64,000 bases of DNA from Phycisphaerae bacterium. GTDB taxonomy: Bacteria; Planctomycetota; Phycisphaerae; Phycisphaerales; Phycisphaeraceae. The translations under genes were made by a program, and so were the position numbers. Numbering within the stretch: position 1 is the stretch's first letter; every line of letters begins with the position of its first letter. The notes beneath the pieces are model-generated. The model made no database searches, had not been told where the DNA came from, and saw nothing but the letters and a program-made list of their open reading frames with translations. Where the stretch lies: assembly GCA_030425705.1 (NCBI GenBank), contig JAUHZU010000008.1:62001-126000 (forward strand). Reading direction: 5' to 3'. Below, piece by piece: positions 1-64,000 of the stretch.

Positions 1-159
1 GCCGAGTGCTGAGAGACCGACCAGCCGGAGCACCGCGCCCCACCACCGCCGGTCGTGCCGCACCGCAAGCCAGACGACGGCAACGACAGCAGCGCCCACC
101 AGCAGCAGCGCGACGGGCCAGCCCAGGGGCGGGCGGAACTCGGCGAGGACCGGCATCAT
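1..159 (-). CDS. Membrane protein next to BatA-like gene, N-terminal fragment
   Basis: This is the first 53 codons of a gene that runs off the left edge. It begins ATG-ATG, and its first ATG overlaps the stop of the upstream BatA-like gene (ATGA, 4 bp), so the two are probably translationally coupled. The fragment starts MMPVLAEFRPPLGWPVALLL and contains one clear hydrophobic segment (about residues 14-33) followed by basic and tryptophan-rich residues, as in an N-terminal membrane anchor. In planctomycetes the gene after a BatA-like protein is often a large membrane protein with a VWA or glutamine-amidotransferase-like fold. That is expectation from context only, because the domain itself is outside the window. 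Confidence 0.8.
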   Translation of the reverse strand, partial: MMPVLAEFRPPLGWPVALLLVGAAVVAVVWLAVRHDRRWWGAVLRLVGLSALG

Positions 160-2165
160 GCGCGTGCCTCCCGCCGTGCAAACCCCAGCAGCAAGAGCGA
201 CTCGGCACCGATGCACAGCAACGCGCCGGCCACGAGGTACGGCCACAACGCGACGTCATCCCGTCGCACGTCCCACGCTGTATGGGAAGCCGGCTGCACG
301 CGGGCCGCGGAGTCGCTTGATGCGGTGTCGGCTGTTTGTTTCAGGTCCGACTCGGCGGGGTCGAGTGCGACCCACTGGCCTGCCGTCAACTCGCCGGTGG
401 GCCCACCTGCTACGTAAGCCCCGGGGTGCTGCGCGACGCCGCGGTCGCCCTCAGCCGGTCGGCCGGGCCGCTCGGTGTCCGGCCCATGCAGCGCCGCGGC
501 AAGCCGATCGCCGGGCCGCAGGGGCTTGGGCACCGCCGGCCCAGGAACAAGGTAGCGCAGCAACTCGTTGACCAACGGCACAAACACCGGTTGCGAGGCG
601 ACATCGGACTGTGCCGGATCGATCGTCGCGTTGAGCACCGCAAACCTGCCGCGGCCGACCCGCCCCAGCGCGAGCATGGTACGCCCGTCGGCGGTTGAGA
701 GCAGTACCTCCGCACCCTCCCGCGCCGAGGCCTGCGATACACCCGAAAGCGAAAGACCGACCACCGACGCGCGTGCCGGGCCCTCGAACACCCGCAGCAC
801 CGGGTGGTCGAACCGTGCCGACGCAACGACCCCGGCCGAAGCGGTGCCGGGCTGAACATCAAGCGGTACCCATGCCAGATCGTAGAGGGCGTCTACCGAA
901 GCCGGGCCGTCCGCGATCCACAGGACCCCGCCGCCCGCATCCAGGTGGCGGCGTAGCTTCGCGGTGAAATCATCACTGAACCTTGTCGCAATGCACACCA
1001 CCCAGCACGCCGAAGGATCATCAAGGTCGCCGGCCACCTCTTCCAGGCGGTCGGTGTCTCCGATCGCGACCGTGTAACGCGATGTGTTGTCGTCGGGCGT
1101 GAGCGCCAGCCCTAACCGGTAGACGGCCGAGTCGGCGTCCGGATGGAACGCGCTGGTGAACACGACGACGGGCTGGGCCTCGCGGACCTCGGCGAAGAAG
1201 CCGGCCTCGTCGTCGTAGGCGAACGTATCGCCGGTCTGCGCGCGGACGCGGAACATCGCGCCACCCGGCTCCTGCGGGACCAGCTTGATCGAGCGGGTGA
1301 CTACCGCGCCGGCCGCAAGTGTCATCGACACCTCTGCCGAATCGCCCGCCCCCTCGGCAAAAAGCGTGATCGGTGCGGCTTCATCCCCAAAGTTCCGCAA
1401 CGCCACGGTGAGTGTTGTGGGCAGCCCAGCGGTCGGCGGGTAGGGCGCGACATCGACCAGTTGGACGGCGATGTTGTCCTGCGCCGCCGGGCCGAAGGCC
1501 AGTTTCTCCAGCAGGACCCCGGGCGTGCGTGTTGCGAGCACGCCGTCTGCGCGGGCCGAGGCCTGACCATCGCTGAGGATCAAGACTTTGCCCGCCCGGT
1601 CCAGCTCGGCCAACGCCGACTCGGCGAGCCGGAGCGCGTCCTGCAGGTCGGCCGTCTCATAAGTACACATCGACGCCTGCAGCCGGGCCCGCAGTTCCGA
1701 CATGTTGCCACCGGGCTCAGGCAACAACGGCCGGGGCGACCGGCCGGCCAGGACGACCCACGCGGTGTCCGAAGCCGGGTCGAGCCCGGCAAGCTCCGCG
1801 TCGGCGCGTTGGACGGCTTGCTCGAACAGCGAGGTGCCGCGTTCGGCCCGCTGCATCGAGGCCGAGATGTCGATCACGATGATGACACACCGGCCCTGAC
1901 CCGTTGTGGCGACCGCTTCGCGTTGCCAGCGGGGCTGCATAAACGCCGCGACGACCGCCGCCAGCGCCAGGACGCGCAGCAGCAGCAGGACGAGGTGGCG
2001 CGGCCGGTTGACGCGCGTGGTCTCGATGGCCGCCTGAGCGACGAACCGCGTGGCGGGGAAGTCGGCGGGCAGGTATCGCGTCCGGCTGAGCAGATGCGCG
2101 GCCACGGGCAGACCGACCGCGCCGAGGAAACCGATCGACCAGACTGGAGCCAAGAAGGTCAGCAT
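156..2165 (-). CDS. BatA-like VWA-domain membrane protein
   Basis: 669 residues. The start at MLTFLAPVWSIGFLG fits the BatA N-terminal domain (hydrophobic segment, then AAHLLSRTRYLPADFPATRF). A longer upstream frame exists but lacks this family look. A second membrane segment lies at about residues 57-76. A von Willebrand factor A domain follows with a MIDAS motif DISAS at residues 99-103 (DxSxS intact). The long central part looks like extracytoplasmic beta-rich and glutamine-amidotransferase-like material, and a C-terminal membrane helix closes the protein. BatA-family proteins usually work with MoxR ATPases and DUF58 proteins in envelope or stress functions. Those partners are not visible here and would lie upstream or outside. 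The next gene overlaps by 4 bp. Confidence 0.85.
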   Translation of the reverse strand: MLTFLAPVWSIGFLGAVGLPVAAHLLSRTRYLPADFPATRFVAQAAIETTRVNRPRHLVLLLLRVLALAAVVAAFMQPRWQREAVATTGQGRCVIIVIDISASMQRAERGTSLFEQAVQRADAELAGLDPASDTAWVVLAGRSPRPLLPEPGGNMSELRARLQASMCTYETADLQDALRLAESALAELDRAGKVLILSDGQASARADGVLATRTPGVLLEKLAFGPAAQDNIAVQLVDVAPYPPTAGLPTTLTVALRNFGDEAAPITLFAEGAGDSAEVSMTLAAGAVVTRSIKLVPQEPGGAMFRVRAQTGDTFAYDDEAGFFAEVREAQPVVVFTSAFHPDADSAVYRLGLALTPDDNTSRYTVAIGDTDRLEEVAGDLDDPSACWVVCIATRFSDDFTAKLRRHLDAGGGVLWIADGPASVDALYDLAWVPLDVQPGTASAGVVASARFDHPVLRVFEGPARASVVGLSLSGVSQASAREGAEVLLSTADGRTMLALGRVGRGRFAVLNATIDPAQSDVASQPVFVPLVNELLRYLVPGPAVPKPLRPGDRLAAALHGPDTERPGRPAEGDRGVAQHPGAYVAGGPTGELTAGQWVALDPAESDLKQTADTASSDSAARVQPASHTAWDVRRDDVALWPYLVAGALLCIGAESLLLLGFARREARA

Positions 2166-2426
2166 GAGGTAGCCCGCCCACCTGCATGATAGATCGACGC
2201 GCCATGGACCCCGACGCCAGCGTAACCCGGCCTTGAAGGGCCCTGCAATCCCTGCACCCTTCTCTCCGGGATCGGCGGCCCGCATCGCATCAGTTTTCGG
2301 TGAGCAGGGTATGGAGTTCGCATCGGAAACGGTTATGCTGGGAATCAGGGCGGCGGTCTAAGCGTTGAGCCAGGAGTCGGCTCACAAGCCGCCTTCACAG
2401 ACCCGCTCAAGGAAGGACGGATCGCG

Positions 2427-2678
2427 ATGCCCAAGCAAAAAACCCCCAAGCCGCAGGCCAAGAAGACCGCCCCCGCAAAGGCACCCAAGAACTCGGCCGG
2501 GAAGAGCAGCAAACCCAGGCCCGCGAAGCTGATCTCGGCACCGGTGGAGGTCCCCGCCAAGCCCGCGCCGACACACGACGAAATCGCGGCCAAGGCCTAC
2601 GAGATATGGCTGGAAAAGGGCCGGCCCATCGGGCAGGACGAGGCGAACTGGGCCGAGGCCGTCGAGGCGTTGAGCTAA
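2427..2678 (+). CDS. DUF2934 small protein
   Basis: 83 residues. The N-terminal half is a Lys/Pro/Ala-rich tail (MPKQKTPKPQAKKTAPAKAP), probably disordered and nucleic-acid- or acid-surface-binding in character. The C-terminal half, HDEIAAKAYEIWLEKGRPIG then WAEAVEAL, is a clear match to the DUF2934 pattern (IAxxAYxxWExxGxPxGxDxxxWxxAExxL). The domain has no established function; it is common in planctomycetes and proteobacteria, often as a short stand-alone protein. A purine-rich ribosome site (GGAAGGA) lies 5' of the ATG, slightly further than ideal. The gene stands alone, transcribed toward rnc. Confidence 0.8.
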   Translation: MPKQKTPKPQAKKTAPAKAPKNSAGKSSKPRPAKLISAPVEVPAKPAPTHDEIAAKAYEIWLEKGRPIGQDEANWAEAVEALS

Positions 2679-2729
2679 GCCGCCGGTCATGGGCCGGACC
2701 GCGCACGCCACTTATGTCTTAGCCTGCCG

Positions 2730-3497
2730 TCATGCCTCGGTTTCCGTGGGCTGAGCGATCAGTTCCGCCAACGCCTCGGCATCCACCGCGTCGGCCAGCA
2801 GGACGACCCCGCCCTCGCCCTCCCGCGTAGCGAGCTTGAGTTCCAGGAGCGCCTTCAGCGCTGCCAGTTGCTCGGCCTCTTTCTTGGAGTTCGCCCAGGC
2901 GGAGCCGAACCGCCGACCGCCCAGCTCGACACAGACCTCGAACGCTTTGGCGTGGTCCGGGCCCTTGGCGTCCAGCAGCTTGTAGACCGGGTTGCTGGGC
3001 AACAGCTTCTGCGCGATCTGCTGGAGCACGCTCTTGAAGTTCTGCTGATGGGCCGAGGCAGCGGCCTCGTGGATGTAGGGCTTGAGCTGGCGGAGGATGA
3101 AGTCGCGCGTGGGCTCGAGCCCGCCGTCGAGATAGATCGCCGCGATGATGGATTCGAGGACCGCTGCGGCGACGCTGCTGGGCAGGCCCGGACGCCCGGC
3201 CATCCCCTTGCCCAGGTTCAGCATGCCCGCGAGGTCGATGGCCTTGCTGATCTTCGCGCAGACCCGTCGGCTGACCACCGCGGACTTGATCTTTGTGAGG
3301 TCGCCCTCGAGCAGGTCGGGGAACTCGTGGTACAGGTACTCGCAGACCACGCTCCCGAGGATCGCGTCGCCGAGGAACTCCATCCGTTCGTTGGATTCCA
3401 GCCGGGAGCCCGCGGAGGACGCGTGTGTCAACGCCTCGTCCAGCAGAGACCGGTTGCGGAAGGTGTAGCCGAGCACCTCGGCGGCTTGCTCAATCAT
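2730..3497 (-). CDS. rnc: Ribonuclease III
   Basis: 255 residues, starting at MIEQAAEVLGYTF. The frame continues upstream but without family similarity. RNase III cleaves double-stranded RNA (rRNA precursors, mRNA hairpins). The signature ERMEFLGDAILG is at residues 37-48, with catalytic-type Glu40 and Asp44, and a second catalytic Glu115 sits in VLESIIAAIYLDGG. A dsRNA-binding domain follows (about residues 160-230), with NPVYKLLDAKGPDHAKAFEV and the basic KKEAEQLAALKALLEL helix. The Asp usually three residues before the second catalytic Glu (Asp114 in E. coli) is Ala here. The C-terminus carries an acidic extension. It is divergent from rpmH and has its own promoter-like element at 3664-3692. 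Confidence 0.95.
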   Translation of the reverse strand: MIEQAAEVLGYTFRNRSLLDEALTHASSAGSRLESNERMEFLGDAILGSVVCEYLYHEFPDLLEGDLTKIKSAVVSRRVCAKISKAIDLAGMLNLGKGMAGRPGLPSSVAAAVLESIIAAIYLDGGLEPTRDFILRQLKPYIHEAAASAHQQNFKSVLQQIAQKLLPSNPVYKLLDAKGPDHAKAFEVCVELGGRRFGSAWANSKKEAEQLAALKALLELKLATREGEGGVVLLADAVDAEALAELIAQPTETEA

Positions 3498-3663
3498 GGG
3501 GCACCGCGGGTTGGTGGGATGTCGGTCCGGGGATCGGGCGGCGATCGCCGACGATCTCCCGGCCCCCAACGCTCGGTGGGGGCCGACGGTGCCGTGGCGG
3601 GGGTCTGGATGGCCGGATGACCGGTTCCAAACCGCCGCGGCGACAGCGTTTGTATCAATCCGG

Positions 3664-3692
3664 ATTATCCGGTCCGGATGGTAGCAAGTCAA
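3664..3692 (-). promoter_or_regulatory. Sigma-70-type promoter for rnc
   Basis: On the minus strand, TTGACT (3692-3687), a 17-nt spacer, then GATAAT (3669-3664). Both hexamers are close to consensus with ideal spacing. The predicted transcript would have a leader of about 160 nt before the rnc ATG. RNase III commonly autoregulates through a structured leader, but I did not identify such a hairpin with confidence. Confidence 0.6.
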
Positions 3693-3733
3693 CAAAAACC
3701 GCCTCCATCGGCCCCGGATAGCCCATCCATGGC

Positions 3734-3762
3734 TCGACAGACCGCCCGACAGACGCTACAAT
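3734..3762 (+). promoter_or_regulatory. Sigma-70-type promoter for rpmH
   Basis: TCGACA (3734-3739), 17-nt spacer, TACAAT (3757-3762), about 105 nt upstream of the rpmH ATG. The 370-bp gap 3498-3867 between the divergent genes rnc and rpmH contains this promoter and the rnc promoter. I see no further gene in it. Confidence 0.55.
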
Positions 3763-3867
3763 CCCCGATTCCCCGGAACCGGCCCGCCGACCGGGCGTGC
3801 CCGATCGCAAGGACGCGATGCGACCCGCACATGCGGATGCCACCCTCAAGACCCAGGAAACGAAGCG

Positions 3868-4017
3868 ATGTCGACCCACTACCCCAAACGCCGCTCCCTG
3901 ATCAAGCGTGCCCGCAAGTTCGGCTTCCGTGCCCGGATGCGCACCAAGCTCGGCCGCAAAATGGTCAACCGCAAGCGCCGCGTCGGCCGTTCGGTCAACG
4001 TCCGCAGCAGCTTCTGA
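3868..4017 (+). CDS. rpmH: 50S ribosomal protein L34
   Basis: 49 residues, very basic: begins MSTHYPKRRSLIKRARKFGF and continues RARMRTKLGRKMVNRKRRVG. The block FGFRARMRTKxGRK is diagnostic of bL34. It is a late-assembling large-subunit protein. In most bacteria rpmH is followed by rnpA (RNase P protein) near the replication origin. Here a strong terminator follows and then enolase, so the usual rpmH-rnpA pair is broken. A purine-rich AGGAAACGAAGCG stretch precedes the ATG. Confidence 0.95.
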   Translation: MSTHYPKRRSLIKRARKFGFRARMRTKLGRKMVNRKRRVGRSVNVRSSF

Positions 4018-4049
4018 CCAGACCAGGCACTTCACGCATACCACCTCTG

Positions 4050-4079
4050 CACGAGCGTCTCATGACGCTCGTGTTTTTT
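4050..4079 (+). terminator. Rho-independent terminator after rpmH
   Basis: A perfect 10-bp stem CACGAGCGTC / GACGCTCGTG with a TCAT loop, followed by six T (4074-4079). It ends the rpmH transcript. Confidence 0.9.
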
Positions 4080-4157
4080 CTGCGCAGCCCACGGACAGCA
4101 TCCGAAGGCAACCGAACCATGCATGTGTTGGCTTCGATGGAACCCCGATTCTGCTAA

Positions 4158-5522
<1,365 letters not shown>

Positions 5523-5550
5523 GCCCGTCCGACCCCACGCGTTTACAATG

Positions 5551-5572
5551 CCCCGCACCCGCGGGGTTTTTT
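5551..5572 (+). terminator. Rho-independent terminator after eno
   Basis: Stem CCCCGC / GCGGGG with loop ACCC, followed by six T at 5567-5572. The T-run ends one base before the ATG of the next gene. A TACAAT box lies just upstream at 5544-5549. Confidence 0.8.
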
Positions 5573-5573
5573 C

Positions 5574-7958
5574 ATGGCCAAGGGCGACCCTCCCAAGCCG
5601 ACGAAGCGCACGTTCCGCGAACGGCTGATCCGCTTCATCATTGCCAACGCGGTCACGCTCTCGATCGTTGCCGTGATCGCCCTGCCGCTGTCGTACATAG
5701 CCGGGCAGCACATCATCCGCCACCGCGAATTGTCCAAGCTGGACAGCCCGGACCCGGCCCAGTTCGCGGACGGGCTGGGGTACGTGTACCGGCACGCGCC
5801 GGGGGATTCACGGGTCCAGAAAGCCGCCATCCAACGGATCGAGTCGCTGCCACCCGAGCAGGCCGCCGAGTTGTTCTGGGCGCTGGCCCAGGCGATGACC
5901 CAAGGGGGCGAGCCACTGCATCCCAGAGAGATCGCCGTGGGCACCCGCCTGCTTGAGCGTTCTGAATTCACGCGGAAGTTTGTCATTTACAACCAGTTCG
6001 TGCAGATGGGTCTCGGGACGGACCCGGCCGTGCTGGCCGCCCTCGCCACCGCGCTGGACGACCCGGACGACCGCCGGTTCGGGCAGGCGGTCGCGTTCTA
6101 CGACTCCCGCTTCCTCTGGCTGCGTGACCACGTCCCGGCTGACGCCTGGCTGCGGTGGGCGGTCCTGCTCTCGCACAGCGACGCCGCGCTGACGCAGCTC
6201 CGATCGGCCGAGCTGCTGGGCGATATGCCCGACGCCCTGGATGACCCGCGGGTGGCCCAGGGCCTGGCGCACCTCGCGGCCAGCGACAACCCGACGGTGC
6301 GGGGCGCGGTGCTGGATGCCGCGGCGGGGTACGCCCGCGTCGCCGACGACCCGGTCCCCTACGAGCAGGTCCTGATCGCGCTGACCGAAGACGACAACAA
6401 GACTCTCGCCCGCCGCGCGTGGATCACGCTGGGTCTGCTCAACCCGCTGTCAGGCTTCCGCGCCGACTGGCGCAGCGTCGAACCGGCTGTCGCGGAGGCG
6501 ATGCTGTGGGCCGCGGTGAAGACGAACCCGGATCGGCCCGAGCCGGCGTTGGAGGCGTGGGACGCGGGGCTGGAGCACGAGGCGGCGTTGGCGTTGCATC
6601 AATCGCCACAACTTCAAGAACAGTACACCGAAGGCGCATCATTCGGACTTGCGGGCGATCGGCTATTGCTTGGCGTACTCGGAGAACCAACAACGCAAGC
6701 GGAACGTGAGTTGTTTTGGCGCTGCCTGCCGGTTTTACGTCGCAATCTGCTATGGGTATGGATGAATCGCAAGGATGTTTACGACTCTCTTTTTCAAGAC
6801 GCCGGCGTACCACAACTCTCCGCCGGCGATCTGCCCGCGATTGTTGGTGCTGTTTGTTACTACACAGGCACGGGTTTTCAGCCCGCCGATGCCGAAGCGC
6901 CGGTCGCGCTTTTTCAGATCGCGATGGCCGAGTCACTTCCAACCCTGCCTTCCGAACTCACTCAGGAGGGATTCATCTACTACGAAGCGTTGGGTGTACT
7001 CTGGCCGGGCGGCCCGATCGAGCTAGATGACCCGTTCTTGGAGATTGAAGATGTCAATCCAGAACTACTTGAACAACCACTCGCGGGGCAGTTCAGTGGG
7101 CCTGAGCCTTGGCAGGCCCGGTTCTACATGAGCGTTCATGGCAACTGGGGCCGCATCGACCATGTTTCAGACGCGGTAATGGCCAACCTCCACGTCGCTT
7201 CGGTCCTTGACCTCGTAGTGGTTGGCACCGCTTGCGATACCTTCCTGTCGGATTTCGGAGGAATCCATCAGGGCGATAGACCGCAGGAACTGCATTCGAT
7301 CAGATTCATGGAAACACTGATTCGTGCATCGGAAACCGAGCGCCGTAACACCGGTGTTCTCATCGCGGGGATGGCCAAGGCACGGCCTACATTAATTGAA
7401 GGCGCAACCGCTGAGCTGATTCGCCAGCACCCGGACATGACCGATCGGCAGCTACATGATATGTCCGACGCCCAGCTCGCCGACCTCGGCCTGCGTCGTG
7501 TCGATGCGCTCACGACCCTCCTTGACATCGCCGAGACCGCCCCTGACCGCGAGGACCGCTACGAACAGATCGCCCTGCTCAAGCTGGCGCTGTGGATGCG
7601 CGGCGACCTGGGGGATGACTTCATCCCAGAGGCCGAGCGCATGCTCGAGGACGACCGGCTGCCGACCTCGACGGTGCTGATGTGCCTGCTGCACATGCAG
7701 CGGCCCGCGGCGCTCTACTACCTCTTCGACCCACCACACACGCAGGGCAGCGGGTCGCTCGACCTCTACGACCTGTTCGTGAACCAGCGGTGGTGGCATG
7801 TATTCTCCCGGCTGGTGCCGGACCCGGACCTGGACCTCTGGCTCTGGGGCGACCCGGGGGCACAGGCCTTCCAGTTCGAGGTGATGCGCCAGTGGGTGCA
7901 GGTCAACCGCTGGCGGCTTGAGGCCGGGTGGTGGCCCGGTGCTACACCCGATGAATAG
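5574..7958 (+). CDS. Large membrane-anchored helical protein, function unknown
   Basis: 794 residues. The N-terminus is basic (KPTKRTFRERLIRF), followed by one hydrophobic segment at about residues 20-45, so the protein is anchored with most of its mass on one side of the membrane. The rest is rich in alanine- and leucine-containing helices and pairs such as DDPDDRRFGQAVAF and LTEDDNKTLARRAWITLGLL, reminiscent of HEAT/Armadillo repeats, but no enzymatic motif is visible. Base composition changes sharply inside the gene: about 6580-7480 has markedly lower G+C and different codon use from both ends. The ATG directly follows the terminator T-run, and no ribosome site is evident other than the GCGGGG of the hairpin. 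I do not recognise the family. Confidence 0.75.
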   Translation: MAKGDPPKPTKRTFRERLIRFIIANAVTLSIVAVIALPLSYIAGQHIIRHRELSKLDSPDPAQFADGLGYVYRHAPGDSRVQKAAIQRIESLPPEQAAELFWALAQAMTQGGEPLHPREIAVGTRLLERSEFTRKFVIYNQFVQMGLGTDPAVLAALATALDDPDDRRFGQAVAFYDSRFLWLRDHVPADAWLRWAVLLSHSDAALTQLRSAELLGDMPDALDDPRVAQGLAHLAASDNPTVRGAVLDAAAGYARVADDPVPYEQVLIALTEDDNKTLARRAWITLGLLNPLSGFRADWRSVEPAVAEAMLWAAVKTNPDRPEPALEAWDAGLEHEAALALHQSPQLQEQYTEGASFGLAGDRLLLGVLGEPTTQAERELFWRCLPVLRRNLLWVWMNRKDVYDSLFQDAGVPQLSAGDLPAIVGAVCYYTGTGFQPADAEAPVALFQIAMAESLPTLPSELTQEGFIYYEALGVLWPGGPIELDDPFLEIEDVNPELLEQPLAGQFSGPEPWQARFYMSVHGNWGRIDHVSDAVMANLHVASVLDLVVVGTACDTFLSDFGGIHQGDRPQELHSIRFMETLIRASETERRNTGVLIAGMAKARPTLIEGATAELIRQHPDMTDRQLHDMSDAQLADLGLRRVDALTTLLDIAETAPDREDRYEQIALLKLALWMRGDLGDDFIPEAERMLEDDRLPTSTVLMCLLHMQRPAALYYLFDPPHTQGSGSLDLYDLFVNQRWWHVFSRLVPDPDLDLWLWGDPGAQAFQFEVMRQWVQVNRWRLEAGWWPGATPDE

Positions 7959-7993
7959 TGTCCACAACTCCGATCCCGGTCCCCCTACCACGC

Positions 7994-7999
7994 TAGAAT
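7994..7999 (+). promoter_or_regulatory. -10 box of a probable leaderless promoter
   Basis: TAGAAT ends 6 nt before the ATG of the downstream nitroreductase gene, so transcription would start at or next to the start codon. No good -35 hexamer is seen, and no Shine-Dalgarno sequence can fit. Confidence 0.45.
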
Positions 8000-8005
8000 C
8001 ATCTC

Positions 8006-8611
8006 ATGCAGAAACCCGCCGAAACGCAGTACCCCGTGATCGATGTCATCCGAGACCGCTGGAGCCCGCGGGCGTTCGCGGACAAGCCCGTGGAGCGCGA
8101 GAAGCTCGGGTCGCTGTTCGAGGCGGCCCGCTGGGCGGCGTCCGCGTTTAACGAGCAGCCCTGGCGTTTCATCGTGGCGACGAAGGACGACCCGGCCGAG
8201 TACGACAAGGCGCTGGGCTGTCTGGTCGAGGCGAACCAGGCCTGGGCGAAGCACGCGCACGTCCTCGTGCTGACGGTGATCAGCACCACCTTCAAGAAGA
8301 ACGGCAACGACAACCGCGTCGCCCAGCACGACCTCGGGCTGGCCGCGGCGCACCTGACCCTGCAGGCCACCGCCCTCGGGCTCGCGACCCACCAGATGGC
8401 GGGCGTGGACCTCGAAAAGGTGCGTGAGACCTTCGCCGTGCCCGACGGCTACGAACCGCAGACCGCCATCGCCATCGGCTACCCCGGTGAGCCGGACAAC
8501 CTCCCCGAGGGCTGGGCCCGCGACGCCGAGACCGCCCCCCGCTCGCGCAACGACTTCGTCGCGTTCGTCTTCACCGGGAAGTTCGGCGATGCCACCGGGC
8601 TGTTGGATTAG
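8006..8611 (+). CDS. Nitroreductase-family FMN oxidoreductase
   Basis: 201 residues. Nitroreductase-fold proteins bind FMN and reduce nitro, quinone or other substrates using NAD(P)H; the physiological substrate cannot be told from sequence. The N-terminal VIDVIRDRWSPRAFADKPVE carries the R-x-S-x-R FMN-phosphate-binding pattern. AARWAASAFNEQPWRFIVAT matches the usual S-x-x-N-x-Q-P-W flavin-binding loop. GYPGEPDNLPEG is near the C-terminus. The ATG lies 6 nt after a TAGAAT box, suggesting a leaderless mRNA. Another member of the family lies at 44938-45546. Confidence 0.9.
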   Translation: MQKPAETQYPVIDVIRDRWSPRAFADKPVEREKLGSLFEAARWAASAFNEQPWRFIVATKDDPAEYDKALGCLVEANQAWAKHAHVLVLTVISTTFKKNGNDNRVAQHDLGLAAAHLTLQATALGLATHQMAGVDLEKVRETFAVPDGYEPQTAIAIGYPGEPDNLPEGWARDAETAPRSRNDFVAFVFTGKFGDATGLLD

Positions 8612-8656
8612 CCATCGTGCACACGGTCCAGCACATCTAATCCCTGGAGCCACACG

Positions 8657-8878
8657 ATGATGGGCCCCCTAAAACCGGGTGACGACAAGTTCAAGGCCAT
8701 GTTCGGGCCGGGGCACCTCGACCAGCAGATTCGAAACGCGATCTCCATGTGCTGGATGATGCTACCGGAAGACAAGAAGACCCTTGACGATCTTGAAAGC
8801 CAGATCCGCCGGGTTGTCGACCGTGCGCTGCGGGACCTCCGGGAGGACCACGAGCAGTTTGGCGTGAAGCCGCTCTAG
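8657..8878 (+). CDS. Conserved small protein (planctomycete-type), unknown function
   Basis: 73 residues, beginning MMGPLKPGDDKFKAMFGPGH. Predicted mostly helical: an amphipathic DQQIRNAISMCWMMLP helix, then the charged KKTLDDLESQIRRVVDRALR and DLREDHEQFG. It resembles a short hypothetical protein that I associate with planctomycetes; that association is from memory and no function is known to me. Two in-frame ATG codons (8657, 8660) are both possible starts. It is downstream of the nitroreductase in the same direction and convergent with the helicase gene. Confidence 0.7.
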   Translation: MMGPLKPGDDKFKAMFGPGHLDQQIRNAISMCWMMLPEDKKTLDDLESQIRRVVDRALRDLREDHEQFGVKPL

Positions 8879-8914
8879 CGTCGGTCTCATACATTGCACG
8901 GCCAAGGCCGTCAC

Positions 8915-10969
8915 CTATTCCGGCATGACTGTTGTGCGGCCGTATTCGATCGGCAGATCGGGCAGCGCGGCGAGGAAGTGTCGGCCGTAGGGCTTGGTCG
9001 CGATGCGCGGGTCGAGGACGACGACCCGGCCGCGGTCTCGCTTGCTGCGGATGAGCCGGCCGAAGCCCTGCTTGAACTTCAGGATCGCTTCGGGCAGGGA
9101 GTACTCGCCGAACGAGCTGCCGCCGCGCTGCCTGATCCGCTCGCAGCGGGCCTCGATCAGCGGGCGGTCGGGCACGGCGAACGGCAGGCGGGTCACCACG
9201 ACGCAGCGGAGCGCCTCGCCCTGCACGTCCACGCCCTGCCAGAAGCTGTCGGCCCCGAGCAGGACGCTGCGCGGGTTCTGTCGGAACATCGCGAGCAGCT
9301 CGCTGCGCGGTGTGCCGTCGCCCTGCAGGAGCATGGGCATGCCGCGCTGCGCGAGCGCCGGCCGGAGCCGATCCGCCAGGTCGCGGAGCATCGTATAGCT
9401 GGTGAACAGGACAAACGCTCCGCCATCCGTCTCGTCCAGGTGGTGCAGCAAGGTCTCCACGGCACGCGGCGCGAACTGCTGCGACGCGGGCTCGGGCAAG
9501 TGGTCGCAGACGTGCAGCTGCGCCTGCGCGGCGTAGTCGAACGGCGAGCCGAGCTGCAGTGTCGTCGGTTCATCGCAGCCCACCCGCTTGGTGAAGTGGC
9601 TGAACGGTCGGCTGCTGTCGGCGTCGATGTCCTGCAGCCGCTGGGTCGCGAGTGTCGCCGAGGTCATCACGACGGGAAGCGGTTCGTTGCGTGAGGTCAT
9701 CGCGCCGAACAGCCGTTCACGCAGCAGCCCGCCGACCTCGATCGGGCTGGCGCAGAGCTTGACCCGCTTGAACCGGCCGCGCTCGGACACCTCGATCCAG
9801 TAGACGCTGTCGTTCTGGGTCTGCTCGAGGAGTGTCTTGACGGTATCGCCCAGCGCGCCGGCCCGGTCCGCGTAGCCGCCGACCTCCATGCGGTCCTCGT
9901 CGCTTTCGAGGTCGTCCTGCACGCGCTTGAGCAGCAGCGACAGGTCGTGGAGCGTCGACGTGAGCGGGTTATCAACCGGCGCGGGGGCGCGCAGCCGGCC
10001 GTTGCGTGCGCCGTGGGCCTCGTGCCAGTGCAGCAGGTCGTCGAAGAACTGCTCGGCCGAGACACGGGCGTTCTCGACCGCTTGGACCGCGGTGTTGTAC
10101 AGGTCGGCGCGTAACTTCGGCTTGAGCGCCGGCAGGACGCCCCGGCCCTGACGCGCCTGGATCAGTCGGCTGAGCAGGTAGTGCGCCTGGTACTTGCTGG
10201 CGGAGAGGCCGAAGTGCTCGCTGGCAACGTCCTCGATGGTGTGGGCCTCGTCGAGCACCACTGCGTCGTATGGCGGGAGGATGCCGTAGCCCTGCGCCCG
10301 CAGCGCGAGGTCGGAGAAGAACAGCGCATGGTTCACGACCAGGACGTCGGCGTTCATCATCCGCCGCCGGGCGGACTGGTAGAAGCACTTGTCGAACGTC
10401 GGGCAGTGTTTGCCCAGGCAGTCCTCGCTGTCGCTCTGCACCTCGGACCAGACCGCCGGCGCGGCGAGCTGCGGCAGCGTCGCGAGCGAGCCGTCGTCGG
10501 TCTCCCGGGCCCACTGCGCGACCTGCTCGATCGCGGTGAACTCTTTCGAGTCGTTGAACAGGAGTGCCTGGCGTTCCCACGCCCGGTTCATCCGGCGGAG
10601 CGAGAGGTAGTTGCCCCGGCCCTTCACAAGGACGGCCGAGAACTCCGTGGGCGTCACCGCCTGGAGCAGCGGGATGTCCTTGTGGATGATCTGTTCCTGC
10701 AGCGCGATCGTGTGTGTCGAGACGACGACCCGGCGTTTCTGGTCCTTGTCTTCGCGGTAGCGCGCGATATGGTCGATCAGGGGCAGGAGATAGGCGAAGG
10801 ACTTGCCCACGCCCGTGCCTGCCTCGGCGACGAGCTTTCCGCCGGTGGTCAGGGCGTGGGCGACGGCCTCGACCATCTGGCGCTGCTGCGGCCGCTCCTC
10901 GTACCGCTCGCCGAGCCGGCGGGCGACGGGGCCTTCGGGCCCGAGGGTCTGGCTGTAGTCGATGGGCAT
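8915..10969 (-). CDS. dinG: DinG/Rad3-family ATP-dependent DNA helicase
   Basis: 684 residues. XPD/DinG-type superfamily 2 helicases unwind DNA 5' to 3' in repair. Walker A is EAGTGVGKS (49-57), the DEAH box is at 240-243, and the C-terminal helicase motif is FGRLIRSKRDRGRVVVLDPR. Three cysteines at 184, 189 and 195 (C-x4-C-x5-C) match three Fe-S ligands of E. coli DinG (Cys194, 199, 205). The first ligand, expected in KGRxNYLC, is Ser123 here (KGRGNYLSLRR), so the cluster has one protein ligand missing or replaced. It sits downstream of rplL but behind a strong terminator, so it is a separate transcription unit or read-through gene. Confidence 0.92.
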   Translation of the reverse strand: MPIDYSQTLGPEGPVARRLGERYEERPQQRQMVEAVAHALTTGGKLVAEAGTGVGKSFAYLLPLIDHIARYREDKDQKRRVVVSTHTIALQEQIIHKDIPLLQAVTPTEFSAVLVKGRGNYLSLRRMNRAWERQALLFNDSKEFTAIEQVAQWARETDDGSLATLPQLAAPAVWSEVQSDSEDCLGKHCPTFDKCFYQSARRRMMNADVLVVNHALFFSDLALRAQGYGILPPYDAVVLDEAHTIEDVASEHFGLSASKYQAHYLLSRLIQARQGRGVLPALKPKLRADLYNTAVQAVENARVSAEQFFDDLLHWHEAHGARNGRLRAPAPVDNPLTSTLHDLSLLLKRVQDDLESDEDRMEVGGYADRAGALGDTVKTLLEQTQNDSVYWIEVSERGRFKRVKLCASPIEVGGLLRERLFGAMTSRNEPLPVVMTSATLATQRLQDIDADSSRPFSHFTKRVGCDEPTTLQLGSPFDYAAQAQLHVCDHLPEPASQQFAPRAVETLLHHLDETDGGAFVLFTSYTMLRDLADRLRPALAQRGMPMLLQGDGTPRSELLAMFRQNPRSVLLGADSFWQGVDVQGEALRCVVVTRLPFAVPDRPLIEARCERIRQRGGSSFGEYSLPEAILKFKQGFGRLIRSKRDRGRVVVLDPRIATKPYGRHFLAALPDLPIEYGRTTVMPE

Positions 10970-10983
10970 GCGGGCATTCTAGG

Positions 10984-11013
10984 GAATAAACAACCCCCGC
11001 CTTGCGGCGGGGG
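10984..11013 (-). terminator. Terminator of the rplK-rplA-rplJ-rplL operon
   Basis: On the minus strand, an 8-bp stem CCCCCGCC / GGCGGGGG with a GCAA tetraloop, followed by TTGTTTATT. It lies 32 bp after the rplL stop and separates the ribosomal operon from dinG. Confidence 0.85.
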
Positions 11014-11045
11014 CTGCGTGTGAGTCGGGCGTTGTCGGCCGGGTG

Positions 11046-11459
11046 CTACTTGAGTTCGCACTCGCCGCCGACTTCCTTGATGGCTTCGGCGAGCTTCTCG
11101 GCCTCTTCCTTGGGCAGGCCTTCCTTGAGGGTGCTCGGGGCGCCGTCGACGAGTTCCTTGGCTTCCTTGAGCCCCAGGCCGGTGGCTTCGCGGACGGCCT
11201 TGATGACCTTGATCTTCTGGTCGCCGGCCGACTTGAGGACGACGTCGAACTCGGTCTTCTCTTCGGGGGCTTCGCCGTCGCCACCCGCGGCGGGGCCGGT
11301 CATCATCACTGCGCCGCCGGCGGCGGGCTCGATGCCGTACTCGGCCTTGAGGTAGTCGGCCAGGTCGACGGCGTCCTTCAGGGACAGGCCGACGATCGAC
11401 TCGGCGAGGCCTTTGATCTCGGCGGAGACTTCAACGGTTGCGGTAGCTTCTTCGGACAT
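11046..11459 (-). CDS. rplL: 50S ribosomal protein L7/L12
   Basis: 137 residues. It forms the multi-copy stalk that recruits translation GTPases, anchored on L10. The N-terminal dimerisation domain (about 1-40) is followed by an Ala/Gly-rich hinge ([19 protein letters not shown]). The C-terminal domain starts at [20 protein letters not shown], with the conserved [20 protein letters not shown]. It is slightly longer than the common 120-128 residues because of N-terminal residues and the hinge. It is the last gene of the operon. rpoB, which usually follows, is absent. Confidence 0.96.
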
Positions 11460-11566
11460 GGTTCAGATCCTTACGGTACAAGTCGCTTGCGAGAGGTCGG
11501 GACACAGCGTCCGTCTTTAACCCGGGGGCCAGTCGCGCGCGGGGGTTGTCTGGGTGAATGCGTTGG

Positions 11567-12118
11567 TTACGAGGCCTTGGCGATGGTCTCGCCGGCCTCG
11601 AGTTTTTCCTGGATGGTCTTGAGGATGCCGGCGATGTTGCTGGCCGGGCTCTTGATCGCGCCGACAAGGTTGCGCCCGGGCGAGAGGAGCATGGTGACGA
11701 CCTTGGCCTGCGCCTCTTCCTTGGTCGGGTATTCGGACAGCTTCTTGATCTCGTCGGCCCCGAACTGGATGCCGTCGAGGATCGCCCCGCGGAACTCGAG
11801 GTGCTCGAGCTTCTTGGCCCAGTCGAGCAGCTCACGGGCGACGTTGACGACGCTCGTGTCCTCGCTGACGGGGTAGACCATGGCCGAGGGGCCATCGATC
11901 ATCGCGTTGAGGCCTTCCAGGTCCGAGCCCTCGAAGGCCTTCTTGGCCAGCGAGTTCTTGACGACGGTGACCTTGATGGACTTGGTGGCGAGGGCGGCTC
12001 GGAAGGCGTTGTTGTCGTTGGCTTCAACGCCGCGGATATCGACGAGGACTGCGCCGGTGACGCCCTCGAAGCGGTCGGCGTAGGCCTTGGTGATCAGGTT
12101 CTTGATGGGCTTGCTCAT
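11567..12118 (-). CDS. rplJ: 50S ribosomal protein L10
   Basis: 183 residues. It binds 23S rRNA and carries the L7/L12 stalk. The N-terminus MSKPIKNLITKAYADRFEGV and VTVVKNSLAKKAFEG are the family signatures. The C-terminal helix (ILKTIQEKLEAGET) is where L12 dimers dock. A CAGGAG ribosome site precedes the ATG. It lies 63 bp downstream of rplA and 107 bp upstream of rplL. A GC-rich dyad in the rplA-rplJ gap could contribute to autoregulation, but I cannot show this. Confidence 0.96.
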   Translation of the reverse strand: MSKPIKNLITKAYADRFEGVTGAVLVDIRGVEANDNNAFRAALATKSIKVTVVKNSLAKKAFEGSDLEGLNAMIDGPSAMVYPVSEDTSVVNVARELLDWAKKLEHLEFRGAILDGIQFGADEIKKLSEYPTKEEAQAKVVTMLLSPGRNLVGAIKSPASNIAGILKTIQEKLEAGETIAKAS

Positions 12119-12181
12119 GCTGGCATGCTCCTGGTTGGCCCCGGAGGGGGGAAGCCGGCCGGGCCGGCGGGAGGGTTGGGG

Positions 12182-12868
12182 TTACACCGCGACCTGGACG
12201 CCGGGCGTCATGGTGGCGGACAGGGTGACACGCTTGACGTACACGCCCTTGGCGGACGCGGGCTTGAGCTTGATGATGTGGTCGATCATCGTCTGCGCGT
12301 TTTCCACGAGCTGGTTCGCGTCGAAGCTGTGCTTGCCGACGGGCGTATGGATGTTGCCACCCGAGTCGTTGCGGTACTCGACCTTGCCGGCCGCGAAGGC
12401 CTTGACGGCCTGAGCGACGTTGGCGTCGACCGTGCCGGCCTTGGGCGAAGGCATCAGCCCCTTGGGGCCGAGCTGCTTGCCCAGACGGGCCACGACCCGC
12501 ATCATGGCCGGCTCGGCGACCGCGACGTCGAAGTCCAGCCAGCCGTCGGCGATCTTCTTCACCAGGTCCTCGGAGCCGGCCTCGACGGCACCGGCCGCCT
12601 TCGCGTCGGCGACCTTGTCGTCGGACACAAACGCGACCACTCGCTTCGCCGCCCCGCCGATGCCGTGCGGCAGCGAGATCGAGCCACGCAGGGCCTGGTC
12701 GGCCTGACGCGGGTCGATCCCCAGGTGCATTGTGAGTTCAACGGTCTGGTCAAATTTCGCGGCCTTGAAGCCCTTGACCTTGGCGACCGCCTCTTCGAGT
12801 GTCAGCGCACTGTCGCTGACGCTCTTGGCGTCGGCGGCATAGCGCTTGCCCTTCTTCTTACCAGCCAT
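12182..12868 (-). CDS. rplA: 50S ribosomal protein L1
   Basis: 228 residues. The start at MAGKKKGKRYAADAK is supported by an AAAGGA ribosome site; an upstream extension of the frame is non-conserved. L1 forms the mobile stalk at the E site and often autoregulates its operon. Signatures are FDQTVELTMHLGIDPRQADQ, GKQLGPKGLMPSPKAGTV and the C-terminal KGVYVKRVTLSATMTPGVQV. It is the second gene of the rplK-rplA-rplJ-rplL operon. Confidence 0.96.
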   Translation of the reverse strand: MAGKKKGKRYAADAKSVSDSALTLEEAVAKVKGFKAAKFDQTVELTMHLGIDPRQADQALRGSISLPHGIGGAAKRVVAFVSDDKVADAKAAGAVEAGSEDLVKKIADGWLDFDVAVAEPAMMRVVARLGKQLGPKGLMPSPKAGTVDANVAQAVKAFAAGKVEYRNDSGGNIHTPVGKHSFDANQLVENAQTMIDHIIKLKPASAKGVYVKRVTLSATMTPGVQVAV

Positions 12869-12980
12869 CAGGATTCCTTTCGAGTGACCCGCCGATGGGC
12901 GGGGGCGTCTCCCACGATTCTCGGGGCTCGTGGTAGGCCCCTGCGATGCCGGCAAACACCGGCACCGGTTGTGTCACGTC

Positions 12981-13409
12981 TTAGTCGACAACCTCGACAC
13001 CCATCGACCGGGCCGTGCCGGCGATGATGCGCATGTTGGCCTCTTCGCTGTGGCCGTTAAGCTCGCCGCCCTTCTCCTGCACGATCGCGCGGAGTTGGTC
13101 CTGGGTGATCTTGCCGACCTTGTTGGTGTGCGGCACGCCCGAGCCCTTGTCGATGCCGGCGGCGTCCTTGATCATGACCGCGGCGGGCGGGCTCTTGATC
13201 TCGAACTCGAACGAGCGGTCCTTGTAGACCGTGATCACACAGCCGACGGGCTTGCCCTTGAGGTGGGCGGTGGCGGCGTTGAACTGGGTGATGAACTGGC
13301 CGGGGTTGACGCCGTTCGCGCCCAGGGCCGGGCCGATGGGCGGGGCCGGGGTGGCGGTGCCGCCGGGGGCCTGGATCTTGAAGACCGTGGAGATTTCTTT
13401 CTTGGCCAT
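12981..13409 (-). CDS. rplK: 50S ribosomal protein L11
   Basis: 142 residues, starting MAKKEISTVFKIQAPGGTAT. The frame extends upstream without conservation. L11 binds the GTPase centre of 23S rRNA together with the L10 stalk. The conserved APPIGPALGANGVN proline-rich N-terminal block and KVGKITQDQLRAIVQEKGGE are present. It is first in its operon. nusG and secE, which normally precede it, are not here: a promoter and then tRNA-Phe lie upstream. Confidence 0.96.
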   Translation of the reverse strand: MAKKEISTVFKIQAPGGTATPAPPIGPALGANGVNPGQFITQFNAATAHLKGKPVGCVITVYKDRSFEFEIKSPPAAVMIKDAAGIDKGSGVPHTNKVGKITQDQLRAIVQEKGGELNGHSEEANMRIIAGTARSMGVEVVD

Positions 13410-13498
13410 CGGGGTCGGTCCTTCGGGTCGCCTTGCCGGGTTCGGCAGGGAGCACGGGTGCTGGGGTGTGGGTCGTCGCTCTGCGGAGCGAGCCGAGT

Positions 13499-13527
13499 AG
13501 TATAACCAAGCCGTCGCCGGGTGCCAA
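13499..13527 (-). promoter_or_regulatory. Promoter of the rplK operon
   Basis: On the minus strand, TTGGCA (13527-13522), a 17-nt spacer, TATACT (13504-13499). It is a strong sigma-70-like promoter, placing the transcription start about 80 nt before rplK, and explains how the L11 operon is expressed without secE-nusG. Confidence 0.75.
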
Positions 13528-13549
13528 GCCCGGACCGCCGGCACGACAA

Positions 13550-13575
13550 CCGCCCGCCGGGGGGCCGACGGGCGG
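13550..13575 (-). terminator. Hairpin downstream of tRNA-Phe
   Basis: On the minus strand, CCGCCCG / CGGGCGG with a 12-nt loop, followed by TTGTCGTG. It is placed right after the tRNA 3' end, before the rplK promoter. It could terminate or help process the tRNA transcript; the T-tract is poor. Confidence 0.4.
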
Positions 13576-13580
13576 TGCGA

Positions 13581-13653
13581 TGGCCAGACCCGGACTTGAA
13601 CCGGGGACACCGGCATTTTCAATGCCGTGCTCTACCAACTGAGCTACCTGGCC
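13581..13653 (-). tRNA. tRNA-Phe (GAA)
   Basis: 73 nt. The 5' acceptor strand GGCCAGG pairs with TCTGGCC (one G-T pair), with discriminator A. The D-arm region AGCTCAGTTGGTAGAGC is canonical. The anticodon stem-loop is CGGCA-TTGAAAA-TGCCG with anticodon GAA. The T-arm GGTTCAAGTCC is canonical. CCA is not encoded. It is upstream of the rplK promoter and divergent from aat. Confidence 0.95.
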
Positions 13654-13741
13654 GGGTTGGTATGCCCGCCGGCTTGCGGCGGAGTGGGGTAAGCGTACCG
13701 TGTCCGCGTCGACTGTCAAACCCCCCACAAGCCGCACCCCC

Positions 13742-14410
13742 ATGCCCCCATCCCCCGGCGAACACGACCCCACACGCTCTGGCGCCGACGGGTTCGACCT
13801 CTCGCCACCCGCCGACCTGCTCGTACAGGCGTACCTCGCGGGCTGTTTCCCGATGGCCGAGCCGGGCACCGGCGAGGTGCTCTGGTACAGCCCCGACCCC
13901 CGCGCGATCCAGCCCTTTGCCGATGGCGACCCGCTCGGGTCGTTCCACATCCGCGGGTCGCTCGCCAAACGTGTGCGGAAAGGTGGATTCCGGATCACGA
14001 TCGACCAGGCCTTCTCTGCGGTCATCGCGGCGTGTGCGGAGCCGCGGGCCCACGAGGCCGACACGTGGATCAGCCCGGGCCTGATGCGCTCTTACCAAGC
14101 GCTCCACGACCACGGCGTCGCGCACAGTGTCGAGGCCTGGCACGACAATGACTTGGTCGGCGGGGTCTACGGCGTCGCGCTGGGCGGAGCATTCTTCGGT
14201 GAGTCGATGTTCTCCCGCGTGCCCTACGGCTCGCAGGTCTGCCTGGTCCATCTCGTCCACCACCTGCGGGACCGCGGCTACTCGCTGTTCGACGTGCAGT
14301 TCGTCAACCCACACCTCGATCAGTTCGGCGTTGTGGAGGTCCGCCGCGACCACTACCTGCGGCTGCTGGCAGATGCCACCGCCCTGCCGGTGTCCTGGTC
14401 GGGTGCATAG
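13742..14410 (+). CDS. aat: Leucyl/phenylalanyl-tRNA--protein transferase
   Basis: 222 residues from the ATG at 13742; an in-frame GTG at 13700 would add 14 residues. The enzyme attaches Leu or Phe from aminoacyl-tRNA to proteins with N-terminal Arg or Lys, marking them for ClpS/ClpAP in the N-degron pathway. Signatures are LLVQAYLAGCFPMAEPGTGE, LWYSPDPRAIQPF, the central DTWISPGLMRSYQALHDHGV, and GGVYGVALGGAFFGESMFS. It starts beside and divergent from a tRNA-Phe gene, whose charged product is one of its substrates; this is probably coincidence. Confidence 0.93.
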   Translation: MPPSPGEHDPTRSGADGFDLSPPADLLVQAYLAGCFPMAEPGTGEVLWYSPDPRAIQPFADGDPLGSFHIRGSLAKRVRKGGFRITIDQAFSAVIAACAEPRAHEADTWISPGLMRSYQALHDHGVAHSVEAWHDNDLVGGVYGVALGGAFFGESMFSRVPYGSQVCLVHLVHHLRDRGYSLFDVQFVNPHLDQFGVVEVRRDHYLRLLADATALPVSWSGA

Positions 14411-14411
14411 A

Positions 14412-14437
14412 CAGCCCCCGCCACACGGCGGGGGCTG
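14412..14437. terminator. Hairpin between convergent aat and LysM genes
   Basis: 11-bp perfect stem CAGCCCCCGCC / GGCGGGGGCTG with an ACAC loop, directly after the aat stop. There is no T-run on either side. The right arm plus flank (GGCGGGGGCTGCGTG) is identical to the hairpin flank at 11006-11020. Confidence 0.6.
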
Positions 14438-14469
14438 CGTGATCTAAGTTCGATGCGTCGACGCCTGCG

Positions 14470-14850
14470 TTACGGCAGGACGATCTCCGCGCCGACCCGC
14501 ATCTTGGCCGGGTCCAGCGAGGGGTTGGCCTGGGCGATATCGACCCAGCGCTGGCCGTCGCCGTAGACGCGGGTGGCGATGGCCCAGAGGGTGTCGCCTT
14601 CCTGGATGCGGTAGGTCCGTGCAGCGGGGGCGACCGAGGGCACACCGGCCGCGGCACCGCCGGGGGCGGCGGGGTCGTAGGCGCTGGGGGCCTGGGCACC
14701 GGCCGGGTCGATCGCGACCGGGTCCATCGGGGTGTAGGCGCTTTCGTACGCGGCGGGGCCGGGCACCTGCGACACCGGCTCGGGGTCTTCCTGACAGCCG
14801 GCGACGGCGACAACGGCGAGAAGCGAGATAGCGATCCGTGCTTGTCTCAT
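14470..14850 (-). CDS. LysM-domain lipoprotein
   Basis: 126 residues. The signal sequence MRQARIAISLLAVVAVAGC ends in a lipobox (VAGC), so it should be lipid-anchored. A Pro/Ala-rich linker (about 20-78) leads to a single C-terminal LysM domain (RTYRIQEGDTLWAIATRVYG then WVDIAQANPSLDPAKMRVG, ending IVLP). LysM binds N-acetylglucosamine-containing glycans such as peptidoglycan. It is probably a wall-anchoring protein; there is no catalytic domain. It is convergent with aat. Confidence 0.88.
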   Translation of the reverse strand: MRQARIAISLLAVVAVAGCQEDPEPVSQVPGPAAYESAYTPMDPVAIDPAGAQAPSAYDPAAPGGAAAGVPSVAPAARTYRIQEGDTLWAIATRVYGDGQRWVDIAQANPSLDPAKMRVGAEIVLP

Positions 14851-14997
14851 AGCGGGGCTCCGAAACAGGGGGAATAGGGTCGTTCAACGCGCATTATGCG
14901 CGAATCCCAGCCGCCTGTCTCGGCGGATCGCTTCAAATCCGGCTTTTTATTCAGACGTTGGCTGCAGCCGAATCGCCGGCGAGAAGCACCCGCCGAC

Positions 14998-17019
14998 TCA
15001 TACCAGCTTCTGGCCGGGCAGCAGCGGCGGCATCGGGCAGTCCAGCGCATCCGCGACCGCCCGCATCAGTTCGCCCTCGGCCACGGTCACCTCGCCGTCC
15101 GCGGCGATCACCGCGGCGCAGCCGTGCAGCAGCATCTTCTTCTCGCGCGGGCTGAGCTTTGCCAGTTCATCAAACCCGCGATCGACGACGCTGAGCTTGC
15201 ACCGGTCGCGCGGCACCAGGCCAACCCCGTCCAGCCCCAGCCGGTCGGCCCCCAGGGCGTAGGCCCGCTCGACCTCGCGATCACCCGACTGGCCGACCCG
15301 TGCCAAGGTCGAAAGCAGCACCGCGCAGTGCTCGGCCACGGGCTTGAGCGCGTAGTAGTGAACCTTCGGGTCGCGCGGCCGAAACAGGTGCGCTTCCAAG
15401 TGCCGGGTCAGCAGACGCCGGAGCGTCCACTCGAACAGGTCCACCCGGCCGTCGGCCTCGATCAGCAGATCGACCTGCTTGCGGAACCCCGCGTACTGCT
15501 CGCGCGACATCTTCTGCAGCGCGGGCAACGCCAGGTCCAACAGCGACAGCCGGGCCTCGCGCGGCAGCTCATTCAGGTGCGGGAGCAGCGTGCGCACCAG
15601 CGCCGCGACGGCGGGCTCGGCCTGGGCGTCCAACTGCGTCATCTGCATGTCGCGGACCTGAGCGGCGCGATCGATCAGGATCAGGTACGCTACCGCCTGG
15701 GCCCCGTTGGGGTGACGTGCCGCCTCGCGCAGCGCGCCGGGGATGCGGGCGATGAGCTGGCGGGCGTAGTCAATATGTGCATCGTCGAGCTGGCCGACAC
15801 TGTCGAGCGCCGAGCCCTTCGGCGACGTCGATGCGGCGTCGGCGATGACCGCGCCGGTGACGACCGTGCCGAGCATCCCGCCGGGCATGCCGGGGATCGC
15901 TTGGCCGCCGGGGACGAGGTCGGGCGCAGCGGGCTTCGACTTGCCTTGCGGTGCGCCGCGTTTGGCGGTTTTGCTCTCGCGGGGCTCGGGCAGCGTGCCG
16001 TCCCAGGACGGGTCGATCCGCTTGATGCGTTCGGGCAGCGGCGGGTGGGTCGCCATCGCGCCGCCCAGCCAGCTGCTGACCGCGGAGCCGAAGAACATGT
16101 GCGCCGCTTCTTCCGCGTGCGGGTTCTCGACCCGGGAGCCGCGGGAGAACCCGGCCAGCCGCTTCAGAGCGCCGCCGATCCCCTCGGGGTTGCGGGTGTA
16201 CTGCACGGCCGAGGCGTCGGCGAGGTACTCGCGCTGCCGGGACACCGCGGCCTTGATGAGCTTGCCGAAGAACACGCCGACAAACCCGAGGATGATCATC
16301 AGCAGGCCAAAGAGCCCGATCGCGAGCATCGCCTTGGCGTCTTTCTTCCGCCCGCCGCCGGAGTAGAACGCGACCCGCAGCGCGATCCGGCCGAGGATGC
16401 CCAGCACCAGGATGCCGAAGACCAGCCCCATCAGGCGGATGTTCAGCCGCATGTCGCCGTTGAGGATGTGGCTGAACTCGTGGGCGATGACGCCCTGCAG
16501 CTCGTCGCGCGAGAGCTGTTCCACCGCGCCGCGTGTCACACCGATGACCGCATCATCGGGCCGGTACCCCGCGGCGAACGCGTTGATTCCCCGCTCGTGG
16601 TCCAGCAGATAGACCGGCGGCACGGGGATGCCCGAGGCGATCGCCATCTCCTCGACGACGTTCAGCAGCTTGCGTTCGTCCGGGTCGCGGGTGTCGGGGC
16701 TGACGGGCGTGCCCCCCAGCGAACGGGCGACCGACCCGCCGCCGCCGCCCTTGAGCGCGGCGATCTTGTAGAACGAGCTGCACGACACCAGCACCAGCGT
16801 GCCCACCGTTACCAGCAGGAACAGCTCGATGTTCCAGAACGGGATGCCCGCGTCGCCCGCCTGCGGGTCGTTCCCGCTGTTGGCGAGCAGGTAGAACGCC
16901 CCCGCCACGACCGGGTAGGTGACCAACACGATCCCCACCACCGCCGCGATGAGCAGGAAGACCAGCCGGCCGGACTTTTTCCGGGCGATGTCTTGTTGTT
17001 CGAAGAAGTCGGAAGCCAT
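14998..17019 (-). CDS. M48-family membrane metallopeptidase (HtpX-like) with C-terminal TerB-like region
   Basis: 673 residues. Two N-terminal membrane segments (about 18-45 and 65-85) precede the peptidase. The zinc motif HEFSH is at 180-184, and a third ligand is Glu264 in SRQREYLADASA. Two more membrane segments lie at about 195-215 and 230-258. HtpX-like proteases degrade misfolded membrane proteins. The protein is more than twice the usual length: after residue 330 come a linker and a large helical region ending in two DGxV-containing stretches (EADGRVDLFEWTLRRLL and AADGEVTVAEGELMRAVADA), which resemble a TerB-like helical domain. It lies 9 bp after lemA in the same operon. Confidence 0.88.
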   Translation of the reverse strand: MASDFFEQQDIARKKSGRLVFLLIAAVVGIVLVTYPVVAGAFYLLANSGNDPQAGDAGIPFWNIELFLLVTVGTLVLVSCSSFYKIAALKGGGGGSVARSLGGTPVSPDTRDPDERKLLNVVEEMAIASGIPVPPVYLLDHERGINAFAAGYRPDDAVIGVTRGAVEQLSRDELQGVIAHEFSHILNGDMRLNIRLMGLVFGILVLGILGRIALRVAFYSGGGRKKDAKAMLAIGLFGLLMIILGFVGVFFGKLIKAAVSRQREYLADASAVQYTRNPEGIGGALKRLAGFSRGSRVENPHAEEAAHMFFGSAVSSWLGGAMATHPPLPERIKRIDPSWDGTLPEPRESKTAKRGAPQGKSKPAAPDLVPGGQAIPGMPGGMLGTVVTGAVIADAASTSPKGSALDSVGQLDDAHIDYARQLIARIPGALREAARHPNGAQAVAYLILIDRAAQVRDMQMTQLDAQAEPAVAALVRTLLPHLNELPREARLSLLDLALPALQKMSREQYAGFRKQVDLLIEADGRVDLFEWTLRRLLTRHLEAHLFRPRDPKVHYYALKPVAEHCAVLLSTLARVGQSGDREVERAYALGADRLGLDGVGLVPRDRCKLSVVDRGFDELAKLSPREKKMLLHGCAAVIAADGEVTVAEGELMRAVADALDCPMPPLLPGQKLV

Positions 17020-17028
17020 GACAGATGC

Positions 17029-17625
17029 TTAGAACGACACCTTCGGCGCCTCGCGCTGCTGGGGCTCTTCGATCTCGAAGTATTCCGCGTCGTCGAAGCC
17101 GAACATGTTGGCGAACAGGACCGGCGGGAAGGTCTTCTTGTACTCGTTGTAGCCGTTCACGCCGTCGTTGTACGCCTGGCGCGAGAAGGCGACCTTGTTC
17201 TCGGTGCTGGTCAGTTCCTCGCTGAGCTGCATCATGTTCTGGTTGGCCTTGAGGTCGGGGTAGGCCTCGGCGACGGCCATGAGCCGGCCCAGTGCGCCGG
17301 TGAGCTGGCCCTCGGCCTGGGCGAGCTTGGCCATCTCCTTGGCGTTGGTCGGGTCGCCGTTGACGTTGATCTGCGCCTGCGTCGCGCTGGCGCGGGCCTG
17401 GAGCACGGCCTCGAGCGTCTCCTTCTCGTGGGCCATGTACCCCTTGGCCGTCTCCACCAGATTGGGGATCAGGTCGTGCCGACGCTTAAGCTGGACATCG
17501 ATTTGGGAGAAGGCGTTCTTGCAGCGCTCGCGGAGCTGGACGAGGCGGTTATAGATCTTGATGACGAACACCACCACGATCACGACGAACAGTGCGAGCA
17601 CCAGACCAGCGATCAACCATGCCAT
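17029..17625 (-). CDS. lemA: LemA family protein
   Basis: 198 residues. The start at MAWLIAGLVLALFVVIVVVF gives the family's single N-terminal membrane helix and follows a GAGG ribosome site. Typical LemA signatures follow: IYNRLVQLRERCKNAFSQID, VQLKRRHDLIPNLVETAKGY, and NVAFSRQAYND-type VAFSRQAYNDGVNGYNEYKK with FPPVLFANMFGF. LemA proteins are helical bundles of unknown biochemical role. They are very often encoded with M48 HtpX-like proteases, exactly as here (9 bp apart), suggesting a shared envelope quality-control job. Confidence 0.93.
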   Translation of the reverse strand: MAWLIAGLVLALFVVIVVVFVIKIYNRLVQLRERCKNAFSQIDVQLKRRHDLIPNLVETAKGYMAHEKETLEAVLQARASATQAQINVNGDPTNAKEMAKLAQAEGQLTGALGRLMAVAEAYPDLKANQNMMQLSEELTSTENKVAFSRQAYNDGVNGYNEYKKTFPPVLFANMFGFDDAEYFEIEEPQQREAPKVSF

Positions 17626-17774
17626 GGGAGTACCTCGGGAAGGGGGAAACCAGCCGGGCCGGGGCCCAACAACCGCCCCAGTGTCCCGGGAAACCGCGAC
17701 GCAGGGGCGGGAAAGCGTCCCCGGTAATGTCGCAGAAGCGGGAACCCGCCGCAACGTGAGCATTGGGTTCGCAC

Positions 17775-17803
17775 GAAAACACCCCGGCGCATCGGCCGGG
17801 GTG
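17775..17803 (-). terminator. Rho-independent terminator after rho
   Basis: On the minus strand, a 9-bp stem CACCCCGGC / GCCGGGGTG with a 6-nt loop, then TTTTC. It lies 31 bp after the rho stop. Confidence 0.8.
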
Positions 17804-17833
17804 CACGCGTTTCACCGGGTTCGGTTCGCCGGA

Positions 17834-19249
17834 TCAGCTCTCGACGGACATCGTCAGCAGGAACTCGGCGTTGGTCTTGGCCTTCTTCAGCCGGCCCTTA
17901 AGCAGCTCCATCGCCTCGACCACGTTCATATCGGCCAGGACCTTGCGGAGGCGGTAGACCAGCTTCAGCTCCTGCTCATCCATAAGAAGTTCCTCGCGGC
18001 GCGTGCCCGAGGCGGCGATATCGATCGCGGGGTACACCCGCTTCTCCACCAGCCGGCGGTCCAGGTGCAACTCGCTGTTGCCCGTGCCCTTGAACTCCTC
18101 GAAGATAATGTCGTCGGCCTTCGAGCCGGTATCCACGAGCGCCGTGCCGATGATGGTCAGCGACCCGCCGTCCTCGATCGCGCGGGCGCTGCCGAAGAAC
18201 TTCTTCGGCCTCTGCAGCGCGTTGGAGTCGAGGCCGCCGGTGAGGATCTTGCCCGAGTGCGGCATCTCGGCGTTGTAGGCCCGCGCCATGCGGGTAATCG
18301 AGTCCATCAGGATCACGACGTGGTCGCCGAACTCCACGGCGCGGCGGGCCTTCTCCATCACCATCTCGCACACCTGCACGTGGCGCGAGGTGTTCTCGTC
18401 GAAGGTCGACGCGACGACCTCGACCTCTTTCGGGACGTTGGCCTTGAAGTCTGTTACCTCTTCGGGCCGCTCGTCGATCAGCAGCACGAACACGCGGACG
18501 TCCGGGTAGTTGGTGATGATCGACTTGGCCATCTTCTGGAGCAGCACGGTCTTACCGGTGCGGGGCGGCGCGACGATCAGGGCACGCTGGCCGCGGCCGA
18601 CCGGGGCGACCAGGTCGACAACCCGCATCTCGACGTTGTCCTCGGTCGTCTCCATGATGAAGCGATCGGTCGGGTGCAGCGGCGTGAGGTCTTCGAACGG
18701 ACGGGTGTCTCCGGTCTCGTCGGGGGACTTGCCGTTGATCGCGTCGACACGGAGCAGCGCGAAGTAGCGCTCGCTCTCCTTGGGCGGGCGGATCGTGCCC
18801 TGCACGACGTGGCCGACCTTCAGCCCGAACCGGCGGATCTGCGACGGGCTGACGTAGATGTCGTCGGGGCAGGCGAGGTAGGAGAACTCGGGGCTGCGGA
18901 GGAACCCGAAGCCGTCGGGGAGGATCTCGAGGACGCCCTCGCCGTACATCAGCCCCTGGCCGGCGATGTGGGTCTGCAGGATCTTGAAGATCAGATCCTG
19001 CTTGCTCATACCGTCCTGGCCCTCGATGTTCTCGAGCTTGGCGACCTCGTGCAGTTCATCGATATCCATCGCCTGCAGATCGCGGACGGTCAGGTCGCTG
19101 TGCTTGGCGTCCTCGTAGCGGGCCTGCGTCTCGGCATCGAGCTGTTCATCGGTCTGCGGCTCGTCGTGGTCCTCGACGGCGACGGCGTCCGCTTTCTTGG
19201 CAGAGGATTTCTTGGTGGTTTTCTTCTTACGGGGTGACTTCGCGGCCAT
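17834..19249 (-). CDS. rho: Transcription termination factor Rho
   Basis: 471 residues from [20 protein letters not shown], preceded by GGAG; the upstream frame extension looks untranslated. Rho is a hexameric RNA-dependent ATPase that ends transcription. An N-terminal Lys-rich then acidic insertion (about 1-45) precedes the Rho N-domain, [20 protein letters not shown]. The cold-shock RNA-binding domain contains [17 protein letters not shown]. Walker A is [11 protein letters not shown], and the Q/R-loop area is [11 protein letters not shown]. The C-terminus carries [21 protein letters not shown] low-complexity N-terminal extension is common in high-GC bacteria. Confidence 0.97.
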
Positions 19250-19423
19250 GCGAGGGGCTCCGGGTCGGCCGTGCAGCGCCCGGCCGGGATCGGCCGATGC
19301 GGGTGCAGGGATGGGGGTGGGACGATACGGGGGCATCGCCCGGAAAGGCGAGGCGGGGGGTTGCACTTTCGGTGCGGGGGAGGGTGGGCCAAGGGCCCGA
19401 ATGTGAAACGCACGATGCCGATG

Positions 19424-20101
19424 CTATGCGTGACGGGACGTACGGCCCCGAGCAAAGGCCTGGAGGATATCGTTCAGTACGTCGGCGACCCGGCTTCGGA
19501 TCGTTTCCCGGTCGCCTACGTTGTAAAGGATATGGTCTGCCGCCGATCGCTTGGTGTCAAGCGGGGCCTGGGCGGCCTCCCGCTCGGCCAGTTCCTCGGC
19601 CGACCAGCCCCGTGACGCTTGCACTCTGGCCTGCCGCTCCTCCAAGGGCGTATCGACAAAGACCAGCACGTCACACCCCTCCGCCAGCCCCGCCTCGATC
19701 AGCAGCGGGCAGTCCTCCACGATCGCGGGGATCATCGGCGAGGGGTGGGCGAACACCTCCTGCCGGATCGCTTCACGCCAGCGGTTCACATACGGGTGGA
19801 TCAGGCCCTCCAGCCGCTGACGCTCGCCCGCGTCGGCAAACACGATCTCGCCGATGCGTCGGCGGTCGGCCCGTCCGTCCACCACGACGCCATCGCCCCA
19901 CCACGCCGCGAGCGTCTCCAACACCCTGGGGTCCAGCATCGCCTCGCGCGACAACTGGTCCGCATCGATCACGACACAGCCCAGCGCCGCGAAGTCGCGC
20001 GCGATCGTGCTCTTCCCCGAGCCGGGCGCACCGAGCAGGCCGATGACCGGGACCCCGCGGGTCTCGCCGTCAGTTTCTTGTTCATCCGGCATCACGGGCA
20101 T
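19424..20101 (-). CDS. coaE: Dephospho-CoA kinase
   Basis: 225 residues (or 222 from the second Met at 20092). It catalyses the last step of coenzyme A synthesis, phosphorylating the ribose 3'-OH of dephospho-CoA. The P-loop is GLLGAPGSGKSTIARDFAAL. The family motif is VIDADQLSREAMLDP, the CoA-binding lid region contains GLIHPYVNRWRE, and DCPLLIEAGL follows. The C-terminus has RSAADHILYNVGD in place of the usual ADxVIxNxG. It lies 10 bp downstream of the metallopeptidase-like gene, so the two are probably co-transcribed. Confidence 0.92.
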   Translation of the reverse strand: MPVMPDEQETDGETRGVPVIGLLGAPGSGKSTIARDFAALGCVVIDADQLSREAMLDPRVLETLAAWWGDGVVVDGRADRRRIGEIVFADAGERQRLEGLIHPYVNRWREAIRQEVFAHPSPMIPAIVEDCPLLIEAGLAEGCDVLVFVDTPLEERQARVQASRGWSAEELAEREAAQAPLDTKRSAADHILYNVGDRETIRSRVADVLNDILQAFARGRTSRHA

Positions 20102-20111
20102 GATAGCCCGT

Positions 20112-21416
20112 CTACGGCAACAACTGCTCGTTGAGCGCCCGGTCCAGCCGACGCTTGAACCGCAGCACCAGCCGGCGTTCGTCCATGCGGTATGACGCGT
20201 CGAGTGCTTCGGCCCAGCCGTCGCCGTCCTTGATGCCGTCCATCAGCACCGGGTAGCGCTCGGCCGAGCGTTCCAACAGGTACTGCGTCAGGGCCCCGGC
20301 GATGTCGTACTGCCAGGCCTGCAGGCCTTCCTCAGCGAAGAAGCCCTCCCCAAGCCCGCGCTCGCCCTGCAGCCGCAACGCCGCCCGCCCGTAGAGCCCG
20401 GCCCCGCTGGGCGGCTCGACCTGGTGGGCGATGTACTCCGCCAGCCCCTCGTTGACCCAGTCGGGGACGTGCTCCGGCGAGCGGTAGCGGTGGACATAGC
20501 CGTGCACGAACTCGTGGATGATGACGTGCGTGGTCTCCCGTTCCGACAGCCGGCGGTGGCAGGCGATGTGCACGAAGCCGTTGCCGTAGCCGTGGCAGAG
20601 CCCGCCGGAATCGAACGCCTCGGTGTCGTGCAGTTCGAGCTGGAAACGGATGTAGTCCCGGCGGTTCTGAAAAACGAAGATCAGGCACTTGCCGCGGAAG
20701 ATGTTGCCGTCCGGGTCCGCGCCCAGAAGCTCGGCGACCGCGCGGTAGGCCTCGGTCAGTTTTTCGCCCCAGCGTGATACGTCCTCCCCGGGCATGTCTG
20801 TGCAGACGATAAACCGGGGCGATTCGTAGACGTTCAGGCCGATCGCCAGCTCGCGCTGGGCCCGCTCACAGAAGGCAAGCAGCTCGGCGTTGCTCTGCTC
20901 CATGAGGCCTGCATCGAGCTCGCCCCACATCTCCGGGTCGGCGGTGCCGACGAAGCGCGGCCCTTCACCACGACCGGCGCGCTGACGGGCCTCCTCGACC
21001 GCGTCATCCAGGGACGGATCGGCCGTAAGCGCCTCGGCAAACGCGGCCTCGGCCGCATCTGCGCCGTCGCGGTGACGCTGAAGCAGTACCCCCAGCCGCA
21101 GGAGCGCCCCGCCGTCGCCCTCGGGCTCTTCGAGGAACCGCCAGTACCGATCGAACGCATCGATCGGCAGGGCCGTCCACATCAGCCGGTGCCCCGCCCC
21201 ACCGTCCTCGGGCGTCAGGGTAAAGCCGATCTCGTCGTATTCGGTGATCGTGCCCCGGACGACCTGCCCGGACTGCAGCGTCACGGTCAGACGGATCACC
21301 TTGCCCTCGGCGGGGACCTCCGCGGCGGCCGGCGGCACGGCCCACAGCAACAGAAGCCCGATGAGAAGCGTCCGGCCCGTGATCGTCAGGTGGTTTCCAT
21401 GGCGTTTGGAATGCAT
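20112..21416 (-). CDS. Secreted gluzincin-like (peptidase MA-type) protein
   Basis: 434 residues from MHSKRHGNHLTITG (a Met six codons earlier is also possible). The signal peptide TLLIGLLLLWAVPPAAA predicts export. A small beta-rich N-terminal module (IRLTVTLQSGQVVRGTITEY, about 40-95) and a TPR-like helical stretch (about 100-145) precede the catalytic region. HEFVH at 301-305 is a zinc HExxH motif, and NEGLAEY at 322-328 supplies the expected downstream Glu ligand, as in gluzincins of the peptidase-MA/DUF1570 type. The substrate is unknown; it may be an envelope or extracellular protease. It precedes coaE by 10 bp. Confidence 0.75.
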   Translation of the reverse strand: MHSKRHGNHLTITGRTLLIGLLLLWAVPPAAAEVPAEGKVIRLTVTLQSGQVVRGTITEYDEIGFTLTPEDGGAGHRLMWTALPIDAFDRYWRFLEEPEGDGGALLRLGVLLQRHRDGADAAEAAFAEALTADPSLDDAVEEARQRAGRGEGPRFVGTADPEMWGELDAGLMEQSNAELLAFCERAQRELAIGLNVYESPRFIVCTDMPGEDVSRWGEKLTEAYRAVAELLGADPDGNIFRGKCLIFVFQNRRDYIRFQLELHDTEAFDSGGLCHGYGNGFVHIACHRRLSERETTHVIIHEFVHGYVHRYRSPEHVPDWVNEGLAEYIAHQVEPPSGAGLYGRAALRLQGERGLGEGFFAEEGLQAWQYDIAGALTQYLLERSAERYPVLMDGIKDGDGWAEALDASYRMDERRLVLRFKRRLDRALNEQLLP

Positions 21417-21519
21417 CGCAGCCCCTGGGTACATGGGATCAGCATACCCCGCCGCAACGCTTCGCCCAACAACGCGTTAGGCATCAAACGGCCTGTCATG
21501 GCGGGTTCTAAGGCCGCAC

Positions 21520-21548
21520 TTGCCTTTGACGCGCGGGGTGACCATAAT
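21520..21548 (+). promoter_or_regulatory. Sigma-70-type promoter upstream of first pilB
   Basis: TTGCCT (21520-21525), 17-nt spacer, CATAAT (21543-21548), 60 nt before the pilB start at 21608. Confidence 0.5.
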
Positions 21549-21607
21549 TCAGACAGCGGCAGCCCCGCCGCGGCAGGCACCCCCAACCCCCGATTTGTGA
21601 GGTCTGG

Positions 21608-23395
21608 ATGGCTCGAAAGCGCGATAAGCTCGCTGAAATCCTACGCAAGTGGGGGCTCATCGATGACCAGCAGGCCCGCGAAGGCCTCAAAATCTCTCAG
21701 GGCTCCCGCAAGCGGATCGGCGAGGTGCTCGTGGACCTGGGCTATGTCCAGGAGAACGACGTCGCTAAAGCCGTCGCATCTCAACTCGGCATGGAATTTG
21801 TCGACCTCGATCAGCCCAATGTCATCGACAAGGAAAACATCCCGCTCATCCCCGAAGAGCTGATCCGCAAATACACCATCCTCCCGCTCGGGAAGGAAGG
21901 CCACCGTATCAAGGTCCTGGTCCACGACCCGATGGACCTCGCGCTGATCGATGACCTGCGGTTCCGCCTGAACTCCGACATCGACATGTCCCTCGCCGCG
22001 AAGGGCAAGATCAAGGAGTACATCGACAAGGTCCTCAGCAGCGAGATCCAGAAGTCCATCGACTCACTCACGATGGACATGTCCGTCGACATGTCGCTGG
22101 ACCGTACCCTCGACACGTCCATCGACATGGACTACGACGGGGACACGGACAAGAAAGACGACGACGACGAGTTCGACGGGCAGCAGGCCCCGATCATCAA
22201 GCTCGTAAACCAGATCATCACCGAAGGCGTCACCACCCGCGCCTCGGATATCCACATCGAACCCTTCGAAGACCGCGTCCGCCTGCGCTACCGGATCGAC
22301 GGCGTCTGCCAGGAACGGCAGAAGATCCCCAAGCGGACCCAGGGCTCGGTCATCGCCCGCCTGAAGATCCTCGCCGGCGTCCGCGTGGAAGAGAGACGCA
22401 TCCCGCAGGACGGCCGGATCAAGATGAAGATCGCCGGGGAGCAGATCGACTTCCGTGTGTCGTTCTGCCCGGCGTACCACGGCGAATCGATCGTCCTGCG
22501 TATCCTCCGCCCCGATGCCGCCAAGATCGGATTGCGCAACCTCGGGATGCAGGACGACACCCTCGACGCGTTCCACGAGATTATCAACCGGCCCAACGGC
22601 ATCTTCCTCGTCACCGGACCCACCGGCTCGGGCAAGACGACGACGCTCTACTCGGCCCTGCAGGAGCTCAACCGCCCCGACCGCAAGATCATCACCGCCG
22701 AGGACCCGATCGAATACAACTTCAAGGGCATCAACCAGTGCCAGGTCCAGACGGACATCGGCATGACGTTCCAGGCGATCCTCCGTTCGATGCTGCGCCA
22801 GGCGCCCAACGTCATCCTCGTCGGTGAGATCCGCGACCTGGAGGTCGGCGACATCGCCGTGCAGGCCGCGCTGACCGGGCACATGGTGTTCTCCACGCTG
22901 CACACCAACGACGCCCCCTCGGCGATCACGCGTCTGCTCGACATGGGGCTCAAGCCGTTCCTCGTCGCCAGCTCGATCCAGGCGATCCTCGCCCAGCGGC
23001 TGGTCCGTATCCTCTGCGAGCACTGCAAGGTCCCCGACGAGAACCCCAACCCGCGGTACATGTCGCTGTGCGGCTTCAAGCCCAACGAGATCGAGGGCAA
23101 GCCGATCATGCGCGAGGCCGGCTGCAAGCGGTGCTCGGGCTCGGGCTTCCGAGGCCGACGTGGCGTGTATGAACTGATGAAGATGAACAGCGAGATCCGC
23201 GACCTGGCGTTCCAGCGCTCCACCGTGAGTTCGATCCGCGCCGCGGCCCACGCCGCGGGGATGCGGAACCTGCTGGGTGACGGCAAGCTCAAGGTGCTCG
23301 AAGGAAAGACCACGATGCAGGAAGTTGCCAAGATCGCTCAGGTCGAAGGCGTCATTGATGCCGCCGCGACCGACGACGACGGCCTCGCCGCCTGA
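21608..23395 (+). CDS. pilB: GspE/PilB-type assembly ATPase, first copy
   Basis: 595 residues. This hexameric ATPase drives extension of type IV pili or type II secretion pseudopili. An N-terminal MshEN-type domain (about 1-145; LAEILRKWGLIDDQQAREGL) is joined to the motor by an unusual Met/Asp-rich linker (SLTMDMSVDMSLDRTLDTSI then a run of Asp). Motor signatures are Walker A GPTGSGKTTTLY, the Asp box EDPIEYNFKGINQ, Walker B ILVGEIRD, and the His box STLHTNDAPSA. A tetracysteine zinc site is CEHC...CKRC. It begins a four-gene set with pilT, a second pilB and pilC. Confidence 0.93.
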   Translation: MARKRDKLAEILRKWGLIDDQQAREGLKISQGSRKRIGEVLVDLGYVQENDVAKAVASQLGMEFVDLDQPNVIDKENIPLIPEELIRKYTILPLGKEGHRIKVLVHDPMDLALIDDLRFRLNSDIDMSLAAKGKIKEYIDKVLSSEIQKSIDSLTMDMSVDMSLDRTLDTSIDMDYDGDTDKKDDDDEFDGQQAPIIKLVNQIITEGVTTRASDIHIEPFEDRVRLRYRIDGVCQERQKIPKRTQGSVIARLKILAGVRVEERRIPQDGRIKMKIAGEQIDFRVSFCPAYHGESIVLRILRPDAAKIGLRNLGMQDDTLDAFHEIINRPNGIFLVTGPTGSGKTTTLYSALQELNRPDRKIITAEDPIEYNFKGINQCQVQTDIGMTFQAILRSMLRQAPNVILVGEIRDLEVGDIAVQAALTGHMVFSTLHTNDAPSAITRLLDMGLKPFLVASSIQAILAQRLVRILCEHCKVPDENPNPRYMSLCGFKPNEIEGKPIMREAGCKRCSGSGFRGRRGVYELMKMNSEIRDLAFQRSTVSSIRAAAHAAGMRNLLGDGKLKVLEGKTTMQEVAKIAQVEGVIDAAATDDDGLAA

Positions 23396-23463
23396 CTCCC
23401 CCCGAAGTCCCCCCGCCGACCGGGCAGGCCGACGCCTGACGGTCGGCAGCGAAAGCAGAACCT

Positions 23464-24606
23464 ATGTCCAGTTTCCACATCGACCGACTGCTCGACACCG
23501 TGATCCGCCAGGAGGCGAGCGACCTGCACCTGACCGTGGGCAAGCCCCCCACCGTCCGCATGCGCGGCCGGCTCATTGAGCTGAAGACCCGCGACCTCGA
23601 GCCGCCGGACACGATCTCCCTGATGAAGGCGATCTCCCCGGAACGTGCCCAGACCGAGCTCCAGGAAGAAGGCGGCAGCGACTACGGCTTCGCCTACGGC
23701 GACCAGGACGACCCGGACAACTCCGCCCGGTTCCGCGTCTCCATCTTCAAGCAGAAGGGCGACGTCGCGCTGGTGCTCCGACGGATCCCCAACCGCCTGC
23801 TGGACATCGACAAGATCGGCCTGCCCCCCATCGTCAAGGACCTGATCCGCCGGCCGCGCGGGCTGTTCCTCGTCACCGGCCCGACCGGCTCGGGCAAGAC
23901 CACGACCCTCGCGTCGATGATCGACCACATCAACATGAACCTCGACCGCCACATCATCACGGTCGAAGACCCCATCGAGTACTACCAGCCGCACAAGAAA
24001 TCGATCGTCAACCAGCGCGAGGTGGGCGTCGATGTGCCCTCCTTCTCCGAGGCCCTGCGACGTGCACTCCGCCAGGACCCGGACGTCATCCTCGTCGGCG
24101 AGATGCGCGACCTCGAGACCATCGAGTCCGCGATCACCGCCTCCGAGACCGGCCACCTGGTGTTCGGCACGCTCCACACCTCGGGCGCCGCCTCCACGAT
24201 CAACCGCATCGTCGACGCCTTCCCCGTGAGCCAGCAGGCCCAGATCCGCATCCAGCTCTCGACCGCCCTGATGGCCGTGCTCTCCCAGACGCTCATCAAA
24301 CGGATCGACACCAAGGGGATGTGCGCGTCGTACGAGTTCATGGTGGTGACCCCCGCGATCGCCCACCTCATCCGCGACAACAAGTCCTTCCGGATCGACT
24401 CGGCCATCCAGACCGGTCGAAAGTTCGGGATGCAGCTCCTGGACGACCACCTCTGGAGCCAGTACGAGCAAGGCATGATCTCGGCCGAGGACATGATCGA
24501 CCGGGCCAAGAGCGCCGAGCAGCTGATCGAAAAGGTCCACCGCGCGGGCGGCCAGGTCGGTCGGCCCGAACTCGACGACGCCGAGGCGAGCCCGGCCACA
24601 GCCTAA
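23464..24606 (+). CDS. pilT: Type IV pilus retraction ATPase PilT
   Basis: 380 residues. It depolymerises pili and powers retraction. The PilT N-terminal domain (SDLHLTVGKPPTVRMRGRL) is followed by Walker A GPTGSGKTTTLASM, EDPIEYYQPHKKSIVNQREV, Walker B VILVGEMRDLETI and GTLHTSGAASTINR. The retraction-type C-terminal motif is present as AIAHLIRDNKSFRIDSAIQT (canonical AIRNLIRE). That motif, and the absence of the tetracysteine zinc site, distinguish it from its PilB neighbours. It lies 68 bp after the first pilB. A retraction motor suggests true type IV pili and not just type II secretion. Confidence 0.95.
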   Translation: MSSFHIDRLLDTVIRQEASDLHLTVGKPPTVRMRGRLIELKTRDLEPPDTISLMKAISPERAQTELQEEGGSDYGFAYGDQDDPDNSARFRVSIFKQKGDVALVLRRIPNRLLDIDKIGLPPIVKDLIRRPRGLFLVTGPTGSGKTTTLASMIDHINMNLDRHIITVEDPIEYYQPHKKSIVNQREVGVDVPSFSEALRRALRQDPDVILVGEMRDLETIESAITASETGHLVFGTLHTSGAASTINRIVDAFPVSQQAQIRIQLSTALMAVLSQTLIKRIDTKGMCASYEFMVVTPAIAHLIRDNKSFRIDSAIQTGRKFGMQLLDDHLWSQYEQGMISAEDMIDRAKSAEQLIEKVHRAGGQVGRPELDDAEASPATA

Positions 24607-24692
24607 CCCGGATACGGGCTTCCCGGCATACCGGCCCCACCGTGCCGATGCTGAAATCCGGGTGTCGATTGATTAAAACCGGTGCCGCATCA

Positions 24693-24721
24693 TTGTGGAT
24701 GCGGTTTGAGCCGGGTATAGT
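24693..24721 (+). promoter_or_regulatory. Promoter upstream of second pilB
   Basis: TTGTGG (24693-24698), 17-nt spacer, TATAGT (24716-24721), in a 195-bp gap after pilT. It implies that the second pilB and pilC can be expressed apart from the first pilB and pilT. Confidence 0.65.
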
Positions 24722-24801
24722 GCGATTGACTTACCCCCTGCTGTCTCTGCCCCGCCTGACCGGTGGAACCCGGCTCGACAGCACGAATTGGAGCCCCTCG
24801 T

Positions 24802-26538
24802 ATGGCGGTCGAAGACACCAGTGACCTGAAGGGACGTCGGCTCGGCCGAATCCTGACCAAGATGGGGAAGGTCACCCGGGACCAGGTCACCGAGGCGCTC
24901 GAACTCCAAAAACAGAAGAAGCGCCCGATCGGCCAGCTCCTCATCGAGCTGGGCTACATCACCGAGGACGATGTCAATTTCGCCCGCGCGATGCAGGACG
25001 GGATGCAGGTCGTCGACCTGGAAGACTTTGATATCTCCGACGAGGTCCGCCGGCAGATCCCCGCGGAGATGGCCAACGCGTACCAGGTCGTGCCGATCAT
25101 GTACGACAAGGCGGCCAACCGGCTGACCGTCGCGATGAAGTCGGCCGACAACTTCCGGGCCCTGGACGACCTCCGTCTTCTGATGGGCTTCCAGGTCGAG
25201 GCGATGATCGCCCCCGGCGACCAGCTCACCAAGCGCATCAAGCAGTTCTACGGCGATGACGAAGAGTCGCTCACTGGCCTCATCAGCGAACTCGCCGAGG
25301 ACGAAGACCTCCAGCAGTTCGAGGACTCGGGCGCATCGATCGACCTCGAAGAGCTGGCCCTGCAGGTCGAGGACAACCGCGTCAAACGTCTGCTGAACCT
25401 CGTGCTGCTCCAGGCGATCAAGGACAAGGCCTCAGACATCCACTTCGAGCCGTTCGAGGACGAATTCAAGATGCGCTACCGCATCGACGGCGTCCTGTAC
25501 GAGATGATCCCCCCGCCGCGGCACCTGGCGAACGCGATCGTCAGCCGGATCAAGGTCATGGCGGACCTCGACATCGCCGAACGCCGCCTGCCCCAGGACG
25601 GCCGGATCGAGCTGGTCGTCAACGGCCAGCCGGTCGACCTGCGTGTCGCGGTGCTGCCGACCATGTTCGGCGAGTCGTGCGTCATGCGTGTGCTCGACCG
25701 GTCCAACGTCTCGCTGGACCTGGGCAAGGTCGGCCTCCGTGAAGACGACCTCAACATCGTCCGCCAGCTGATCAAGAAGCCCAACGGTATCGTCATCGTC
25801 ACCGGCCCGACCGGCTCGGGCAAGACGACCACGCTCTACTCCGCCCTCAACGAGCTCAACGAGATCACCGAGAAGATCCTCACCGCCGAGGACCCGGTCG
25901 AGTACGACATCGACGGCCTGATCCAGGTGCAGGTCAACGCGGACGTCGGGCTCACCTTCGCCAAAGCGCTCCGCAGCTTCCTCCGTCAGGACCCCGACAT
26001 CGTGCTGATCGGTGAGACCCGCGACCTCGAAACCGCGCAGATCGCCGTGCAGGCGTCGCTCACCGGCCACCTCGTGTTCACGACGCTGCACACCAACGAC
26101 GCGCCCAGCTCGATCGCCCGTCTGGTTGACCTCGGCCTGGAGACCTTCCTCATCACCGCGACGATCGAGGGCATCATCGCCCAGCGGCTGGTGCGGAAGA
26201 TCTGTACCCGCTGCAAGCAGCCGTACACCCCCACCGACGACGAGCTGATGAAGCTGGAGCTGACCCCCGAGGACCTCGGCGGCCGGCAGCTCTACCGCGG
26301 CAAGGGCTGCGACTACTGCAACCAGTCGGGCTACCGTGGGCGGTTCGGCATCTTCGAGATCATGGTGATGAACGACAAGCTGCGCGACCTGGTGATGAAG
26401 AACGCCTCGTCGCAGCAGATCGCTTCGGAATGCAAGAAGTCCGGGATGCGGACCCTCCGCCAGTCGGGGCTGCTGGCGCTTTACGACGGGATCACAACGA
26501 TTGACGAGGTGGTGCGGGAGACGCTGGTTGCCGAGTAG
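24802..26538 (+). CDS. pilB: GspE/PilB-type assembly ATPase, second copy
   Basis: 578 residues from MAVEDTSDLKGRRLGRILTK, preceded by TTGGAG; an earlier in-frame ATG at 24763 is not conserved. Same architecture as the first copy: N-terminal MshEN domain (about 1-150), then Walker A GPTGSGKTTTLYSALNELNE, EDPVEYDIDGLIQVQVN, Walker B IVLIGETRDLETA, TLHTNDAPSSIARL, and tetracysteine CTRCKQ...CDYC. It has an ordinary acidic linker without the Met/Asp repeat. The two PilB copies may form alternative or mixed motors, or serve pili and secretion separately. pilC follows 70 bp downstream. Confidence 0.93.
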   Translation: MAVEDTSDLKGRRLGRILTKMGKVTRDQVTEALELQKQKKRPIGQLLIELGYITEDDVNFARAMQDGMQVVDLEDFDISDEVRRQIPAEMANAYQVVPIMYDKAANRLTVAMKSADNFRALDDLRLLMGFQVEAMIAPGDQLTKRIKQFYGDDEESLTGLISELAEDEDLQQFEDSGASIDLEELALQVEDNRVKRLLNLVLLQAIKDKASDIHFEPFEDEFKMRYRIDGVLYEMIPPPRHLANAIVSRIKVMADLDIAERRLPQDGRIELVVNGQPVDLRVAVLPTMFGESCVMRVLDRSNVSLDLGKVGLREDDLNIVRQLIKKPNGIVIVTGPTGSGKTTTLYSALNELNEITEKILTAEDPVEYDIDGLIQVQVNADVGLTFAKALRSFLRQDPDIVLIGETRDLETAQIAVQASLTGHLVFTTLHTNDAPSSIARLVDLGLETFLITATIEGIIAQRLVRKICTRCKQPYTPTDDELMKLELTPEDLGGRQLYRGKGCDYCNQSGYRGRFGIFEIMVMNDKLRDLVMKNASSQQIASECKKSGMRTLRQSGLLALYDGITTIDEVVRETLVAE

Positions 26539-26608
26539 TTGCGGCAGCGGGCGTGTGGTGGATGTGTGGATCGAGCTAATCCGTGCCGGGTGGGCAAGGA
26601 CCTAACGA

Positions 26609-27925
26609 ATGCCGACGTATACCTTTGAAGCACTGAACGAGGCGGGCAAGCCCCAGAAGGGGACCATCAACGCCGCGACGAGCGAGGAGGCCATCGCGCG
26701 CATCCGCAGCCAGGGCTACTTCCCGACCTCGGTGCGCGAGCAGAAGACCAAGAAGAGCAAGGCCGACGCCTCCAAGGCCGCCTCCACCAAGAAGAAGTCC
26801 GGCAGCGGCAAGGGCGTCGGCGACCTGAGCATCAGCATCGGCGGGGTCAGCCAGAAGAACCTGACCACCTTCACCCGCCAGCTCTCCACGCTGCAGGACG
26901 CGGGCCTGCCCATCCTCCGCTCGCTGGCGATCCTCGAGCAGCAGCAGAAGCCGGGCCTGATGAAGAACACCCTCGCCGCGGTCCACGAGGATGTCTCCGG
27001 CGGGTCATCCCTCTCCGACGCGATGGGCAAGCACCCCAAGGCCTTCAACACCCTCTACACCAAGATGATCGCGGCCGGCGAGGTCGGCGGCGTGCTCGAC
27101 CTGATCCTGCAGCGTCTCTCCGAGTTCCTGGAAAAAGCCCAGAAGCTCAAGAAGCGCATCATCTCGGCGATGATCTACCCCGCCGCGGTGATCAGCATCG
27201 CCGCGATCATCGTGCTGGGCATCATGATCCTCATCGTGCCCAAGTTCGTCGAGATCTTCAACGACTTCGATACCGACCTGCCCGCCCTGACCAAGTTCCT
27301 CATCGAGACCGCCAAGTGGCTGGCCGGCCCGATCCTCCCGGTCGAGAAAGGCGGCGCCGCTGGGCAGATGATCCCCGGCGTGGTCTGGGTCGTGCTCTCG
27401 CCCCTGTTCTTCTTCCTCGCCTTCAAGTTCGCGCGGAAGACCTCCGGCGGCAAGAGCCTGATCGACCAGGCCATCCTCTGGGTCCCCATCCTCGGCGGGC
27501 TCATCCGCAAGGCCACCATCGCCAAGTTCAGCCGGACCCTCGGCACGCTGATCAACGCCGGCGTCCCCATCCTCGACGCCATCAAGATCACCTCCGAGAC
27601 CACGGGCAACGACGTCTACGCCCGCGCCCTTATGAAGGTCCACGACTCGGTCCGCCAGGGCGACTCCTTCGCCGAACCGCTCCGCAAGGCCAAGGTCTGC
27701 GACTCGCTAGTCGTCAACATGATCGACGTCGGCGAAGAAACCGGCGACCTGGACAAGATGCTCACCAAGGTCGCCGACAACTACGACGAAGAGGTCGACG
27801 TCGCGGTGGCTTCGCTGGTCTCGCTGCTCGAACCGGTGATGGTCGTGATCCTCGGCGGCATCGTCGGCTTCATCGTCGTCTCGCTGTTCCTCCCGCTGGT
27901 CAAGCTGATGCAGTCGGTGATGTAA
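26609..27925 (+). CDS. pilC: Type IV pilus / type II secretion inner-membrane platform protein
   Basis: 438 residues. PilC/GspF is the polytopic platform that couples the PilB/PilT motors to pilin assembly. N-terminal MPTYTFEALNEAGKPQKGTI is typical. A Lys-rich insert (KTKKSKADASKAASTKKKSG, about 46-70) is unusual. Two GspF domains follow, the first starting at FTRQLSTLQDAGLPILRSLA and the second at FSRTLGTLINAGVPILDAIK. Membrane segments lie near 190-215, 250-275 and 405-430 (the last, VMVVILGGIVGFIVVSLFLP, is diagnostic). A terminator follows at 27977-28007. Confidence 0.95.
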   Translation: MPTYTFEALNEAGKPQKGTINAATSEEAIARIRSQGYFPTSVREQKTKKSKADASKAASTKKKSGSGKGVGDLSISIGGVSQKNLTTFTRQLSTLQDAGLPILRSLAILEQQQKPGLMKNTLAAVHEDVSGGSSLSDAMGKHPKAFNTLYTKMIAAGEVGGVLDLILQRLSEFLEKAQKLKKRIISAMIYPAAVISIAAIIVLGIMILIVPKFVEIFNDFDTDLPALTKFLIETAKWLAGPILPVEKGGAAGQMIPGVVWVVLSPLFFFLAFKFARKTSGGKSLIDQAILWVPILGGLIRKATIAKFSRTLGTLINAGVPILDAIKITSETTGNDVYARALMKVHDSVRQGDSFAEPLRKAKVCDSLVVNMIDVGEETGDLDKMLTKVADNYDEEVDVAVASLVSLLEPVMVVILGGIVGFIVVSLFLPLVKLMQSVM

Positions 27926-27930
27926 GGAAC

Positions 27931-27954
27931 AGGGTCTAGGCGATAGGGTCTAGG
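27931..27954 (+). repeat. Short direct repeat AGGGTCTAGG x2
   Basis: AGGGTCTAGG at 27931-27940 and 27945-27954, separated by CGAT and flanked by GGAAC and GTTCC, just after the pilC stop. No function is known to me. Confidence 0.7.
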
Positions 27955-27976
27955 TTCCAGGAAGAAAACCAACCCC

Positions 27977-28007
27977 AGCCCCGCATATGAATGCGGGGCT
28001 GTTTTTT
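27977..28007 (+). terminator. Rho-independent terminator after pilC
   Basis: Perfect 10-bp stem AGCCCCGCAT / ATGCGGGGCT with ATGA loop, then GTTTTTT (28001-28007). Confidence 0.92.
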
Positions 28008-28069
28008 CACGCCGAGGCTGACTCCGCGTAGCGTCTGGCATGGCCCGGTGTTGAACCGCAAGCGTCTGA

Positions 28070-28075
28070 TACACT
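28070..28075 (+). promoter_or_regulatory. -10 box of a probable leaderless promoter
   Basis: TACACT ends 6 nt before the ATG of the HIT-family gene. There is no ribosome site between them. A TTGAAC at 28051 is too close (13 nt) to be a standard -35. Confidence 0.45.
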
Positions 28076-28081
28076 GAATCC

Positions 28082-28537
28082 ATGCCCACCGACCCCGACT
28101 GCGTGTTCTGCAAGATCGTCGCCGGCGAGATCCCGTGCCACAAGCTCTTCGAGGACGAGCACGTGCTCGCCTTCCTCGACGTCAACCCGCTCTCCGAAGG
28201 CCACGCGCTGGTCATCCCGAAACAGCACTACGCGACACTGGATGCAGTCCCGGCCGACACCGCCGCCGCGATCGGCGCCGCCCTGCCCGCGCTGGCCCAC
28301 GCGGTCCTCAACGCCACCGACGCTACCGACTACAACATCCTCCAGAACAACGGAGCCCCCGCCGGGCAGGACGTCTTCCACGTCCACTTCCACCTCATCC
28401 CCCGCCAGCCCGGCACCGACCGCCAAGACGCCACCCCCGGCCACGGCCTCCCCGCCCGCCCCTGGCCGGCACAGAAAGTGGATCACGAGAAGGCGGCGGC
28501 GCTGGCGGAACGCATCCGCGGTGCAATCGGGTCATGA
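28082..28537 (+). CDS. HIT-family nucleotide hydrolase
   Basis: 151 residues. HIT proteins of the HINT branch hydrolyse nucleotide phosphoramidates or dinucleoside polyphosphates. The N-terminal CVFCKIVAGEIPCHKLFED carries a C-x2-C that with a later His forms the frequent zinc site. The histidine triad HVHFHLIP is at residues 100-107. GHALVIPKQHY is also typical. The C-terminus continues past the triad with a Pro-rich stretch and a short helix. The ATG is 6 nt from a -10 box. The stop overlaps the ATG of the next gene (ATGA), indicating translational coupling. Confidence 0.93.
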   Translation: MPTDPDCVFCKIVAGEIPCHKLFEDEHVLAFLDVNPLSEGHALVIPKQHYATLDAVPADTAAAIGAALPALAHAVLNATDATDYNILQNNGAPAGQDVFHVHFHLIPRQPGTDRQDATPGHGLPARPWPAQKVDHEKAAALAERIRGAIGS

Positions 28538-29358
28538 CCGATCACCCTTCGCTGATCTGTGGTAGCTGCGGGTACAGCCTGCAGGGTTTAAACCCGGGCG
28601 CCAACTGCCCAGAGTGCGGATCGGACCTACGGCAATCCGATATCAACCTTGCGCATAGAGCGTCGAATCTACGCTACGCGTGTACACTCACGGCGTGCGC
28701 GTTCTTGGTTTACGCCATCTCTGCGTTCTTTGCTGTGTCCGGGTTCGAACACGGCCCGAGGATCTACGGCATCAACAACTGGTGGTTGTTGCTCGGTTGG
28801 CTCACCGCCGCGGTCTTCAATGTCGTCGCGATGCAAAGCTACTGTAGCGCGGCCATGATCCACCCATGGACGAAACATCTGCTCCGGCTTGGGCTGTTTG
28901 CCGTATGGCTGACAGCCACGATCTCGGTGCTGATGCTCTTCCGCTCAAGCTACAAAGGGATACCGCTGTTCTTTGCGGCAGCGTCCCCCGGAGTCGAAAC
29001 CGGACTTAAGCTATCTACACTCATCCCGGTCGCGACCAGTTTGCCATCCGGCCTTCTCTCTCTACATTTTTACCGCATCGGCAATAGAACCTACTCACAA
29101 CGGTTCGCCGCGATTGGCATCGGTATGTTTGCCTTGTCAGCCACCGTGGTCGGCCTGTATCTGGCCATCTGGCTGGACTGGACGATTGGGCTTGACCTAT
29201 ACCTGTCCAGCAGCGCAAAAACAAACGACCGCATCCAATCCGCCATCCGTGCAGCGGTCATTACCAGCGGCCTTGTTTCCGTCTTTGCAGTAATGATCTG
29301 CGTCTTCGGCTATCGGCGCATCAATGAGCGTGTGCCCGGCCACGTGAGGGCCGATTAG
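28534..29358 (+). CDS. Zinc-ribbon polytopic membrane protein, unknown function
   Basis: 274 residues. The start overlaps the HIT gene's stop (ATGA). The N-terminus MTDHPSLICGSCGYSLQGLN has a zinc ribbon with Cys 9, 12, 25 and 28. About six hydrophobic segments follow (starting near residues 49, 75, 105, 160, 185 and 235), so the ribbon is on the cytoplasmic side of an integral membrane protein. GC content is visibly lower than in neighbours (by eye close to 50-55%), with more varied codon use, as in recently acquired or poorly expressed genes. Planctomycetes encode many such ribbon-plus-membrane proteins. The function is unknown. Confidence 0.75.
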   Translation: MTDHPSLICGSCGYSLQGLNPGANCPECGSDLRQSDINLAHRASNLRYACTLTACAFLVYAISAFFAVSGFEHGPRIYGINNWWLLLGWLTAAVFNVVAMQSYCSAAMIHPWTKHLLRLGLFAVWLTATISVLMLFRSSYKGIPLFFAAASPGVETGLKLSTLIPVATSLPSGLLSLHFYRIGNRTYSQRFAAIGIGMFALSATVVGLYLAIWLDWTIGLDLYLSSSAKTNDRIQSAIRAAVITSGLVSVFAVMICVFGYRRINERVPGHVRAD

Positions 29359-29398
29359 ACCGTGTGTTCAGACGACGAGTCAAGAGACGGCCTCCGCG

Positions 29399-29998
29399 CT
29401 ACAGCGTCCCCTTCGTACTCGGCACGTCGTCTCCCGTCACGCGCACCGCGTCGCGGAGTGCGCGGCCGAAGGCCTTGAAGATGGCTTCGGCGATGTGGTG
29501 GTTGTTCTCGCCCCAGGGGACGTGGAGGTGCAGGTTCATCCGCGCGTGGTTGGCGACGGCGTTGAAGAACTCCTTGACGAGCTGCGTGTCGAACGTGCCG
29601 ATCTTCCCGGCCGGGTCGTTGAAGCTGTCGGACTCGACGCGGAACACCAGCGCGGGCCGGCCCGAGAGGTCCAGCGACACGCTGGCCAGCGACTCGTCCA
29701 TCGGCACGCTCGCCTGGCCGTAGCGCTCGATGCCTTTCTTGTCGCCGACGGCCCGGAGGATCGCCTCGCCCAGCGCGATGCCGACGTCCTCGACGGTGTG
29801 GTGGTCATCGACGTGGGTGTCGCCGGTGCAGGTGATGTGGAGGGACAGCCGGCCGTGGCGGGCGACGTGGTCGAGCATGTGGTCGAAGAACCCGACGCCG
29901 GTCTGGTGCCGGTAGTCGCCGGGCTTGTCAGGGTCGAGGTTGAGCGACAGGTTGATGTCGGTCTCGTTCGTCTTGCGTTGGATCGTGGCTTGGCGCAT
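29399..29998 (-). CDS. hisB: Imidazoleglycerol-phosphate dehydratase
   Basis: 199 residues, monofunctional (no N-terminal phosphatase). It catalyses the sixth step of histidine synthesis. Mn-binding repeats are visible: FFDHMLDHVARHGRLSL, DDHHTVEDVGIALGEAI, and later NHARMNLHLHVPWGENNHHI with AEAIFKAFGRALRDAV. It starts MRQATIQRKTNETDINLSLN. It lies 5 bp downstream of hisC, and the two supply consecutive substrates of the pathway (HisB product to HisC). The remaining his genes are elsewhere. Confidence 0.96.
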   Translation of the reverse strand: MRQATIQRKTNETDINLSLNLDPDKPGDYRHQTGVGFFDHMLDHVARHGRLSLHITCTGDTHVDDHHTVEDVGIALGEAILRAVGDKKGIERYGQASVPMDESLASVSLDLSGRPALVFRVESDSFNDPAGKIGTFDTQLVKEFFNAVANHARMNLHLHVPWGENNHHIAEAIFKAFGRALRDAVRVTGDDVPSTKGTL

Positions 29999-30003
29999 GG
30001 GTT

Positions 30004-31107
30004 TTACAGAAGTTCGTCGAGTGCATCGAGGAGCAAGGCGTTCTGCTCCGGCGTGCCGACGGTGATACGGAGCTTATCGTCGAGCCGGGGGTGGTCGAAG
30101 TAGCGGACGAGGATGCGGCGGTCCTTCAGTGCTCGGTAGATCGCTTCCGCCCGGGGTTTATCGGCCGATGCGGCCGTCCGCTCCGCCTCGGGCGGGGTGG
30201 CGAGGACGAAGTTGGTCTGGCTGTCGAGCACGGCAAAGCCCCGCTCAAGGAGGGCCGCGGTCAACCCGGAGCGTGCTTCGATCACCTTCTGCCAGACCCC
30301 CCGCGCGTAGGCCTGGTCCCGGAGCGCCGCGGTGGCGACACGCTGCGAGACGATGTCGGTGTTGTAGCTGTCTCGGGCCTTGTCCAGCGCGGCGAGGACA
30401 TGGGCCGGCCCGATCCCGTAGCCGAAACGCAGCCCCGCGAGCCCGTAGCCCTTGCTCATGCTGCGCAGGAGCAGGACGTTGCACAGCCCCTCGCGCACGA
30501 GGGGCAGCGCGTCCTGCTCGGCGAAGTCGACATAGGCCTCGTCGATCATCAGCAGCCCGTTGAACGCGTCGGCGAGTTTGCGGAGGGTGTCCAGCGTCTC
30601 GCATCGGCCGGTCGGGGCGTGTGGGTTGACCAGCATGGCGAGCGTGCAGCCCGCGTCGTTCCAGCGCTCGGCAAGATCCTCGGGCAGGCCGAACGCGTCG
30701 TCGCGCCGGACCGCGCAGACCGGCGTGTCGTGGATCGCCGCGAGCACGGGGTATAGCGAGTAGCTGGGCACGGTGACGCCGAGCCCGCCCGGTCCGGCCG
30801 GGACCCCGGGCGTGCAGTAGCAGGTGATGAGCAGGCGGAGCAGCTCGTCCCCGCCGTTGGTTGCGATGACCTGCTCGGGCCGGACCGCATGCACCTCGGC
30901 GGCGGCGGCGCGGAACGGCTGGGCCAGCGGCGGCGGGTACACGCGGAGCGACTCGGCCGCGGTCTCGTGCAAGGCCTGCAACGCCTTTGGCGAGACGGGG
31001 TACGGGCTCTCGTTGGTATTGAGCTTCGTGACCGGCTGGCCGGCGGGCTGCTCGCCGGGGGTGTAGGCGGAAAGGGACTGGATGTTCGGTCGCGGCTGAG
31101 CGGGCAT
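30004..31107 (-). CDS. hisC: Histidinol-phosphate aminotransferase
   Basis: 367 residues. A PLP-dependent class I/II aminotransferase converting imidazole-acetol phosphate to histidinol phosphate; related enzymes also act on aromatic amino acids. It starts MPAQPRPNIQSLSAYTPGEQ, followed by KLNTNESPYPVSPKALQALH. IATNGGDELLRLL is the PLP-phosphate region, LMIDEAYVDFAEQDALPL holds the Asp-x-x-Tyr, and the PLP lysine is in LLRSMSKGYGLAGLRFGYG. It is upstream of hisB in a two-gene operon and divergent from 31199-32773. Because a tyrosine aminotransferase is missing from the catabolic operon nearby, side activity on tyrosine is conceivable but unproven. Confidence 0.95.
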   Translation of the reverse strand: MPAQPRPNIQSLSAYTPGEQPAGQPVTKLNTNESPYPVSPKALQALHETAAESLRVYPPPLAQPFRAAAAEVHAVRPEQVIATNGGDELLRLLITCYCTPGVPAGPGGLGVTVPSYSLYPVLAAIHDTPVCAVRRDDAFGLPEDLAERWNDAGCTLAMLVNPHAPTGRCETLDTLRKLADAFNGLLMIDEAYVDFAEQDALPLVREGLCNVLLLRSMSKGYGLAGLRFGYGIGPAHVLAALDKARDSYNTDIVSQRVATAALRDQAYARGVWQKVIEARSGLTAALLERGFAVLDSQTNFVLATPPEAERTAASADKPRAEAIYRALKDRRILVRYFDHPRLDDKLRITVGTPEQNALLLDALDELL

Positions 31108-31186
31108 AAGCGGGGTAGTGTGGCGTGGATCGTCCTCGGGGTCAACGCAATCGTCGGCCGTCGGCTCGGCGGCCCGCCGGGACAGC

Positions 31187-31192
31187 TACACT
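31187..31192 (+). promoter_or_regulatory. -10 box of a probable leaderless promoter
   Basis: TACACT ends exactly 6 nt before the ATG at 31199; no clear -35 and no room for a ribosome site. Confidence 0.4.
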
Positions 31193-31198
31193 ACAGCC

Positions 31199-32773
31199 AT
31201 GAAGCGAGGCCCCCGCCTGCCGGTCGTGATTGCGTTGGCGTTGTGTGTGCTGCTGCCGACGAACCGCGCCGGCGCGGAAGACGATGCCCGCGCCTACGAC
31301 GCCGCGGTTTACCTGTTCTCGCAGACATCCCGGCCGGCGCGGGACGGCCGACACAACACGATGCTGCTCGCGCTTCGGCACCTACGCGACCCGCAGCTCG
31401 CCCCCTGGTTCGAGACCTTGTCCGTCTCGCCCTACGCCGCCCAGCGGATCCACGCCCGGCTTGCGCTGGCGGAGATCAGCCCTGCCGGCCGGCTGGACCT
31501 CGCCACCCTTGCCGAGACCGAGGACCCCGCCGAGCTGACCCAGCTCATCGGCGCGGCGTTGGACATCGACCTGCTCGGGACGGCTGACCTGAACCAGGTC
31601 ATGCAGTGGGAGTCGCTGGACACCGCATCGAAGCAGGCCCTCGCGGTCCGGGTGATCGCGGGCGGGGGGATTGTTGACGAGTCGCTGCTCCGGGCCTCGC
31701 TGATCGGTGAAGAGACGACGACCGTGGGTATCTCGGCGCTCCTGCGCCACGGGCTCTCCGCGCTCATGCTCCTGGAACGCGGCGATCTGACCGCCCTCCA
31801 GGAGCTGCGCCGGCTGGATCAGTTGGGCACGCCGACCGAACGTGAACTGGTCCAGGCACAGCTCTTCGAAGCGGCTATGCAGCATGGGTTCTCGTCCGTC
31901 GGGTCCTGGGCGCTGGAGGTCGCGCAAGACACCGAGCGCAACACGATGCTACGCATCAGTGCGCTGCGTGCGGCGCTACGGTTCCCGGTCAACGTGGATA
32001 CCTCGGCCGGCATCGTTGTCTGGGAGTCGATGTTCGGGGCGGAGGAGGACGTAGCGCAGCGGGTCCGGCTCGCGTTGACCGCGCTGGAGGCCGCGCCGTG
32101 GACCGAGCCCGAGCTTTATCGCATGCTCGGGGAAGACGGAGACGCGCATTTCGCGCTGATCGCGGCCGCAGGCCGGGCGATCGCCGACGGCGGGCTGGAT
32201 ACGACCGAGGCCTTAACCGCGCTGGTCGAACACGGCCACCCACTGGCGATCCAATGGGCCGGGCGCTACGCCAACGAACACGCGACCGGCGCAGACCGCG
32301 GCGCGATCCTGCTGGCGATCGTCGTCGGCGCGGACCGTGGGAACGCGCGGACACGCAGCCGGCGTATCGAATTCGCGATCGCCGCGACGCAGGCCCTGGC
32401 AGAATCGGGCTCGGCCAATGATCTCGATCTGCTGCTACCGCTGCTTGAACCGACCGATACACCTCGTGCGCGGGGCGAACTCGGGATGCACCACATCGTG
32501 CTGCTCGGGCTGGTCCGTGCGCACTCCGAGGGTCTCAAGGACTTTGCCACGCAGGTCCCTGCACAACCCGATGCAGACGCCGCCGACCTCGTGCTGCTGC
32601 TGCGTGCCCGCTGGGATGCACCGCTCAGCGCGGCTCAGTGGGAGCGTGTCTCGCAGATCGTCGCGGGCATGAGTGCGCTGGACACCTCGCTGCGCATCCA
32701 ACTCGCCTGGTTGTATCTCAAGCATGTCGGCCGGGCGGACGCGGCCTTGCGTGCCGCCATGCCCAACCCATGA
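31199..32773 (+). CDS. Exported helical-repeat protein, unknown function
   Basis: 524 residues. A signal peptide (MKRGPRLPVVIALALCVLLP then TNRAGAEDD) predicts export. The mature part is nearly all helical, with alternating hydrophobic and charged 30-40-residue units such as AAQRIHARLALAEISPAGRL, LRISALRAALRFPVNVDTSA and RVRLALTALEAAPWTEPELY, resembling HEAT-like repeats. No catalytic motif. The ATG follows a TACACT box by 6 nt. It is divergent from hisC and followed by a DegT-family gene in the same direction. A protein-protein scaffold is the most that can be suggested. Confidence 0.75.
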   Translation: MKRGPRLPVVIALALCVLLPTNRAGAEDDARAYDAAVYLFSQTSRPARDGRHNTMLLALRHLRDPQLAPWFETLSVSPYAAQRIHARLALAEISPAGRLDLATLAETEDPAELTQLIGAALDIDLLGTADLNQVMQWESLDTASKQALAVRVIAGGGIVDESLLRASLIGEETTTVGISALLRHGLSALMLLERGDLTALQELRRLDQLGTPTERELVQAQLFEAAMQHGFSSVGSWALEVAQDTERNTMLRISALRAALRFPVNVDTSAGIVVWESMFGAEEDVAQRVRLALTALEAAPWTEPELYRMLGEDGDAHFALIAAAGRAIADGGLDTTEALTALVEHGHPLAIQWAGRYANEHATGADRGAILLAIVVGADRGNARTRSRRIEFAIAATQALAESGSANDLDLLLPLLEPTDTPRARGELGMHHIVLLGLVRAHSEGLKDFATQVPAQPDADAADLVLLLRARWDAPLSAAQWERVSQIVAGMSALDTSLRIQLAWLYLKHVGRADAALRAAMPNP

Positions 32774-32840
32774 GCCAGCGATATCCTGTCGTGGTCCCGC
32801 GCGTGCGGGTACCTGCCACACCCACAGACGCGGTTGCCAT

Positions 32841-34040
32841 ATGAGTGAGATCCCCCTGAGCCGGCCCGACATCACCGACGCGGAGATCGACGCCGTCACC
32901 GACGTCCTCCGCAGCGGGCGGCTGAGCATCGGACCCCAGCAGGAGCGATTCGAGCGGCTCGTCGCCATGCGTTGCACGCGGCATCACGGCGTCGCGGTCT
33001 CCTCGGGCACCGCCGGGCTGCACCTGGTCCTCGAAGCGCTGGGCATCGGGCCCGGCGACGAAGTCATCACGACGCCCTTCTCGTTCATCGCCTCGGCGAA
33101 CTGCATCCTCATGGTCGGCGCGACCCCGAAGTTTGTCGACATCTGCCCGCAGTCGCTGAACATGGACCCGAACCAGCTCGACGCGGCCATCACGCCGAAG
33201 ACCAGGGCCATCATCGCTGTCGAGGTCTTCGGCCAGCCGCGCCACATGGACGCGATCGAGGCGATCGCCCGCAAACACGAGGTCCCGCTGATCGAAGACG
33301 CCTGCGAAGGGCTCGGCGGCCGGCTCGGCGATCGGCCGGTCGGCAGCTTCGGCCGCGCCAGCGTCTTCGGCTTCTACCCCAACAAGCAGATCACCACCGG
33401 CGAGGGCGGCATGATCGTCACCGACGACGACCGCCTCGCCGATCTCTGCCGCTCGATGCGCAACCAGGGCCGGGCCCAGATGTCGGCGGTGCTCGCCCCC
33501 ACCGACGACGCGGACGATGCCTCGGCACCCGACACCGGTGCCTGGCTCGACCACCCCCGGCTGGGCTACAACTACCGCCTCTCCGAGGTCGCCGCCGCGC
33601 TTGGTGTGGCCCAGATGCAGCGACTCGATGAGATGTTGGAGGCCCGTCGTGACGTTGCGGAACGCTACACCGCCCTGCTCCTGGACCAGCCCGACCTGGT
33701 CCTGCCCGCCGCCGCGCCTGGATGCGAGGCAGACCTGTCCTGGTTTGTTTATGTCGTCCGCTTGGGCACGCAGTACAACCGCGCCGCACGCGACCGCGTC
33801 ATCGCGGGCATGCGCCGCCACGAGATCGGCGCGGCCAACTACTTCCCCTGCATCCACCTCCAGCCGTTCTACCGCGAGCGTTTCGGGTTCGGCCCGGGCG
33901 ACTACCCGATCGCAGAGTCCATCAGCGACCGCACCCTCGCCCTGCCGTTCCATAACCACCTCGCCGCCAAAGACGCCGAGCTGGTGTGTCAGACCCTCGC
34001 CGTCATGCTGCAGCGGGAGCAGTTGCTGCTGGAGGAATGA
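32841..34040 (+). CDS. DegT/DnrJ/EryC1/StrS-family aminotransferase
   Basis: 399 residues, starting MSEIPLSRPDITDAEIDAVT; the frame continues upstream without conservation. These PLP enzymes transaminate nucleotide-linked keto-sugars for cell-surface glycans. VSSGTAGLHLVLEALGIGPG and DEVITTPFSFIASAN bind cofactor and substrate. The PLP-binding Asp is at about 153 in LIEDACEGLGG, and the Schiff-base lysine is Lys182 in FGFYPNKQITTGEGGMIVTD. No other nucleotide-sugar genes flank it, so the sugar substrate is unknown. It is convergent with phhA (13 bp between stops). Confidence 0.93.
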   Translation: MSEIPLSRPDITDAEIDAVTDVLRSGRLSIGPQQERFERLVAMRCTRHHGVAVSSGTAGLHLVLEALGIGPGDEVITTPFSFIASANCILMVGATPKFVDICPQSLNMDPNQLDAAITPKTRAIIAVEVFGQPRHMDAIEAIARKHEVPLIEDACEGLGGRLGDRPVGSFGRASVFGFYPNKQITTGEGGMIVTDDDRLADLCRSMRNQGRAQMSAVLAPTDDADDASAPDTGAWLDHPRLGYNYRLSEVAAALGVAQMQRLDEMLEARRDVAERYTALLLDQPDLVLPAAAPGCEADLSWFVYVVRLGTQYNRAARDRVIAGMRRHEIGAANYFPCIHLQPFYRERFGFGPGDYPIAESISDRTLALPFHNHLAAKDAELVCQTLAVMLQREQLLLEE

Positions 34041-34053
34041 TCGGCGGAGCGGT

Positions 34054-34992
34054 CTATTCCGCGATCTCGGCTTCCAGGAACGACTTCAGATCGTCCTCGT
34101 TGATCGCCGGCTCGCCGGGGCTGACGTTGTCGAGCTTGCCGCCGTGCAGCCAGAGCGCCAGCTCGTCGACCATCCCGAAGAGGTGGTCGAAGCTGTCCAC
34201 AACAAAAAGCAGCGGCTGGTAATGATCGATCTCGAAGTACTGGTTGATCACCCACTCGAGCTGTGCGGGGTAACGCTGGACCTTCGGGGAGGTGACACAG
34301 TACTCCAACTCACCGCAGGAACTCAGCAGCCCGCTGCCGTAGGCGCACACGCCCCACTCAGACCCGGGGTTCTTCATCAGCCCGAACTCGACGGTGAACC
34401 AGAAAAACCGCGCGAGCGCTTTGATATTGCTCTCGACCAGGTGCAGCCGCTCCTCGCCCTCACTCATCGCCTGGGCACGGAGCGCCGCTTCACGCGCCAC
34501 CTCACCGAAGCGGACGAGCACGTCTGCAAAACGTGTGTCGGTGTGCATCGGCACGTGCCCGGCCACGTCGTGGAAGATGTCCGGCTCGGGCAGGTAGTCC
34601 AGCACCTTGCCGTCGCGGATCGTGATCGTCGTCGGGAAGATGCGCTGGCGGATGCAGTCGAAGAAGATGTACGCCGGCACATACCCCGCGACCGCCTTGG
34701 CCTTGAACGCGGTCAAGGCACACAGCTTGTCGTTGACGTCTTCCAGCCGGGGGATCCGGTCCGGATCGAGCATCAGGTTCTCGACACCCTGCATAAACTT
34801 GGGGTTCGAGTACTTCTCCCAATACGGGCGGATCCGGGCGTACAGACGACGCCATGTCTCCTGGTTCGCCTCGGAGTAGAGACCGTACGGCTGATCGATG
34901 AAGGTCCTCCCGGACTTCTTCGCGTTCTCGATAAACGGCGACTGCGTCGTGGTCAGGCCTTCGCCCGGTTTGGCATCGGAGGTCACGCTCAT
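34054..34992 (-). CDS. phhA: Aromatic amino acid hydroxylase (phenylalanine 4-monooxygenase type)
   Basis: 312 residues, starting MSVTSDAKPGEGLTTTQSPF; the ATG overlaps the stop of the upstream gene by 4 bp. It is a pterin-dependent non-haem iron enzyme that converts phenylalanine to tyrosine. The 2-His-1-Glu iron site is visible: His141 and His146 in PDIFHDVAGHVPMHTD, and Glu202 in FFWFTVEFGLM. Flanking family motifs are ARIRPYWEKYSNPKFMQGVE and FPTTITIR. No N-terminal ACT regulatory domain, as usual in bacteria. It is the last gene of the aromatic catabolic operon, feeding tyrosine to the homogentisate branch. No pterin carbinolamine dehydratase gene (phhB) is adjacent. Confidence 0.93.
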   Translation of the reverse strand: MSVTSDAKPGEGLTTTQSPFIENAKKSGRTFIDQPYGLYSEANQETWRRLYARIRPYWEKYSNPKFMQGVENLMLDPDRIPRLEDVNDKLCALTAFKAKAVAGYVPAYIFFDCIRQRIFPTTITIRDGKVLDYLPEPDIFHDVAGHVPMHTDTRFADVLVRFGEVAREAALRAQAMSEGEERLHLVESNIKALARFFWFTVEFGLMKNPGSEWGVCAYGSGLLSSCGELEYCVTSPKVQRYPAQLEWVINQYFEIDHYQPLLFVVDSFDHLFGMVDELALWLHGGKLDNVSPGEPAINEDDLKSFLEAEIAE

Positions 34993-36173
34993 ACGGAGAC
35001 TCCTGTGAGGGTGCGTTGAAGACGGGAAACCAACGTGTCGATGTCCGCCGGGTCGTGGTACAGACCAAAGCCGAAGCGGACGCGGGACCCGCGCGCGTCG
35101 ATGCGGACGCCCGCGTTCTCGAGTGTTTCCGTGATCGATTGCGCGGACGCAGGAGAACCGACATCGAAGGTCAGGAACCGGCCGTGCGGACGGCCGACGT
35201 GGATCAGCGACGCCTCGTTCAGCGTCGGGACGCCAGCATCGCCCAGCGCCTGCAGGAACTGGTGCTGGAGCGTTTCCATCCGGGTATGCATCGCCTGGAC
35301 ATCCAGCCCCAGCCGGTCCAGCCAGGAGAACACGGCGTTCATGCGGTACTGGCCCGAGGGGTCGAACGTCGCCCCCGCAAACCGCCACCCATCCTCCGCG
35401 TACGCGACCCGGCCGTCCGACGCGGCGAGGGTCGAAAAGCTGGCGTACCAGCCCGTGTTCCGCGGCCGGAGCGAACACCCCGGCGGCACGGCCATGAAGC
35501 AGCACCCCTCCCCCGCCATCGCGTACTTGTAGCCCCCCGCGAGGTAGAACACGCGGCCCGCGATCCGCGACAGGTCCGTCGGCACCGCCGCGAAACCGTG
35601 ATACCCATCAACCGCGACCAGCGTGGCGGTATCGGCGACGGCCGCGACCACACGCTCGAGGCCCGGCAGGACCCGCCCGCTGTCGAAAAACACCTGGCTC
35701 AGATAGATCAGGTCGTACCCGCCGGCACGCACGGCCTGCGTGAGCCGCGACTCCAGCGCGTCGAACGGGTCGCAAGCGACTAAGTCCAGCGAGATCACGC
35801 CGTCTTCCACCAGCCGCGCCGCCTGGCGTGAGAAGCTGTGGAACTCGCCATCGGTTGCGAGGACCCGCGCAGGCCGATCGGAAGGGAGGCAGGACAGCAA
35901 GCGGAGCAAGAACCCATGGACATTCGGGCCGAACACGACCTGCCCCGGGTCGGGCAGCGACAGGATACGGGCGATATGCGACTGCGTTTCGGGGACCACT
36001 TCGCCGAACACGCGGCCCCACTTCGCATCATTAAGAGCCGCGCCGTCTTGCCAACACGCAAGCTGCGCGTCGCGCGTCACGTCCGGCCAGAGGTGGTGGC
36101 TATGCGCCGCGAAGTGCAGGCGGTCGCCCATCCCCTCGAGCGCGATGCGGAAGTGTTCCTTGTACGACTGCAC
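34989..36173 (-). CDS. Kynureninase-like PLP enzyme
   Basis: 394 residues. A class V fold-type I PLP enzyme. The PLP lysine is in FYLAGGYKYAMAGEGCCFMA, matching the GYKY loop of kynureninases. VAVDGYHGFAAVPTDL contains the PLP-binding Asp, and FAAHSHHLWPDVTRDAQ opens the protein. The gene directly downstream of tryptophan 2,3-dioxygenase (17 bp) strongly suggests kynurenine to anthranilate plus alanine. It is more divergent than standard KynU, so related side-chain cleavage is possible. No kynurenine formamidase gene is seen in the operon. Its stop overlaps the phhA start (ATGA). Confidence 0.8.
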   Translation of the reverse strand: MQSYKEHFRIALEGMGDRLHFAAHSHHLWPDVTRDAQLACWQDGAALNDAKWGRVFGEVVPETQSHIARILSLPDPGQVVFGPNVHGFLLRLLSCLPSDRPARVLATDGEFHSFSRQAARLVEDGVISLDLVACDPFDALESRLTQAVRAGGYDLIYLSQVFFDSGRVLPGLERVVAAVADTATLVAVDGYHGFAAVPTDLSRIAGRVFYLAGGYKYAMAGEGCCFMAVPPGCSLRPRNTGWYASFSTLAASDGRVAYAEDGWRFAGATFDPSGQYRMNAVFSWLDRLGLDVQAMHTRMETLQHQFLQALGDAGVPTLNEASLIHVGRPHGRFLTFDVGSPASAQSITETLENAGVRIDARGSRVRFGFGLYHDPADIDTLVSRLQRTLTGVSV

Positions 36174-36190
36174 GGGAATGCCCCTGCGGG

Positions 36191-37294
36191 TTAGCGAGAC
36201 GCCGGCCGGAAACTGAACCCGAGTTCCTGCCGCAGGTCGTCGGGTAGCACGGGCAGTTCGGACCGTGGGATCAGAAACGTCGACAGGTGGAAGAAGTCCT
36301 GGAAGACACGGTTCTGTGTCGCGGTCTTGTTGAGGTACTCGTGCCCGGACGAGCCGCCGGTACCAATCTTCCCGCCGAGCATGCGGTGGACCATGATCGC
36401 GTGCCGCTGGCGCCAGGTCGTCAGCTTCTCATCGATCTCCGCCAGCCCGTTCAGCACCTGGAACGGCAGGTGGAGGATCGGCTCGTCACGGTACAGGTGG
36501 ATGAACAACGCCGACAGGATCGCCCGGCGGGACATGCGGAAGAACCCGTCCGCCACCAGGGTCTCGAACTGCTCAGCATCCAGCACCGAATCAAACAACG
36601 CCCGCGTTTTGTCCAGCCCCTGCAGTTGTGCCGCGCGTTGGGCTTCGTTCAACGCGGTGTTATTGGTGATCGTCTCACGGTCGCCTTCGAGCATGCGGTC
36701 AACGGCCTGACTATACGCGTCCCAGAAACGGAACCCCTTGAAATCAAGGAACGGCATGCGCTCCAGCCAGGCCTGCACGCGGGCGAACAGGTCCGGCCGG
36801 CCCTCCAGCGCGGCGAGGTGCTCGCGCTGCGCATCAGTCAGTCGTGTCGCGAAGCTCTGCCGGTCGTACTGGATCCGGCGTTCAAACTTCACGCCCAGCG
36901 TGATCTCCAGTTCCTTGAACTGGATGCTCTGGAACCCCGACGCGGGGATCAGCAGGTCGCGGAAGTCCAGGAAATCCAGCGGGGTCATCGTCTCGAGCAC
37001 ACCGATCTGCTCGATCAGCAGTTTGAGGATCGCTACGACCCGGTCCACGCGGTGTGCGATCGTCCCCAGGTCCCGATCGTCCAGCGTCTCGTCGTCAAAA
37101 AGGTCCAGGACCGAGCCGAGTTCGTGGAGGATCTGCTTGAACCAGAGCTCGTAGGCCTGGTGCGTGATGATAAACAGCGTTTCGTCGTGTGCGGCCTCGC
37201 CAAACCGCGCGCTCTCGGGGAACTGCGCATCAAGGATGCGGTCCAGGCGGAGGTACTCGCCATAGTTCACGTCTTTGGTGTTGCGTTGGGTCAT
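36191..37294 (-). CDS. kynA: Tryptophan 2,3-dioxygenase
   Basis: 367 residues. A haem enzyme opening the indole ring of tryptophan to N-formylkynurenine. Family signatures: VNYGEYLRLDRILDAQFPES, DETLFIITHQAYELWFKQIL (substrate pocket and distal His region), SGFQSIQFKELEITLG, and the C-terminal HRMLGGKIGTGGSSGHEYLN loop that closes over the substrate, followed by RVFQDFFHLSTFLIP. It is longer than the common 280-residue bacterial form and closer to the 370-400-residue type. It lies 17 bp upstream of the kynureninase-like gene and 20 bp downstream of the flavin reductase gene in one operon. Confidence 0.95.
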   Translation of the reverse strand: MTQRNTKDVNYGEYLRLDRILDAQFPESARFGEAAHDETLFIITHQAYELWFKQILHELGSVLDLFDDETLDDRDLGTIAHRVDRVVAILKLLIEQIGVLETMTPLDFLDFRDLLIPASGFQSIQFKELEITLGVKFERRIQYDRQSFATRLTDAQREHLAALEGRPDLFARVQAWLERMPFLDFKGFRFWDAYSQAVDRMLEGDRETITNNTALNEAQRAAQLQGLDKTRALFDSVLDAEQFETLVADGFFRMSRRAILSALFIHLYRDEPILHLPFQVLNGLAEIDEKLTTWRQRHAIMVHRMLGGKIGTGGSSGHEYLNKTATQNRVFQDFFHLSTFLIPRSELPVLPDDLRQELGFSFRPASR

Positions 37295-37314
37295 GCGCGT
37301 CTGCTGTGGCGGGA

Positions 37315-37947
37315 TCAGGCACGGCTGCCGAGCGTCGGCGACTCGGGACGGGGCATCGGGAACCGGTCACGGGTCGTGCAGTAGTCGGCCCCGCCCATCC
37401 GGCCGATGGTATCGAGCTTCGCGGGGTCGACCACCCCCGCCGCGTCACAGACCCCCTCGGCCAAATGCATCATCCGGACTCGGCCGATGACGAGGTTGGC
37501 CCCGAGCGGACCGTCGCCGACGTGGATCACCCGGATCACTTCGCACTCCATCGACACCGGCGCTTCGCCGACACGCGGTGGCGCGACAAAGCTGCTGGGC
37601 ACCGGCGTGAGCCCGGCGTGCTCGAACTCGCTCACTTCATAGCCGTACTCATACGCCGACTGGTTCATCCGCTCGGCCAACGCATGCGAGACGATGTTGA
37701 CGACAAACTCGCCGTTGGCCTCGACATTGCGCAGCGTGTCTTTCTTCTCGCCATGGCGGTTGTTAACCGGCGCGAAGACGACGCTCGGTGGGTTCGCGCC
37801 CACGCCATTGAAAAAGCTGTACGGCGCGAGATTCGTTACGCCGCCGGGTGACACCGTCGAGACCCAGGCGATCGGCCTGGGCGTGATCACCTGGACGAGG
37901 TAGCGGTAGAACTCGTGCGGCTGGAGGTCGTCGGGGTTGATCTGCAT
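37315..37947 (-). CDS. Flavin-reductase-family (DIM6/NTAB) protein
   Basis: 210 residues. FMN-binding split-barrel protein: YLVQVITPRPIAWVSTVSPG, GVTNLAPYSFFNGVGANPPS and FVVNIVSHALAERMNQSAYE are typical of the RutF/DIM6/NTAB group, which reduce flavin for a partner monooxygenase. No flavin monooxygenase is encoded nearby. It sits between hmgA and kynA with 20-bp gaps, so it is co-expressed with aromatic amino acid breakdown. Its role there is unknown; possibilities include reduction of a quinone by-product of homogentisate oxidation or of a pathway intermediate. That is speculation. Confidence 0.88.
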   Translation of the reverse strand: MQINPDDLQPHEFYRYLVQVITPRPIAWVSTVSPGGVTNLAPYSFFNGVGANPPSVVFAPVNNRHGEKKDTLRNVEANGEFVVNIVSHALAERMNQSAYEYGYEVSEFEHAGLTPVPSSFVAPPRVGEAPVSMECEVIRVIHVGDGPLGANLVIGRVRMMHLAEGVCDAAGVVDPAKLDTIGRMGGADYCTTRDRFPMPRPESPTLGSRA

Positions 37948-37967
37948 GGGTTTCGTGTCTTTGTGAA

Positions 37968-39146
37968 TCAGCCGTCGAGCCAGGAGAACGGGTACTGCGG
38001 GTCGTCCATGCCCAGCGCTTCGGGGGTGATATGCAGCTTGCGGTCGGTGTCGAACATGACCGCGAGTTCTTCGGTGCGTTCGTGGTCCATCGACGCCATG
38101 ATCGTGCCGGGGTGTGGACCGTGCGGGATGCCACCGGGGTGGAGCGTCATCGAGCCGTGAGTCACACCGCGCCGCGACGCGAAGTTCCCGCGGGAGTAGA
38201 ACAGCACCTCGTCGGCCTCCACGTTGCTGTGGACGTAAGGCACCTTGACCGCCTCGGGGTGGTGGTCGAGGTAGCGCGGCGCGAACGTGCAGATGACATA
38301 GCCACGCGCTTCAAAGGTCTGCTGCACCGGCGGGGGCAGGTGGACCGTGCCGGTCAGCGGCTCGAAGTCCATGGCGTTGAAGGTATAGGGATAAACGAAC
38401 CCGTCCCAGCCGACGACATCGAACGGGTGGTTGCACATCGTGACACGCGTCAGCCGGTCGTGATCTTTGATAACCACGTCGGTTTCACTGGGGTCGTCGA
38501 TCATGATGAGTTCGGACGGGCCGTGGAAGTCGCGTTCGTAGTACGGCATGCCGAGCATGAGTTGGCCGTCGGGGTTGTGGTACCGGTCGGGCAGCCGGAC
38601 CGACCCGAACGACTCGATCACGAGGTAGTCCTCCTTCGAGACATCATCCGGCACAAACCGGTAGTTGGTCGTGCGGGGGATGACGACGTAGTCCATCGGC
38701 TTGTAGCGGACCTTGCCGAAGTGGGTCTCGAGCACCCCACCGCCTTCGTGGATGTATACCACCTCGTCGGCCGCGCCGTTGCGGAAGATCGTCTGCTGCG
38801 CCTCGGCGGGCCGGCAGCGATACGCCGCGAGGTCCTCGTTGAACATCATGGGCACACGCCCGGTGACCGAGTCGCCCTTGCGCGGCATCCCACCGGTCAC
38901 GATGTGGTGGTGCCGGAGCTCCACGGGGTCGGCGGCCTGCAGCGGGACCTGGCCGACGTGATCCATCTTCGACACCCGTGTCGGCGGGCGGAGGTGGTAC
39001 ATGATCGAGTAGGCGCGGTTGAAGCCCTCGGTCGTAACAACATGCTCGTAGTAGATCCCCTCACCGAGGTGGCTCTCGGCCTTCGGACGGGGGTGCTTGA
39101 TGTGCCGCTTGGGCGGGACACTGCCGAGTTTCATGTAGGGGGGCAT
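37968..39146 (-). CDS. hmgA: Homogentisate 1,2-dioxygenase
   Basis: 392 residues. It opens the homogentisate ring to maleylacetoacetate using non-haem Fe(II). The cupin regions are visible: VYIHEGGGVLETHFGKVRYK and PMDYVVIPRTTNYRF in the N-terminal half; HPFDVVGWDGFVYPYTFNAM centrally; and the iron ligands in YVHSNVEADEVLFYSRG and GGIPHGPHPG. It is slightly shorter than eukaryotic HGD (about 440). It sits between the FAH-like gene (11 bp upstream) and the flavin reductase gene. Maleylacetoacetate isomerase, the next step, is not encoded in this operon. Confidence 0.94.
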   Translation of the reverse strand: MPPYMKLGSVPPKRHIKHPRPKAESHLGEGIYYEHVVTTEGFNRAYSIMYHLRPPTRVSKMDHVGQVPLQAADPVELRHHHIVTGGMPRKGDSVTGRVPMMFNEDLAAYRCRPAEAQQTIFRNGAADEVVYIHEGGGVLETHFGKVRYKPMDYVVIPRTTNYRFVPDDVSKEDYLVIESFGSVRLPDRYHNPDGQLMLGMPYYERDFHGPSELIMIDDPSETDVVIKDHDRLTRVTMCNHPFDVVGWDGFVYPYTFNAMDFEPLTGTVHLPPPVQQTFEARGYVICTFAPRYLDHHPEAVKVPYVHSNVEADEVLFYSRGNFASRRGVTHGSMTLHPGGIPHGPHPGTIMASMDHERTEELAVMFDTDRKLHITPEALGMDDPQYPFSWLDG

Positions 39147-39157
39147 AAGGGGACCTG

Positions 39158-39931
39158 TTATTGAGGGTCTGCGTTTGCGAGGGACGCCGGCGCGTGGCTC
39201 ATCGGTCGGTCAATGATATGCGTGGTCAGCGTGCCGAGCCGTTCGATCTCCATCTCGATCCGGTCGCCGGGCTTGAGCCAGCCGCCGGTATTCTCCGGCC
39301 CGAGTTCGAGGATGCAGCCGGTCCCGACGGTGCCTGAGCCGAGCAGGTCGCCGGGCAGCAGGTCCGCGTCGCGCGAAGCGTGGGCGATGATCTTCGGCCA
39401 AGTAAAAAACATGTCCGACGCGTTGCCGTGCGAAAGCTGGCGGCCGTTGACCCGGCAGCGCATGTCCAGTGTGAGACGGCCGTCACCGTCGATCCGGTCG
39501 CAGAAGGTTTCCATCCGCACGAGCGCCGGGCCGACCGCGGTCGCGAAGTCCTTGCCCTTCGCGGGGCCGAGGCCGACCTTCATCTCGGCACGCTGCAGGT
39601 CGCGGGCGCTCAGATCGTTCACGACCGTGAAACCCAGCACATGGGCCCACGCGTCTTCTTCACGGATGTCTCGGCCGGGCTTGCCGATGACGACGCCAAG
39701 CTCTAACTCGAAGTCCAGTTCCTCACAACCGGCGGGGGCATACACCTCCACGCCGTCGCCGACGAGCGAACGGTGGTTGGAGAAGTAGAACACCGGCTGC
39801 TCGTACCACTGCGGCAGCATGTCCAGCCCGCGGCGGGCACGGCAGGTCGAGACGTGCTGCTCGAACGCATAGAAATCGCGGAACGAGCCGATCGCCACGC
39901 TGTCTTCGGATTGTGCGATCGGGAGGTGCAT
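39158..39931 (-). CDS. Fumarylacetoacetate hydrolase family protein
   Basis: 257 residues. The FAH fold cleaves C-C bonds of keto acids. Metal ligands are in LDFELELGVVIGKPGRDIRE (Glu-x-Glu), and the downstream Asp is in FTVVNDLSARDLQRAEMKVG. FATAVGPALVRMETF and LGSGTVGTGCILELGPENTG are characteristic of the family. It lies between hppD and hmgA, so its job is probably hydrolysis of fumarylacetoacetate (or directly of maleylacetoacetate) to acetoacetate plus fumarate. It is the short FAH-domain form, not the 420-residue eukaryotic-type enzyme. Confidence 0.88.
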   Translation of the reverse strand: MHLPIAQSEDSVAIGSFRDFYAFEQHVSTCRARRGLDMLPQWYEQPVFYFSNHRSLVGDGVEVYAPAGCEELDFELELGVVIGKPGRDIREEDAWAHVLGFTVVNDLSARDLQRAEMKVGLGPAKGKDFATAVGPALVRMETFCDRIDGDGRLTLDMRCRVNGRQLSHGNASDMFFTWPKIIAHASRDADLLPGDLLGSGTVGTGCILELGPENTGGWLKPGDRIEMEIERLGTLTTHIIDRPMSHAPASLANADPQ

Positions 39932-39939
39932 GGCGTGTG

Positions 39940-41091
39940 TTAGAGCAGCCCCCGCTTGGCCTGCTCGCGTTCGATCGCCTCGAACAAGGCCTGGAAGTTG
40001 CCCTCGCCGAAGCCCTCGGAGTTGCCGCGGCGCTGGATCACCTCGTGGAACAGCGTCGGCCGGTCAAACACCGGCTGCGTGAATAGTTGGAGCAGGTAGC
40101 CGTCGGGCCGGTCCTGGTCTACGAGAATGCGGAGCCGCTTGAGCGTCTCAAGGTCTTCCTTGAGTAGCGGCACACGCTCGGGCACGGCGTCGTAGTAGGT
40201 GTCCGGGACTTCGAGGAACTCGACCCCCTGCTTGCGCATCGCGGCGGTCGCGCGGATGATGTCGCTGGTGAGCAGCGCGATATGCTGAACGCCCGGGCCG
40301 TTGTTGTCGTCCAGGAAGATCTGGATCTGGCTGTTTTTGCCGGTCGGTTCGTTGATCGGCATCTTGATGTAGCCGTCGGTCCCGCCGAGCACCTTGCTCA
40401 TCAACGCGGACTTGCCCGAGTTGATGTCGAAGTAGCCGATCTCCTTGAAGCCGAAGACGCGCTCGTAGAAGTTGGCCCACTCGTCCATCACCTCGACGTT
40501 GCCGACGATGTGGTCGATCATCATGAAGTTGATGTCGCCGTCCTCGATGCCGCCGGGCAGGTTCTCGTAGCCGGGCGCGAACGTGCCGACGCAGCCGTCG
40601 GTGCGGGTGAGGAAGGAGTGGACGGTGTCGCCGTAGGTCTTGATGGCACTGTGGCAGTAGCCGCCGTTCTCGGAGTAGGCCGACTGCTGGGGGGCCCCGC
40701 TGGCGACCGCCCGGCTGAGGGCGTCGGCGGGGTCGTTTACCCGGAAGGCGACGTCACGCACCGCGCAGCCGTGCTTGTCGAGGTGGTCACGGATCACACC
40801 CGCCGCGGCACCGTCGCCCTCCGGCTCGCTGAAGACGAAGTTGATCCGGCCCTGGCCGACGACGAACGATCGCTTGCCGTCGACGCCGGATTTCGTGTCG
40901 CCGTAGGCCCGGCGGAGCATGCCGTAGCACTTCTCGTAGCTGCTGGCCCAGTGCTCGGCGTCGTCGACCCAGAACTCGATGTGGTCGATGTTGCGGAGCC
41001 CCAGCGGGTTGCCGCCATCGTCCTGCGTGGCGGGCTGCGACGAGACGGATAGCCCGGACGGATCCTTGGAGGTTCCAGTGGGAGGCGTCAT
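39940..41091 (-). CDS. hppD: 4-Hydroxyphenylpyruvate dioxygenase
   Basis: 383 residues from MTPPTGTSKDPSGLSVSSQP; a Met 11 codons earlier is less likely. It converts 4-hydroxyphenylpyruvate to homogentisate. Two vicinal-oxygen-chelate domains are seen. Iron ligands: His in MMIDHIVGNVEVMDEWANFY, His in GPGVQHIALLTSDI, and Glu near the C-terminus in the GEGNFQALFEAIEREQAKRG block, which is the family hallmark. It is the first gene of the operon, 66 bp after the predicted transcription start. The tyrosine aminotransferase that makes its substrate is not in the operon. Confidence 0.94.
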   Translation of the reverse strand: MTPPTGTSKDPSGLSVSSQPATQDDGGNPLGLRNIDHIEFWVDDAEHWASSYEKCYGMLRRAYGDTKSGVDGKRSFVVGQGRINFVFSEPEGDGAAAGVIRDHLDKHGCAVRDVAFRVNDPADALSRAVASGAPQQSAYSENGGYCHSAIKTYGDTVHSFLTRTDGCVGTFAPGYENLPGGIEDGDINFMMIDHIVGNVEVMDEWANFYERVFGFKEIGYFDINSGKSALMSKVLGGTDGYIKMPINEPTGKNSQIQIFLDDNNGPGVQHIALLTSDIIRATAAMRKQGVEFLEVPDTYYDAVPERVPLLKEDLETLKRLRILVDQDRPDGYLLQLFTQPVFDRPTLFHEVIQRRGNSEGFGEGNFQALFEAIEREQAKRGLL

Positions 41092-41120
41092 GTTGAGATG
41101 TCCAATTCTTGCCAAGTGAA

Positions 41121-41157
41121 GCAAGGCCCGCGGGCAGGCGCGTGGTAGCGGCCTTGC
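41121..41157 (-). other. Inverted repeat at the 5' end of the hppD operon transcript
   Basis: GCAAGGCC (41157-41150 on the minus strand) and GGCCTTGC (41128-41121), separated by 21 nt. The repeat begins 7-8 nt after the -10 box, so it spans about +1 to +37. It could be a 5' mRNA hairpin or an operator dyad for a repressor. It has no T-tract and is not a convincing terminator of scoB. Confidence 0.5.
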
Positions 41158-41164
41158 TGCCTTT

Positions 41165-41192
41165 ATTATCTCCCGGCCCGGGCGGATGTCAA
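41165..41192 (-). promoter_or_regulatory. Near-consensus promoter of the aromatic catabolic operon
   Basis: On the minus strand, TTGACA (41192-41187), a 16-nt spacer, GATAAT (41170-41165). It is the best sigma-70-like promoter in the window and drives hppD and the six genes below it. Confidence 0.8.
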
Positions 41193-41238
41193 TGCCGACA
41201 AGGGAATCTCCTCCCGCTGGCGTGCCCGCACCCGGCCG

Positions 41239-41895
41239 CTAGAGGGCCATCTCGGGCACCTCGTCGGGTACCACCAGTTCGCCCGCGGTTTTCGACACGA
41301 TCTCCTCCACCGAAACGCCCGGGGCCCGCTCCTTGAGGTGGAACTTGCCGTCAGCGATCTCGATGTACGCCAGGTTGGTGACGACCTTGCTGATGCAGCC
41401 CGCCCCGGTCAGGGGGAGCGTGCATTGGGGCAGCAGCTTCGAGTTGCCGTGTTTGTCCGCATGCATCATCGTGACGATGATGTTGTCGGCACCGGCGACC
41501 AGGTCCATCGCCCCGCCCATGCCCTTGACCAGCTTGCCAGGGATCATCCAACTGGCGATGTTCCCCTCAACATCCACCTCGAAGGCGCCTAGCACCGTCA
41601 GGTCCACATGCCCGCCGCGGATCATCGCGAACGACTCCGCGGAGGAGAAGATCGAAGCGCCCGTCGCCGTGGTGACCGTCTGTTTGCCGGCGTTGATCAG
41701 GTCGGCATCGACCTGGTCCTCGGTCGGGAACGGCCCCATCCCCAGCAGCCCGTTCTCGGACTGCAGCATGACCTCGACACCTTCGGGGACATAGTTCGCA
41801 ACGAGCGTCGGGATACCGATCCCCAGGTTGACGTAGTAGCCGTCCTTGAGCTCGCGGGCGACGCGCTGTGCGAGTTGTTCGCGGGAGAGTGACAT
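41239..41895 (-). CDS. scoB: 3-Oxoacid CoA-transferase subunit B
   Basis: 218 residues from MSLSREQLAQRVARELKDGY, supported by a GAGGAAT ribosome site. With ScoA it transfers CoA from succinyl-CoA to acetoacetate. The catalytic glutamate lies in LQSENGLLGMGPFPTEDQVD (SENG motif). Other family blocks are YVNLGIGIPTLVANYVPEGV and MKGMGGAMDL-like VKGMGGAMDLVAGAD. It is 50 bp downstream of scoA. It would activate the acetoacetate released by the homogentisate pathway just downstream and by HMG-CoA lyase just upstream. Confidence 0.94.
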   Translation of the reverse strand: MSLSREQLAQRVARELKDGYYVNLGIGIPTLVANYVPEGVEVMLQSENGLLGMGPFPTEDQVDADLINAGKQTVTTATGASIFSSAESFAMIRGGHVDLTVLGAFEVDVEGNIASWMIPGKLVKGMGGAMDLVAGADNIIVTMMHADKHGNSKLLPQCTLPLTGAGCISKVVTNLAYIEIADGKFHLKERAPGVSVEEIVSKTAGELVVPDEVPEMAL

Positions 41896-41945
41896 GGCGG
41901 ATTCCTCAATGGGGCTCAACCCGATTCGGGCTTGCTGCGGACGGT

Positions 41946-42644
41946 CTAAGAACGCACGGTACGCTGCTCGATGCGTTTCTCGAATGTTCCCTTGATGACG
42001 CGGTCGACATAGATCCCGGGCGTGTGGATATGGTTGGGGTCCAGCGCGCCCGGCTCGACGATCTCCTCGACCTCAACAACCGTGATCTTCCCCGCCGTCG
42101 CCGCCATCGGGTTGAAGTTCTGCGCCGTCTGCCGGTAGACCACGTTACCGAAGCGGTCGGCCTTCCAGCCCTTGACGAGCGCAAAGTCGCCGGTGATCGA
42201 CGGTTCGAGGATGTAGCTGCGGCCGTTGAACTCGCGGACCTCCTTGCCCTCGCCCACGGGTGTGCCGAACCCCGTCGCGGTGAAAAAGGCCGGGATCCCC
42301 GCCCCACCGGCGCGGATCTTCTCGGCCAGGGTGCCCTGCGGGGTCAGCTCGACCTCCAACTCACCGTTCAGGAGCTGTTTCTCGAACAGCTCGTTCTCGC
42401 CCACATAGGAAGCGACCATCTTTTTGATCTGGCGGTCTTCGAGCAGGATGCCCAGGCCAAAGCCGTCGACGCCGGCGTTGTTCGAGACGATGGTCAGGCC
42501 GGTCGTCCCCATCTTTTTGATCTGCGCGATCAGCCCCTCGGGGATGCCGCAGAGGCCGAAGCCGCCGGCGATTACCGTCATGTTGTCTTCCAAGCCGGCC
42601 ATGGCCTGCTCGTAGCTGGTCACGACTTTGTCAAAACCTGACAT
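41946..42644 (-). CDS. scoA: 3-Oxoacid CoA-transferase subunit A
   Basis: 232 residues from [20 protein letters not shown], with a strong CAGGAGG ribosome site; an upstream frame extension is not conserved. The glycine-rich [20 protein letters not shown] and [20 protein letters not shown] are CoA-transferase A signatures. [20 protein letters not shown] and [16 protein letters not shown] follow. It pairs with ScoB to interconvert acetoacetate and acetoacetyl-CoA. Confidence 0.94.
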
Positions 42645-42708
42645 GGCGTCCTCCTGTATCGCGTGTCTCGTCAGCGGTTGGGCGTTGAACCATAGCTGCC
42701 CGGCGTCG

Positions 42709-43641
42709 TTACGAATTGTGGCGAGGCGGGCGGCAGGCCGACATCGCCGCGCGGGCCGCCTTCGAGCCGGTGTCGCGACCCAGTCTATCACTAATAAACC
42801 GCCCCGCTTCGATCAGCCGCGAGAGGTCTACGCCGTGCCCGACCCCCAAGCCGTTGAGCAGGTACACCACGTCCTCGGTGGCGACATTGCCCGAGGCCCC
42901 GGGCGCGTACGGGCAGCCGCCGAGCCCGGCCACCGAGCTGTCGACCACGGCGACGCCTTCCTGCAAGGCCCCATAGAGGTTCGCCAGCGCCTGGCCGTAG
43001 GTATCGTGCAGGTGCACCGCCAGCCGGTCGACCCCGACCGCGTCGGCACAGGCCGCGATGACCCGGCGGACCTGCCCCGGGGTCCCGACACCGATCGTAT
43101 CGCCCAGCGACACCTCGTAGCACCCCAGCCCGACCAGGTCAGCCGTCACTCGGGCGACCGACGAGACCGGCACCTCGCCCTCGTAGGGGCAGCCGGCGAT
43201 GCAGGACACATATCCCCGGACACGCAGGCCGGCTTCAACCGCGGCCTGAACCACCGGGCCGAAACGCTCGAGACTCTCCGCGATCGAGCAGTTGATGTTG
43301 GCCTGGCTGAACCCCTCGGAGGCCGATGCGAAGATCGCCACCTCATCGGCACCTGCGGCGACCGCGCGCTCCAGGCCCTTGAGGTTGGGGGTCAGCGCCG
43401 CGTAGGTCACACCTTCCTGACGGTCGATCCCGGCGAAGACCTCGTCGCTGCCCGCCATCTGCGGCACGGCCTTTGGGCTGACGAAGCTCCCGGCCTCGAT
43501 GTACGCCACACCCGCCGCGGCGAGGCGGTCGATGAGTTCGACCTTCGTCGCCGTGTCAATCGGCTGCTTCTCGTTCTGCAACCCATCGCGCGGGCCGACC
43601 TCAACGATCCTGACACGCTCGGGCAGATGGGGGTCGGGCAT
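42709..43641 (-). CDS. mvaB: Hydroxymethylglutaryl-CoA lyase
   Basis: 310 residues. It cleaves HMG-CoA to acetyl-CoA and acetoacetate, the end of leucine breakdown. It starts [20 protein letters not shown], with the catalytic Arg/Asp in [11 protein letters not shown]. The HMGL-like TIM barrel includes [14 protein letters not shown] (metal-binding HxH) and the catalytic cysteine in [20 protein letters not shown]. It lies 64 bp upstream of scoA in the same direction, forming an acetoacetate-producing and -activating unit. Other leucine-degradation genes are not in view. Confidence 0.95.
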
Positions 43642-43708
43642 CCGGGTCTCTCGACAAAGGCGGTCCGCACATCATACGCCAGGGCCCGGCACGAGCCAGC
43701 CACAGCGA

Positions 43709-44800
43709 TTAGACGTTGAACAGGAAGTGGCAGACATCCCCGTCCTGCACGACGTAGTTCTTGCCCTCGACGCGCATCTTCCCCGCCTCGCGGATCGCCT
43801 TCTCGCTCTTGTACTGCTCCAGATCGGCGACCGAATAGACCTCGGCCCGGATAAAGCCACGCTCGAAATCCGTGTGGATCACGCCCGCCGCCTGCGGCGC
43901 AGTCGCGCCGACCGGCGTGGTCCAGGCGCGGACCTCTTTCTCGCCGGCGGTGAAGTAGCTCTGCAGGCCCAGCAGCCGGTACGCCGCCGCCGAGAGCTGG
44001 TGCAGGGCGGGCTGTTCGAGCCCGACGGCTTCGAGCATCTCGGCCCGGTCCGCAGCGTCCAGCGCGATCAGCTCCGACTCGAGCTTGGCACACACGGATA
44101 CGACCTCGCCACCCTCGCGCTCGGCCCGCTCGCGGACCGGGGCGACCAGCGGGCCCTCGCCCAGCACGTCGTCTTCATCGACGTTGGCCACGTACAGCAC
44201 CCGCTTGCCCGACAAAAAGCCGAAGCTGCGGGTCAGCACCTGCTCGTCCTCGGTGAAGCCGAGCTCGCGGATCGGCTTGCCTTCGCTCAGGGCCGCCGCC
44301 GCGCGCTCCAGCACGGCGAGCAGCGCCTTGGCCTGCTTGTCCCCGGTGCGTGCCGAGCGCTGGGCCTTGCTCATCGCGGTCTCGACCGACTGCAGGTCCG
44401 CCAGGATCAGCTCGGTCTCGATCACCTCGATATCGCGGATCGGGTCGACGCTGCCGTCGACGTGGGTGATGTCGTCGTTCTCGAAGCAGCGGACGACGTG
44501 GAGGATCGCATCAACGTTGCGGATGTTGCTCAGGAACTTATTGCCCAGCCCCTCGCCTTCGGACGCGCCCTTGACGATCCCGGCGATATCGACCAGCCGG
44601 AGCACCGCGGGGATCACCTTCTGCGGCGGGATGTAGCGGACGATCGTGTCCATCCGCGCATCGGGCACGGGGACCACGCCGACGTTCGGCTCGATCGTGC
44701 AGAACGGGTAGTTGGCCGACTCTGCGCCCTCGCTGGAGGTCAGGGCGTTGAACAGGGTCGATTTGCCGACATTGGGCAGGCCGACGATACCGGCTTCCAT
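43709..44800 (-). CDS. ychF: Redox-regulated ATPase YchF
   Basis: 363 residues from [20 protein letters not shown]; the short upstream extension is not conserved. YchF is an Obg-family P-loop protein that prefers ATP, binds ribosomes and is linked to stress and antioxidant control. G1 is GLPNVGKST, followed by [20 protein letters not shown] and the G3 region [20 protein letters not shown]. The G4 NKxD is replaced by NVDE, explaining ATP preference. The C-terminal TGS-like domain is [20 protein letters not shown]. It lies 67 bp upstream of mvaB with divergent function. Confidence 0.96.
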
Positions 44801-44889
44801 GGCGATTCTCTCGTTTGGGGGTCGGCCGGGCTCGGCCAAGCCGCATAGGGTAGTGGGTTGCGGGGTCGCGTCAACGAACCCGGCCCGCC

Positions 44890-44895
44890 TATACT
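44890..44895 (+). promoter_or_regulatory. -10 box upstream of nitroreductase gene
   Basis: TATACT, 42 nt before the ATG at 44938; no clear -35. A GGAG ribosome site is close to the ATG, so this gene is not leaderless. Confidence 0.4.
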
Positions 44896-44937
44896 CCCGG
44901 GCCCGAGCCGCCCCCGGATCAGCACCCCCGGAGCCCG

Positions 44938-45546
44938 ATGATGGATACCCTGGACGCGATCTACCAGCGTCGCGCAGTCAAGCACTTTGATCCCGACCAC
45001 ACGATGCCCGAGGCGGACCTGGCCAAGCTGCTGGACGCCGCGGTGCAGTCGCCGACCTCGTTCAACATGCAGAACTGGCGGATCGTGGTGATCCGCGACC
45101 CAGCGCTGCGCGAGCAGTGCAAGGCCGCCGCGATGGGCCAGGCGCAGGTCAGCGACGCGTCGGTCCTGCTGCTGCTGACCGCAGACCTCAAGGCCTGGGC
45201 GAAGTCGCCCGAGCGGTACTGGCGGAACGCCCCCAAGCCCGTCGCCGAACTGCTGGTGAACTGGATGGGCCCGTTCTACGACGGCAAGGACGAGCTGCAA
45301 CGCGACGAGGCCATGCGCTCCTGTGGCATCGTGGGCCAGACGCTTATGCTCGCCGCCAAGGCGATGGGCTACGACTCCTGCCCGATGATCGGGTTCGATA
45401 GCGACCGCGTCGCGGAACTGGTCCGCCTGCCCGAAGACCACGTCATCGGCATGATGGTCGTTGTCGGCAAGGCCACGAAGCCCGCCCTGCCTAAGCCCGG
45501 GCAGCTCCCGCTGGACGAGGTCGTCGTCTACGAGCGGTTCGGCTGA
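44938..45546 (+). CDS. Nitroreductase-family FMN oxidoreductase
   Basis: 202 residues. It starts [20 protein letters not shown], with tandem ATG codons at 44938 and 44941. The RRAVKxFDP block is the FMN-binding N-terminal motif, and [20 protein letters not shown] is the conserved S-x-x-N-x-Q-x-W loop. [20 protein letters not shown] is near the C-terminus. It belongs to the same superfamily as 8006-8611 but is only distantly similar. The substrate is unknown. It stands alone, divergent from ychF and convergent with the PLP enzyme gene (15 bp). Confidence 0.92.
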
Positions 45547-45561
45547 TCTACCCGCGCACCG

Positions 45562-47340
45562 CTACGCCAGCCGCGCCGCGATGTACCGGCGGTGGACGTC
45601 GGTGTATACCTCGGCTGCGACCTGTGCCCGCTCTTGAGCGTCCGGGAAACGCTCGGAGAAGCCCGGCATCACCGGGTCGATCGTCAGGCGCGCGGCGTGG
45701 ACCAGGTGGTCCAGCAGGTCCTTGGGGTTCTCGAGCCCGACCGCGAAGCGGATGGTCGTCGGCGCGATGTCGGCCGCGCGGAGCGCCGATTCGTCCAACT
45801 CCGAGTGCGTCGTGAGGGCGGGGCAGTTGACGATCGTGTTGGTCTGCCCCAATGAGATCATGTGGCCGAACGTCGGTGACAGGCAGTCAAAAAACCGCCG
45901 GAAGCTGTCCGCGGGCACGGATTCCATCTCTGTCGTGAATAGCGGGGCCGGCAGCCCCAGGAAGCTGAGCTGCTCGCGGACAGGGCTGTTGGCGTCGTCG
46001 GGCAGCGCGTTGCAGCGCACCTTGATCTCGGGGTGGGCCCGGAGGAACCGCGCGAGGATCACCGTGTTGATGCACTTGCACAGCATCCGCTGTTCGAGCG
46101 TCCGCATGCCCTGGAGCACCTCGTAGGACGCGTCGGCGTTCAGGAATGCGCCCTTGATGTAGTAGACGTTCCAGAACATGGTCTGGTCCCACGACACCGG
46201 GCCGTCGGTGTGCCCCTTGGGCGCGAACATGTCCTCGTTGCGGGCGATCACGACGCCGGCGATCACCGAGCCGGTGCCCGACAGGTCCTTGGTGTAGCTG
46301 TGGATCACGAAGTCCGGCCGGGCGTCCGCGTCCGGGTGACGCAGCGGCTGCAGCAGGAACGGCGTGCCCACCGTGGCGTCGAGGATGACGCGCACCCCCT
46401 CGGCGTGGGCGGCCCGGCAGATCGCCGGCACGTCCAGCATGTACCCGTGCGGGTTGCAAGGCGACTCAAGATACAGGTAGACCTGCCGTCCCTCGGCCAG
46501 GCGATCGGCATGGTTCGTACGCGCCCGCTTGAGGGCCTGCATGAACGAGTCGGCCCCGCTGCCGTCGAACCGCTCGACGCCGATCGACAGGTTCCCGGGC
46601 TTGGCGAACCAGTCGTGGATGAGCTGGTGCGCGCCGCCGTACAAATTCTTGCTGGTGATCAGCACGTCGTCCCGCCCGAGCACGTGCGACAGCGTCGCGT
46701 CGATCGCGGCCATGCCCGAGTTGAAGTTCCACGCGAAGTAAGCCCCGGCGTTGGGCCCGCACTCGACATCGACGATGTGGTTAGCCAGCGCGATCGACGT
46801 CGGGTTCAGCAGACGGGAGTAGATCTCGTGCAGCAGCTCCTTGCCCTCAAAGGCGTCGGCGATCCACTCGGCACAGGCGTAGACGTACGTCGCGGTCCGC
46901 GTGATCACCGGGCTCGCAGAGAAGATCGAGCTCACGTTGTCGATCATCGCGTAGGGGCCCTTCGAGCCGACGGTGCCCTGGCTGTAGCCCAGGCCCTGGT
47001 AGGCACGGCGGACGGGGTTCTGCAGGTTGTCCAGCAGCTTCGCAAACTGGAAGGCCAGGAACTTCTTGGCATTGAACCACGCGATCCGGTCCGCGGGGTC
47101 CAGGTCCTGGATGCTGCTGAGCGTGACTTCCCAGAGCCGGTCGATGTCCTGTTGACAGCCGTAGAGCCGCTCGGCGGCGTGGGCGAGCGCGTGGCCATAG
47201 TCACTCTCGGGGTCGATGCCGAAGTGCTGCATCTGCTCGGCGACGAGCCCACGGGTGTCGCTGGCCTGGGTGGAGGTCCGCCTCGGGGAGAGGGAACGGG
47301 CAGCGCCGAGCGGGCTGGGGACGGGGGCTTTGTCGGACAT
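45562..47340 (-). CDS. Cys/Met-metabolism-type PLP enzyme with long N-terminal region
   Basis: 592 residues, against about 390-430 for typical cystathionine gamma-synthase/lyase or methionine gamma-lyase enzymes. The core starts near residue 180: NIVDVECGPNAGAYFAWNFN-like segment, then FNSGMAAIDATLSHVLGRDD, ITSKNLYGGAHQLIHDWFAK, ESPCNPHGYMLDVPAI, DATVGTPFLLQPLRHPDADA, and the PLP lysine in VIHSYTKDLSGTGSVIAGVV. The extra N-terminal 170 residues are helical (HFGIDPESDYGHALAHAAER) and specific to a long subfamily I cannot name. A TACACT box (47389-47384, minus strand) is the probable -10. The substrate is unknown; sulfur amino acid chemistry is likely. Confidence 0.8.
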   Translation of the reverse strand: MSDKAPVPSPLGAARSLSPRRTSTQASDTRGLVAEQMQHFGIDPESDYGHALAHAAERLYGCQQDIDRLWEVTLSSIQDLDPADRIAWFNAKKFLAFQFAKLLDNLQNPVRRAYQGLGYSQGTVGSKGPYAMIDNVSSIFSASPVITRTATYVYACAEWIADAFEGKELLHEIYSRLLNPTSIALANHIVDVECGPNAGAYFAWNFNSGMAAIDATLSHVLGRDDVLITSKNLYGGAHQLIHDWFAKPGNLSIGVERFDGSGADSFMQALKRARTNHADRLAEGRQVYLYLESPCNPHGYMLDVPAICRAAHAEGVRVILDATVGTPFLLQPLRHPDADARPDFVIHSYTKDLSGTGSVIAGVVIARNEDMFAPKGHTDGPVSWDQTMFWNVYYIKGAFLNADASYEVLQGMRTLEQRMLCKCINTVILARFLRAHPEIKVRCNALPDDANSPVREQLSFLGLPAPLFTTEMESVPADSFRRFFDCLSPTFGHMISLGQTNTIVNCPALTTHSELDESALRAADIAPTTIRFAVGLENPKDLLDHLVHAARLTIDPVMPGFSERFPDAQERAQVAAEVYTDVHRRYIAARLA

Positions 47341-47383
47341 GGTCGTGCCTCGCGAGAGGGTGCGGGGGTCTGCCGGGGGAGCT

Positions 47384-47389
47384 AGTGTA
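47384..47389 (-). promoter_or_regulatory. -10 box of the long Cys/Met PLP enzyme gene
   Basis: On the minus strand, TACACT 44 nt before the ATG. No clear -35. The divergent gyrA gene has a TAAAAT box at 47461-47466, 38 nt before its ATG. Confidence 0.35.
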
Positions 47390-47504
47390 ACTACTGTTTT
47401 CGCAGCGGGTTCCGGGCCGTTGAAAACCCCCGAAACCGAGCGGGAACGCCTGATTTCAGGTAAAATGGCGGTTTCGCACCGACCCCACGGAGTCCCCCAC
47501 CGTC

Positions 47505-50177
47505 ATGGCCGACGACAGCCACGATCTCCCCGAAGAACCCGCCGGCGACGGGACCGGTCCGGGCCCGCAGGACGGTGCCGACGGGCAGCCGCCGCTCGCC
47601 AACCTCGGCACCTTCGTCGACCACCCGATCGAGCGCGAACTCGCGGACAGCTACCTGACCTACGCGATGAGCACGATCGTCGACCGTGCGCTGCCGGACG
47701 TGCGCGACGGGCTCAAGCCCTCCCAGCGGCGGATCCTCGTCGCGATGAACGACCTGAACCTCTCGCCGGGCCGCAAGCACTCCAAGTGCGCGGGCATCGT
47801 CGGCGAGACCATGAAGAAGTACCACCCGCACGGCGACGGGGCGATCTACCCTACCCTCGTCAATATGGGCCAGGAGTGGAAGACCCGCTGCCTGCTCATC
47901 GACAAGCAGGGCAATTTCGGGTCGATCGACCCCGACCCCCCCGCCGCGATGCGCTACACCGAGGCGCGCCTACACCGCCATGCGACGGAGCTGCTCGAAG
48001 ACCTGAAGCTCGATACCGTCGATTGGCAGCCCAACTTCGACGAGCAGTACGACGAGCCAAAGTATCTGCCCGCGAAGCTGCCCAACCTGCTGGTCAACGG
48101 AAGCACCGGCATCGCCGTCGGCATGGCCAGCTCGATGCCGCCCCACCACCTCAGCGAGGTCTGCGACGGGATCACCGCCCTCATCGACAACCCCGACATC
48201 GAGCTGCGCGAGCTCATGGAGCACGTCCCGGGGCCGGACTTCCCCACCGGGGGCATCATCCACGGCCGGGCCGGCATCTACCAGGCGTACAGCACCGGAC
48301 GCGGCCGGATCACCGTCCGCGCGAAGATCGAGCACGAGCAGACCAAAACCGGCCGGGACCGGCTGATCATCAAGGAGGTGCCCTACCAGGTCTCCAAGAA
48401 CGACGGCGTGATCCAGAAGATCGTCGCGATGCGCAAGGCCGACCGGCTGACCGACATCAGCGACATTGTTGACGAGTCGTCGGGCCGGGGCGGGATGCGC
48501 GTCGTGATCCAGCTCAAGAAGGGCGCGGACCCGCACGTCGTGGAGAACCAGCTCTACCGGATGACGCCGCTGCAGTCGACCTTCAGCATCATCAACATCG
48601 CGCTGGTGCGTGGCGAGCCGCGGACGCTTGGGCTCAAGCAGCTCATGGAGCTGCACGTCGAGCACCGGGTTGATGTGATCCGCCGCCGTACGGCGTACCG
48701 CCTGAACCAGGCGCAGCAGGAAGCCCACCGGATCGAAGGGCTGATCTACGCGGTCTGCGACATCGAGGAAGTCATCAAGCTCATCCGCTCCAGCCGGACC
48801 CGCGACGAGGCGATCGAGAAGCTGATGCAGCGCGGCTTCCGCATCCCGCCGGACCACCCCCAGGCCCCGCAGATCCCCGACCGCTTCCTCGCACAGTCGG
48901 CGGAGAACGCGATCCGGCTCTCGAGGACCCAGGCGGAAGCCATCGGCCGGCTGCAGCTCATCCAGCTTGTCGGGCTCGAGATCGAGACGCTCGTCGCCAA
49001 CTACGCGAAGCTCCTGGCACAGATCGAGGAGTACGAGGCGATCCTCGGCAGCGAGCAACGCGTGCTGGACATCATCAAGGAAGACTTGGCCGAGCTAAAG
49101 CGCAAGTACGCCGACGAACGCCGGACCGTGATCGAGCAGGGCGAGGTCGGCGAGCTGGACATCGCGGACCTGACGCCCGTCGAGCAGGTCGTCGTCACGA
49201 TCTCGCACGCGGGCTACGTCAAGCGGCTGCCCACCGAGCAGTACAAGGTCCAGGGGCGCGGCGGCCGGGGCGTGATCGGCGCGAAGAGCGGCGGCGACGA
49301 CTTTGTCGAGGAGCTGTTTGTCGCGTCCACGCACGACGACCTGCTGTGTTTTACCGACACCGGCCGGGTGTTCAAGCTCAAGGTCTTCGCGATCCCCGAG
49401 GCCTCGCGGACCAGCAAGGGCCGGGCGATCGTTAACCTGCTGAACCTCCAACCGGGCGAGCGGGTGTGCACGTTCATGCCCATCGCCGACTTCGAGAAGA
49501 GCGAAGACTTCCTGCTATTCGCGACGGCGAACGGCCTGGTCAAGCGGACCGCCCTGAAGGACTACCGCAACGTCAACAGCTCGGGCATCATCGCGCTGAA
49601 CCTGCGCGACGGCGACTCGCTGGTCGGCGTCTCCTGCACGACCGGCGGGGACCACATCCTGCTGGGCACCAACTCGGGCATGGCCATCCGTTTCGAGGAG
49701 CAGGACGCCCGCGTCATGGGGCGGAACGCCTCGGGCGTCAAGGGGATCGACCTTGGTGCCAGCGACCGAGTCGTCGGCATGATCCGCGTGCCCAACGGGG
49801 ACGAAGAGGCCGACCTGCTCACCGTTACCGAAGGCGGCTACGGCAAGCGGACGCCGACCGATGAATACCTCGTGCACAGCGAAGACGGCAGCACCCGGAC
49901 TCAGGGCCGCGGCGGCAAAGGCCGGCGCGACATGAAGACGACCAAGGGCCGGGTCGTGGCGATCCGCCGGGTCCAGCCGACCGACGACCTGATGCTGATC
50001 ACCTCGCTCGGGATGATCGTGCGGATCGCGGCCGAGACGGTCCGCCAGACCGGCCGTGGGACGCAGGGGGTCCGCGTGATCAATCTGACCGCCGGTGATA
50101 AGCTGGTCGGTGTAGCCCCCGTGGCGGAAGACGACGACGCGGAACCGGCCGAGGACTCCCCCGCCGCTGGCAGCTAA
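47505..50177 (+). CDS. gyrA: DNA gyrase subunit A
   Basis: 890 residues. The breakage-reunion subunit of type II topoisomerase. A roughly 35-residue acidic/Gly-rich N-terminal extension precedes [20 protein letters not shown]. The catalytic Tyr151 is in AMRYTEARL. The quinolone-pocket segment reads [15 protein letters not shown], so the positions of E. coli Ser83 and Asp87 are Gly112 and Pro116. The C-terminal beta-pinwheel contains [14 protein letters not shown], a variant GyrA box, which supports gyrase rather than topoisomerase IV. An acidic tail ends the protein. gyrB is not adjacent. A STAS gene follows 19 bp downstream. Confidence 0.95.
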
Positions 50178-50196
50178 CAACCGCAAGGACGCCTAC

Positions 50197-50535
50197 ATGC
50201 CTGTCGAAGAATGGTCGGAACGGATCTGGGTCGCTCGCCTCACGGACGAGCCGGGGTTTTCTGATGAACTGCGGCCGCTGACCGACACGCTGCAGTCCCA
50301 GGACGACCCGCCCGCGCTGGTGATCGACCTCGCCGACGTGACGCAGATCAACAGCTCGAACCTGTCGCAGCTGCTCCGCCTGCGGAAGCTGATGGTCGAG
50401 CGTGACGTGCAGCTGCGGCTCTCCGGCCCGAGCGACGCCGTGTGGTCGATCTTCATCATGACCGGGCTGGACAAGGTCTTCCACTTTACGGAAGACACGG
50501 CCACGGCGCTGACCGAATTGCAGCTCGCGCAGTAG
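50197..50535 (+). CDS. STAS-domain protein (anti-sigma factor antagonist type)
   Basis: 112 residues, a single STAS domain: PALVIDLADVTQINSSNLSQ, then LLRLRKLMVERDVQLRLSGP and IFIMTGLDKVFHFTEDTATA. The phosphorylatable Ser expected in D-S-S/T-G is in INSSNLSQ. STAS proteins relay phosphorylation-dependent partner switching, often with RsbW/SpoIIAB kinases, or act in other regulatory complexes. No kinase or phosphatase gene is adjacent. It lies 19 bp after gyrA, with a terminator right after, so it is co-transcribed with gyrA. Confidence 0.88.
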   Translation: MPVEEWSERIWVARLTDEPGFSDELRPLTDTLQSQDDPPALVIDLADVTQINSSNLSQLLRLRKLMVERDVQLRLSGPSDAVWSIFIMTGLDKVFHFTEDTATALTELQLAQ

Positions 50536-50568
50536 CCATCGCCTTTGTAACTGCTAACCCCCGAAACA

Positions 50569-50595
50569 AAAAACCCCGCGATCAGCGGGGTTTTT
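50569..50595. terminator. Bidirectional rho-independent terminator
   Basis: 11-bp stem AAAAACCCCGC / GCGGGGTTTTT with GATCA loop. It serves gyrA-STAS on the plus strand and the lipoprotein gene on the minus strand. Confidence 0.92.
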
Positions 50596-50630
50596 GCTTG
50601 AGTCTATTGAAACAGGATATGCCGGCTGTG

Positions 50631-52091
50631 TTACGGGGTGTCTACACTGTAGGGCAGGCCGCTCATCCCGGTGCGGACGGTGTCGAGCTGGTCTTCGAGG
50701 GCCGCCTTGGGGTTGTCGGTCTCGTCGGCACCGGCGGCGGGGAGCGTGTTGGTCATCTCGTCGGCCTCGGCCAGGAGTTCACCCGCCGCGGTCTTGAGGT
50801 CCTGGACCTGGCTGTCGAGCGCATCGATACGGTTGCCCAGGCTGTTGGCCAGGTTCGCGCCCAGGACGGTATCGCCGTTGGCCGCGAGCGTCTCGAGCGC
50901 GGACTTGTAGCCGCTGAGCGAGACCGCGTGCTGGTACATGAGCTGGAGCTGCATGGTCAGCGCGTTGAGTGTGTCGGTCGTCGTCGAGGTGTCGCGGGCC
51001 CCTGCCGCGGCGCCACGGCTGCGGTAGAGCTCGACGGCCTGTGCCGCGGACTCGGTCGCGTCGGCCAGCCGGTTGAAGACCAGCACGTCGATCTGCGTGT
51101 CCAGGTCGCGGTAGGCGTCGACCAGGTCGTCGATCGCGTCGCTCTGCTCGTTCTTCGCGCCGCGGACCTCGGCCGCATAGGCCTCGATCTCTTCACGCAC
51201 CGCGGCGATCCGGGCACGCAGCCCCTCGATCACCGACTCGACCTGGGCGAGGTTGTCGCTGTGACGCGTCGTGTTGGCGGACTGGGCCTCGGCGAGCAGC
51301 GCGTTGTACTCGGCCTCGATCCCCGCCATCCTGGCCTCGAGCTTCGCACGGACCGCCTGGTCGAGCACATCGAACTGCTCGTCGCCCGACAGGGTGCGGG
51401 CCTGGGTCCGCAGCTCAAGCTCACGCTGCTCGTACTCGATCACGGTGTCGGCGTACTGATCGGCCTGGCTGGTGTAGCTCTCGGCGGCCTCGCTGGACTC
51501 ATCGATCAGGTTCTGGATCGCCTCGGCACGCTCACGGAGCTGGTCGATCCCGGACACCTGCATCACGCCTTCGTCGCTGCCGGACTGCAGGGTCTCGACG
51601 ATGATGTCGCGGTCGCCTTCGTAGATCGTGATGACGCCTTGGATCGCGTCGATGCGGTCGGCGAACGGCTGGAGCTGCGTCGCGGTGGATCGCAGCGGCA
51701 CGTAGCTGGCGGCGGCGAGGTTGCCCAGGTACTTCGCGTTGCCGTACTGGATCTCGGCCATCATCCGGGCGACGGTCGCCTTCTGGCGCGGCGAGGCGGC
51801 GGCGTTGTTGTGTGCCGCTTCGAGCTCCGCCAGCATGGCGTTCAGCTCGTCCTGCCGGATCGCCGCGTCGGAGTGGTCGGCGGCGATCGCGACGCCGTTG
51901 ACCGTCTGGGGGGTGGAGTAGACCCGCTCCGCGTCGGGCAACTCGGTACCGGAGGTCTGCTTCATGTCGTACACGACGGCGAGACGCTGGATGTCCGCGT
52001 TGACCTGGGCGCTGGAGTTGTCGCCACATCCGGTCAGGGACAGGGCCGCCACACCGGCCGGGATCACTGCAACAAGGAGCTTGGTACGCAC
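50631..52091 (-). CDS. Coiled-coil lipoprotein, unknown function
   Basis: 486 residues from a GTG at 52091, chosen because an AAAGGA ribosome site lies 7 nt upstream and the product begins with a lipoprotein signal (MRTKLLVAVIPAGVAALSLT then GC). After the lipobox almost the whole chain is alpha-helical with heptad patterns, e.g. AIRQDELNAMLAELEAAHNN, YEQRELELRTQARTLSGDEQ, ARMAGIEAEYNALLAEAQSA and IEGLRARIAAVREEIEAYAA. It is therefore a long periplasmic coiled coil tethered to a membrane. It lies 60 bp downstream of another exported protein in the same direction. No enzymatic motif; perhaps an envelope spacer or scaffold. Confidence 0.78.
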   Translation of the reverse strand: MRTKLLVAVIPAGVAALSLTGCGDNSSAQVNADIQRLAVVYDMKQTSGTELPDAERVYSTPQTVNGVAIAADHSDAAIRQDELNAMLAELEAAHNNAAASPRQKATVARMMAEIQYGNAKYLGNLAAASYVPLRSTATQLQPFADRIDAIQGVITIYEGDRDIIVETLQSGSDEGVMQVSGIDQLRERAEAIQNLIDESSEAAESYTSQADQYADTVIEYEQRELELRTQARTLSGDEQFDVLDQAVRAKLEARMAGIEAEYNALLAEAQSANTTRHSDNLAQVESVIEGLRARIAAVREEIEAYAAEVRGAKNEQSDAIDDLVDAYRDLDTQIDVLVFNRLADATESAAQAVELYRSRGAAAGARDTSTTTDTLNALTMQLQLMYQHAVSLSGYKSALETLAANGDTVLGANLANSLGNRIDALDSQVQDLKTAAGELLAEADEMTNTLPAAGADETDNPKAALEDQLDTVRTGMSGLPYSVDTP

Positions 52092-52151
52092 TGAGCGGTC
52101 CTTTCGTGGGCCTGGCGTCACCGGCCGCGGGGGCGGCGGTGGGCCGTGAAA

Positions 52152-53033
52152 TTAATCGTCTTCATCGGCCTGCAGGGCCGGGGGGAGGTAGTCGATGCCG
52201 TATTCGCTGTTCTGGTTGCCGGCGATCAGGGAGGCGACCCACTCGATCATATCGTCACGGCGGGGGTCGTCGTCGTCATAGCCGCGGTACTCCGGCTCCC
52301 ACCCGGCGATCTCCGGGGCGGGGAAGCGGGCGTCCTCCCGGGGCAGGCTCCACTGCACAAGCAGGGATTCCTCAGGCCGGTCACGGTCGATGAACGGGAT
52401 GCCGTTGGCCGACATCTGGGTCAGGATGTAGAAGTTGGTGTAGGCGATGCGGTCGCCGTCACGGCCCATGGGGATCAGCGGGATGTTGTCGATCTCACGG
52501 CCCTGGTAGCGCAGCGCAACGTTCTCGCCCAAGTCCTTGTTGGCGAACATGCGGAGGAAGTAGCCGTTGATGAACCGCGTGTTAATCCGCTGCCAGGCCC
52601 GGAGGGTCTCCGGCTCTTCGCGGACGATCGCGATGTGGTAGTAGTCGCGGGCCCGCATCTCGAAGAGGAATTCGAGCTGCTCCCAGCCCTCTTTGCGGAG
52701 GAAGTCGCGGATCGCGTCCCGGCCGCGGTGCATGCCTTCACGGCTCGAGTAGTTCGGGTCGCTGAGAAACTCTTCCAGGTCGTCGCGGTCGATCAGCACC
52801 CGCGGTTCGGTCTCCAGATCGATCTCGTAGACGCGGATCAGGTTGACACTCTCGTCGTCGAGCAGCGCCGGGCCGTCTTCATCGTCGTCTGCCTGTCGGG
52901 GCTGGGGCATGTCGGGCAGCGCGGGCGGGGCCGCGAACAGGACCGCCGGTCCCGCGGCCATCACGCCGGCGACCATCGGAAGAACGAGCGGCTGCAGGGT
53001 GCGGGCGAGAAGCGAACGGCGTGTCTGAGGCAT
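52152..53033 (-). CDS. Exported protein, unknown function
   Basis: 293 residues from MPQTRRSLLARTLQPLVLPM; the twin-arginine-like start is followed by a hydrophobic stretch and AAGPAVLFAAPPA, a plausible signal peptide. The mature part begins with an acidic stretch (QADDDEDGPALLDDESVNLI), then a mixed fold with ALLDDES, WEQLEFLFEMRARDYYHIAI and RINTRFINGYFLRMFANKDL, ending in an acidic tail (ADEDD). I do not recognise the family. It is probably co-transcribed with the coiled-coil lipoprotein downstream (60 bp), suggesting a shared periplasmic function. Confidence 0.7.
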   Translation of the reverse strand: MPQTRRSLLARTLQPLVLPMVAGVMAAGPAVLFAAPPALPDMPQPRQADDDEDGPALLDDESVNLIRVYEIDLETEPRVLIDRDDLEEFLSDPNYSSREGMHRGRDAIRDFLRKEGWEQLEFLFEMRARDYYHIAIVREEPETLRAWQRINTRFINGYFLRMFANKDLGENVALRYQGREIDNIPLIPMGRDGDRIAYTNFYILTQMSANGIPFIDRDRPEESLLVQWSLPREDARFPAPEIAGWEPEYRGYDDDDPRRDDMIEWVASLIAGNQNSEYGIDYLPPALQADEDD

Positions 53034-53191
53034 CGTGCGTACTCCGTGCGTTGGGCCGATCAATCGCTCACAACCCTTTGGCATAGACGAGCTTGAGGAC
53101 GGTCAGCATTATACGAAAACCCATCGGCTCCCGAAAGGCCGGGGCACCCGAAGGACGCCGGCCCGCTGACGGGGCTTACGGATCATCGGGC

Positions 53192-53602
53192 TCAGGCCTC
53201 TCCGCCGACCAATTCCTCGGCCATGGCGATCAGCCGCTCCAGCCGGACGGGCTTGAGCAGGTAGCCATCCACGCCCAGCGCCTCGGCGTAGACCTGGTGC
53301 CGCTTGCCCTCGTTGGCGGTCACCATGACCACCCGCGGGCAGTTCTCGAACCGCTTGATCTTCTCCAGCACCAGGAAGCCCGACCGCTTGGGCAGCATCA
53401 TGTCCAGCAGGACCAGGTCCGGCGGGTCCGCTTCGATGACCCGCACCGCGGTGTTACCATCGCCACAGACCTGCGTCAGGGCCCCCTCGGCCTGCAGGGC
53501 GTGGTCGATCGCGGCACGGATTTCGGGGTCGTCATCGACGATGAGGATTTTCGCGCCGTTGAGGCGTAGTTCTTCGGCCTGGTCAACCATATCGGGGCTC
53601 AT
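53192..53602 (-). CDS. Single-domain response regulator
   Basis: 136 residues, receiver domain only. The acidic pocket is IVDDDPEIR (Asp23-25), the phosphoacceptor is Asp67 in LVLLDMMLPKRSGF, with Thr95 in VVMVTANEG and Lys117 in GYLLKPVRLERL. All catalytic residues are present, so it should be phosphorylated by a histidine kinase, which is not adjacent. It lacks an output domain and must act by protein contact, CheY/Spo0F-like. It lies between trpE and the exported protein gene, all on the minus strand. Confidence 0.93.
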   Translation of the reverse strand: MSPDMVDQAEELRLNGAKILIVDDDPEIRAAIDHALQAEGALTQVCGDGNTAVRVIEADPPDLVLLDMMLPKRSGFLVLEKIKRFENCPRVVMVTANEGKRHQVYAEALGVDGYLLKPVRLERLIAMAEELVGGEA

Positions 53603-53712
53603 GGGTCCGGAGTGGGGTCGGGCGGGGTCGGGCGGGGACCGGCAACGCCGGTCGGACCATTGTCACCCGGCTTGCCGGCCCGGTCAAGCACAGTCAATGC
53701 CACGGACCGGGC

Positions 53713-55284
53713 TCAGCCGAAGGCCTGCTCGGCCAGTTCCACCGCCCGTGCCAGGGCCGCGGCCTTGTTCACCGTCTCCTGGTGCTCCAGGTCCGGGTCG
53801 GAGTCCGCCACGATGCCCGCACCGGCCTGGATATCCACCGCCCAGCCGTCCCCCGCCGGCTGAACCACCATCGTCCGCAGCGCGATCGCCATGTCCATGT
53901 TGCCCGCGAAGTCCGCGTAGCCCAGGGCCCCGGCATACGGCCCACGCTTGACCGGCTCCAGCTCGTCGATGATCTGCATCGCACGCACCTTCGGCGCACC
54001 GCTCACCGTCCCTACCGGCAGCGTGTACCGCAGCGCGTCCCAGCAGGTCAGCCCCGCCCGCAGCCGGCCGGTGACCGTCGAGCTCAGGTGCATTACGTGG
54101 CTGTACCGCTCGACCTCCATCAACGCGGGCATCTCGACCGTCCCCGGCACAGAGACCCGGCCCAGGTCGTTCCGCCCGAGGTCCACCAGCATCACGTGCT
54201 CGGCCGTGTCCTTGGGGTCTGCCAGCAGCTCGCGTTCCAATGCCTGATCTTCTTCCTCCGTCGCACCCCGTCGACGCGTCCCCGCCAGCGGGCGGTTGAC
54301 GATCCGCCCGTCCTTCACCCGGCAGAGGATCTCCGGGCTCGACGCCACGAGCATCCCGCCCTCCACCTGGAGGTAGACCATGTATGGCGAGGGGTTGATC
54401 ACCCGCAACGCGCGGTATACATCGAACGGGTCGGCCCGCGTCTGCACACGGAAGCGCTGGCTGGGCACGACCTGGAAGATGTCGCCTGCCCCGATGTATT
54501 CCTTCGCCCGGAGCACCGCCTGCTGGTAACCGCCGACCCCCATCGAGCTGGCGGGGAGCTGAGGCGCGGGCGACGCCAGGTCCACGTGGCCGGTGGCGAG
54601 TTCCTCACCCCGCCCCGCCTCGTCGGTCGCTGGGGCGGTGAGCCGGGCGATGAGTTTGTCGAGCTGTTGTTCGCCGGCCTGGTAGCCCGCCCGCGCGTCG
54701 CCGCCGGGCGGCATGAGGACGTGCGTGATGACCAGCACACACTTCTGTACGTGGTCGAAGGCGACCACGTCGTTGTAGAGCTGCATGTGCAGGTCGGGCA
54801 GCCCACGATCATCGCCCGGCGGCGTGGGGAGCTGATCGCCCTCGAGGTAGCGCACGGTGTCGTAGCCCGCGAAGCCGACCCAGCCGCCGGTGAAGTCGGG
54901 CAGCCCGTCCACATCAGCCAACCGCCAGCCCGACGTGATGCGTTCCATCTCGCCGAGTGGGTCGTCACTCACAAACGTGCGCGTGGGTTCGGGCGCACCG
55001 TCGCGGTGGTCGCGCACCGTCATATCGTGGCCATGCGCGACAACCTCGATGATCGGCTGCGCCCCGACGAAGCTGTACCGCGCCGCATGTGCGCCGCCCT
55101 CCACCGACTCCAGCAGGAAGCTGGGCGCCATCCGGTCGTCGGGACGGACCAGCCGGCGGTACGCGAGCACCGGCGTCAGCGTGTCGCTGAACAGCCGACG
55201 GAACACCGGGATCAGCCGGGGCCGGTCATCGGGCCCCGCGTCGGCGAGGCGTTCAAAGCTCAGGAAGTCGGGGAAGCTGGGCAT
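53713..55284 (-). CDS. trpE: Anthranilate synthase component I
   Basis: 523 residues. It makes anthranilate from chorismate with TrpG-derived ammonia, the first step of tryptophan synthesis. The N-terminal tryptophan-binding motif is FLLESVEGGAHAARYSFVGA (LLES present, so feedback inhibition is expected). Catalytic blocks include NRPLAGTRRRGATEEEDQAL, HVMLVDLGRNDLGRVSVPGT and LPVGTVSGAPKVRAMQIIDE, and YADFAGNMDMAIALRTMVVQ is near the C-terminus. trpG and trpD are not downstream; a response regulator gene follows after 110 bp. A Trp-rich leader ORF (55332-55388) and hairpin lie between its promoter and start. Confidence 0.96.
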   Translation of the reverse strand: MPSFPDFLSFERLADAGPDDRPRLIPVFRRLFSDTLTPVLAYRRLVRPDDRMAPSFLLESVEGGAHAARYSFVGAQPIIEVVAHGHDMTVRDHRDGAPEPTRTFVSDDPLGEMERITSGWRLADVDGLPDFTGGWVGFAGYDTVRYLEGDQLPTPPGDDRGLPDLHMQLYNDVVAFDHVQKCVLVITHVLMPPGGDARAGYQAGEQQLDKLIARLTAPATDEAGRGEELATGHVDLASPAPQLPASSMGVGGYQQAVLRAKEYIGAGDIFQVVPSQRFRVQTRADPFDVYRALRVINPSPYMVYLQVEGGMLVASSPEILCRVKDGRIVNRPLAGTRRRGATEEEDQALERELLADPKDTAEHVMLVDLGRNDLGRVSVPGTVEMPALMEVERYSHVMHLSSTVTGRLRAGLTCWDALRYTLPVGTVSGAPKVRAMQIIDELEPVKRGPYAGALGYADFAGNMDMAIALRTMVVQPAGDGWAVDIQAGAGIVADSDPDLEHQETVNKAAALARAVELAEQAFG

Positions 55285-55330
55285 GGCGGTGGAGAGCGAG
55301 ACGCGCGGGACAGACCATCACTGCGGCGGG

Positions 55331-55348
55331 GCTAGCCGATCGGCCAGC
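55331..55348 (-). promoter_or_regulatory. Hairpin overlapping the Trp codons of the trpE leader ORF
   Basis: On the minus strand, GCTGGCC / GGCTAGC with loop GATC: seven pairs, one of them G-T. The third Trp codon is in the left arm and the stop codon is in the right arm, so a ribosome stalled at the Trp codons would open the hairpin. No T-tract follows, so it is not a classical attenuator terminator. Confidence 0.4.
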
Positions 55349-55388
55349 GCCAACAGGCCCATCGGGTTGGAGGGGTCGGGTTCCGCAT
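55332..55388 (-). CDS. Putative Trp-rich leader peptide of trpE
   Basis: 18-codon ORF MRNPTPPTRWACWRWPIG, with three Trp in six codons. It starts about 30 nt after a TATAAG -10-like box (55430-55425, minus strand) and ends 47 nt before the trpE ATG. Position and composition are those of a trp attenuation leader, as known upstream of trp genes in proteobacteria. The ribosome site is weak (GGGA). The local sequence is rich in TGG/GGC, so a chance ORF cannot be excluded. Confidence 0.45.
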   Translation of the reverse strand: MRNPTPPTRWACWRWPIG

Positions 55389-55424
55389 GAATCGTCCCAA
55401 GGCACCGTGCCCGTGAGCCGATAT

Positions 55425-55432
55425 CTTATACA
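55425..55432. promoter_or_regulatory. Overlapping divergent -10 boxes (trpE leader and membrane ATPase)
   Basis: CTTATACA gives TATAAG on the minus strand (55430-55425, for trpE) and TATACA on the plus strand (55427-55432, for the ATPase gene). The plus-strand box ends 6 nt before an ATG at 55439. No consensus -35 on either side. Confidence 0.4.
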
Positions 55433-55438
55433 GGACCG

Positions 55439-55471
55439 ATGCCAAACGCACCCATCGGCAAAGCCCCATGA
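55439..55471 (+). CDS. Putative leaderless 10-codon upstream ORF
   Basis: MPNAPIGKAP followed by TGA. The ATG is 6 nt after the TATACA box, the same spacing as other probable leaderless genes here. Its TGA overlaps the ATG of the ATPase gene (ATGA at 55468-55471). This arrangement would couple ATPase translation to a leaderless initiation event. It might instead be chance. Confidence 0.35.
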   Translation: MPNAPIGKAP

Positions 55472-57003
55472 ACGCCGACACCTTCCTCCGACATCACGGC
55501 ATCACGGACAACCCCTTCGCCGCGGAAGAAGCGCGCCTCGACCCCATCTTCGGACGCATCGCCGGCGGCACCACCGACCACCCCGACTTCCCCAAGATCC
55601 TCGGTCAGATCGACCAGCCCGCGACCGCCATCGTCTTCGGCGAGAAGGGCAGCGGCAAGACCGCGATCCGCTTGATGCTCGGCCGGAAGATCAACGAGCA
55701 CAACCAGTCCGGTGCGAAGCCCGTCCTGGTTGTGGCCTATGACGACCTGAACCCCGTGCTTGACCGGCTGCAGCAGCACAAGCGGCAGGACACCCAGGCG
55801 ATGCTTAAGGGCTTCCGCCTCGAGGACCACCAGGACGCGATCCTCGCCCGCGCGGTCACGAAACTCGTCACCGCGGTCCTCGGCGACGCACCGCAGGCCC
55901 AGGCCGAGGCCGAGCCCGCCCCGAAGATTGATGCGTCCGCGAAGACCATCCGCGCATTGGATAAGCAGACCCGCGTCGACCTCGCCGTGCTCGCCGCGCT
56001 GTACGACGAGCCCGCAAGCGGTTCCGCGCTGCCGCGCTTCCGGCGTCTGCGCCGCAAACTCCGGCTGGGCATGCGCCTGCCCCTGTGGTGCGTGTCTACG
56101 TTCGCGGTCGTGATGACCGTCGCGGCCGGCGGGCTCTGGCTCGTGCAGGCGGTGATGGACGAATCGCCCTCCTGGATGGTGCCGGCGATCATCGTCGCAT
56201 GTGGCCTGGCGCTGGCGGGCTGGGGCTACGCGGGGTGGCGCTGGTTCTCGCTGTGGGGCCGGGCATTCAGCCTGCGTAAGGAGATGCCCGCTGTCTCGCG
56301 GACCGCCGGCGACCTCCGCCCGATGCTCGAACTGCTCCGCCCCGGCCAGCTCAAGGGCCAGCCCCTGCCCAAGCCCCGGCGCAACGACGAACGCAGCGAC
56401 ACCCGCTACCAGCTCACCCGCCGGTTCGTCAGCGCCCTGCAGGCGATGGGCTTCGCGGGAATGGTCGTCTTCATCGACCGCATGGACGAGCCGACCCTGG
56501 TCCACGGCGACGCCGAACGGATGAAGCTCATCACCTGGCCGATGTTCGACAACAAGTTCCTGAAGCAGGAAGGCATCGGGCTCAAGCTCCTGCTGCCCCT
56601 CGAACTCCGCTACGAGCTGGCGCGCGAGTCCGCGACGTTCTTCCAGGAAGCCCGGCTGGACAAGCAGAACCTCGTGGACCGCCTCACCTGGTCCGGCGCG
56701 ACGCTCTACGACCTGTGCAGCAAGCGGCTGCAGGCCTGCGCAACCGACGCGGCCGACCCCAAGCCCACGCTCCGCGACCTCTTTGAAGAGAGCGTCACGC
56801 GCGACATGCTGATCGATGCTCTGGACCAGATGCACCAGCCGCGCGACGCATTCAAGTTCCTCTACGCCGTGATCCAGGAGCACTGCAAGCTGGTCTCCGA
56901 GGATCAGGGCAGCTTCCACATCGCTCGGCTCACGCTCGAGACCGTCCGACGGGCTCAGGCCCAGCGTGTTGAAGAGCTCTACCGCGGCCGAGCCCCAGCC
57001 TAG
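55468..57003 (+). CDS. Membrane-embedded P-loop ATPase, unknown function
   Basis: 511 residues. The N-terminus MNADTFLRHHGITDNPFAAE resembles the GL-x-x-NPF opening of ExeA-like ATPases. Walker A GEKGSGKT is at 58-65, and a Walker-B-like strand VVFIDRMDE is at 333-341. Two membrane helices (about 203-228 and 236-260) interrupt the ATPase domain between Walker A and B, an arrangement seen in KAP-type P-loop NTPases. The C-terminal 150 residues are helical (YELARESATFFQEARLDKQN, LCSKRLQACATDAA). KAP-like proteins occur in phage defence and membrane organisation, but no partner gene is present and the function is unknown. It is divergent from trpE. Confidence 0.75.
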   Translation: MNADTFLRHHGITDNPFAAEEARLDPIFGRIAGGTTDHPDFPKILGQIDQPATAIVFGEKGSGKTAIRLMLGRKINEHNQSGAKPVLVVAYDDLNPVLDRLQQHKRQDTQAMLKGFRLEDHQDAILARAVTKLVTAVLGDAPQAQAEAEPAPKIDASAKTIRALDKQTRVDLAVLAALYDEPASGSALPRFRRLRRKLRLGMRLPLWCVSTFAVVMTVAAGGLWLVQAVMDESPSWMVPAIIVACGLALAGWGYAGWRWFSLWGRAFSLRKEMPAVSRTAGDLRPMLELLRPGQLKGQPLPKPRRNDERSDTRYQLTRRFVSALQAMGFAGMVVFIDRMDEPTLVHGDAERMKLITWPMFDNKFLKQEGIGLKLLLPLELRYELARESATFFQEARLDKQNLVDRLTWSGATLYDLCSKRLQACATDAADPKPTLRDLFEESVTRDMLIDALDQMHQPRDAFKFLYAVIQEHCKLVSEDQGSFHIARLTLETVRRAQAQRVEELYRGRAPA

Positions 57004-57150
57004 CGCCCGCCTAACAATTCAGCAGGCCAACCCGCGCCGAGTTCGACGTGCCCAATCAGCGAGCACGCGTTGATTTTCCGCACATCCACGAATCCCCTCT
57101 GTTCGCTTCCAGAGCACGATTTACGCCGCTTGTGTGGTTTGTAGCGATCG

Positions 57151-57166
57151 CGGCACCGCCCTTGCA
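57151..57166 (+). promoter_or_regulatory. Putative sigma-54 (RpoN) promoter
   Basis: CGGCACCGCCCTTGCA: GG at 57152-57153 and GC at 57164-57165 with the required 10-nt spacing, matching the YTGGCAC-N5-TTGCA consensus except for the preceding base. Transcription would start near 57177 and leave a leader of about 50 nt with an AAGGAG ribosome site before the porin ATG. Confidence 0.5.
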
Positions 57167-57229
57167 TAAGCACCGGCAGCCCGTCCGATTCCCGGCGGGG
57201 TCACGTGTTCTACCCAAGGAGCAAAACAC

Positions 57230-58105
57230 ATGTCGATTCGTTCTCGTAAGCCCATCCAGTTCTCTGCCGCCCTGCTGCTGGGCTCGATGCTTGCCGCGCC
57301 CGTCACGGCGCAGGAAGAACTACCGGTCGAGGAAGGCCTCTCAACCAGCGACCTCTCGCTGGGCATCACGCTGGATGTCGTCAGCCAATACTTCTTCCGC
57401 GGCTACGAACAGCAGGACTCGGGCCTGATCTTCCAGCCCGGTGCCGAGATCGGCCTGGCCGTCACCGATGGCGTAAGCGCCTACATCGGGCTGTGGGAGT
57501 CGTTCCACTCCGTCCCAACCATGGGCGCACCCACCAACCCCAAGAGCTGGTACGAGCAGGACGTCTACGCCGGCCTCAACTTCGAGCTGACCGACATCCT
57601 CTACCTCGACATCAGCTACACCGGCTACTTCTCGCCCAGCGACTCGTTCAGCGATATCCATGAGTTCGGCATCGGCATGGGCGTCGAGGACGAGGGCTGG
57701 ATGGGTGAAGAATGGTCGTTCGACCCGTACTTCCTCGTCGCGTTCGAGGTCCAGGACAACGGCGGCACCGAGGACACCTACCTCGAGCTCGGCGGCGAGT
57801 TCGGCTTTGACATCGATGAAGACATCAGCGCAGCCGTCCCCATCGTCCTGGGCCTCTCCCTGGACGACTACTACACCGACGCGTCCGGCGACAATGAGTT
57901 CTTCGGCTACCTCAGCGTCGGCTTCTTCGTCACCGTGCCGATGAGCAAGATCATCGGCAGCGAGGAGTGGGTCGGCGCGTGGGACCTGACCGCCGGCGTG
58001 ACCGTGCTCTTCCTCAACGACGACGCCGGGCTCACCGACGACGTCTCGGGCAGCAGCGATGAATTGCAGGTCGTCGGCTCGGTCGGCCTCAGCCGCGAGT
58101 GGTAA
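57230..58105 (+). CDS. Gcw_chp/TorF-family putative outer-membrane porin
   Basis: 291 residues. The signal peptide MSIRSRKPIQFSAALLLGSM ends near VTAQ-EE. LSLGITLDVVSQYFFRGYEQ then QDSGLIFQPGAEIGLAVTDG is characteristic of the Gcw_chp/TorF family (the R-G motif in the first strand). The rest alternates short beta strands with acidic loops and ends in SVGLSREW, an aromatic C-terminus typical of outer-membrane barrels. An AAGGAG ribosome site is 7 nt before the ATG. Family members often sit near ammonium-transport or nitrogen-regulated genes, which would fit a sigma-54 promoter. The transported substrate is unknown. Confidence 0.82.
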   Translation: MSIRSRKPIQFSAALLLGSMLAAPVTAQEELPVEEGLSTSDLSLGITLDVVSQYFFRGYEQQDSGLIFQPGAEIGLAVTDGVSAYIGLWESFHSVPTMGAPTNPKSWYEQDVYAGLNFELTDILYLDISYTGYFSPSDSFSDIHEFGIGMGVEDEGWMGEEWSFDPYFLVAFEVQDNGGTEDTYLELGGEFGFDIDEDISAAVPIVLGLSLDDYYTDASGDNEFFGYLSVGFFVTVPMSKIIGSEEWVGAWDLTAGVTVLFLNDDAGLTDDVSGSSDELQVVGSVGLSREW

Positions 58106-58148
58106 CGCTGCCCCGACCTGACAACAAACCCCGTCTTCTTGGAACACT

Positions 58149-58182
58149 GGACGGGCCGCGACCTGCGGCCCGTCCGGTTTTT
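58149..58182 (+). terminator. Rho-independent terminator after the porin gene
   Basis: 11-bp stem GGACGGGCCGC / GCGGCCCGTCC with GACCT loop, then GGTTTTT. It also lies just downstream of the convergent sulfur cluster. Confidence 0.9.
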
Positions 58183-58204
58183 CTTTGGCCGAATCCGAGC
58201 TCGA

Positions 58205-59398
58205 TCAGCCGACGACCTGGCCGAGCGCATCGAGCAGCGCATCGACCTCGTCGTCGGTCGTAAACGCCCCGGGGCTGACGCGCACCGACCCCACGGGGAA
58301 CGTGCCCAGCCGGCGGTGGGCATAGGGCGCACAGTGCAGGCCCGGCCGGGTCGCGATCTCGAAGCTGTCGTCAAGGATGCTACCGAGGTCCGGCGCGTCG
58401 AAGCCGTCGATGTTGAACGACACCGTGCCCACCCGGGTCGTGGCGTCGGTGTTGCCGTAGAGCGTCATCAGGTCGTGGTCGGTGACGTAGTCGATCACTT
58501 TCTGGACCTGCGCCTGCTCGTGCGCGAGGGTATCGGCCAAGTTGCGTTGAGCGAGGTAGTCCATCGACGCGGAGAGCCCGGCGATCCCGACGGTGTTGGG
58601 CGTGCCACCTTCGAGGTAGTAGGGGTAAAGCGCGGGCTGGACGGGCGTGGCCGAGTCGCCGCCCGTGCCGCCCTCGCGGAAGGGCGCGAGCCGGGCGGGC
58701 GTGCCGGCGACGTCTTCGGACGCGGCGGGCACGCGTTCACCGACGTAGAGCCCGCCGGTACCGGTCGGGCCGAGCAGTGACTTGTGGCCGGGGAACGCGA
58801 GGAGGTCGACCTGCATCGCCTGCACATCGATGGGGACGACACCGATCGTTTGTGCCGCGTCGAGGCAGAAGAGCAGGCCCGCTTCGCGCGCGACCCGCCC
58901 CACCGCCGCGGCGTCCTGGATCGTGCCGGTCACGTTGCTGGCGTGGGTCATAACCACCAGCTTCGTCGCCGGCGTAATCGCCTTGCGGATGGCTTCGGGG
59001 TCGACAAACCCGGCGTCGTCGCAGTCGACGCGCGTCAGCGTGATCCGACCCGCGTCGCTCAACGCCTGCAGCGGCCGGCTGACCGAGTTGTGTTCGAGGA
59101 CGGTCGTGATGACGTGCGGCGTCTCACCACCCTCCGACAGCGACGCGACGACACCCTTGATCGCGATGTTCAACGCGTCGGTGCCGTTGAGGGTAAAGAC
59201 CATGCGTTCGTGCATCGGCGCGTTGACGAGGCGTGCGAGCTGAAGCCGGGCACGGTCGATCATCTCCTCCGCGGCGACGGCCATGCGGTGGCCGGCCCGT
59301 CCGGGGTTCGCGGCGTCCTCGGCGAGGAACTTCGTCATCGCCTCGGCCATGCCGGGGGCCTTGGGGAAACTCGTCGCGGCGTTGTCGAGGTAGATCAT
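58205..59398 (-). CDS. Cysteine-desulfurase-like class V PLP enzyme
   Basis: 397 residues. It begins MIYLDNAATSFPKAPGMAEA. THASNVTGTI and LDAAQTIGVVPIDVQAMQVD bind PLP, and the Schiff-base lysine is Lys206 in AFPGHKSLLGPTGTGGLYVG. The persulfide-forming Cys356 is in ATRPGLHCAPYAHRRLGTFP, a SufS-like short active-site loop. Such enzymes take sulfur from cysteine to make a persulfide. As last gene of the sulfur-carrier cluster (57 bp after the E1-like gene), it is the likely sulfur donor for the carrier. It could alternatively be a selenocysteine-lyase-like or SufS enzyme for Fe-S clusters, but no suf genes are adjacent. Confidence 0.88.
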   Translation of the reverse strand: MIYLDNAATSFPKAPGMAEAMTKFLAEDAANPGRAGHRMAVAAEEMIDRARLQLARLVNAPMHERMVFTLNGTDALNIAIKGVVASLSEGGETPHVITTVLEHNSVSRPLQALSDAGRITLTRVDCDDAGFVDPEAIRKAITPATKLVVMTHASNVTGTIQDAAAVGRVAREAGLLFCLDAAQTIGVVPIDVQAMQVDLLAFPGHKSLLGPTGTGGLYVGERVPAASEDVAGTPARLAPFREGGTGGDSATPVQPALYPYYLEGGTPNTVGIAGLSASMDYLAQRNLADTLAHEQAQVQKVIDYVTDHDLMTLYGNTDATTRVGTVSFNIDGFDAPDLGSILDDSFEIATRPGLHCAPYAHRRLGTFPVGSVRVSPGAFTTDDEVDALLDALGQVVG

Positions 59399-59455
59399 GG
59401 ATCGTTGCAGGGCGTAAGGGCGCAGGGCCTGGAAAGATAGATCGTCTGCTTTGGG

Positions 59456-60649
59456 CTAGGCCCCAACGTACTTCGCATAGATCGACTTGGCGACGGCGGG
59501 CTTCTGGGTGCCCTTGATGATCGCCCGGCCGTCGGTAAAGAGCGTCAACTCGTACGGCTCGCCGTTGTCGACGATGTCGGTCCGCAGCATGAACCTGCTG
59601 CCGTTGACGCTGCCGTGCTGCTCGAGGCGTTTGGTGATCTCGGCGAAATCGAGCTTCTGCCCGTCGCCGAGTTTCTGTGTGATCTGCACGGCGTTGCGGC
59701 CGCAGAGCGTCGTCGTGCCGCTGGCGAACTTGCCATCTAGGAACTCAAAATCGCGGCGGTGGCAGCAGCGGCAGTCGCTGATGTCGTAGGCCCGGGCGAC
59801 CTTGAACTGCCGGACGGTATTGCCCCACAGGTCGAGGTTGAGCATCGTCGGGCTCACGGCGTCGAGGTTGCCGGTGAGGATCTTGAGCGTTTCGAGCACC
59901 TCGAAGTTGGCAACGATGGAAACCGCCGGGCCGATGACCCCGGCGGTATCGCACGTCGGGTTGAGCCCCGGCGGCGGGGCCTGCTCGAAGATGCAGCGGA
60001 GGCAGGGGGTGGCTTTGCCTTCGCGTTCCCAAGGCGTTTCGCCTGTAGTACCGGGGGCCGCAGTGTGCGGGAGGATCGGGTAGCTCGCACCGACGGTGCC
60101 GACCGCCCCGCCGTAGACGTAGGGGATGCCGTGCTTCACGGCGCAGTCGTTGGCGAGGTACCGGGTCTCGAAGTTGTCGACGCCGTCGACAATGATGTCA
60201 ACCTTCCGGCCCGCGGGCGAGTCGGCCGCATCGCTGCCGTCGGGTCTGACGCCGGCGAGCCACTCGATGTTGGTGTGGTTCACGTCGTCGACGACGGCGG
60301 ACACATTCACCTGCGAGTTGATCTTCGCGATCTTGGCGCGGGCGGCCTCGGCCTTGGGGATCGCGTTGGCGACGTCGTCCTCGTCGAACAGCACCTGGCG
60401 CTGCAGGTTGGTCATCTCGATAAAGTCGCGGTCGACGATCACGAGGTGGCCGACCCCAGCGCGGGCGAGCATGTTGGCGATGACGGTGCCCAGCGCGCCA
60501 CAGCCGACGACCAGCGCGGTCGCGCCCAGCAGCTTGCGCTGGCCCGCCTCGCCGAAGCCGGGCAGCAGCATCTGCCGGTGGTAGCGGGAAAGGTCTTCGG
60601 GGGTATCGGTCGCCTGCGTTTCGATGGCTTGGGTATCGGTGGCGGTCAT
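59456..60649 (-). CDS. E1-like ThiF/MoeB-family adenylyltransferase
   Basis: 397 residues. The Rossmann ATP-binding motif LVVGCGALGTVIANMLARAG is at about 47-66, with DRDFIEMTNLQRQVLFDEDD after it. The zinc cysteines are in TPCLRCIF and ISDCRCCHRRDF. GVIGPAVSIVANFEVLETLK is conserved. No rhodanese domain: the C-terminal 90 residues (ITQKLGDGQKLDFAEITKRL ... TQKPAVAKSIYAKYVGA) are a different small domain. Family members adenylate the C-terminal Gly-Gly of ThiS/MoaD-like carriers for thiocarboxylate formation. The MoaD/ThiS-like protein at 61016-61300 is the obvious partner. It lies 19 bp after the NIL-domain gene. Confidence 0.9.
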   Translation of the reverse strand: MTATDTQAIETQATDTPEDLSRYHRQMLLPGFGEAGQRKLLGATALVVGCGALGTVIANMLARAGVGHLVIVDRDFIEMTNLQRQVLFDEDDVANAIPKAEAARAKIAKINSQVNVSAVVDDVNHTNIEWLAGVRPDGSDAADSPAGRKVDIIVDGVDNFETRYLANDCAVKHGIPYVYGGAVGTVGASYPILPHTAAPGTTGETPWEREGKATPCLRCIFEQAPPPGLNPTCDTAGVIGPAVSIVANFEVLETLKILTGNLDAVSPTMLNLDLWGNTVRQFKVARAYDISDCRCCHRRDFEFLDGKFASGTTTLCGRNAVQITQKLGDGQKLDFAEITKRLEQHGSVNGSRFMLRTDIVDNGEPYELTLFTDGRAIIKGTQKPAVAKSIYAKYVGA

Positions 60650-60668
60650 GATTTAGTCTTCATTCACG

Positions 60669-60923
60669 TTAGGGCGCGACGAGCGAGCCGCCCTCGACGG
60701 GGTCGACCTTCACACCATTACTCACCAGGTTGTCCAGCGCCGCCTGGACCTCGTCCTCTTCGCCCTCGAAGAGCACGGCCATGATGCCGATATCCTCCTG
60801 GACGCTGGCCTGCCGGATGTCGAACATCACCGTGGGGAACTTGCGGGACATCTCCCACAGCCGGGGTTGGTTCTGCGCGCCGCCCTCGAAGGTCAGCCAG
60901 CACTTGCGGGTCGTGGTTGCCAT
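60669..60923 (-). CDS. NIL-domain protein
   Basis: 84 residues from MATTTRKCWLTFEGGAQNQP; the upstream frame is not conserved. RLWEMSRKFPTVMFDIRQAS and IGIMAVLFEGEEDEVQAALD then LVSNGVKVDPVEGG match the NIL domain, a ferredoxin-like small-molecule-binding fold found on methionine ABC transporter ATPases (MetN) and on proteins linked to homocysteine formation in anaerobes. A free-standing NIL protein between a sulfur carrier and its E1 suggests it senses or handles a sulfur amino acid. This is inference. Confidence 0.82.
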   Translation of the reverse strand: MATTTRKCWLTFEGGAQNQPRLWEMSRKFPTVMFDIRQASVQEDIGIMAVLFEGEEDEVQAALDNLVSNGVKVDPVEGGSLVAP

Positions 60924-61015
60924 CGTCGACTCCTTCCCATAGGCGTGACCGGTCCGCCCGGCCGAACATACGGCCACCCTGCGGACAGGTGAGTCCCCCC
61001 TGCGAACGGATACGC

Positions 61016-61300
61016 TTACCCGCCGGCGATGGCCAGGATGATATCGACCTGGTCTTTGTCGGTGACGGGCGTGCCGAAGTTGTCGAGGAAGCGGATGTCT
61101 TCCTCGTTGACGTAGATGTTGATCGAGCGGTTGATCTGTTCGCCGCCGTTGGGGAACAGCTTCTCGCCGAAAGCGGGGTACTGCTCGCGCAGCCCGCAGA
61201 GCACCTCGCCGACGGTCGCGCCGGGCGCAGAGACGGTCTCCTGCCCTTCGACCTGGGGACGCAGCGCGGCGGGGACGGTGACAGAGACGGGTGCGGACAT
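61016..61300 (-). CDS. MoaD/ThiS-type sulfur-carrier protein
   Basis: 94 residues, ubiquitin-like beta-grasp: VSVTVPAALRPQVEGQETVS, GATVGEVLCGLREQYPAFGE, INRSINIYVNEEDIRFLDNF, and the C-terminal DQVDIILAIAGG. It ends exactly in Gly-Gly with no tail, so no protease is needed to expose the carrier terminus. The VNEEDIRFLDNFGTPVTDKD block resembles carriers of the CysO/QbsE type more than MoaD. It is downstream of the threonine-synthase-like gene (102 bp) and upstream of the NIL and E1-like genes. Its probable role is delivery of sulfide as a protein thiocarboxylate. Confidence 0.9.
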   Translation of the reverse strand: MSAPVSVTVPAALRPQVEGQETVSAPGATVGEVLCGLREQYPAFGEKLFPNGGEQINRSINIYVNEEDIRFLDNFGTPVTDKDQVDIILAIAGG

Positions 61301-61402
61301 GGTTCTGGCTCCGGGTCGGCCGGTAAACGGGCCGACCAGCTTCTATGACATTCTAGACCCTGCCGCACGGCGCGGACAGCGGCACTCCCCCGCAAGCCCC
61401 GT

Positions 61403-62653
61403 TCAGCCCACCACGACGGGCTGCGACTGCCCGGCGACGAGCGTATCGAAAGCGGCGATCTTGGCCTCGATCGGCTCGACCTCCTCGAACTGACCGGCCA
61501 TGCACTCGATCGTCTTCAGCCCGTTGCCGGTGATGCACACACAGATCGGTTCGTCGCGGGGGATCCGGCCGGACTCGATCAGCTTGATCGCACAGGCCAG
61601 GGTCGTCCCGCCCGCGGGCTCGGTGAAGATGCCTTCGGTCTCCGCGAGCAGGCGGACCGCCGCGAGGATCTCCGGGTCGGTCGCGCTCTCCGCGAAGCCA
61701 CCGGATTCCTTGAGGTGCTGGATCACGTAGTAGCCGTCGGCCGGGTTGCCGATCGCGATGGACTTGGCGATCGTGTCGGGCTTCTGCGGGTGGAACAACT
61801 CGCTGCCCTCCGCGACGGCCTTGGCGATCGGGTTGCAGCCGGCGGCCTGGGCCCCGTACATCGCGGGCTTGTTGTCCGGCACGAGCCCGAGCTTGATGAA
61901 CTCCTGGTACGCCTTCCACACCTTCGGCAGGATCGTCCCGCCGGCGACGGGCAGCACCGTGTGCGCGGGCAGGCGCCAGCCGAGCTGCTCGGCGATCTCG
62001 AAGCCGTGGGTCTTCGCCCCCTCGGTGTAGTACGGCCGGAGGTTGACGTTCACGATCGCCCAGCCGTATCGGTCGGCGATCTGCGCACACAGCCGGTTCA
62101 CGTCGTCGTAGTTGCCCTTGATCTTCACGAGCGTCGGGCCGAAGACCCGGCTGCCGACGATCTTGCCTTCTTCAAGGTCGTGGGGCACCATGACGTAGGA
62201 CTTGAGCCCGGCGGTCGCGGCATGGGCGGCGACGGAGTGGGCGAGGTTGCCCGTGCTGGCGCAACCGACCGTGTCGAAGCCGAACTCGGCGGCCTTGGTG
62301 ATCGCGACGGAGACGACCCGGTCCTTGTAGGAGTAGCTCGGGTAGTTGGCCGAGTCGTCCTTGATGTAGAGCTCATCGACGCCGAGCTTCTTCGCGAGGC
62401 GGTCGGCCTTGATAAGCGGGGTCCAGCCGGAGTTGAAACCGGCCCTGGGCTCGCCCTCGATCGGCAGCAGGTCCTTGTACCGCCACAGCGAGCGCGGGCC
62501 CGCCTCGATCGACTCGCGGGTGACCTTGCCACGCATCGCGTCATAGTCGTACTGCACCTCGACGGGCGAGAAGTCGTTGTCGCAGATCGTGCGCGGCTCG
62601 ATCGGGTACTCGGTCCCGGATTCCTTGGCTTTCAGGCACTTGACGTAGCTCAT
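61403..62653 (-). CDS. thrC: Threonine-synthase-like PLP enzyme (probable homocysteine-forming sulfur-transfer partner)
   Basis: 416 residues. Fold-type II PLP enzyme of the threonine synthase family: FNSGWTPLIKADRLAKKLGV, VGCASTGNLAHSVAAHAATA (phosphate loop STGN), TVLPVAGGTILPKVWKAYQE, and ICVCITGNGLKTIE. The PLP lysine is Lys110 in SANYPSYSYKDRVVSVA, where canonical threonine synthases have NPTGSFKDR. An N-terminal region with MSYVKCLKAKESGTEYPIEP resembles a decayed zinc ribbon. It is first in the sulfur-carrier cluster and directly controlled by a SAM-I riboswitch. O-phosphohomoserine plus a protein thiocarboxylate giving homocysteine is therefore a plausible reaction. Ordinary threonine synthesis is the alternative. 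Confidence 0.8.
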   Translation of the reverse strand: MSYVKCLKAKESGTEYPIEPRTICDNDFSPVEVQYDYDAMRGKVTRESIEAGPRSLWRYKDLLPIEGEPRAGFNSGWTPLIKADRLAKKLGVDELYIKDDSANYPSYSYKDRVVSVAITKAAEFGFDTVGCASTGNLAHSVAAHAATAGLKSYVMVPHDLEEGKIVGSRVFGPTLVKIKGNYDDVNRLCAQIADRYGWAIVNVNLRPYYTEGAKTHGFEIAEQLGWRLPAHTVLPVAGGTILPKVWKAYQEFIKLGLVPDNKPAMYGAQAAGCNPIAKAVAEGSELFHPQKPDTIAKSIAIGNPADGYYVIQHLKESGGFAESATDPEILAAVRLLAETEGIFTEPAGGTTLACAIKLIESGRIPRDEPICVCITGNGLKTIECMAGQFEEVEPIEAKIAAFDTLVAGQSQPVVVG

Positions 62654-62799
62654 GGCGTCGTTTCTCTTCGCGGCTCGGCGGACGTTTAGGTCGGGCGGGG
62701 CCCGCGTGGTGGCGGGGCTTAATCGACAAGCCCCCCGGTGTCGCAGACAACGAGGGGCGGTGACGTGTGGCCGGCCATCGCCGACCGGTCCCTTTGCCG

Positions 62800-62918
62800 C
62801 TCCTTATCTGCCCCCACCGAAGGTCGGCGGGGTAGGAATTCGCACCTCTCGCAGCGGGCAGCTGCGCGGTTGCGGTGACGTCATCGGGCCTAGTCCCTCG
62901 GTCACTCTGGATAAAAGC
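62800..62918 (-). ncRNA. SAM-I riboswitch (S box)
   Basis: On the minus strand upstream of the threonine-synthase-like gene. P1 is TTATC / GATAA. The conserved core reads CCAGAGTGACCGAGGGACTA then GGCCCGATGAC, with P2 GTGAC / GTCAC (covariant with the usual GUGGC), followed by CGCAACC. P3 is CGCAGC / GCTGCG, then the invariant AGGTGCGAATTCC and P4 CCCCGCC / GGTGGGG. All hallmark SAM-I elements are present in order. The expression platform (62654-62799) holds further GC-rich dyads, e.g. GGGGCTT / AAGCCCC, but no T-tract, so control may be translational. The rest of the 419-bp gap to 63072 contains only the promoter at 63038-63065. Confidence 0.95.
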
Positions 62919-63037
62919 AGGGGTATTTGATTGTGAACGAAGTATGGTAGCCACCCCCAGAATCGCCGTCAAGCATCGATTCTTCGGGGGGCTGCTATGC
63001 AAAGCTCAAGAACCTGCACGACGCATCAGTACGCCCC

Positions 63038-63065
63038 TTGTCCCCACCGCCCACGGCGGCATAAT
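63038..63065 (+). promoter_or_regulatory. Promoter with -10 box next to the ATG
   Basis: TTGTCC (63038-63043), 16-nt spacer, CATAAT (63060-63065), then 7 nt to the ATG at 63073. This predicts a leaderless mRNA. Confidence 0.5.
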
Positions 63066-63072
63066 CCCTCTC

Positions 63073-63891
63073 ATGCAATCGCTACAACCCTCTATCGAAC
63101 GGACGACCTGTCTCATCGGCCTCGACCCTGAGGAGTCTACTCCCCTTAGGGCCGACATTACCGGCGGCGTGATCGTGCATCCGATGCTCCCGGCGATCCA
63201 GGTCCGCGACGGACACCTCTATGTGCAGCGCCCCAATGCGATGTCGTTTGTCCGCGTCGACCAAGTGATCTATCACGGTATCTTCGAGGACGACCATGAT
63301 CTGATCGCTGCGCTCGCGCTGTGGGGTGGCCCCTGTCTGCCCAACGCACATGGCATGATGGACTGCCGACTCAAGCTGCCGTGCCTGGTGCGAGCCTTAG
63401 CAGTGTCGCGCTACGGATCGCCGCGCGGCTATACAACCGCCGGCACCAGGTACCCAGGCGGTGTACAGCGCGTCGCCAAATGGGGCAACTGGCACTGCGG
63501 TGAAAACAAAGCTCGTTTCGATGAGCCGTACACCGCCGATGCGAATGCGATCATCGAGCCGTACTTTGAAGGCAATGCAGTACGTGTGGTGTTAGTCGGT
63601 GATGAAGCATGGCAAATCGCGTTGGAAGGCCAGACATGGCTCAAGTCGATCCACGCCGACAACGCCGCGATTACGGAGATCGACACCGAGCTACTCGAAG
63701 ACACTCGTGTGATCGGCCGAGCCCTTGGGTTGGACATTGTCGCCAATGACTACATCATCACCCATGCAGGCGAGCGGCGGCTTCTCGAAGTAAACCACAT
63801 CCCCAACGTCACCCGCTTTGAACCGATCCGTGAGGCATACCTTGCCTACGCTGCACAGTGGGCGAACCGTAACAAAGCGATGCACCCGTAA
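63073..63891 (+). CDS. ATP-grasp-like protein, unknown function
   Basis: 272 residues from MQSLQPSIERTTCLIGLDPE; the frame runs upstream through the promoter, so this ATG is preferred. VAKWGNWHCGENKARF could hold the ATP-binding lysine. ANAIIEPYFEGNAVRVVLVG and EAWQIALEGQTWLKSIH follow, and the C-terminal RRLLEVNHIPNVTRFEPI resembles the Glu-x-Asn metal-binding end of ATP-grasp ligases. Overall it looks like a divergent ATP-grasp (RimK/glutathione-synthetase-like) enzyme. GC is lower than in neighbours. It lies between the riboswitch (divergent) and rpsG (convergent). No substrate can be assigned. Confidence 0.65.
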   Translation: MQSLQPSIERTTCLIGLDPEESTPLRADITGGVIVHPMLPAIQVRDGHLYVQRPNAMSFVRVDQVIYHGIFEDDHDLIAALALWGGPCLPNAHGMMDCRLKLPCLVRALAVSRYGSPRGYTTAGTRYPGGVQRVAKWGNWHCGENKARFDEPYTADANAIIEPYFEGNAVRVVLVGDEAWQIALEGQTWLKSIHADNAAITEIDTELLEDTRVIGRALGLDIVANDYIITHAGERRLLEVNHIPNVTRFEPIREAYLAYAAQWANRNKAMHP

Positions 63892-63908
63892 GCGTCGTAC
63901 TCAAACAA

Positions 63909-63934
63909 AAACCCCGGCCAACCGGCCGGGGTTT
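63909..63934. terminator. Bidirectional rho-independent terminator
   Basis: 11-bp stem AAACCCCGGCC / GGCCGGGGTTT with AACC loop and further A's on the left, giving T-runs for both strands. It ends rpsG (minus) and the ATP-grasp-like gene (plus). Confidence 0.9.
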
Positions 63935-63957
63935 ATCTATTGCAGACAGAAGCCGGC

Positions 63958-64000
63958 TTACCACGCGAAGTGGGCGAATGCCTTGTTGGCCTCGGCCATG
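63958..64000 (-). CDS. rpsG: 30S ribosomal protein S7, C-terminal fragment
   Basis: The last 13 codons before TAA read MAEANKAFAHFAW. The motif MAEANKAFAHxxW is the characteristic C-terminus of bS7, which binds the 3' major domain of 16S rRNA. The rest of the gene lies beyond the right edge. A terminator follows directly, so neither fusA nor tuf, often downstream of rpsG, is present on this side. Confidence 0.85.
   Translation of the reverse strand, partial: MAEANKAFAHFAW

Follow-up and report, generated by a model that had tools for sequence, protein, structure and literature searches.

Background

MetM of Streptomyces is a homocysteine synthase that converts O-phosphohomoserine (Hasebe et al. 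2024, AEM 90:e01247-24, in the available part of PMC12172450). According to the same part of that account, a SAM riboswitch lies upstream of S. albulus metM, a metO-like carrier gene adjoins the thrC-like gene of Microcystis, and the thrC-like gene of M. aeruginosa has no riboswitch; the Microcystis member displayed threonine synthase and threonine deaminase activity in vitro, and its induction left methionine unraised. A further homocysteine route, described in an excerpt of PMC5764234, involves DUF39/HcyBio together with a NIL-ferredoxin. Control of thrC by T-box or MetR, as reported in the accessible portions of PMC12452182 and PMC4239095, is unlike the arrangement presented here. A literature search for SAM-I riboswitches and methionine in planctomycetes found no report. 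Work by Krishnamoorthy and Begley from 2011 is said to describe a thiocarboxylate route in Wolinella (HcyS/HcyF), which reportedly operates with MetY and O-acetylhomoserine.

The window (the whole stretch of 64,000 nt analysed here) holds a system that is a planctomycete member of the published MetM/MetO kind, an idea which, as far as the available text of that report goes, is already in print for Streptomyces. With S. albulus MetM/MetO it shares a ThrC-like PLP enzyme, an adjoining ThiS-type carrier and an upstream SAM riboswitch; the window operon adds NIL, E1 and desulfurase genes, the S. albulus locus being compared by enzyme, carrier and riboswitch only, as far as its available description extends. 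The tie to S. albulus MetM runs via Microcystis only, at 51.6% to MetM (available part of PMC12172450) and, for locus L122 of M. novacekii, at 56% to the window enzyme. This M. novacekii locus falls into the same subfamily tree, with a carrier gene lying downstream; no riboswitch was found in it, and threonine deaminase activity is reported for Microcystis (PMC12172450, same part). Common to Wolinella HcyS/HcyF and the window system are the carrier, the E1 and the (here putative) homocysteine product; however, the Wolinella route uses MetY, and the window genome has no MetY above cut-off and no MetX match. The DUF39/HcyBio route, as excerpted, likewise involves a NIL domain but differs in that no HcyBio was found in the window genome.

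A SAM-I aptamer upstream of five minus-strand genes

A cmscan of the window placed the SAM-I model (RF00162) at 62917-62801 on the minus strand with 73.7 bits (E = 2.2e-15, curated cut-off 44.4), and the alignment spanned the whole model (1-108 of 108). In the 4.1-Mb genome this was the only RF00162 match (n = 1), located upstream of the thrC-like gene; chance similarity is ruled out by the E value and the single copy. An initial annotation had proposed a SAM-I riboswitch at 62800-62918, checkable with Infernal and RF00162, and both the identification and the position stood, with the minus strand, which had not been named, now added. The core motifs GAGGGA, GCAACC and GGTGC-GAATTCC (earlier given as AGGTGC-AATTCC) and stems P1-P4, also claimed earlier, are all visible in the RF00162 alignment, as is GGCCC. 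The compensatory change noticed in P2 reappeared in a 30-sequence alignment, where the pair in columns 16/40 is A-U in the window and G-C in the other 29 rows.

62944..62972, minus strand: predicted sigma-70-like promoter, TTGACG - 17 nt - TACCAT (consensus scan, 9/12 matches)
62801..62917, minus strand: SAM-I riboswitch aptamer (RF00162 73.7 bits, P2 covariation)
61403..62653, minus strand: threonine-synthase-like PLP enzyme, probably a MetM-type homocysteine synthase, 416 aa (TIGR00260, family matches)
61016..61300, minus strand: ThiS/MoaD-type sulfur carrier ending IAGG, probable MetO, 94 aa (Pfam ThiS, 2.1e-12)
60669..60977, minus strand: NIL-domain protein, 102 aa as listed (Pfam NIL, 3.8e-10)
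59456..60649, minus strand: ThiF/MoeB-type E1 adenylyltransferase, 397 aa (Pfam ThiF, 3.7e-67)
58205..59398, minus strand: cysteine desulfurase family protein, 397 aa (TIGR01977 398.8 bits, cut-off 377)

The promoter is one of two such predicted sites in the 500 bases scanned, compared with 0.1 in shuffled sequence. On the opposite strand, a divergent ORF of 338 aa (62875-63891, plus) without any Pfam or NCBIfam match has its listed GTG start within the riboswitch, a later ATG near 63074 being its likelier start; that the riboswitch serves this gene is ruled out by the minus-strand orientation of the aptamer.

The five genes downstream are separated by gaps of ~20 to 100 nt. The enzyme ORF (62653-61403) scored 269.6 bits against TIGR00260 thrC (cut-off 167.1) and 290.2 bits against NF006050, below the cut-off of 303, and would thus, as foreseen, be annotated as threonine synthase; the TIGR00260 model cannot separate MetM from ThrC. 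An internal ATG offers the NIL-domain ORF a possible later start, and the E1 ORF reached 307 bits against NF009123, under its cut-off of 510. The arrangement is of MetM type: a ThrC-like PLP enzyme adjoins a MetO-like carrier and has a SAM riboswitch upstream.

We consider it likely, with a probability of about 80%, that the operon behind the SAM-I riboswitch is controlled by it and serves homocysteine synthesis of the MetM/MetO type, starting from O-phosphohomoserine. We infer the substrate and the sulfur donor as follows: the cysteine desulfurase would supply sulfur, the E1 would adenylate the C-terminal GG of the carrier on the way to a thiocarboxylate, and the threonine-synthase-like PLP enzyme would swap the phosphate of O-phosphohomoserine for the carrier sulfur, yielding homocysteine that would feed methionine and SAM. 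The NIL protein would be an accessory.

Among solved structures, the window carrier comes closest to the M. tuberculosis protein in 3dwg chain C (8.2e-19), which we take to be CysO, and this similarity lends something to a reading in which the operon makes cysteine in the CysM-CysO style and the riboswitch serves as a gauge of sulfur amino acids. The CysO route needs a JAB-type protease for product release, and the window genome gave no match to Prok-JAB; moreover, the enzyme matches threonine synthases at 5.4e-58 versus cysteine synthases at 7.9e-07 at best, and SAM control indicates methionine. CysO-type cysteine synthesis, rejected on the enzyme matches and the missing Prok-JAB, is thus highly improbable here.

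Threonine and methionine genes elsewhere in the window genome

When the enzyme was used as a query against its own genome, four places matched, the thrC-like gene included. The second, a 511-aa ORF on contig C7 (31% identity), reached 241.4 bits against thrC, above the cut-off; the third gave 50.4 bits against thrC, under the cut-off, and the fourth was weaker still (E = 5e-4). No riboswitch was found at the C7 ThrC gene by the genome-wide RF00162 search, so that the count of thrC homologues suggested by the initial annotation returned a separate riboswitch-free ThrC, the window copy alone being riboswitched.

HcyBio (DUF39) had no match in the window genome at E 0.001, on which ground the DUF39 route was rejected. 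MetX likewise had no match at E 0.001; its curated cut-off is very strict, 0/14 control genomes passing it though 9/14 give a match. No MetY was found above the curated cut-off, the best score being 176.8 bits versus 495.1 for TIGR01326. That score belongs to a divergent 592-aa PLP protein of Cys/Met metabolism, extended at its N-terminus and encoded within the window (45562-47340, minus strand); no other protein of the genome matches PF01053 strongly (198.8 bits for this one), and among the matches listed it stays below the NCBIfam cut-offs. A homoserine kinase search found none above a cut-off in the window genome (GHMP type, 22.9 bits), and an ApgM-like protein, at ~203 bits, did not reach the cut-off of any of its three best-matching families.

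The riboswitch, the sulfur-carrier operon, the riboswitch-free second ThrC and the lack of MetX, HcyBio or MetY matches above cut-off agree with the earlier view that the thrC label is misleading and the product methionine-related, which is probably the case. For annotation, a gene labelled 'threonine synthase' probably encodes a homocysteine synthase when a SAM-I riboswitch precedes it and a ThiS-like carrier gene adjoins it, and methionine auxotrophy does not follow from a genome's lack of MetX, MetY and DUF39.

Distribution of the enzyme, its riboswitch and its neighbours

Across 294 genomes of the phylum, the enzyme was present at ≥50% identity in 49. A SAM-I match lay ≤300 nt upstream of 25 of these 49 subfamily copies (24 above the cut-off, G141 below it at 33.9 bits) and ~2.4 kb upstream of another four; for 20 copies none was found, two of which (G138 and G021) have less than 300 nt of upstream sequence. 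Enzyme matches at 33-42% identity had no SAM-I match within 5 kb upstream (0/22). Genomes with a SAM-I match made up 32/49 of those with the subfamily versus 29/245 of the others (Fisher p = 3e-14, kinship ignored), in a search with stricter filters that may miss weak riboswitches and in which 57/61 positive genomes scored above the cut-off. MetY above cut-off showed the opposite tendency, occurring in 2/49 subfamily genomes versus 50/245 others (p = 0.004, kinship ignored).

A second ThrC above cut-off accompanied 21/25 riboswitch-adjacent copies versus 4/24 others. In the Fisher table of copies bearing a carrier or a riboswitch against the remainder, the corresponding counts were 25/30 versus 0/19 (24/29 versus 0/19 without G131, whose downstream flank is cut off). 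The full five-gene set was also present in G185, G111, G056, G141, G171 and G076.

The named relatives comprised the best 80 of 588 loci. Within these best 80 of 588, most of the closest come from Phycisphaeraceae MAGs (70-80% identity), so the window probably belongs to this planctomycete family; a riboswitch was located upstream on the same strand in 36/80 (30 within 450 nt, six farther), was not found despite at least 450 nt of upstream sequence in 41/80, and could have been missed for too little sequence in 3/80. Nearby genes in the same best 80 of 588 loci included the carrier in 70/80, NIL in 36/80, E1 in 32/80 and the desulfurase in 1/80; of the ten without a carrier, four have less than 400 nt downstream. 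The enzyme-carrier pair is therefore general, whereas the full five-gene set is not. The riboswitch-adjacent copies, the frequent carrier gene, the accompanying second ThrC and the rarity of MetY favour the MetM reading. Several points count against it: the single desulfurase among the best 80 of 588 loci, the failure to find a homoserine kinase above cut-off, the copies for which no riboswitch was found (20/49 in the phylum, 41/80 among the best 80 of 588), the divergent Cys/Met PLP protein in the window genome, the activities of the Microcystis member together with its unraised methionine, and the 18 carrier-less copies described below, which carry the subfamily residues in genomes lacking a second ThrC above cut-off.

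A neighbour census covered 128/137 ORFs from 31 hand-picked riboswitch-bearing loci, a non-random sample in which ThiS (26), NIL (14) and ThiF (10) were the commonest Pfam families, and sulfite reductase and TusA domains occurred twice each. The riboswitch-enzyme-carrier arrangement spans Phycisphaeraceae and MAGs labelled with several other phyla.

Subfamily residues and copies lacking a carrier

A quick tree without bootstraps was built from all 80 named loci and 47/48 other genome copies, the fragment G131 being excluded. In it, 14 copies of the planctomycete family f28 formed one clade (support 100) and the four copies of f68 a second (support 99). No carrier gene was found near these 18 copies, and none of their genomes had a second thrC match above cut-off (0/18), three of them (G226, G265 and G151) having one just under it at 151-158 bits. 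One f68 locus (L194:4176-7887, genome G289) reads SAM-I riboswitch, hom, thrB, carrier-less subfamily member; L193, L197 and L188 have the same order, as assigned by similarity to L194 (74-93% identical). No second thrC match was found in the four f68 genomes with these riboswitched hom-thrB operons, and their enzyme possibly serves both threonine and homocysteine synthesis.

In these four operons a branch containing a possible threonine synthase is under SAM control, so the initial annotation went too far in asserting that placing threonine synthesis under such control is hardly sensible. Some subfamily members may make threonine, to judge from the 18 carrier-less copies in genomes without a second ThrC above cut-off.

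L137, R206 and Y209 are common to all 128 subfamily rows, the corresponding residues being T, N and R in 13/13 ThrC rows; 126/128 have N204 (S in ThrC), and position 238 is G or S (N in ThrC). The residues T88, S155, R160 and N188 of T. thermophilus ThrC, whose letters fit the chain numbering of the structure, we take to be phosphate contacts. Here the window enzyme has L137, N204, Y209 and G238 versus T, S, R and N in 13/13 ThrC rows, a clear departure from the ThrC phosphate-contact set. As the 18 carrier-less copies have the same changes, these mark the subfamily and not a function. Specificity is unreadable from sequence alone, since the carrier-less copies are often the only ThrC-like gene of their genome and four of them lie in riboswitched hom-thrB operons.

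These data also weigh on the reading of the window enzyme as a true or bifunctional threonine synthase, with SAM controlling the shared O-phosphohomoserine branch. Its best family matches are threonine synthases, four genomes place a subfamily member behind a SAM-I riboswitch, hom and thrB without a second thrC match, and threonine formation in vitro is reported for the Microcystis member (available part of PMC12172450). However, a separate ThrC (241.4 bits) is encoded elsewhere in the window genome, the window copy sits with a sulfur carrier, an E1 and a desulfurase, and the presumed phosphate-contact residues differ in 126-128 of 128 subfamily rows, and we regard a threonine synthase in the window operon as improbable.

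Homocysteine synthesis in the window operon would also fit a wider and still tentative scheme, on balance doubtful, in which one active-site signature covers two roles: carrier-linked and often riboswitched homocysteine synthases beside a ThrC, versus carrier-less copies that are the sole ThrC-like gene above cut-off, some in riboswitched hom-thrB operons, and possibly make both products. In the window lineage, a GG-ended carrier and the absence of JAB would then mean that no adduct needs a protease cut. The survey highlights carrier-less subfamily copies as candidates for differing substrate use.

Predicted folds of the leader

SAM-I riboswitches usually carry alternative P1/antiterminator and terminator folds downstream. 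The following elements were predicted in the window leader:

62804..62811, minus strand: 3' side of P1, GCAGATAA, arm 1 of a possible antiterminator (8-bp complement, p = 0.09 versus shuffles)
62743..62750, minus strand: TTGTCTGC, arm 2 of the possible antiterminator, within the terminator-like hairpin (fold prediction)
62721..62758, minus strand: terminator-like hairpin 62758-62730 (-19.4 kcal/mol) and weak tail TTGTCGATT (fold prediction)

Two competing folds were computed: with the aptamer enforced, hairpin 62758-62730 forms (total -91.5 kcal/mol), and in the free fold the antiterminator, which the hairpin overlaps, forms instead (-93.9 kcal/mol). An equally stable 29-mer occurred in 1/100 shuffled spacers; the 8-bp antiterminator complement alone is within chance (p = 0.09 versus shuffles), and in L074 and L080 it likewise sits in the 5' arm of a hairpin. 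At high SAM the aptamer would close, the antiterminator would be blocked, the hairpin would form and transcription would stop.

Among 53 related leaders (G182 and G141 excluded), 42 show, 3' of the aptamer, a hairpin that resembles a terminator and is followed by a T-tract, compared with a mean of 4.65 and a maximum of 8 in 20 shuffled leader sets; under a stricter rule (at least 7 pairs, at least 4 of them G-C) the counts were 36 and 1.25. The window leader is among the other 11. Its hairpin, a counterpart of those in the 42, is followed by a T stretch with interruptions, TTGTCGATT, so the earlier remark that a U-tract is lacking was nearly right. Two scans for T-tract terminators left the window hairpin uncounted and called no minus-strand terminator, and intrinsic termination in the window genome is doubtful given the weak T-tract.

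From the missing U-tract it had been concluded that translational control is likely. In that case the riboswitch would hide the start region rather than act on transcription. The weak T-tract and the absence of a called minus-strand terminator speak for this, whereas the hairpin ends 76 nt upstream of the ATG and so does not lie over the start, no Shine-Dalgarno-like motif hidden by the window leader fold was found, and terminator-like hairpins in 42/53 leaders versus 4.65 in shuffles point to transcription. Translational control thus appears unlikely.

Carrier C-termini

The 96 carriers in related loci ended in GG exactly in 39 cases; in another 39 the GG was followed by 1-10 residues and in 14 by more than 10, GG was missing near the end in one, and three carriers were cut off. 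An internal GG implies a maturation cut before a thiocarboxylate can form. The window carrier, which ends in GG, would by its sequence be complete without trimming, and this agrees with the lack of a JAB protease match. Of the 14 long extensions, nine measure 80-99 aa and are NIL fusions, as judged by length and the position of the NIL match, and that of G220 (locus L181) comprises 389 aa with an E1 match directly behind. The GG is accordingly internal in the carrier ORFs of L162, L163, L178, L179, L079 and L080 (NIL fusion), and L181 is apparently an E1 fusion.
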